Shown: positions 1-20,867 of the stretch, one piece after another
How positions within the stretch are numbered: position 1 is the stretch's first letter
Layout of the letters: the number at the start of each line of letters is the position of its first letter
IMG/VR virus record: IMGVR_UViG_3300025127_000354
Coordinates: 1-20,867 of that record
Strand: one strand, 5' to 3'
DNA from: a virus
Length of the DNA: 20,867 bases
Made by a program: the position numbers and the translations under genes
Notes under the pieces: model-generated
Told to the model about the DNA's origin: nothing
Database searches by the model: none
The model's input: the letters and a program-made list of their open reading frames with translations, nothing else

Positions 1-1295
1 GCTGTTGCTGTCGTTCCAAATGTGATTGTATCATTTAACGTTGGTCTACTTGCGATACTTACCGAACCAGTTCCAGAATCAACAATTGGTTTTGCTAAAC
101 TAATGATAGAATTATTCCCAACAAGATCACCAGTTACAATTTCACCCACGGAATTTGAACCTGAAAACGCAACAATCTTTCGATCTTCAACACCTGCAAG
201 TAATGTGTTATCCGCAACCCAGAATCTATCATCTAAACTAATGCCTAAGTCATCCAGACTCGCGGAGTAATTATCCAACGATTCAAGAGTAATACCTTCT
301 GTTTCAACACTCGCGATAAAGTCCGCTGTGGTTTCACCTCGTGACCATCTTTGAATTTGCCAATTGTAAATTAATATTGATTGAACAGAACTATTGTTTG
401 TATATAACCAAAATATACATCTTCGTACAGGGTCAACCGCAACGCTCATTGTGTTTAGTAAAGCTAATTCTGCGTCATTAAAAAAGAAACGATCTATTTT
501 TTCCGCACCAATTGGTTGTACTTTTGTCCCATCACAAAAATAAAAACCATCGTCACTCAAAAAGAATGATAAATTACCATACTGAGCAATGGATTTTGGT
601 TCTAAACAACCTAAACCCCTACTAATGGTATCAAACTGAAAGTAGAGTGGTGCACCTGCATATGTCATCCTTGATATACCACGTTGCAAAAATATTAATG
701 CAAATTCACCGCCACTAATTCCTTGTATATTGCCGCCATCAGGGATTATCTGAAAATCTGACTGACTTGTTGGCCCACTCGACCAATCTGTTTCATCATT
801 TATATCTGACCATAAAACTTTGTTTGGTTCTTCATTCGTTCTACCACAAACAACAAAGTCTCTTACTACACTCACGAAATGAGCGGTTGGAGCCGCACTT
901 GCTAAATCCGCAAAATTCGAACTTGTTCCCAACGTATACGCTTGAACAATTTCTTCACCGTTTGCCGCTAAAACAACTTTACCAAACTGAGCGGTTGACC
1001 ATCTACCAGAAGCACCCGCAGAGTAGTTTCCCGCTTGACTGATATTGGTTAAATCAATGGTACTAGAACTATATTCAAATAGTTTTGTGTTAGAAGACGC
1101 GAAAACTTTTGTTGTGTCTCCAAACCTACCAGAAAACACACCATTTAAATTTTCAGGTGCGTCATTACTAATAGGGGAAACAGATGGTAACGGCCCATAA
1201 CCTATTTGATTTGGAATAACATTTTTCGCTTCAACTAACGCTCCTGCAACTGGCGGTTGATCTGGCAACCATTCTCCGAAAGTTACTTTTTCCAT
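1..1295 (-). CDS. Putative tail-hub / stabilisation-type virion protein (partial, 3' end off window)
   Basis: The frame is open from an ATG at 1295 to the window edge (about 431 codons seen, no stop), so the C-terminus is missing. The start overlaps the stop of the upstream adaptor gene by one base (TAATG), which supports both the start and co-translation. The translation is rich in Ser, Gly, Asn and Thr, with many short beta-type stretches ending in W, Y or F. These include FGRF-like, TDWSSGP, DDGFYFCDGT and YNWQIQRWSRGE segments, the repeating look of a beta-propeller-like hub. The order portal-scaffold-capsid-adaptor-this gene matches the place of the P22 gp10-like 'stabilisation'/tail hub protein in podoviruses. 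The family is inferred from position and repeat-like composition, not from a clear motif. A nozzle or other tail structural protein is the main alternative. Confidence 0.6.
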   Translation of the reverse strand, partial: MEKVTFGEWLPDQPPVAGALVEAKNVIPNQIGYGPLPSVSPISNDAPENLNGVFSGRFGDTTKVFASSNTKLFEYSSSTIDLTNISQAGNYSAGASGRWSTAQFGKVVLAANGEEIVQAYTLGTSSNFADLASAAPTAHFVSVVRDFVVCGRTNEEPNKVLWSDINDETDWSSGPTSQSDFQIIPDGGNIQGISGGEFALIFLQRGISRMTYAGAPLYFQFDTISRGLGCLEPKSIAQYGNLSFFLSDDGFYFCDGTKVQPIGAEKIDRFFFNDAELALLNTMSVAVDPVRRCIFWLYTNNSSVQSILIYNWQIQRWSRGETTADFIASVETEGITLESLDNYSASLDDLGISLDDRFWVADNTLLAGVEDRKIVAFSGSNSVGEIVTGDLVGNNSIISLAKPIVDSGTGSVSIASRPTLNDTITFGTTAT

Positions 1296-1903
1296 TACGT
1301 CACACTCATCGCCATTGGATTACCACTAAATTCACCCGCATCATCTGCGATAGTAAGTTGTTGTCTTGCTCTGTCATATAGAGATGCCCACACCGTGATT
1401 CTTTGATCATTCATTAAAAAGGGTTCAGACTCGGCTAATGCGCCATATAACAAACAATCCGGGGCAACTTGTAAGAAAACGTTACTGGTATTCGAATCAC
1501 TTAAAAATTCTGGATTCGCGTAATACAGTAATTTCGCAGTATACGTTGTATCTGGAGATGGGCCAAATTTAAAGTTGTCTCCATCCATTGTGTAGAATAC
1601 TGGTTTCCCAACTTCTTTTGTTCTCGCGGTTCTAAAAAACATTGTCGGGGGTAAATAGTCCAGTTGAGTTATAGGATTACTATCAATATGTAATTCCCTT
1701 AACTCAGCGAAATCTGATGGAATCGCAACGTTTGTGGAACTAACGGTTAAGTCGGTTGATGTCAACATTTCCCGTAAACGCAAATCTCTCCTCATTCGTA
1801 CTTCTGCGAGTTTCACAAAGTCAACAATCTGACTTGTTAAGTCATCACGACCTAAGTAATTTGCAACAAGTGATTTGATTTCCGCATAAGTTCCGAAAGC
1901 CAT
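1295..1903 (-). CDS. Head-tail adaptor protein (SU10 adaptor-like)
   Basis: A 202-aa protein beginning MAFGTYAEIKSLVANYLGR. This fits the family of phage adaptor proteins (SU10 adaptor, P22 gp4/T7 gp11-like), which bind under the portal ring and connect it to the tail. Typical features are an N-terminal helical part with 'IVDFVKLAEVRMRRDLRLREM' split over residues 26-46, then a beta part containing LDYLPPTMFF and KPVFYTMDGDNFKFGP (about residues 80-115). A C-terminal helix pair follows, with ALAESEPFLMNDQR and YDRARQQL. This 'R-R-lR' helix plus 'P..ya..g..i...P' pattern is common to the family. The gene is coupled by one-base overlaps on both sides. I am fairly sure of the family and less sure of the exact closest relative. 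Confidence 0.75.
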   Translation of the reverse strand: MAFGTYAEIKSLVANYLGRDDLTSQIVDFVKLAEVRMRRDLRLREMLTSTDLTVSSTNVAIPSDFAELRELHIDSNPITQLDYLPPTMFFRTARTKEVGKPVFYTMDGDNFKFGPSPDTTYTAKLLYYANPEFLSDSNTSNVFLQVAPDCLLYGALAESEPFLMNDQRITVWASLYDRARQQLTIADDAGEFSGNPMAMSVT

Positions 1904-2205
1904 TATACCCTTCCTGTTCTTGTTCTAAAAAATCTATTATCAGAGTCATTAAGCCACGCTTTAAATGCTTTTTGATCTAAAACTCTGAATCCTTTTAAAA
2001 TACCTTTTTTGTTCAAACTATCAATCACAGTCAACGGAATCGATGCGATCTTATTACGAAACGGTTCATCTGACCATCTTGCGTTTTCATCAAAAGAGTT
2101 GTATTCCCTTTTGTTTTTTTCAAGAATCGCAGTACAGTCTTGAACATCCTCGATTATGATTCCACCCTCGTCCGTTTTATGAACTACTGTTTTTTTAAAA
2201 TTCAT
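1903..2205 (-). CDS. Conserved 100-aa phage protein of the head-completion region
   Basis: The frame stays open upstream to 2328, but the best start is the ATG at 2205. It begins MNFKKTVVHKTDEGGIIIED and is preceded by AAAAAGG at a good distance. The upstream extension would translate a repeat region into repeated SVN and LEG tripeptides. The C-terminal part has a recognisable pattern, 'IASIPLTVIDSL' then 'KAFKAWLNDSDNRFFRTRTGRV'. I recall the same WLNDPdN..FRT.pGRv ending from small proteins encoded just after the capsid gene in other podoviruses. The function is not known to me. The stop overlaps the adaptor start, so the product is probably made together with head-tail connector proteins. 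No catalytic motif was seen. Confidence 0.65.
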   Translation of the reverse strand: MNFKKTVVHKTDEGGIIIEDVQDCTAILEKNKREYNSFDENARWSDEPFRNKIASIPLTVIDSLNKKGILKGFRVLDQKAFKAWLNDSDNRFFRTRTGRV

Positions 2206-2220
2206 TATTAACCTTTTTAA

Positions 2221-2355
2221 TTCAAGTCCTTCAAGTCCTTCATCTTTTTTGTTGACGGAGTTGACGGAGTTGATTGTCCAAATTAATCCAACTTTGTATA
2301 AAAATTTCAAGTCCGCCAAGTGCGCCAAAAAAATATATTGGCGGTGTTGGCGTAG
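2221..2355 (-). repeat. 9-nt-period repeats forming two nested imperfect hairpins
   Basis: On the plus strand TTCAAGTCC occurs at 2221-2229, 2230-2238 and 2306-2314. GTTGACGGA occurs at 2251-2259 and 2260-2268. TTGGCGGTG and TTGGCGTAG lie at 2338-2346 and 2347-2355. All units are 9 nt and start with TTG/TTC or are preceded by G. One hairpin has arms CGCCAA-GTG-CGCCAA (2314-2328) and TTGGCG-GTG-TTGGCG (2338-2352) around a 9-nt A/T loop. The two-copy blocks at 2221-2244 and 2251-2273 can also pair with each other with roughly two mismatches per nine bases. The block lies between the capsid gene and the 100-aa gene. Confidence 0.75.
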
Positions 2356-2366
2356 TTGAAAAGGGG

Positions 2367-2438
2367 TGAGGGGTTGGTCGAGGTAGATTCTTCCTTGGTA
2401 GTTTTATCATAACTATGGAGAAATAAACCAACCCCTCA
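2367..2438. repeat. 12-bp perfect inverted repeat downstream of the capsid gene
   Basis: TGAGGGGTTGGT at 2367-2378 is the exact reverse complement of ACCAACCCCTCA at 2427-2438, with 48 nt between the arms. In the transcribed (minus) direction the first arm starts nine bases after the capsid stop codon at 2447-2449. There is no T-run after the second arm, so it is not a standard rho-independent terminator. It may stabilise or expose the 3' end of the capsid message. The segment between the arms shows no convincing gene. Confidence 0.7.
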
Positions 2439-2446
2439 GAGGTTAA

Positions 2447-3403
2447 TTACGATAAGTCAGCAACTATCCCGTGAGCACCTTCATTAAGTACCGCAAGGGT
2501 GCATTCGGTTACAAGCTGTTGCTTGGCGGCCTGATCGCCCGCCGTGGCCAAATCCGATGTTTCGAAGGGTCGCAAATAAGCAACTTCTGCGAATTCGGGG
2601 TCTAGCACTAGCGCGACATCATCTGCGGAATTCGCGGATAACATGAATCTATTCGGAACAACGGAAATTGTGCCGAAATCACTCATGTAAATATCTGCCG
2701 CTCCAACAATGGTAGTCGGTTGATCTGCTGGCGCCATATAACGTTGAGCCGCGATGCCTGAGAAAGCGCTCACAGTTTGTTTATGCGCGGGTGTAACCAT
2801 AAGAATTGATGGGTCACCACCTGATTCATAAACTTCTTTCACAACGGTTTTTAGCATGTCCTCTGTAAATGTTCTTTCAGCTTCTGAACTGTCTGTTCTT
2901 GCTGTTGAACCTAAAGAACCCGCTACACCTGCAGAACCAAAGTCCCCGTTTGTGTTTAACCACGTTTGCAAGCCACCCATAGTTCTCGCTTCAGCTGCTG
3001 AACCTGCGTCTTTTATCTGATTAGATAGAAGAATCGCTTCTAGGTCACGCTTAATTTCTTTTGAAGCTTTGGCAAGTTGGTACGCTTGTTCACTTTTACG
3101 CCCCGCTTTATCAATCGCTTCAAGTGTCTTTGAAACAGAAATTGTTTTCTGCAAAATCTGACATTGATTGTTTAGTCGTGTTGTCGCTGATAAAGTAGCC
3201 GTTGAAGCATCTGCTCCCTCAATTGCCGCATTACTTACATTTACGCTAGCCAACGCATCGGTTTGCCACTCATGTAAAGTATTACTACTACTGGACTGAC
3301 CTATACTGTTCATAAAGGGCGTATCGGTTGGCGAAATTGAGTAGATAACATCTTGCAAATCTTCTCTCGCACCAACAGCCGCATGATTACTAAATACTGC
3401 CAT
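2447..3403 (-). CDS. Major capsid protein (SU10/DUF5309-type, HK97 fold)
   Basis: A 318-aa protein beginning MAVFSNHAAVGAREDLQDVI. The N-terminal pattern 'REDLxDxIYxIxPTDTPFxxxIG' is the hallmark of the DUF5309/SU10-like major capsid family. That family builds the icosahedral shell with an HK97-type fold. Further family-like pieces are 'HEWQTDAL', 'NQCQILQKTISVS' and 'ASKEIKRDLEAILL' in the first 140 residues. 'SILMVTPAHKQTVSAF' lies at about 199-215, and a late beta segment 'DFGTISVVPNRF' follows. The length is normal for the family, so a separate decoration or protease domain is unlikely. The start has a GAGGAG site. The gene follows the scaffold directly, as expected. A repeat-rich non-coding stretch follows it. 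Confidence 0.9.
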   Translation of the reverse strand: MAVFSNHAAVGAREDLQDVIYSISPTDTPFMNSIGQSSSSNTLHEWQTDALASVNVSNAAIEGADASTATLSATTRLNNQCQILQKTISVSKTLEAIDKAGRKSEQAYQLAKASKEIKRDLEAILLSNQIKDAGSAAEARTMGGLQTWLNTNGDFGSAGVAGSLGSTARTDSSEAERTFTEDMLKTVVKEVYESGGDPSILMVTPAHKQTVSAFSGIAAQRYMAPADQPTTIVGAADIYMSDFGTISVVPNRFMLSANSADDVALVLDPEFAEVAYLRPFETSDLATAGDQAAKQQLVTECTLAVLNEGAHGIVADLS

Positions 3404-3415
3404 TTTTATTCTCCT

Positions 3416-4396
3416 CTATAACATTGCCTCGAAAACATTCGCAACATCTTTTAATTTGCCTGTTTTCTTAGCATAAGATTTAAGTTTGCGAATTTTATCC
3501 GACTCATTGTTATTAGGTGTCGCGACTCCACTCTTTAACATTTTTGGAGCTTTCTTCACCTTTTTTACGATCTCAGGTTTTGACTTGGAGAGTTTGTTTT
3601 GTTGTGTCGCATCATAAAGAACCTCTGCGAATCTACTGTCAATGAATCCATCAAATTCTTGATCTGTGAATCCTTTAGATTTTGCATACGCTCTCATTTC
3701 TGACTTTATTTTCTCCCCTTTTTCGGGATGAACGATGTCAGGTATTTTTTCCGCCATCAACTTCTTTTCTTCCGTAACTTTCCTTTGTAACATCTTCATT
3801 TGTTCCGCTTGTTGCTCTTGAGCAAGGCGATACTGATTTTGTCTTACAGAGTCAAGTTTTTGTTTTCTCTCTAAATCTTCTGCGACCTTTCTTGCGTATA
3901 ACGTTGGGTCGGTTTCTTTTAAATGTGAAAAATCTTCCTTTTGATCATTAAGAGCTTGTTCAATTCTAGCGAGTCCCTCAGACATTTTGGCTCTTTGTTC
4001 CTGCATACGAACAAATTCTACTTCTTGTGACTTGAGATTCGTTTTGAGTTGTTCGACTTCTTTTTTCTCGTGAGCAAGACTTTCCATTTTTTTGCGAACA
4101 TTTGCTTCAAGTTGATAATTCTTAACCAAATCATCGAAAGTAACCTCATGTTCTTCTCCCTCTGCTTTTATACGATAGGTTTCCGGTTGTGGTGCTTCTT
4201 CTGATTCGGTGTTATCTTCTTGATCTTCCGATACTTCTTGAGTTTCTTCAGCTTGAGCAACTTCTTCGGTCACTTCTTGTTCTTGAGGTTGATCTTGCGA
4301 TGCCTCTTGAGCATTTAGTATTCCTTCGAATTTACTTGCGGCTTGTTCAACGTTTAACGATTCCATGCCTTGTTCTTGGGTAACAGTTTCGTTCAT
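3416..4396 (-). CDS. Scaffolding protein
   Basis: A 326-aa, very charged protein, placed immediately upstream of the capsid gene. Residues about 25-75 are a Gln/Glu-rich acidic, probably disordered segment. Residues about 95-220 are Lys/Glu/Gln-rich, with heptad-like spacing typical of a long coiled coil. The last 60 residues are basic, with KPEIVKKVKKAPKMLK and KIRKLKSYAKKTGKLKD. An acidic N-terminus, coiled-coil rod and basic helical C-terminus that binds capsid subunits is the usual scaffold plan in P22- and T7-like phages. Identification rests on composition and position, since scaffolds diverge fast. A GGA-type ribosome-binding site (AAAAGGA) precedes the ATG. Twelve bases separate its stop from the capsid ATG. 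Confidence 0.8.
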   Translation of the reverse strand: MNETVTQEQGMESLNVEQAASKFEGILNAQEASQDQPQEQEVTEEVAQAEETQEVSEDQEDNTESEEAPQPETYRIKAEGEEHEVTFDDLVKNYQLEANVRKKMESLAHEKKEVEQLKTNLKSQEVEFVRMQEQRAKMSEGLARIEQALNDQKEDFSHLKETDPTLYARKVAEDLERKQKLDSVRQNQYRLAQEQQAEQMKMLQRKVTEEKKLMAEKIPDIVHPEKGEKIKSEMRAYAKSKGFTDQEFDGFIDSRFAEVLYDATQQNKLSKSKPEIVKKVKKAPKMLKSGVATPNNNESDKIRKLKSYAKKTGKLKDVANVFEAML

Positions 4397-4407
4397 TTAT
4401 TTTCCTT

Positions 4408-4635
4408 TTAAAAAAATTTCCATTTACTTTTTTGAACACTTTGAGAATATGCAATTCCCTCAAAATGTCCTATGATTTTCTGAAGCGCTTTTATCATTCG
4501 ATATGCTTCTTCCCTTCCTTCGAAATCTTCAACCGGACTATTTGCGATCAAAGATAAATACTCGTTCACGATAGTTTCAACCGACTTTTTAAACGCGGTG
4601 TTTTCTAATAATTCTCTCGCTTCTTGCTCTGTCAT
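4408..4635 (-). CDS. Small phage protein of unknown function (75 aa)
   Basis: The chosen ATG at 4635 lies one base after the stop of the upstream 246-aa gene (TAA-T-ATG). A start 33 bases further upstream is possible but would overlap that gene. The product, beginning MTEQEARELLENTAFKKS, looks all-helical and acidic at first. It has IVNEYLSLIANSPV and YRMIKALQKIIGHFEG helices, and a basic aromatic tail ending KSKWKFF. It sits between portal-linked genes and the scaffold, so a minor head or assembly role is plausible. I do not recognise a family. Confidence 0.6.
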   Translation of the reverse strand: MTEQEARELLENTAFKKSVETIVNEYLSLIANSPVEDFEGREEAYRMIKALQKIIGHFEGIAYSQSVQKSKWKFF

Positions 4636-4636
4636 A

Positions 4637-5377
4637 TTATCCGACTGTACCGCCCGCATAAGTGCCACGTTGAGGTTTATTTTGTTCTCTTTCCGCTTCT
4701 GCTTCTTTAGTATCTATAAAATCTTGATATGCGGTAGGATAAAACACCGGAACATTTGCGAAACTCGCAGGAATACCGAAATCCATTTGTGTCGGTAATA
4801 CATCCGTGAATCCACCTACTCCCGACCTAAACATCAACCCTTCCGGTTTAGATTGCATTAATCCTATTCTTTGTGTTGTTGGGTCAACACCAAAAAATCC
4901 TAAATTTTGATCGAGTGGTAATAATTCACTACCACCAGTAATCTGCATAGGAATAGTATTCTGATAATAAGGCGCAAGTGCTTCAATTTGTGAGGTTATA
5001 CCAGTTGCGTTCGGTGCAAAACCTTGATCGATGAGTTGTTGATTATCAAAAGCTTTTGCTTCCCCACTTTGACTTATCTGTAAAAGAACATCATCAATTG
5101 AAACAACACCATCTCTATTTTGATCTGGTACTCCCTCTAATCCACTTTGAGCAATATCCATATAAAAATCACGATCATCATCGGTCATCCCCCTCCCTAA
5201 TTCTGTTTCGAATTGAGAAACAAATTGACCTTCTGGAGAATTGATCAAAAAATCTTTTACTTGATCAACCGTCATGTCTGCAAACACATCTAATGCGCCA
5301 ACTGCAATGTCATCTCCAGTAAGTGACCTTTTTAAAACTTCTTCATATAGTTGATTTACTTCTTGAGTTGATGCCAT
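4637..5377 (-). CDS. Head-module protein with EF-hand/dockerin-like calcium loop
   Basis: A 246-aa protein encoded directly after the portal. Residues about 5-58 (EVNQLYEEVLKRS..., then VDQVKDFLINSPEGQF) resemble the DUF4214 helical repeat 'lY..vLgR....G...........t...v..fl.S.E'. Residues 85-96 read D-Q-N-R-D-G-V-V-S-I-D-D. This fits the 12-residue EF-hand/dockerin loop, with acidic or Asn ligands at positions 1, 3, 5 and 12, Gly at 6 and a hydrophobic at 8. The second half is Pro/Gly/Phe-rich and looks like a beta or extended structural segment. Expression between portal and scaffold argues for a virion or assembly protein. Calcium binding is inferred from the loop only. The exact function is unknown. 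Confidence 0.7.
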   Translation of the reverse strand: MASTQEVNQLYEEVLKRSLTGDDIAVGALDVFADMTVDQVKDFLINSPEGQFVSQFETELGRGMTDDDRDFYMDIAQSGLEGVPDQNRDGVVSIDDVLLQISQSGEAKAFDNQQLIDQGFAPNATGITSQIEALAPYYQNTIPMQITGGSELLPLDQNLGFFGVDPTTQRIGLMQSKPEGLMFRSGVGGFTDVLPTQMDFGIPASFANVPVFYPTAYQDFIDTKEAEAEREQNKPQRGTYAGGTVG

Positions 5378-5378
5378 T

Positions 5379-7358
5379 TTACGCCCTCATTTGTTCCATA
5401 CGGAGTTTTTCACGTTCCAGTTCCATTTCCTGAATCATCTCTTCTTTCTTCAACTGTATTTCAGCAACCATTTTGTCACGTTTCAGAGCGAGTTCCGCTT
5501 CTGCTTTTTGTCGATCTAATGCGATCTGAGCTTGAGCTTGTTGTATTGCGGCTGAAACCATTGGATTCATTGGTTGTTCTTTTTGTTGATTCATTTGAGA
5601 TAACATCGCATCCATTTCAGGTGTAATTTCTCTAAAGAACGCTTTCGTGTCTTTGAATCCCGCTGATTCGATGAACTTACCCAACGTTTCCCGATACTGT
5701 CCAACACTCACTAATGGATTAGTTGGCCCAAACATCTTTAAAATCTCTTCTTGTTTCGACATTATCATTTGTAGTAATGACATTTGTTGTTTTTGATCTC
5801 CAGTACCTAAACCAACATTGATTGATATATCGTACTGATTTGACCATTGACGGGGGTCAATTTGGATATACTTACCCCTCATCCGTATCATTTGTGGTTT
5901 ATTCGAATACTTCGATGCAAGTTGTAAAATTCCTTTGAATAAACTTTTAATTCCAGTTTCCGCGAACACTCTAGCTATTAATTCAATCTTACCAGTTGCG
6001 GCATTTGTAGAAGCGGCAATAGCCGCGGCTGTGACATTCTGTAAAACATCTGGCGCCAAGCCTTGCATAGCATCGCTTATTCCTGTCCTTTTTCCTTGGA
6101 CGACATCTAAATACTCCAACATAGGGAACGCTTGTTGAGCAACTAACGGTACTGTCATTGGGACAATCGCGTTTGGATTTTTTAATCTGACTACTCCTCC
6201 CGCAGTTACATTTAACAAATCATCCAGATTCACTTGTCCTTCAACCGCTCCAACACGAGGAGCAAGGGACAAATAGAGTGAATCAAGAATCGCTCTGGTG
6301 ATCGCTGTCTTTTGTTCCTGTAAATCCATTGAACGATCTGCGAGAGATTGTCCAAAGAACTTATGTGGTAAAGGATATGGACAAATACTATGAAACGGTA
6401 TGTAGTCAATATCTTCATTACTTAGAATGTCATTACCCGCATAAACTACTCTTCGTAATTCCGCAACACCGTCTTCGTTGAAGTCAGTTCGAATATAACA
6501 TTCATAGATTTCAATTTCCTGCATACTAAAATCCATACTTTCCATGTCGTACGGTTGTTCACCCTCTGAGTATCTCGCGACTCTTTCCGGTGCGTATGCT
6601 AGTTCATCGTAAGCGGGTAACCCATCTACAAGTTCAGGGTCAAATCCCATCGCTTTTAAATCTGTTCTCGTAAGTAATTTCCTATGAGCAACAAACGGAC
6701 TATCTTCGATTGTTTTTGCTTTTTTACTGATTAAAAATTCTTCTGGCGGTAATGACTCAACAACGATTTTCCCTACTTCGTTTTTCTTTCTTACTTCAAG
6801 ATTAAACTTTCTTTCAACGGTTACTTCTGGATTATCTGTACTTACTTCCGTTTCGGTGATTTCTTCCTGACTGATTATCTCTCTCGTACCATCTGCGATA
6901 ATCGCTGTCACTTCTATTTCTGTCAGATTTTCATATGTTTCCGTTATTAAATCAATTTTCTCATCATAATATGCTTTGAAGATACCTACTTTCTGCAACA
7001 ACGCAGTCTTCATAGTTTCATGTAAGATATCAAATCCATCATTCTCAACATAGAAAACCCAGTTACAGTATTCCGTAGCTTGTTTCGCGGATTCTACACC
7101 TTGAGGAGTTTTCGCTTCAAATTTAACAGCTTGTTCACTCGATGCGAATATTCTCATCAAATGTGGCAAAGCTCCGTCAACAGCTTCCGCGACTTCTCCA
7201 GTTACAATTGTTGAACGACCCTCAACTTCTGTTCCGTAGGGTCTTCGCATATATGAGTCAAGCGACTTCCTTCTTTCCGTTGTCGTTTCTGACTCTATGT
7301 AACCGATGCTCGCGTCTATTTCTGCCCTTAGCACCGCTTTCAGTTTGTGTTGTTCCAT
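5379..7358 (-). CDS. Portal protein (P22-like, long form)
   Basis: A 659-aa protein; portals of P22/SU10-like phages are of this large size. The N-terminal part has RRKSLDSYMRRPYGTE and RSTIVTGEVAEAVDGALPHL (split over residues 29-68), the usual 'S.vvs..v.d.ve...p.l...f' pattern of this family. 'CPYPLPHKFFGQSLADRSMDL' around residues 328-348 also matches. TGISDAMQGLAPDVLQN near 433-449 is the conserved wing/stem segment. The final 60 residues are Ala/Glu/Lys/Gln/Met-rich and should form the long helical barrel of the portal dodecamer. The ATG at 7358 has a GGAG about ten bases upstream and lies inside a small overlapping ORF. The portal is the entry and exit ring for DNA and the docking site for terminase and adaptor. 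Confidence 0.9.
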   Translation of the reverse strand: MEQHKLKAVLRAEIDASIGYIESETTTERRKSLDSYMRRPYGTEVEGRSTIVTGEVAEAVDGALPHLMRIFASSEQAVKFEAKTPQGVESAKQATEYCNWVFYVENDGFDILHETMKTALLQKVGIFKAYYDEKIDLITETYENLTEIEVTAIIADGTREIISQEEITETEVSTDNPEVTVERKFNLEVRKKNEVGKIVVESLPPEEFLISKKAKTIEDSPFVAHRKLLTRTDLKAMGFDPELVDGLPAYDELAYAPERVARYSEGEQPYDMESMDFSMQEIEIYECYIRTDFNEDGVAELRRVVYAGNDILSNEDIDYIPFHSICPYPLPHKFFGQSLADRSMDLQEQKTAITRAILDSLYLSLAPRVGAVEGQVNLDDLLNVTAGGVVRLKNPNAIVPMTVPLVAQQAFPMLEYLDVVQGKRTGISDAMQGLAPDVLQNVTAAAIAASTNAATGKIELIARVFAETGIKSLFKGILQLASKYSNKPQMIRMRGKYIQIDPRQWSNQYDISINVGLGTGDQKQQMSLLQMIMSKQEEILKMFGPTNPLVSVGQYRETLGKFIESAGFKDTKAFFREITPEMDAMLSQMNQQKEQPMNPMVSAAIQQAQAQIALDRQKAEAELALKRDKMVAEIQLKKEEMIQEMELEREKLRMEQMRA

Positions 7359-7443
7359 CGAATAACCGCTCCAGTTTTTGTATTCTTAACTCTAATTCTT
7401 TGATTTTGATATTTGGGTCAACCCCTTGTTTCATGAGAATCAT
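7258..7443 (-). CDS. Small coiled-coil ORF overlapping the portal start (61 aa)
   Basis: The frame begins with an ATG that overlaps the TerL stop (TGATG, 7445-7441) and runs 186 bases. The last 101 bases lie inside the portal gene in another frame. The first half, with IKIKELELRIQKLERLF, has a clear heptad pattern of Ile/Leu and would make a short coiled coil. The second half, encoded within the portal gene, is rich in Arg, Gly and Asn and looks less selected. The gap between terL and the portal start would otherwise be 84 bases of open sequence. It may be a genuine small gene, or a reading frame that couples translation to the portal. No family was recognised. Confidence 0.5.
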   Translation of the reverse strand: MILMKQGVDPNIKIKELELRIQKLERLFDGTTQTESGAKGRNRREHRLHRVRNDNGKKEVA

Positions 7444-8693
7444 CACACCACCCATTTTGTGTTAGCTGTTGGCATCTTACTCCATAATTCATTACTCATC
7501 AAATCAATAGACATCGCGAGATATCTCATACAATCGCTCGCGTGACTGTGAATGTCATGTAAGGGACTTGAAGGCTCTCCTGCGCTGTTCAAACTTCTTC
7601 TGTACCTTTTCAGGTGATTGACAAGTTCTGATGTTGTCTCTTTGTTGAACCACACTCGCGGAAATACCATTCTAGTTTTTATAATTCCTTGTTCAACATC
7701 GTCCCTCGCTAATACGAATGGGTTTCTTCCCATACTTCTTATCATCTCTTCTGTACTTCTACCGTGTTTGAAGTCTTTATGACTCGCATCATGAGGGAGA
7801 TAATCTGTACCCCAGTTCCATTCACGACTGTTTATTTCTTTTACATACGACTCTAATGTTCGGTGACTGTCTTCAATAAAATCAATAATCCTTATTTCAC
7901 TTGCGACCGTCTGACAAAATATGATCGCCATACTATCATTCCAGCCTAAATCCCAAACGGTGTGAACTCTTAACGATGGGTCGTATGGTACTTCTCTAAT
8001 TCTGTTTTCCGATAATACATCTTGAATTTCTTTTGTGTAGATCGCTCCTTCGATAGTGGGTCTACACTTCCCATTCCATACAGTCTCATATCCAACGGGG
8101 TCACGAACTTTCCATTGTCTTCTCTCAATATCAAGTTCTTTCGGAAAGAATGGGTTGTCATCCCAGTTCACCCGACATACCCAAGCGTTATCCGGTGCGT
8201 GGGTCACAAATCTATCATAGGTTTCGTCAGAATCGAGTTCTGGATTGAAGCTTAACCAAAGCTCCGAATCTTCTGTCCTGATTGTCGGAATCAGAATATC
8301 CCAACTGGTTCGTGTCACCACTTGGGCTTCTTCCACCCAACAGATATTCGTACCTTCGAAACTTTTTAGATTCGCTACTCCTTGTTGTCTGATACCAATG
8401 AAGTTTATTTCTGAACCGTTTCGACCACATATTTTTTTTTCTTGTACATCAAATACATGACTTAATCCTAATTCATTGATCTGGTCTTTCAAAAGTCTAT
8501 GAACGGATTCTTGAATAGACTTTTGTGTTTCCCTCGCACATAAAATTCTGAGTGGTTTTTCTGCACATTTAACAATGATCGCTCTCGCCATACTCCATGA
8601 CTTACCACTTCCACGACCACCGTACACAACTTTGAATCTTTTTGGTTCAAAGAGTGGGAGGAGTTTTTTTGGAATCTCCAGTTTTTTTAACAA
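7443..8693 (-). CDS. terL: Terminase large subunit (packaging ATPase/nuclease)
   Basis: A 416-aa PBSX/Terminase_3-type large subunit that pumps DNA into the prohead and cuts the concatemer. The Walker A is GGRGSGKS at residues 25-32, the Walker B is ICWVEEA at about 117-123, and the coupling motif is LWLSFNP at 145-151. The RNase H-like nuclease has acidic residues at D248 (HTVWDLGWND), D302 (LPHDAS) and D387 (SHASDCMRYL). The start is TTG at 8693, directly after the TerS stop and with GGAG a few bases upstream. No ATG start lies close by that would keep the N-terminal helix and Walker A. The length is usual for the family and all catalytic motifs are present. Confidence 0.95.
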   Translation of the reverse strand: MLKKLEIPKKLLPLFEPKRFKVVYGGRGSGKSWSMARAIIVKCAEKPLRILCARETQKSIQESVHRLLKDQINELGLSHVFDVQEKKICGRNGSEINFIGIRQQGVANLKSFEGTNICWVEEAQVVTRTSWDILIPTIRTEDSELWLSFNPELDSDETYDRFVTHAPDNAWVCRVNWDDNPFFPKELDIERRQWKVRDPVGYETVWNGKCRPTIEGAIYTKEIQDVLSENRIREVPYDPSLRVHTVWDLGWNDSMAIIFCQTVASEIRIIDFIEDSHRTLESYVKEINSREWNWGTDYLPHDASHKDFKHGRSTEEMIRSMGRNPFVLARDDVEQGIIKTRMVFPRVWFNKETTSELVNHLKRYRRSLNSAGEPSSPLHDIHSHASDCMRYLAMSIDLMSNELWSKMPTANTKWVV

Positions 8694-9050
8694 TTACTCC
8701 ACCCCAATGACTTCGATGCTTGTTGTGATCTCTATTGGGTCACCATTTGCACCAACCAGTTCATTGACTTGTCTTTCTTTCCAACCCGCTCTAGTCTTTA
8801 ACCAAAACATCTGAGCAGATGTATTTCCACCTTTAGCTTGTTCAAATAAACTTTTTGCGATCTGCGCATTTGCATCAATCCTTCCATCATCTAACTCTCT
8901 TCGATAATGTTTTGTGAGAGTATCTGCTGAGATTTCCAGTTTACTTGCGATGTCCTCATGTGTAACACCGACCGCAGACAATGTTTTGACCATTGTTCTT
9001 TTTTCGGTAGTTGGCACATGGGCAGGTCTTCCTCTGCTTGCACTTGCCAT
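8694..9050 (-). CDS. terS: Terminase small subunit
   Basis: A 118-aa protein encoded directly before terL. Residues about 12-50 form a helix-turn-helix: TEKRTMVKTLSAVGVTHEDI, then ASKLEISADTLTKHYRREL. This should bind the packaging start site. A helical oligomerisation part follows, with AQIAKSLFEQAKGGNTSAQMFWLKTRAGWKE. The 'A...f.lk.raGWke' ending is typical of small terminases of this group. The acidic tail GDPIEITTSIEVIGVE may contact TerL. The ATG has GGAG about nine bases upstream. The stop (TAA) is immediately followed by the TTG start of terL. Confidence 0.88.
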   Translation of the reverse strand: MASASRGRPAHVPTTEKRTMVKTLSAVGVTHEDIASKLEISADTLTKHYRRELDDGRIDANAQIAKSLFEQAKGGNTSAQMFWLKTRAGWKERQVNELVGANGDPIEITTSIEVIGVE

Positions 9051-9080
9051 CTTTTATAACTCCGTTTTATTCGTTAATAT

Positions 9081-9263
9081 TTACATCCATGTTCGTAATA
9101 CTTCCCAGTTAAGATGTCCCGAATATTTCGCGTGAACTCTCATTTGATTCTGAACAAACTCTTGTGTCAACTCTTTATCACTTCTGTGAACAATGTTTCC
9201 AAAACGTAATTTTTCATTGTCGTTTTTTAAATCTTCTAATGTTTCCCAATCTTTCCGTGTCAT
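9081..9263 (-). CDS. Small hypothetical protein (60 aa)
   Basis: The ATG overlaps the stop of the upstream glucosyltransferase-like gene by one base (TAATG), and the frame ends 30 bases before terS. The product is charged and probably helical, with DWETLEDLKNDNEKLRFGN at the start and QEFVQNQMRVHAKYSGHLNW later. No family was recognised. Tight spacing with both neighbours and the absence of another frame here support a real gene. There is no signal peptide or membrane segment. Confidence 0.55.
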   Translation of the reverse strand: MTRKDWETLEDLKNDNEKLRFGNIVHRSDKELTQEFVQNQMRVHAKYSGHLNWEVLRTWM

Positions 9264-10207
9264 TATAAGTTTTTAAAGGTTGTGATTAACTTTTCTTCCT
9301 CTTCTTTTTTCTCTTGTTGAATTATTGGTTTCCATTGTTCATTCTGTATTGAGACTAATTCATCGTAATTTTTTAATTTAACATCTTCGATATTATCAAT
9401 GATAAATGGTTCAAAGTTATCATATTTTGATTTGTTTAGTGTTTTTATACAACTTTTGTCAAATAAGTTTACTGTGTTACTCATCACGGATTCATAAAAC
9501 CTATCTCCCAGATGATTATAATTGTCATGAGTGAAGTTGTCTTCAAGATATAAACTGAATTTGAATTTACTTAAATCACTCGCTTTCCAGTTTAACTTAT
9601 TCATGAATAAAGGGTTACATCCCAGAACTCGTAATCGTTTTCGATTTTTCGAAATCATGGAAACGATCAATGGTCTTTTAAAATACTTTACAAAATATTC
9701 TTCTCTATTTGGTCTATATGAACCATAGTAGATAATTTCATACTTCTTTTGTTTCTTCGGTAACTCTTTGTGTCTGAAAACGTTTATGTTGACGCAATAT
9801 TCCTCATCGAAAAACTTTTTAGTAGTCGTTGAAGAATGAAAATAGTTCTTTAAAACTATGGTTCTACGGTTTTTAAAAAATGGTTTGTAGAATCCATCAA
9901 TCGTTAAATTGTATTCATTTGTTATCCAACCAAAAATAGCAGTTGGGTTATTTTCATACACCTTTTCCATTGAGAAACAAGAGTCTTTATCACTCTTTAT
10001 TACAAATGGATTCCAATACGCTCCCGCAGTAAATAAAATAACATCGTACTTCTTTTCAACCGGATGATGATAGTCGTTAGCGTAAACGTTATCACACTCC
10101 ATTCCATATCTTTGAAATATGCTTTGTAACGCTAAACTATTTTGAATATACGCGATAACACCTTTTTCACGATCTCGTAAAGTACTATTGACTATTAATA
10201 TTCTCAT
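9263..10207 (-). CDS. T4 beta-glucosyltransferase-like GT-B enzyme (putative DNA or glycan glucosyltransferase)
   Basis: Counting from the ATG at 10207 (314 aa; a TTG one codon earlier is also possible), the protein starts MRILIVNSTLRDR, a Rossmann-type first strand. It then has a second domain beginning YEIIYYGSYRPNREE (residues 157-170). As I recall it, phage T4 DNA beta-glucosyltransferase has 'DVIYGGSFRSGQRE' at the matching place, holding the UDP-binding arginines. Near residues 235-240 this protein has DRFYES, matching T4 'RVWET', whose Arg and Glu hold the sugar nucleotide. The region around T4 catalytic Asp100 aligns with ITNE (residues 95-98), so N97 or E98 would replace it. A Lys/Glu-rich helix ends the protein. 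A GT10-like or capsule-modifying transferase is the alternative. It overlaps the ParB-like gene by 23 bases. Confidence 0.62.
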   Translation of the reverse strand: MRILIVNSTLRDREKGVIAYIQNSLALQSIFQRYGMECDNVYANDYHHPVEKKYDVILFTAGAYWNPFVIKSDKDSCFSMEKVYENNPTAIFGWITNEYNLTIDGFYKPFFKNRRTIVLKNYFHSSTTTKKFFDEEYCVNINVFRHKELPKKQKKYEIIYYGSYRPNREEYFVKYFKRPLIVSMISKNRKRLRVLGCNPLFMNKLNWKASDLSKFKFSLYLEDNFTHDNYNHLGDRFYESVMSNTVNLFDKSCIKTLNKSKYDNFEPFIIDNIEDVKLKNYDELVSIQNEQWKPIIQQEKKEEEEKLITTFKNL

Positions 10208-10739
10208 CAAACGTTTGAAACTTGATTCGTTTACTCTTTGTGTTGAACGTTTTCTGTATTTGTTCTAGTTCTTCAACTGTGTCACATTTTATTGTGAATT
10301 GAAATTCGTCAACTTTATCTTTTTCATCCAGAATATCTAAGTCATCATTTAACGCGGTATTCAGTTCTAATTCATCAAATCCAACTACGTTGATGTTGAG
10401 ATCGCTATCTGCGAGTTCTGACAACTCCAGATGTAACATTTCAAGATTCCACTTAGCGTTTAATGCGATTTTGTTGTCTGCTAATATGACTGCTTTTTTC
10501 TGTGTTTCCGATAAGTTTTTCAACCGTAAACATGGAACAGTTTCCATTTTTAGTTTTTTAGCCGCTAACAATCTTCCATGTCCGGCTATTAATCCGTTTT
10601 CTTCATCAATAATAATTGGGTTGTAAAAAGAAAACTCTTTGATACTTCCCGCTATCTGATCAATTTGCTGTTCCGTATGTTCTCTCGCGTTGTTGATATA
10701 CGGAATTAATTCTTCGACTCTTATTTCTTCAACTACCAT
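10185..10739 (-). CDS. ParB-like N-terminal domain protein (ParB/Srx fold)
   Basis: A 184-aa protein whose first 110 residues are a ParB/sulfiredoxin-type domain: IRVEELIPYINNAREHTEQQ, NPIIIDEENGLIAGHGRLLA (residues 40-59) and KKLKMETVPCLRL. The GxxxGHxR-like motif is G49-L-I-A-G-H-G-R56. In phages this domain usually precedes an adenine methyltransferase or acts as a nuclease or DNA-binding unit. Here no methyltransferase domain follows. The C-terminal 75 residues are acidic and unknown, with VGFDELELNTALNDDLDILD. The start overlaps the preceding basic-protein gene by seven bases. The 3' end overlaps the glucosyltransferase-like gene, so the two are translated together. Confidence 0.8.
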   Translation of the reverse strand: MVVEEIRVEELIPYINNAREHTEQQIDQIAGSIKEFSFYNPIIIDEENGLIAGHGRLLAAKKLKMETVPCLRLKNLSETQKKAVILADNKIALNAKWNLEMLHLELSELADSDLNINVVGFDELELNTALNDDLDILDEKDKVDEFQFTIKCDTVEELEQIQKTFNTKSKRIKFQTFDENINSQ

Positions 10740-11008
10740 TTCACCTTATCAGCCCAGTAAGCCGCTGATGACTTACCTTTTGCTATATTCTTTGAGTGTC
10801 TCGCTTTAAAACTTTTACGTTTCATCTTCATTCTTTGCGATTCCCCCGCTTTTGGACTACCCGCAGTTTTTGCACCTTGTTGACCAAATCGAATTATTTT
10901 TTCTTTGTTATCATAACACGCTTTAACAATATGTGATTTCTTTGGATGATTGGGTGTTCTTTTCGGCTTGTTACACTTCATAGCCTTTTTGTTCACTTTT
11001 GTCATCAT
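10733..11008 (-). CDS. Small basic phage protein with RFGQQG and SFKARH..YWADKVKW motifs (91 aa)
   Basis: The protein is strongly Lys/Arg-rich. The middle part reads KEKIIRFGQQGAKTAGSPKA, and the end reads SFKARHSKNIAKGKSSAAYW followed by ADKVKW. I recall this arrangement from small proteins carried by many tailed phages near structural genes. The function is unknown to me. Two Cys residues (CNKP, KACYD) lie in the N-terminal third but without a partner pair, so a zinc site is not supported. The start overlaps the preceding basic gene (ATGATGA). Confidence 0.7.
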   Translation of the reverse strand: MMTKVNKKAMKCNKPKRTPNHPKKSHIVKACYDNKEKIIRFGQQGAKTAGSPKAGESQRMKMKRKSFKARHSKNIAKGKSSAAYWADKVKW

Positions 11009-11241
11009 CGAAACCTTTTTACTTTTTTGGCAATTTTCTTAGGTTGAGCAACAAATTGTTTACCTTTTTTGTTTCCCTTTGCCTTGGCTCTGTTCGTAGC
11101 CGCTTTTTCTGCGGGCGATAACGCCTTCCATGCCGCATCTGGTAAATATCTTTTTTTTCCTTTTGATGGTTTACCGTCTGATGTTCTCCATTTTTGAGAA
11201 GTCCACTTTTTTAAAGACTTTTGACTTTCTTTGAGTGCCAT
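11005..11241 (-). CDS. Small basic protein, DUF5872-like (78 aa)
   Basis: The sequence starts MALKESQKSLKKWTSQKWRT and continues with SDGKPSKGKKRYLPDAAWKA and LSPAEKAATNRAKAKGNKKG. This 'KWT.qkWrts.GkpS.GkkRYLPdaAw' pattern is shared by a widespread small phage protein (DUF5872-like, from memory). It is highly basic and low in hydrophobics, so it probably binds nucleic acid or is carried in the virion. The start is one base into the stop of the upstream gene. Confidence 0.7.
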   Translation of the reverse strand: MALKESQKSLKKWTSQKWRTSDGKPSKGKKRYLPDAAWKALSPAEKAATNRAKAKGNKKGKQFVAQPKKIAKKVKRFR

Positions 11242-11432
11242 TATTTATACCCACCACCTGCTTTTTTATATTCCGATGCAAGCAATTGCGCTTTACGAGC
11301 TGACCATTGACCACTTTTACCGCCCTTTGTACCTGATTTTATGCGGTTGAAGAGCCTTTTGCGTAATGTTGGCTTTGTGTAGTTACCTGCACTATTAACC
11401 GTACTTTTTCTTTTTTTTGCTGTTTTTGACAT
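11241..11432 (-). CDS. Small basic protein with NYTKPTLRKRLFNRIK motif (63 aa)
   Basis: An upstream start at 11480 exists, but the ATG at 11432 (MSKTAKKRKSTVNSAGNYTK) gives the usual length. The rest, LRKRLFNRIKSGTKGGKSGQ then WSARKAQLLASEYKKAGGGY, is a pattern I recall from many marine phage genomes as a stand-alone small protein of unknown role. It is strongly basic, with one predicted helix pair. It overlaps the preceding gene's 3' end by 38 bases in another frame. Confidence 0.7.
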   Translation of the reverse strand: MSKTAKKRKSTVNSAGNYTKPTLRKRLFNRIKSGTKGGKSGQWSARKAQLLASEYKKAGGGYK

Positions 11433-11550
11433 TTGATGCTTTCTTATCTGGTTTTGGGCCGTATTCCACTTTTTTATCAATCGCTTTAGGTTGTTTACTC
11501 AGTAGATATGCTTGCATTTTCCCAATGTCAGCTTTTTTTAATGACATCAT
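11395..11550 (-). CDS. Small Lys-rich protein (51 aa)
   Basis: The frame is open to 11658, but AAGGA lies about eight bases before the ATG at 11550, so I place the start there. The product MMSLKKADIGKMQAYLLSKQ then runs PKAIDKKVEYGPKPDKKAS and ends in a poly-Lys tail (KKKKKYG). It overlaps the end of the 237-aa gene and the start of the 63-aa gene. Overlap on both sides is usual for small genes in this operon. No family was recognised. Confidence 0.55.
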   Translation of the reverse strand: MMSLKKADIGKMQAYLLSKQPKAIDKKVEYGPKPDKKASNVKNSKKKKKYG

Positions 11551-12241
11551 TTGTCTTTCCTTCCGAATACATATTGTTGAATGTTGTTTCCGCATCTGTG
11601 TAGGAATCATCTTGTTCCGCACAATACGAGTAATTGTTGGGTTTAAAGTCCGGTACACCCTCGCCAGTGACCCAATACGCAGGACTGGTAACTCGACATC
11701 TATTATTTGGTAACGCGACTACACACCCCTTAAATTTCCCCTCAGTCAGAGTAAGAACATGACTTTGTTTATGCTGTGCGGGGTCTTCTGAAACTGTGCT
11801 ATTGCAATAATCAACCGTAAAATGATATCGACATTTGATAAACTCCCCGTTGATCTTACTTATCCACGGACTAGGTTTTAATCGTGAATATGAGGTTACA
11901 GAATGGTAATAACTTGAACAATCCCACGGTTGAACATGGTGAGTTGGCATTCTTTCCGGCCATTCCTCAAGTGGTATGTCTCCAACTAACGCGACAATTG
12001 GGAGTTTCGCCCAACAACAACCACCGTGAATGTTCTCTTGTGACCCATCATCTGCTTCATATCCGGTGAAAACAACATGGAATGACAAACATTTATCCGG
12101 TTCAGTTCGTATTCCACAAACTATCGCGTGAATAAATTCACCCTTGTATGTGTCTTCTAAACCATTTGTGAACTCTTTTCGAACCCACACTTTGAACAAA
12201 GGGATGTTCGATTCATAGAGATCGCTGTTTAAATATGCCAA
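11528..12241 (-). CDS. Conserved marine-type phage protein of unknown function (237 aa)
   Basis: The protein starts with TTG immediately after the stop of the preceding small gene (TAA-TTG) and reads MAYLNSDLYESNIPLFKVWV. It is a compact soluble protein. Conserved-looking stretches are GEFIHAIVCGIRTEPDKCLSFHV, split at about residues 34-56, PLEEWPERMPTHHVQPWDCS at about 90-109, and VALPNNRCRVTSPAYWVTGEG at about 175-195. I recall the same 'EWPERMPTH..QPWDCSS.YHSV' signature from other podovirus-like phages, always as a hypothetical protein. It has several Cys and aromatic residues, no signal peptide and no membrane segment. Location at the head of the late operon suggests a virion or assembly-related role. 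An enzymatic role cannot be excluded. Confidence 0.72.
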   Translation of the reverse strand: MAYLNSDLYESNIPLFKVWVRKEFTNGLEDTYKGEFIHAIVCGIRTEPDKCLSFHVVFTGYEADDGSQENIHGGCCWAKLPIVALVGDIPLEEWPERMPTHHVQPWDCSSYYHSVTSYSRLKPSPWISKINGEFIKCRYHFTVDYCNSTVSEDPAQHKQSHVLTLTEGKFKGCVVALPNNRCRVTSPAYWVTGEGVPDFKPNNYSYCAEQDDSYTDAETTFNNMYSEGKTNDVIKKS

Positions 12242-12373
12242 TTACGCTCGTCTTTTGGGTTTTTTCATTTGTCTCATTTTAGCCATTTTTTGTTGCATTG
12301 GTGTACTTTTCCCACCAACTTTAGCACCTTTTTTCTTACCACCCATTGCAGAACCTTTTTTCATACCTGCCAT
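12242..12373 (-). CDS. Lys/Met-rich 43-aa protein, first gene of the late operon
   Basis: An ATG at 12373 with GGGAG about ten bases upstream opens a 44-codon frame ending TAA at 12242. The next gene starts directly after the stop. The product MAGMKKGSAMGGKKKGAKVG continues with GKSTPMQQKMAKMRQMKK and ends PKRRA. It is almost entirely Lys, Gly, Met and Arg. Such tiny basic proteins are common beside the other small basic genes seen here. It could bind DNA or RNA, but no family is assigned. Confidence 0.6.
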   Translation of the reverse strand: MAGMKKGSAMGGKKKGAKVGGKSTPMQQKMAKMRQMKKPKRRA

Positions 12374-12389
12374 TTTGTTCACTCCCTAT

Positions 12390-12420
12390 AAAAAAAAAGG
12401 AACTGCGGTTAAACAGTTCC
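12390..12420 (-). terminator. Rho-independent terminator in front of the late operon
   Basis: On the minus strand GGAACTG (12420-12414), an 8-nt loop and CAGTTCC (12405-12399) form a seven-pair stem, followed by a T-run at 12398-12390. It ends only 17 bases before the ATG of the first late gene. It would therefore stop transcripts arriving from the 12694-13757 genes, or from a leader promoter, unless antitermination occurs. Confidence 0.82.
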
Positions 12421-12575
12421 TAATACTAATGGTCTTTGGAGACAGATAGTATAAGCGTACTATCCCACCACTATTTTCTAATAAAAAAATTTTTTGTGCA
12501 ATCTTTTTTTAAATAATCCCTACTGTACAAGAACAAATCTGTCAAGGTAAATAAATAAGATTTTTTTATCTTTTC

Positions 12576-12606
12576 TGTCCAGAAAAAGAATTTGTTTATC
12601 TGGACA
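12576..12606. repeat. 8-bp inverted repeat TGTCCAGA/TCTGGACA
   Basis: TGTCCAGA at 12576-12583 and TCTGGACA at 12599-12606 are exact reverse complements, 15 nt apart. They lie about 30-60 bases upstream of the TTGACA at 12545-12540 in the minus direction. A protein-binding site is possible, but no partner can be named. Confidence 0.5.
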
Positions 12607-12625
12607 CAAAAACGGGACAAATAAC

Positions 12626-12687
12626 ATAAGGGGTTAATTGTCTTTTTTCCTATCACAAATCAAAAACATTTAACCCCCACCCCTTAT
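12626..12687. repeat. 12-bp inverted repeat with inserted bases, after the 73-aa gene
   Basis: ATAAGGGGTTAA at 12626-12637 pairs with TTAACCCC (12670-12677) and again with CCCCTTAT (12680-12687). The right arm is thus the full complement interrupted by a few extra C/A bases. The loop is 32 nt. On the minus strand it begins seven bases after the stop of the 73-aa gene. It may act as a weak 3'-end structure or an operator. Confidence 0.55.
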
Positions 12688-12693
12688 TTATTG

Positions 12694-12915
12694 TTAATAA
12701 AATGTACCCCATTCCTCTTCAGGTTCACCCGCCAGAGGATTTACAAGATTAATCACATCTTGTTTCTTTTTGATAACAACTTGAGTGACTTCATACTCAG
12801 AACGATGGTACTCTTTCTTCAATTTATCATGTTCTTTCTTATAAGCAATGGCATCTTTTTTGTTAGTAAACAATTTAAAATTACCTCGTATGGTGCTGAC
12901 TAAGTAGAATTTCAT
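12694..12915 (-). CDS. Small hypothetical protein (73 aa)
   Basis: The ATG overlaps the previous stop (TAATG) and is preceded by AAAGGGGA. The product MKFYLVSTIRGNFKLFTNKK then DAIAYKKEHDKLKKEYHRSE looks like a small alpha/beta fold. A first strand, a 'FTNKKDAIAY' turn-helix and a Lys-rich helix precede a beta strand, YEVTQVVIKKK. The plan 'fyLvs....v.lFt.kkdAi.y' recalls small phage proteins with an RNA- or protein-binding look, but I cannot name a family. Confidence 0.6.
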   Translation of the reverse strand: MKFYLVSTIRGNFKLFTNKKDAIAYKKEHDKLKKEYHRSEYEVTQVVIKKKQDVINLVNPLAGEPEEEWGTFY

Positions 12916-13289
12916 TACTGTCCCCTTTCTATCTCTCGTAAACGTTCATTGTGTTGTTCAAAATCATCAGGGTCATCTGAATAATTATCGAACTGATCGG
13001 TCACGATTGTTTGAACGATCAATCGCAACGTTTTAACCAGTTGATATTTGCGATGTTTTTTAAGACTTTGAATAACCCTGTAAACTGGATTATCTGCAAT
13101 AGAATCAAGAGGTTCGTCATATTTTCTTGCTAAAAAAGTAACGATATCAAAATATTGCATTGATAACTCGTGTCGGGTGTCCTTATCAATATCGTTTATC
13201 ACACGATACTTTTTGAGAAGAGTTCTGATCGGTAACTCATACGTTTGTTGAATGAGTGTTTCGAAAAATTCTGTGTTGTTGTTATCCAT
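12915..13289 (-). CDS. Hypothetical protein (124 aa)
   Basis: A TTG at 13301 is also in frame, but its own bases form the TTTGGAGA ribosome-binding site of the ATG at 13289. The ATG is therefore chosen. The product, MDNNNTEFFETLIQQTYELP onward, appears all-helical, with basic helices (YRVIQSLKKHRKYQLVKTLR) and an acidic C-terminus (DNYSDDPDDFEQHNE). No catalytic motif or membrane segment was seen. A G/C hairpin lies just upstream. Confidence 0.6.
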   Translation of the reverse strand: MDNNNTEFFETLIQQTYELPIRTLLKKYRVINDIDKDTRHELSMQYFDIVTFLARKYDEPLDSIADNPVYRVIQSLKKHRKYQLVKTLRLIVQTIVTDQFDNYSDDPDDFEQHNERLREIERGQ

Positions 13290-13305
13290 AATTTTCTCCA
13301 AAGAA

Positions 13306-13324
13306 GGGGGGGTTGTTTCCCCCC
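13306..13324 (-). terminator. G6/C6 intergenic hairpin with following TTTGGAGA site
   Basis: On the minus strand GGGGGG (13324-13319), loop AAACAA and CCCCCC (in the run 13312-13306) form a strong stem. It is followed by TTCTTTGGAGA, the ribosome-binding site of the gene starting at 13289. The T-tract is interrupted, so it may be a partial terminator or an mRNA processing/stability element. Similar cassettes lie at 14409, 18146 and 20423. Confidence 0.65.
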
Positions 13325-13331
13325 ATGTTAA

Positions 13332-13757
13332 TTAAACTTTTTCCGTGTCTGCGTTGTGATGCCATTTTGTTGCGGTATACGCTTCTGTAAGTGGGAAAAA
13401 AGGTCGATCATATAACCAAATATGATTGTCATCGGCCATTTTTGCTTTTATTACTTTAGTTTTTGCCCCATCTCTTAAATCTTGTTCAAAATCCGTGAAA
13501 ATACATCCATGATCAGCGATACGAGGTTTGACAGTTTTATAAGGCCCTTGACTTACAATTGATTTTTTAGCTAAAGGCAACAAATATGCTTCTGGAGCTA
13601 ACCGGATGTCTTCTGGTTTTTTTATTTGTGTTACAAAATAATAAGCGTAAATCCAACCACCTTTATCACTCACTTTTCCAGACACAACAACAATGTCATT
13701 TTTTTTAATGTTGTTAGCTCTGTACTGCCATGTTTTTTTATTGTCTTGTTTTTTCAT
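13332..13757 (-). CDS. Hypothetical protein (141 aa)
   Basis: An ATG at 13787 is in frame, but the ATG at 13757 has TTTGGAGA at the right distance and is preferred. The product begins MKKQDNKKTWQYRANNIKKN. It has a beta-rich middle: DIVVVSGKVSDKGGWIYAYY and FVTQIKKPEDIRLAPEAYLL. The end is DRPFFPLTEAYTATKWHHN. The 'kkgDiVvVsGkv.dkGgwiya' part looks like an SH3/OB-type barrel segment, but this is inference. It is the first gene of a minus-strand unit driven by the divergent promoter at 13794-13821. Confidence 0.65.
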   Translation of the reverse strand: MKKQDNKKTWQYRANNIKKNDIVVVSGKVSDKGGWIYAYYFVTQIKKPEDIRLAPEAYLLPLAKKSIVSQGPYKTVKPRIADHGCIFTDFEQDLRDGAKTKVIKAKMADDNHIWLYDRPFFPLTEAYTATKWHHNADTEKV

Positions 13758-13793
13758 TTCGTTCTCCAAAGTTTTTAGATTAGTCATATTGAT

Positions 13794-13821
13794 ATAGTAC
13801 CATGCTGAGTCCTGATGTCAA
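13794..13821 (-). promoter_or_regulatory. Sigma70-type promoter for the minus-strand 13757 gene
   Basis: On the minus strand TTGACA lies at 13821-13816 and TACTAT at 13799-13794, with a 16-nt spacer. The -10 matches four of six consensus positions. Transcription would start near 13787, about 30 bases before the chosen ATG. Confidence 0.6.
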
Positions 13822-13836
13822 CAAATTTCGACAAAG

Positions 13837-13865
13837 TTGACAAGATGGATAATAGCTGATATAGT
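13837..13865 (+). promoter_or_regulatory. Strong sigma70-type promoter for the 13911 operon
   Basis: TTGACA at 13837-13842, a 17-nt spacer and TATAGT at 13860-13865. The -35 is perfect and the -10 differs at one position. The same TTGACA-N17-TATAGT arrangement recurs at 17504-17532. The -35 is one arm of an inverted repeat (TGTCAAC 13816-13822 / GTTGACA 13836-13842), the other arm being the divergent promoter's -35. Confidence 0.85.
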
Positions 13866-13884
13866 GAAGAAGTAGTAATAAGTT

Positions 13885-13900
13885 TGCTCTTTAACAATTT
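13885..13900 (+). promoter_or_regulatory. boxA-like antitermination element in the leader of the 13911 gene
   Basis: TGCTCTTTAACAATTT matches the boxA core of Escherichia coli rRNA leaders (TGCTCTTTAACA), which recruits NusB/NusE, base for base. It lies 20 bases downstream of the promoter -10 and directly before the GGAG of the gene. A chance match of 12 bases is unlikely in a 20-kb window. Antitermination is inferred. Confidence 0.6.
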
Positions 13901-13910
13901 GGAGATAGAT

Positions 13911-14405
13911 ATGAAAGAAAATCGTTTTGATTTTGTTTTTGATGATGGTGGCCGAGGTGACCATTTCAAGTCGAAAAAAGTCGGGGATTGTGTAACGAGA
14001 GCGGTTGCGATCGCAACTGAAATTGAATACAAAATCGTTTATGACTTTTTCAGTCGTTTCAATGAAAAGAACGGTCATACCAAAAGTGCTAGAAATGGTG
14101 TCGGTTGGTATGGAGAAGGAAAGAAATCAAAGTTCCGAATCACAATGAATGAACTTGGATTTGATTGGATTCCACTCATGAAGTTTGGTCAAGGTTGTAC
14201 TCATCATCTTTTACGAAATGAGTTGGAAAGTTTCGGAAACAACTTCATCGCAAAAGTATCTGGTCACTTAGTCGCAGTAGTTGACTTAAAAATTCATGAT
14301 ACTTATGATTGTAGTCGTGAAGGAACTCGATGTGTTTATGGTGTATATAAAAAGAACGATAACTGGAATCGTCAAGACACCAAAACGTTTATGTTGAACT
14401 ATTAA
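13911..14405 (+). CDS. Papain/C39-like cysteine protease-type phage protein (164 aa)
   Basis: The ATG at 13911 follows GGAG by six bases; an in-frame TTG at 13884 lies inside the leader and is rejected. The protein has the order Cys-His-Asp of papain-like folds. KVGDCVTRAVAIATEIEY (residues 23-40) places C27 at the start of a long helix. VSGHLVAVVDLKIHDTYDCS (about 116-135) places H119 in a beta strand and D130 two strands later. The 'gDCv.RAiaiat' and 'gHlvavvdg...Dt.dcs' pairs are shared by a group of phage proteins I know as putative C39-like peptidases. Catalysis is inferred, since the third residue (D125 or D130) is uncertain. It might be an anti-host early protein or a processing enzyme. 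Confidence 0.65.
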   Translation: MKENRFDFVFDDGGRGDHFKSKKVGDCVTRAVAIATEIEYKIVYDFFSRFNEKNGHTKSARNGVGWYGEGKKSKFRITMNELGFDWIPLMKFGQGCTHHLLRNELESFGNNFIAKVSGHLVAVVDLKIHDTYDCSREGTRCVYGVYKKNDNWNRQDTKTFMLNY

Positions 14406-14408
14406 CAC

Positions 14409-14435
14409 GGGGGGTTTATCCCCTCATTTATTTTT
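14409..14435 (+). terminator. G-rich hairpin and T-rich stretch before the 14446 gene
   Basis: GGGGGG (14409-14414), loop TTTAT and CCCCTC (14420-14425) form a six-pair stem with one G-U pair. An A/T-rich segment ending in five T follows, running into GGAGA. It is the second copy of the hairpin-plus-ribosome-binding-site cassette. It probably reduces, but may not abolish, read-through. Confidence 0.65.
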
Positions 14436-14445
14436 GGAGATGATT

Positions 14446-14814
14446 ATGATTTATAAAAAAGATAATGAATTATTTGATGCGACTTGTCTTAGTATAAGAG
14501 CGACTAATATGATTGATCGCGCGATCAACTTTCATAATGACAACCCAATTGTCTTTAAAACTTTTTCAAAGATCGCTTTTGAAACACTCAACGGGGGTCG
14601 TAAAAAATATTCGTCAGACATGGTGTGGAATGTAATGAGATGGCATGTTAACGTCAAGTTAAAATACAAGACTGATAAAAAATTCAACGATCATTACAAA
14701 GCGTTTTTCACAAGATTATTCATCGCCAAATATCCACGGAATGAAAAGTTTTTTGAAATACGCAAGTCTGCTTTTGACAACGTTTACTACGACAAAATTA
14801 TTCAGACTTTATGA
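14446..14814 (+). CDS. Conserved small phage protein, 'NP..f..f...a.e.i..GrkkySs..i...iRW' family (122 aa)
   Basis: The ATG at 14446 is six bases after GGAG; the ATG at 14440 is too close. The central part has FHNDNPIVFKTFSKIAFETL (residues 29-48), NGGRKKYSSDMVWNVMRWHV (49-68) and HYKAFFTRLFIAKYPRNEKF (about 82-101), then FEIRKSA. This is a pattern I recall from many lambdoid and other temperate phages, usually next to recombination or early genes. No function has been assigned to my knowledge. It is mostly helical, basic and aromatic-rich, compatible with DNA or protein binding. Its 3' end overlaps the convergent gene at 14798 by 17 bases. Confidence 0.72.
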   Translation: MIYKKDNELFDATCLSIRATNMIDRAINFHNDNPIVFKTFSKIAFETLNGGRKKYSSDMVWNVMRWHVNVKLKYKTDKKFNDHYKAFFTRLFIAKYPRNEKFFEIRKSAFDNVYYDKIIQTL

Positions 14815-15001
14815 GGTTATAATAAAGCGGTTTTGAATGAGTTGGTGAATACTCTTTACCAACTTGTTCCCGTTTTACCATTACCGCAAGTCTACTGTTA
14901 ATCTCGTACTTCTCATGATCTTTTTTTAACTGTTCATGTATCTCATCAACGGTCAAACGTTTATCCCCTAAAACTTTTGATATTTTTTTGTTCAAACTCA
15001 T
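14798..15001 (-). CDS. Small hypothetical protein, possible winged-helix (67 aa)
   Basis: The ATG overlaps the stop of the previous gene (ATGA). The product MSLNKKISKVLGDKRLTVDE then IHEQLKKDHEKYEINSRLAV and MVKREQVGKEYSPTHSKPLY. The 'lTvdeIheqL......in.rla.mvkreqv.k.....kplyy' order resembles a short winged helix-turn-helix with a basic wing. This is a structural guess and the family is not recognised. Confidence 0.55.
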   Translation of the reverse strand: MSLNKKISKVLGDKRLTVDEIHEQLKKDHEKYEINSRLAVMVKREQVGKEYSPTHSKPLYYNLIKSE

Positions 15002-15225
15002 TTTTGAATATAAGAATCTATAATTACTCTTTTGTTGACTTCAATCATCTCTAGTATTTGAGCACGATTATTGTCTTTTGTCTTCATCTTATATTGTCCG
15101 TTTTTATCAACATAAAATAATATGAATTGATGATTCAAATTTATATCCGGTACGATCTGCGCAACTGATGGTTCATTCACGTTCATTGGTGTGATTGTAA
15201 ATTCTTTCGGTTGTTCAAATTCCAT
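14998..15225 (-). CDS. Small hypothetical protein (75 aa)
   Basis: Coupled on both sides: its ATG lies 11 bases inside the Q-like gene and its stop overlaps the next ATG. The N-terminus is Pro/Asn/Val-rich (MEFEQPKEFTITPMNVNEPS). The second half has a beta hairpin (HQFILFYVDKNGQYKMKT) and a helix (NRAQILEMIEVNKRVI). No family was recognised. Confidence 0.55.
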   Translation of the reverse strand: MEFEQPKEFTITPMNVNEPSVAQIVPDINLNHQFILFYVDKNGQYKMKTKDNNRAQILEMIEVNKRVIIDSYIQK

Positions 15226-15580
15226 TATTAATACCCTTTTTGATTAATTGTTTTGCTAAATACAACGTTTTATCGAAAGTATATTTATCCATTTTAAGTT
15301 TTTGAGCAACTTGTGATTTACTCAAATACGGATATTTTATATATAAACTTACGACAATTGTCTTATATTTTTGGGGTAAACCGCAAACAATTTTTTCAAT
15401 TAGTTCACCTTGTTCTTTATCAAAGTAAACTTCTTCTTTTTTTTCTTCTTCAAATACCTCACCCGCTTCGGGAATGTATCTGTGTTCAATTGATCTACAA
15501 GTCGAATCCGGTGTAGGGCCTGCAATTGGCAAACTCCTCAGATACAAAATCCAGTTTTGCAAATAGTCATCAACGTTCAT
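15215..15580 (-). CDS. Antiterminator Q-like / sigma-70 region 4-like HTH protein (121 aa)
   Basis: The N-terminal part, DYLQNWILYLRSLPIAGPTP then DSTCRSIEHRYIPEAGE (residues 5-41), has the 'W..~LR..p..GP.p.StcrSiE.rY' pattern. I associate this with phage Q-type regulators in lambdoid late regions. Residues about 58-113 are a four-helix, sigma-region-4-like HTH: IEKIVCGLPQKYKTIVVSLY, then SKSQVAQKLKMDKYTFDKTL. Its place after NinB and YbcO-like genes is the place of gene Q in lambda. It would then act on late transcription. An alternative is a stand-alone sigma-like factor. The YbcO stop overlaps its ATG (TAATG). Confidence 0.65.
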   Translation of the reverse strand: MNVDDYLQNWILYLRSLPIAGPTPDSTCRSIEHRYIPEAGEVFEEEKKEEVYFDKEQGELIEKIVCGLPQKYKTIVVSLYIKYPYLSKSQVAQKLKMDKYTFDKTLYLAKQLIKKGINNGI

Positions 15581-15888
15581 TAATATAGACTAGGTTCTTT
15601 TACCTCAAGTCTTCCGGTTGAAAACAACCATCCAATTGTATTCCTATGCGCTTCTTCCCACAACTCTTTCTTCTCTTCTTTGGATAATTTTGCAGATGTA
15701 TCAATTTTTGTATGACATTCAAAACAGCAATATGCGATTCGAAAATCATGACTCTTTATAGATTTGCCTTTTCCATCTCTTAATTGATTACTATGAGCAG
15801 AAACAATCGTTCCGTCATTGGTTTTTCCGCAACAGAAACAATAAGGTGCATCTTTTGCAAATTTCAACAATTTTTTATTTCGATACAT
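15580..15888 (-). CDS. YbcO/DUF1364-like zinc-binding HNH-type nuclease (102 aa)
   Basis: Starting at the ATG at 15888 the product reads MYRNKKLLKFAKDAPYCFCC; an ATG at 15936 would overlap NinB more. The zinc-binding pairs are C17xxC20 and C55xxC58H. Between them is VSAHSNQLRDGKGKSIKSHD (residues 29-48), the family pattern 'AHsnq...GKG.giKahD'. This matches YbcO-type (DUF1364) proteins found in lambdoid nin regions and described as putative HNH-fold endonucleases. H32 and H59 are candidate catalytic or metal residues. It overlaps the NinB gene end by 14 bases and is coupled to the Q-like gene. Length and motifs are complete. Confidence 0.82.
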   Translation of the reverse strand: MYRNKKLLKFAKDAPYCFCCGKTNDGTIVSAHSNQLRDGKGKSIKSHDFRIAYCCFECHTKIDTSAKLSKEEKKELWEEAHRNTIGWLFSTGRLEVKEPSLY

Positions 15889-16276
15889 CGTGTGGTACTT
15901 CTGCAAATAAGTCAGATATTTCAACACCATTTTCAACAGCGAAATTCCTCACTTCTTCTATCAAATGAGAAAACTCTGACTTGTTTAATTTTGTTGTAGA
16001 TTTGAAAAACATTATCTCAGATGAGTCCGGTAATTTTTCGACTTTACTTGGAACAAACAATCTTTTGAACTGTTCATGCCAAACTTCTGGTACATACTTA
16101 ACATCTCTTGGAAATACTGATTCTGATATTCTACTCAATAATAACCAGTAAAACTTGTTTTGTTCTTTTGTTCTATTTCGTGGTTCTATCTTACAGACAT
16201 AATTTTCTGGACAGTTTTTAATGTTCAGAATCGCTTTTTCTTTTCCTTCTTTAGTGTCGAGTAGAAAATATTCCAT
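15875..16276 (-). CDS. ninB: NinB / lambda Orf-like recombination mediator
   Basis: From the ATG at 16276 (133 aa; preceded by AAAGGGGG), the protein begins MEYFLLDTKEGKEKAILNIK. The NinB pattern is present: RNRTKEQNKFYWLLLSRISE (about residues 33-52), where R-x-x-x-Q-N-x-x-x-W is typical, then VPEVWHEQFKRLFVP (about 62-76). It closes with SSEIMFFKSTTKLNKSEFSH followed by LIEEVRNFAVENGVE. In lambda this protein (Orf) binds SSB and single-strand DNA and can replace RecFOR in Red recombination. A Red-like exo/annealing pair lies on the other strand at 18601-19882. An upstream ATG two codons earlier is possible. Confidence 0.85.
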   Translation of the reverse strand: MEYFLLDTKEGKEKAILNIKNCPENYVCKIEPRNRTKEQNKFYWLLLSRISESVFPRDVKYVPEVWHEQFKRLFVPSKVEKLPDSSEIMFFKSTTKLNKSEFSHLIEEVRNFAVENGVEISDLFAEVPHDVSK

Positions 16277-16739
16277 TCTCATCCCCCTTTATTTGACCAA
16301 ATTTATTTTTCGCTTCTCTCATAACTCTTTTTTTAAAGTTTGGAAAAGGTTCTTCATCTTCTACAAAATAAATTCCTAGACTCTTACCCATCTCTATAAT
16401 TCCGGTCGATGAATTAAACCACAAATCTTTCTCTTCCGGTTCTGGAATATAATGTTCATCTTCCCAACGGTGTCCATTTAACCATGTACTAAGATGACAC
16501 AGAAAAGACAGTTTTGTTTTATCAAGGTCACCGTCCTCATTAAGAAATCCCCTAGATTTATATTCACCATTTTTCCACTTCACATAAATCTCTGTGATTG
16601 TTTTATTTTGTAAATCTGCAAACTTCTTTAAGTATTTATAGTTTGAATATTTTAGGAACGCTTTTCTTGCTTGTTGTTTACCTTTTTTCAAATCAACTAC
16701 TTTCCACAAATCTTCAAATTCATCTTCTTTGTTGCTCAT
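16251..16739 (-). CDS. Phage replication-type protein, C-terminal-domain-only form (162 aa)
   Basis: The protein starts MSNKEDEFEDLWKVVDLKKG and has the 'F..fW......k.k..A...f.k' beginning. It also has FLCHLSTWLNGHRWEDE (residues about 78-95), matching the 'a.~tWLn..rWed' end of phage replication initiation or helicase-loader adaptor proteins (O/YdaU/Gp37 C-terminal type). No N-terminal HTH domain is fused here, so only the partner-binding half appears to be present. The acidic tail EDEEPFPNFKKRVMREAKNK is helical. The position just before ninB copies lambda O/P-nin order. Loading of a helicase is inferred. The start overlaps the upstream small ORF's stop (ATGA), and the ribosome-binding site GAGGAG precedes it. 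Confidence 0.6.
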   Translation of the reverse strand: MSNKEDEFEDLWKVVDLKKGKQQARKAFLKYSNYKYLKKFADLQNKTITEIYVKWKNGEYKSRGFLNEDGDLDKTKLSFLCHLSTWLNGHRWEDEHYIPEPEEKDLWFNSSTGIIEMGKSLGIYFVEDEEPFPNFKKRVMREAKNKFGQIKGDENGIFSTRH

Positions 16740-16882
16740 TTTTTTATCTCCTCAAGACGCAAAAAGACCATTAGTATTTTATCAAGTGGTGTATTGGGTA
16801 ACATCCCTCTAGTTGTTGGCTTGACTCCAATTGAACTGGCTATAACAAATGTCTTCTCTCGCTCTTTGGCTACTTTCTCCAA
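16736..16882 (-). CDS. Small ORF with uncertain start (48 aa from TTG; open from 16936)
   Basis: On the minus strand a frame is open from 16936 to a TGA at 16736 that overlaps the next ATG (ATGA). The translation looks coding: LGGLEALEKVAKEREKTFVI, then ASSIGVKPTTRGMLPNTPLD and KILMVFLRLEEIKK. But no ATG or GTG lies near the front. The only usable in-frame start is TTG at 16882, with GGTGGG about eight bases upstream. Coding-like residues (CKRYIKEL) continue before it, so a rarer start near 16936 or a lost ATG is possible. The function is unknown. Confidence 0.5.
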   Translation of the reverse strand: MEKVAKEREKTFVIASSIGVKPTTRGMLPNTPLDKILMVFLRLEEIKK

Positions 16883-16929
16883 AGCCTCTAGCCCACCTAG
16901 TTCTTTTATATACCGCTTACATTTCGCGG

Positions 16930-17235
16930 TTAAAATTCAAATTCTTCGCACCTCCATTTGTTTTTCTGTTTGTACCACCCTTCAACAACCACTCTCCATT
17001 TACTCTCCAACATTCGGGATAATGCTTCAGAGTCTTCTATTTTTTTTATACGACTCGTCATATTCCCCTTTGAAGTAGTTTGAATTGCGACTGTCTCCCC
17101 ATTACCTATTGCCAATATATCAATACATCCAAACAGATCATGTCTTGTTTTAGTGAACGCATTGTACTTCTCAACATTCGCGGTTATATACCCTTCGTCA
17201 CGCCATTTATGTTGAGTTCTTAAACTAAGATTCAT
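16930..17235 (-). CDS. PD-(D/E)XK-like (VRR/resolvase-type) nuclease-fold protein (101 aa)
   Basis: The ATG at 17235 is chosen because it lies close to the stop of the HTH gene (11-base overlap); an ATG at 17289 would overlap it by 65 bases. The core is RHDLFGCIDILAIGNGETVA (residues 31-50), IQTTSKGNMTSRIKKIED (51-68), followed by WRVVVEGWYKQKNKWRCEEF. The strand-turn-strand 'FGxxDILAI....VAIQTTSKGN' with D39 and Q52 fits the PD-(D/E)XK fold, with Gln in the E position as in several phage members. Weak SD; coupling to the HTH gene is likely. A nuclease that acts on recombination intermediates is plausible but not shown. Confidence 0.6.
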   Translation of the reverse strand: MNLSLRTQHKWRDEGYITANVEKYNAFTKTRHDLFGCIDILAIGNGETVAIQTTSKGNMTSRIKKIEDSEALSRMLESKWRVVVEGWYKQKNKWRCEEFEF

Positions 17236-17488
17236 ACTTTGTCCGTGAGTCCCCTTGTTGATCTTCGTATTGTTTCCAATTTTCATCAAAGATTATAGGA
17301 TTCAATTTGTCAAAATCCAACCCCGTAGCGACCCTCATTTTTGGACAATGTTGGGAAGGTATAACACCACCACCACTCTTAAACCACTTAGACACGGTAG
17401 ATCGAGACACATCACATATATCCGCGATCTCAGTCATACTTAATCCAAAAGTCATGATTACATCTTTACTGGACATTATTTTATTCAT
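17225..17488 (-). CDS. Cro/YdaS-like HTH regulator (87 aa)
   Basis: The ATG at 17488 has AAGGA at about -8. Residues about 14-50 are a helix-turn-helix: FGLSMTEIADICDVSRSTVS, then KWFKSGGGVIPSQHCPKMRV. The 'lsmteiAdicdvsrStVSkW...g.gvip.~~c~~m..atg' pattern is that of Cro-like or YdaS-like DNA-binding proteins of phage immunity regions. It is encoded divergently from the Red-like operon, so it is the likely repressor or Cro of that operon. The C-terminus (NPIIFDENWKQYEDQQG) is acidic. A TATAAT lies on the minus strand about 40 bases upstream, without a good -35. Autoregulation is inferred. Confidence 0.78.
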   Translation of the reverse strand: MNKIMSSKDVIMTFGLSMTEIADICDVSRSTVSKWFKSGGGVIPSQHCPKMRVATGLDFDKLNPIIFDENWKQYEDQQGDSRTKYES

Positions 17489-17503
17489 ATTTGTTTCCTT
17501 GGG

Positions 17504-17532
17504 TTGACATTGTATTATTCATCAATTATAGT
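17504..17532 (+). promoter_or_regulatory. Strong sigma70-type promoter for the 17569 operon
   Basis: TTGACA at 17504-17509, a 17-nt spacer and TATAGT at 17527-17532. This is the same arrangement as at 13837-13865. On the opposite strand a TATAAT (17530-17525) overlaps the same bases, so it shares sequence with a possible promoter for the HTH gene. Confidence 0.85.
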
Positions 17533-17535
17533 GTC

Positions 17536-17547
17536 TTTAACGTTAAA
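17536..17547. promoter_or_regulatory. 12-bp perfect palindrome TTTAACGTTAAA (candidate operator)
   Basis: The palindrome lies four bases after the -10 of the 17504-17532 promoter, across the expected transcription start. A repressor bound there would block the rightward operon. The HTH protein encoded next door (17225-17488) is the natural candidate. Confidence 0.6.
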
Positions 17548-17568
17548 AATAAACCTTTGGAGAAAAAT

Positions 17569-18141
17569 ATGTTACAAACTAGTCAAAATGTTGCAGTAAA
17601 TAAGACCAATCCTATTAATAATCAAATTGATTTCAAATCAACTCCCATCAATATCGTTTACGGACATTTATACGCTTTAGGTCATATCCACGATCTCCGA
17701 ACAATCTTGGGATATACCAAAGAAGATTTGAAGTCATCCCCTTACTCAAGTGAAGATTTTAGTATCATGCCTTCTGAGTGGATAAAACTTGTTGAAATTC
17801 TTCTTGTTTTCCACGTTAATAACAAACTAAATCTTTTTTGTAACCACGCGAAAAAAAGAATCATTCGAAACGCTTTATTCAACTTTTGTGGTGTCGCGAG
17901 TCGTGGTTTTGGAAGTGACTTACCTTGTACCATGATCGTAACAAAAGCGTATGAGATCGTTTCAAGACTCAAATTTAAAAATCGTTCTCGTATCAGACAT
18001 GGTGAATTGACTCGTCAAGTTACGAACAAACTTTTGAACTCTAGTTTAAAAACCAAAGAACAATCTTCTGTTTTACATAATCTTTTAAGTTTGGAAATTA
18101 GTGGGTGTTTTTCAAACATCATATGTGAAGACGTTTTATAA
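17569..18141 (+). CDS. Hypothetical protein, first gene of the Red-like operon (190 aa)
   Basis: The ATG at 17569 has TTTGGAGA at the right distance. Upstream in-frame ATGs would start before the promoter's transcription start and are rejected. The product MLQTSQNVAVNKTNPINNQI is followed by a mainly helical body. HIHDLRTILGYTKEDLKSSP and SEWIKLVEILLVFHVNNKLN lie around residues 39-94. A basic segment KAYEIVSRLKFKNRSRIRHG and a Ser/Leu-rich end close the protein. There are no metal or nucleotide motifs. As the first gene of an early operon it may be regulatory or anti-host. No family was recognised. Confidence 0.6.
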   Translation: MLQTSQNVAVNKTNPINNQIDFKSTPINIVYGHLYALGHIHDLRTILGYTKEDLKSSPYSSEDFSIMPSEWIKLVEILLVFHVNNKLNLFCNHAKKRIIRNALFNFCGVASRGFGSDLPCTMIVTKAYEIVSRLKFKNRSRIRHGELTRQVTNKLLNSSLKTKEQSSVLHNLLSLEISGCFSNIICEDVL

Positions 18142-18145
18142 CCAC

Positions 18146-18170
18146 GGGGGGTTTACTCCCCCCTCACTTT
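18146..18170 (+). terminator. G6/C6 hairpin and T-run before the 18183 gene
   Basis: GGGGGG (18146-18151), loop TTTACT and CCCCCC (18158-18163) form a perfect six-pair stem. TCACTTTTT follows, then GGAGATAAC and the ATG at 18183. The interrupted T-run suggests partial termination, or a stability element that separates expression of the first gene from the rest of the operon. Confidence 0.7.
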
Positions 18171-18182
18171 TTGGAGATAACA

Positions 18183-18590
18183 ATGGCGACTAAAAGAAAA
18201 AAAACAATCGAAACTGAACAACATGAGATGGAAACATGGACAAAGAGAATGAATGATGTTGAGGGACGGGAAGGGTTTCCTGAGTGGGGTGCTAATCCTA
18301 TTACGGATGACCCAACTTGTAAATTTGTTCTCACATTTTGGGGTAGTATGTTTACCCCTCGATTCAATAGACCAGTTGACTTATATATGATGTTTGATCG
18401 GGAAACAAAACGACCAATGTTTATAACAGTCGCAGGAAACTCTAGTTGTGATATTCGTACTATTGAATCATCAAATGAAGTAAAAAGCGTTTCTGCTCAA
18501 GAGATAGAAATGTTTGAAACATTAGGAAAAGCAATGGACTTACTCGACATGATGCTTGTAAGTTATTATGCGAAACCAATAACTGATTAA
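18183..18590 (+). CDS. Hypothetical protein (135 aa)
   Basis: The ATG at 18183 follows GGAG by seven bases. The N-terminus (MATKRKKTIETEQHEMETWT) is charged and probably flexible. The middle, DPTCKFVLTFWGSMFTPRFN and RPVDLYMMFDRETKRPMFIT, looks like beta strands of a small barrel. The end, QEIEMFETLGKAMDLLDMML, is a helix. It is encoded before the annealing protein gene, so an accessory role in recombination is possible. No family was recognised. Confidence 0.58.
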   Translation: MATKRKKTIETEQHEMETWTKRMNDVEGREGFPEWGANPITDDPTCKFVLTFWGSMFTPRFNRPVDLYMMFDRETKRPMFITVAGNSSCDIRTIESSNEVKSVSAQEIEMFETLGKAMDLLDMMLVSYYAKPITD

Positions 18591-18600
18591 AGGAATACAA

Positions 18601-19158
18601 ATGGTCTACTTTTACAAACTTGGAGAAATATTTGGAACACTTTCCCAATTACCTTATAAAGAGCATGTAATGGAGAAAGGTTCATTTAGAGGGGGTCAAG
18701 GTGCGCAATATATACCTTGGGCAAAAGCAGTTAAAGCTGTTATGAAAGTATATCCCGAAACAACGTTTTCTTTCAAAGACGTTAGAAGATGTGATAATGA
18801 TACCGTCATGGTAAAAACAGAAGTTACCATCGGGGAGACTTTACCGGATGGAGTATTTCAGGGGATTACTCGTCAACAAGAACTTCCGGTTCAAGATCAC
18901 AAATTTAGAGCGATTCCTAATCCTACTGCGAACGAACTCAATAAAGCTTTTCAAAGATGTTTAGTAAAGAATTTAGCTATATTTGGTTACGCTATTGATC
19001 TGTACGGGGGAGAAGACCCTTACGATGAAACTGTAAGTTTTGATGATGTTGCAAATAAAACATCTAAAGGAAGTGCAAAAACACCAGACAAAGTTGAAAA
19101 TTATCTCCAAAATATTAAAAAAACAAACGAAAAATTTAAAGGGGATAGTGATGACTAA
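18601..19158 (+). CDS. Single-strand annealing protein (DUF1071/Sak3-like)
   Basis: A 185-aa protein with the DUF1071/Sak3-type pattern. QYIPWAKAVKAVMKVYPETT (residues 36-55) has W40 after the Ile-Pro pair. QELPVQDHKFRAIPNPTANE (93-112) contains the 'lPVmd....ai.nP' block. LNKAFQRCLVKNLAIFGYAI and DLYGGED (113-139) give the 'in.a.qRclvKa.A..Glgl.~y.GED' end. These proteins coat and anneal complementary single strands in Red-type recombination. The C-terminus (residues about 150-185) is Lys/Asp-rich and flexible. The next gene is a lambda-type exonuclease, overlapping by eight bases, the usual partner arrangement. The ATG has AAAGGA upstream. Confidence 0.82.
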   Translation: MVYFYKLGEIFGTLSQLPYKEHVMEKGSFRGGQGAQYIPWAKAVKAVMKVYPETTFSFKDVRRCDNDTVMVKTEVTIGETLPDGVFQGITRQQELPVQDHKFRAIPNPTANELNKAFQRCLVKNLAIFGYAIDLYGGEDPYDETVSFDDVANKTSKGSAKTPDKVENYLQNIKKTNEKFKGDSDD

Positions 19159-19882
19159 ACAAACGTATGAAGTTGTTTCACCTGATCAAAACTCTCATGA
19201 ATGGTTATTTGAAAGACTTGGAACAATTACTGCGACCGATGTTGCGGTAATGTTTCAGAAACCACGAATTAAGTCAGAAGAGTTTTCAAAAACTCAAATT
19301 GATTTCATCAATCAAAAAGCGGTAGAAAGAGTTCTCAAAACGCGAGGAATCGAAGCGTTGACTGATTACTTTAATGCTGAATCTGCTAAGTTTGAAAACA
19401 ATGAAGACATTCAACGCGGTAAAGATCATGAAAAATACGCTGTAATGGCTTATGAAAACTTTACTAAAAATATTATTGACGTTGTTGGATTTTGTCGTTC
19501 AGTTGAAAGACCATATTTCGGATGTTCACCGGATGGTTTAATCATTGAATCTGGCGCAGTCATTGAAGTGAAGTGTCCCAGAGTGTACAACCATTACTAC
19601 ACCGTGAAAAATAAATTTGTAAGGGACATATATAAATATCAAATGATGGCTCAACAACTTGTTTTAAACGCTCCATATGTTCATTTTATAAGTTTTTGCG
19701 CAGAAGCGTTAGATGGTCATGAACTGTTTTTGATGGAGTTTCAATTTACCGATGATGATTTAAATAGTGTTGTTGAAAAAGTTGAATACTATAACACCTT
19801 AATTGAACTTGAGTTTCAAAAATTAAAAAACCTTACTCCACAAGATTTAGGGAAGGTTGAAGTTTTACGGGGTGATAGGTGA
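19151..19882 (+). CDS. Lambda-type exonuclease (YqaJ/Exo family)
   Basis: The ATG at 19151 gives 243 aa; an earlier frame start would lie inside the annealing protein gene. The family motifs are in order. RLGTITATDVAVMF (residues 22-35) matches the 'R.GriTaS..a.~~' N-terminal block. GKDHEKYAVMAYE (90-102) carries E94. PYFGCSPDGLIIESG (121-135) carries D128, and AVIEVKCP (136-143) carries E139 and K141. This is the metal-binding set of lambda Exo-like PD-(D/E)XK nucleases, which degrade 5' strands to give substrates for the annealing protein. 'KYQMMAQQLVLNA' (about 163-175) fits the 'yy.QvQ..l..tg' strand. All catalytic residues are present. It ends in an overlap with the next gene. Confidence 0.9.
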   Translation: MTKQTYEVVSPDQNSHEWLFERLGTITATDVAVMFQKPRIKSEEFSKTQIDFINQKAVERVLKTRGIEALTDYFNAESAKFENNEDIQRGKDHEKYAVMAYENFTKNIIDVVGFCRSVERPYFGCSPDGLIIESGAVIEVKCPRVYNHYYTVKNKFVRDIYKYQMMAQQLVLNAPYVHFISFCAEALDGHELFLMEFQFTDDDLNSVVEKVEYYNTLIELEFQKLKNLTPQDLGKVEVLRGDR

Positions 19883-20121
19883 ACAGACTTATCACGGCAT
19901 CTCTCGTAATAATTATCATACTCATTTTATGGTTGGTTTATATAAGTATCTTAAACGCTCATACGAGAATGTTTTACAAAGCATTTTCAATGGGTTCAGA
20001 AGAGACAAAAGAAGAATATGAGCGACTTTTAGAGTTTGAAAATTCAAGAGATATATTAGATGCGAAATGTATGATGTTAGACAAAGAATGGATTGAAAAC
20101 CAACATAGGAGGCCGAAATGA
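19879..20121 (+). CDS. Small N-terminally anchored membrane protein (80 aa)
   Basis: The GTG at 19879 overlaps the exonuclease stop (GTGA), and GGGGTGA precedes it. Residues about 6-26 (TASLVIIIILILWLVYISIL) form one membrane segment. A soluble, acidic and charged tail follows, with SEETKEEYERLLEFENSRDI. The orientation is probably N-out or N-in with no cleavage site seen. Small single-span proteins in early phage operons often affect host membrane or superinfection, but no specific role is supported. Its last bases overlap the next ATG. Confidence 0.65.
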   Translation: MNRLITASLVIIIILILWLVYISILNAHTRMFYKAFSMGSEETKEEYERLLEFENSRDILDAKCMMLDKEWIENQHRRPK

Positions 20122-20417
20122 AATACGCTAGAGACTATCCTGATGACAATCGTTATCGTGAGGAAGAAAACCGAAATCAATCAACAACAAAACAACCTGA
20201 TTTTAGAGCAAACGCAGGAGTGAGTTTCATAAACAAAGATGGGAAAGAAGAGTGGGAAAATAAAAGTTGTGGTTATGCTTATATTCAAGAAGACAACACT
20301 ATTCAAATTACGATTGATGTAATAACAGTTGTTGGACTCTGTATGGCGGTTTTGGGTTCTCCAAAAAGGAAACAACTTAAAATCTTTTTAAACAAGTCTG
20401 ATAACAATAGACGTTAA
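20118..20417 (+). CDS. Hypothetical protein (99 aa)
   Basis: The ATG at 20118 overlaps the previous stop (ATGA) and has an AGGAGG site upstream. The first 35 residues (MKYARDYPDDNRYREEENRN) are polar and probably disordered. FRANAGVSFINKDGKEEWEN and YAYIQEDNTIQITIDVITVV form a beta-rich section. A basic end, KRKQLKIFLNKSDNNRR, closes it. No family was recognised. The region after it is a canonical terminator. Confidence 0.58.
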   Translation: MKYARDYPDDNRYREEENRNQSTTKQPDFRANAGVSFINKDGKEEWENKSCGYAYIQEDNTIQITIDVITVVGLCMAVLGSPKRKQLKIFLNKSDNNRR

Positions 20418-20422
20418 TCATA

Positions 20423-20449
20423 CGGGGGATACAACCCCCGTTTTTTTTT
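20423..20449 (+). terminator. Rho-independent terminator directly before the 20459 gene
   Basis: CGGGGG (20423-20428), loop ATACAA and CCCCCG (20435-20440) form a six-pair stem, followed by nine T (20441-20449). The next four bases are GGAG of the following gene, so the terminator runs straight into its ribosome-binding site. Confidence 0.88.
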
Positions 20450-20458
20450 GGAGATTGT

Positions 20459-20867
20459 ATGAGTTACAAAAACGTTCCCTTGTATCAAGTAATAATAAAT
20501 TCTAAACGATACGATGGTTTTCAAAACAGAATTTCATATACTAAACGGAACATGATTTTTGCAAGCGCTGTTTCTGCGTTAGCAGAACTGTCAAAATGGG
20601 AGTTTACTTCAACAATAAAAGAACAATTAAAACAAGTGAATTCCGCAAAGTTGGTCGCATTAGAAGATGATGGATGTCTGTTTTTTAAAGATAAAGAATC
20701 TTTTTATTCTTGTTTACTTGTCATAGAAAAAAAATCAATCACACCTAGTAAACACAATTTCATCAAGTTTTTTAACAATAATTCAACTCATCAGTCATTA
20801 TTTATTGATTTAGATTTTGAAAATCTCAAAAAATCGTATCACAATGAAACGATTAATTTGGGGGAAA
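20459..20867 (+). CDS. Hypothetical protein, partial (3' end off window)
   Basis: The ATG at 20459 has GGAGATTGT upstream and the frame is open to the window edge (136 codons seen). The product MSYKNVPLYQVIINSKRYDG continues with a basic helical part (NMIFASAVSALAELSKWEFT) and a mixed, Phe/Lys/Ser-rich remainder. No domain was recognised. It follows a strong terminator, so transcription must read through it or start inside the 20118 gene. Confidence 0.6.
   Translation, partial: MSYKNVPLYQVIINSKRYDGFQNRISYTKRNMIFASAVSALAELSKWEFTSTIKEQLKQVNSAKLVALEDDGCLFFKDKESFYSCLLVIEKKSITPSKHNFIKFFNNNSTHQSLFIDLDFENLKKSYHNETINLGE

Follow-up and report, generated by a model that had tools for sequence, protein, structure and literature searches.

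A nine-base-period palindromic repeat block beside the capsid gene of a marine phage

Introduction

The described systems closest to the sequences considered here are short palindromic repeats of bacteria. REPs are palindromes of 20–40 bp in which one end bears GTAG or CGTC as a tag (PMC3733652). Together with REPINs (PMC3116915), and with RAYT transposases (PMC3733652), they form a system of short, intergenic, dispersed palindromes that are thought to be non-autonomous. Prokaryotic MITEs are small insertions, non-autonomous and bounded by terminal inverted repeats (PMC10969869). In Haemophilus, uptake-signal-sequence (USS) terminators consist of a 9-nt USS in inverted pairs (PMC5217627).

A repeat block beside the capsid gene of a marine phage, containing two hairpins that we call H2 and H3, resembles each of these systems in part. 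Unlike REPs, its arms are tandem 9-nt units and have no terminal tag: GTAG is found, on the plus strand, only in the H2 spacer (within TTGGCGTAGTTG), and CGTC is confined to the H3 units. Of the window proteins that were scanned, which come from a fragmentary record with no assigned host, none was recognised as a RAYT. The phage copy also differs from MITEs in that neither transposase-related ends nor a target duplication was seen in it. The USS terminators share a 9-nt word, inverted pairs and the ability to form hairpins, but have one unit per arm rather than a tandem, and their sequence is unrelated. Bacterial repeats of the CGCCAAGNN, CACGAAGNN and CACAGAGNN flavours are built alike, with a 6–7 nt core and 2–3 nt spacer repeated several times, a loop, and inverted copies; they are more nearly perfect, whereas a C.C mismatch is constant in the phage units, which also have a TCAA/TTGA outer unit. 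The block works like a dispersed palindromic repeat that lacks the REP tag and has at most putative MITE ends.

The phage locus and its repeat units

The window, by which we mean the whole stretch of DNA analysed, is a linear virus record of 20,867 nt from a marine phage and is probably a fragment. The repeats occupy a 241-nt gap separating the capsid gene from the gene of the phrog_3982 family (Table 1), and H3 ends 16–17 nt ahead of the phrog_3982 ATG. Along the coding (minus) strand, 5' to 3', three hairpins follow one another in the gap: H1, H2 and H3. Elsewhere, positions 15215–19882 form a recombination/early region encoding a replication-initiation-like protein, NinB, a YbcO-like nuclease and a divergent Cro-like regulator, as well as a Sak-like annealing protein and a RecE-like exonuclease; this gene content suggests a temperate-like layout. 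The scanned proteins of the window include no recognisable transposase, and a DNA similarity search against annotated phages gave only chance matches of 30-odd bases. Assignment of a host through TerL was abandoned, the distant matches being too numerous to name one.

Table 1. Features of the window in and around the repeat block.
Feature	Position	Strand	Remarks
Late operon		−	TerS, TerL, portal, scaffold, major capsid protein, phrog_3982 gene, virion structural protein
Major capsid protein (MCP) gene, phrog_1328	2447–3403	−	Upstream neighbour of the repeat block
Hairpin H1, conventional long stem GAGGGGTTGG...CCAACCCCTC	2367–2438	−	Outside the 9-nt repeats and the interval flagged by the earlier note
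Inserted block carrying H2 and H3	2212–2365, limits approximate	−	From gap-length comparison and the L001 site
Hairpin H2, TTTCAAcuaCGCCAAcacCGCCAA-loop-TTGGCGcacTTGGCGgacTTGAAA	2305–2361	−	Arms 2338–2361 and 2305–2328
Hairpin H3, TCAACTCCGTCAACTCCGTCAA-loop-ATGAAGGACTTGAAGGACTTGA	2222–2273	−	Arms 2252–2273 and 2222–2243
TTGGCGNNG tandem	2338–2358	+	
GTTGACGGA tandem, 2.6 copies	2251–2273	+	
TTCAAGTCC tandem, 2.4 copies	2221–2242	+	Further whole copy at 2306
phrog_3982 gene, function unknown	1903–2205	−	Downstream neighbour of the repeat block

An earlier note on this DNA had named several units repeating every nine bases, and all of them are present above chance. Allowing up to 3 mismatches, the unit pattern CAASTNCKYCAASTNCKYCAA matches the window 6 times against 0.17 expected, the best matches being the four hairpin arms; TTGGCGNNNTTGGCGNNNTTG has 3 matches against 0.00. 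The repeats are real and beyond chance. Their arrangement differs in one respect from the three evenly spaced copies of TTCAAGTCC first described: two, at 2221 and 2230, are nine bases apart, but the third (2306) lies 76 nt away, inside an arm of the other hairpin. The remaining units begin at 2251 and 2260 (GTTGACGGA) and at 2338/2347 (TTGGCGGTG/TTGGCGTAG).

On the minus strand, H2 reads TTTCAA-CTA-CGCCAA-CAC-CGCCAA, a 9-nt loop, and TTGGCG-CAC-TTGGCG-GAC-TTGAAA, an architecture of the form (CGCCAANNN)2-loop-(TTGGCGNNN)2. Its stem has 6-bp helices every 9 nt with internal loops of 3x3 or smaller between them. The inner arms (2314–2328 and 2338–2352) pair at 12 of 15 positions and the full arms of 24 nt are 79% complementary. 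The pairing seen by the earlier note stands, although 'clean' overstates a stem interrupted by internal loops every 9 nt. H3 likewise has period nine and a short loop, and each of its units has a C.C mismatch. Across both hairpins the unit is of the type CAA[C/G]TNC[G/T][C/T], head-to-tail within each arm, and in both the arms consist of at least two tandem units of period 9, inverted around a short loop. The similarity between H2 and H3 is borderline (score 24, with 1 of 500 shuffles equally good). One position of the unit is C-G versus U-A between the two hairpins, and it has changed in both inner units together; this, the only kind of double change seen, is formally compensatory, but units that change in concert in this way suggest that they were copied from one another. 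An imperfect 9-nt terminal inverted repeat of the block (CCTTTTCAA / TTAAAAAGG, at 2356–2364 / 2212–2220) lies in an AT-rich region and could be due to chance.

Predicted folding

Folding of 2206–2446, a check proposed in the earlier note, gave z = −6.7 for the minus strand and −7.3 for the plus strand. The repeat block alone gave z = −4.0, and H2 as single-stranded DNA gave −6.0 / −5.8. These predictions support the ability of the block to fold as structured RNA or DNA. No Rfam family matched at its gathering threshold, and a sub-threshold match to a plant-type snoRNA (31.6 bits against a cut-off of 80) was dismissed. A scan for intrinsic terminators called neither H2 nor H3. At its base H2 has UUUCAA/UUGAAA, above which lie 3x3 loops and after which comes U5; no GC-rich stem directly precedes the U-run.

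A lineage-specific insertion next to a recurrent hairpin

The distance from the MCP gene to the phrog_3982 gene was measured over 102 loci, some contigs being counted twice. It is 47–100 nt in 78 of them, including all 29 in which capsid identity is at least 63%, compared with 241 nt in the window. Gaps of 146–809 nt occur only in distant loci with 49–57% capsid identity, where the contents were covered by the hairpin scan alone. The window gap exceeds that of the closest full-length relative (L001) by ~149 nt; there the site reads 'CCAACCCCTCACC-TTTATTTTTTAAAC-ATG', and it is empty throughout L001–L020. Neither H2 nor H3 is at the orthologous site in the relatives examined, and when 602 kb around the capsid relatives were scanned for inverted pairs of 9-nt-period arms, four weak 11/15 matches appeared but nothing as good as in the window. 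Because the gap is so much longer here than in loci of at least 63% capsid identity, the block is a lineage-specific insertion of ~150 nt. No target-site duplication is evident against the empty site of L001, a divergent site that makes for a weak comparison, and no donor was found.

The same relatives bear on whether the repeats encode an N-terminal extension of the phrog_3982 protein, as had been suggested from the open minus-strand frame. That frame is indeed open across H3 (NSVNSVNKKDEGLEGLE), from 2328, though a second is open as well (ORF 2240–2431, minus strand), and in one related phage (L353) an H3-type arm is the start of a downstream reading frame, so that another gene begins inside it. 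For phrog_3982 the suggestion fails: its relatives start at the equivalent ATG without repeats, the family profile match begins at residue 5 of the short form, and the only start codon listed upstream in the open frame is TTG. We consider a coding role extremely unlikely.

The structure that does recur beside the capsid gene is H1. In the capsid relatives that were folded (L001 to L020), the capsid stop is followed by a stem of ~8 pairs or more, whose sequence differs lineage by lineage and which often has a T-rich tail; in two more distant loci (L014 and L019) the structure amounts to a plain intrinsic terminator. In L001–L013 and at 2367–2438 of the window, the outer stems are strongly diverged yet complementary, and the apical segment is often TCTCCATA; hairpins of the H1 type are terminator-like in many relatives, perhaps with a conserved apical motif. 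H1 behaves like a conserved post-capsid terminator, and it, not H2 or H3, is the recurrent structure linked to the capsid gene. An mRNA stabiliser after the capsid gene, as the earlier note had envisaged within the repeats, is not supported. Of its broader proposal of a structured RNA element, the ability to fold holds and conservation does not, H2 and H3 being missing at the site in relatives.

Copies at other sites in phages

A hairpin homologous to H3 is found in two other contigs (L141 and L153) of the same phage family, in which portal, TerL and TerS match those of the window (TerL at 74% identity). This hairpin, AATCAACTCCGTCAACTCCGTCAATAAAAAAAAGTGAAGGACATGACGGACTTGAA, aligns with H3 over ~60 nt with a score of 90, compared with a best of 30 in 500 shuffles; the left arm AATCAACTCCGTCAACTCCGTCAA is identical over 24 nt, and the loop and right arm are also shared. 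It lies at a non-orthologous site between ORFs of 96 and 81 aa, 5' of the unrelated 81-aa gene and far from the capsid gene, and its flanks differ from those of H3 in the window. In each of the two places a start codon follows closely on the 3' side of the hairpin, whose orientation is unchanged. L354 provides a third site for this family, at 6346–6394, with an intergenic 9-nt-period hairpin of another flavour. Adjoining it, at 6308–6345, is a terminator-like hairpin AATGAGAAATAAGGGGTGAGGGTTATTTCTCATT, whose loop GGGGTGAGGG resembles the GGGGTGAGGGG beside H2 in the window.

Orthologues of the L141 copy allow its drift to be followed, in a comparison that rests on two distinct haplotypes. In L146, L154 and L353, two substitutions turn GGACTTG of the right arm into AGACTTC. 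With no change in the left arm, each of them breaks a pair, and the predicted DNA fold weakens from −11.0 to −4.7 kcal/mol. The earlier note had proposed a search for co-variation of the arms in relatives, and had named a lack of compensatory change beforehand as counting against its proposal; this orthologous pair has two pair-breaking changes and no compensatory one. In this small sample, the H3 copies appear to decay without compensation, with no sign of selection for pairing. In L348 (640–720), a single deletion that starts inside the first H3-type unit removes most of both the element and the 81-aa gene, leaving the junction CAACT/AAACT.

These observations can be set against a functional RNA, in which H2 and H3 would act as a second terminator or processing barrier for capsid mRNA, or as a leader hairpin controlling downstream translation. 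Folding better than shuffles on both strands, the TTTTT after H2 on the minus strand, and the shared position and orientation of H3 and the L141 copy relative to a start codon are all consistent with such a role. Against it stand the lack of H2 and H3 at the site in all relatives, the broken pairs in the orthologous H3 copies, the lack of an Rfam match at gathering threshold, and bacterial copies that, by crude ORF calling, have no preference for gene ends. A role as functional RNA is unlikely.

At non-orthologous sites, H3 itself recurs, whereas for H2 only the architecture does. The two-arm pattern of H2 was found in 14 loci of viral contigs, mostly coding, and two of these look intergenic (L202 and L207). 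Both have a CCAAG-type 9-nt-period palindrome, at 2808–2874 of L202 in a gap before a presumed tape measure gene, and at 2430–2560 of L207 upstream of a presumed terminase small subunit gene. A further viral contig (L121, 1825–1899) has ~11 tandem CGCCAAGTG units, as in the plus-strand arm of H2. Other searches of viral contigs were less informative: among the matches listed for the arm pattern CAASTNCGYCAASTNCGYCAA, most are coding sequence; the perfect CGTCAA version has none; and the sole extra match to the CAACTTGG flavour, in L482, is coding.

Nine-base-period palindromes in bacteria

The H2 architecture, searched as CGCCAANNNCGCCAAN{3,25}TTGGCGNNNTTGGCG, matched at least 120 bacterial genome stretches. 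Among the matches listed, and with groups as named in the records, the phyla are Myxococcota, Chloroflexota, Planctomycetota, Verrucomicrobiota/Lentisphaerota, Acidobacteriota and Pseudomonadota. Some genomes have many copies, with 101 in Sorangium cellulosum So ce26, 58 in a Chloroflexi MAG, 26 in a deltaproteobacterial MAG and 22 in the uncultured-bacterium MAG ERR599081_bin.20. The reversed-pattern control gave 0 copies in 10 of 10 genomes and a period-10 analogue gave 0 in 11; these genomes were chosen through the period-9 pattern, so that the counts demonstrate that copies keep the period, not how frequent the class is. Wider sampling of Chloroflexota met the pattern in 2 of 51, one being the genome used as centre. 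Other flavours of period 9 were met unsought (CACAGAGGG, TGAGTTNNN, ACACAGATT and CACGAAGGA). No paper in the open-access literature searched was found to print such sequences as bacterial repeats or to describe a 9-nt-period palindrome.

In the bacterial units the hexamer is constant and the spacer varies. Pairing of spacers is more frequent than in shuffles, an excess inflated by related copies, and far from universal. A terminator role for the class was considered and rejected: copies lie between tandem genes in 28 cases, divergent in 13, convergent in 9 and inside an ORF in 20, and these crude ORF calls reveal no bias to convergent gene ends. There is a likeness to MITEs on this bacterial side, where some 9-nt-period cores sit in longer repeats with inverted ends of their own. 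At several loci of Chloroflexi Dive96_bin10.46 (L219, L254, L258 and others), often at contig ends, the core is within a repeated unit of ~145 nt that ends in GGCTGTTCAGTTCT / AGAACTGAACAGCC; this is a MITE-like family.

H2 fits the CGCCAA/TTGGCG hexamer pattern of the bacterial copies. The H3 flavour was found in none of 143 Gammaproteobacteria or ~299 Pseudomonadota genomes, and the link between phage and bacteria therefore consists of the architecture and the H2 hexamers, not of end-to-end homology.

Arms with unequal numbers of units occur in 48 of 125 bacterial copies, and unequal tandem numbers of this kind suggest slippage. The phage block might accordingly have been made in place, with local replication slippage and template switching yielding tandem and inverted 9-nt units in the absence of any mobile element; H2 and H3 do resemble variants of one unit. 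This origin is weakened by the nearly identical H3 at a different site in related phages, the L141 copy, and by the dispersal of the architecture in other genomes too, and we judge it distinctly unlikely. A constant hexamer with a variable spacer in each unit, along with several sites in the phage family, would also suit a DNA recognition site at which the units bind a protein (iteron-like, or for a recombinase or packaging protein) and the inverted layout allows symmetric loading. The repeats are, however, absent from almost all family members, and thus not needed for replication or packaging, and a cognate protein was not found; a recognition site is very improbable.

Probable origin and spread of the block

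The block is probably two related copies of a small, dispersed, non-autonomous palindromic repeat, inserted after the capsid terminator. Its look of a wandering repeat comes from its absence at the site in relatives, the presence of one of its hairpins elsewhere in related phages, and the similar multi-copy hairpins of bacteria. Such a repeat may spread as a non-autonomous passenger, its arms being built by copying of the 9-nt unit rather than by pair-by-pair upkeep, and new copies would persist in intergenic slots. Candidate movers are the phage's own Sak-like annealing protein and RecE-like exonuclease, which could act through annealing of short sequences. Once inserted, the block would be transcribed in the phrog_3982 leader, just after the H1 of the capsid transcript, and would fold into a pair of hairpins that have little selected function, if any. 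Several observations weigh against spread as a passenger. Neither a target-site duplication nor a donor was found, the H3 flavour was not met in the bacteria searched, and the H2–H3 similarity is borderline. The start codon close by H3, at each of its sites and in matching orientation, could mean function, and the C.C mismatch of the phage units is atypical of bacterial copies. Readings of the block as a conserved riboregulator or as coding sequence are disfavoured.

A broader and more tentative idea, which we regard as possible but doubtful, is that the phage and bacterial 9-nt-period palindromes form one undescribed class, in which dedicated copying adds 9-nt steps to both arms and phages carry the repeats between genomes.

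Implications

An odd patch in one phage has become an entry point to period-9 palindromes that come in several flavours and recur both in bacterial phyla that are unrelated and within one marine phage family, where several sites carry them. The findings caution against annotating blocks of this kind as phage riboregulators. If one mechanism makes period-9 palindromes, it would add a new route by which repeats are built and spread, and the phage sites with empty relatives are tractable for dating and following insertions.
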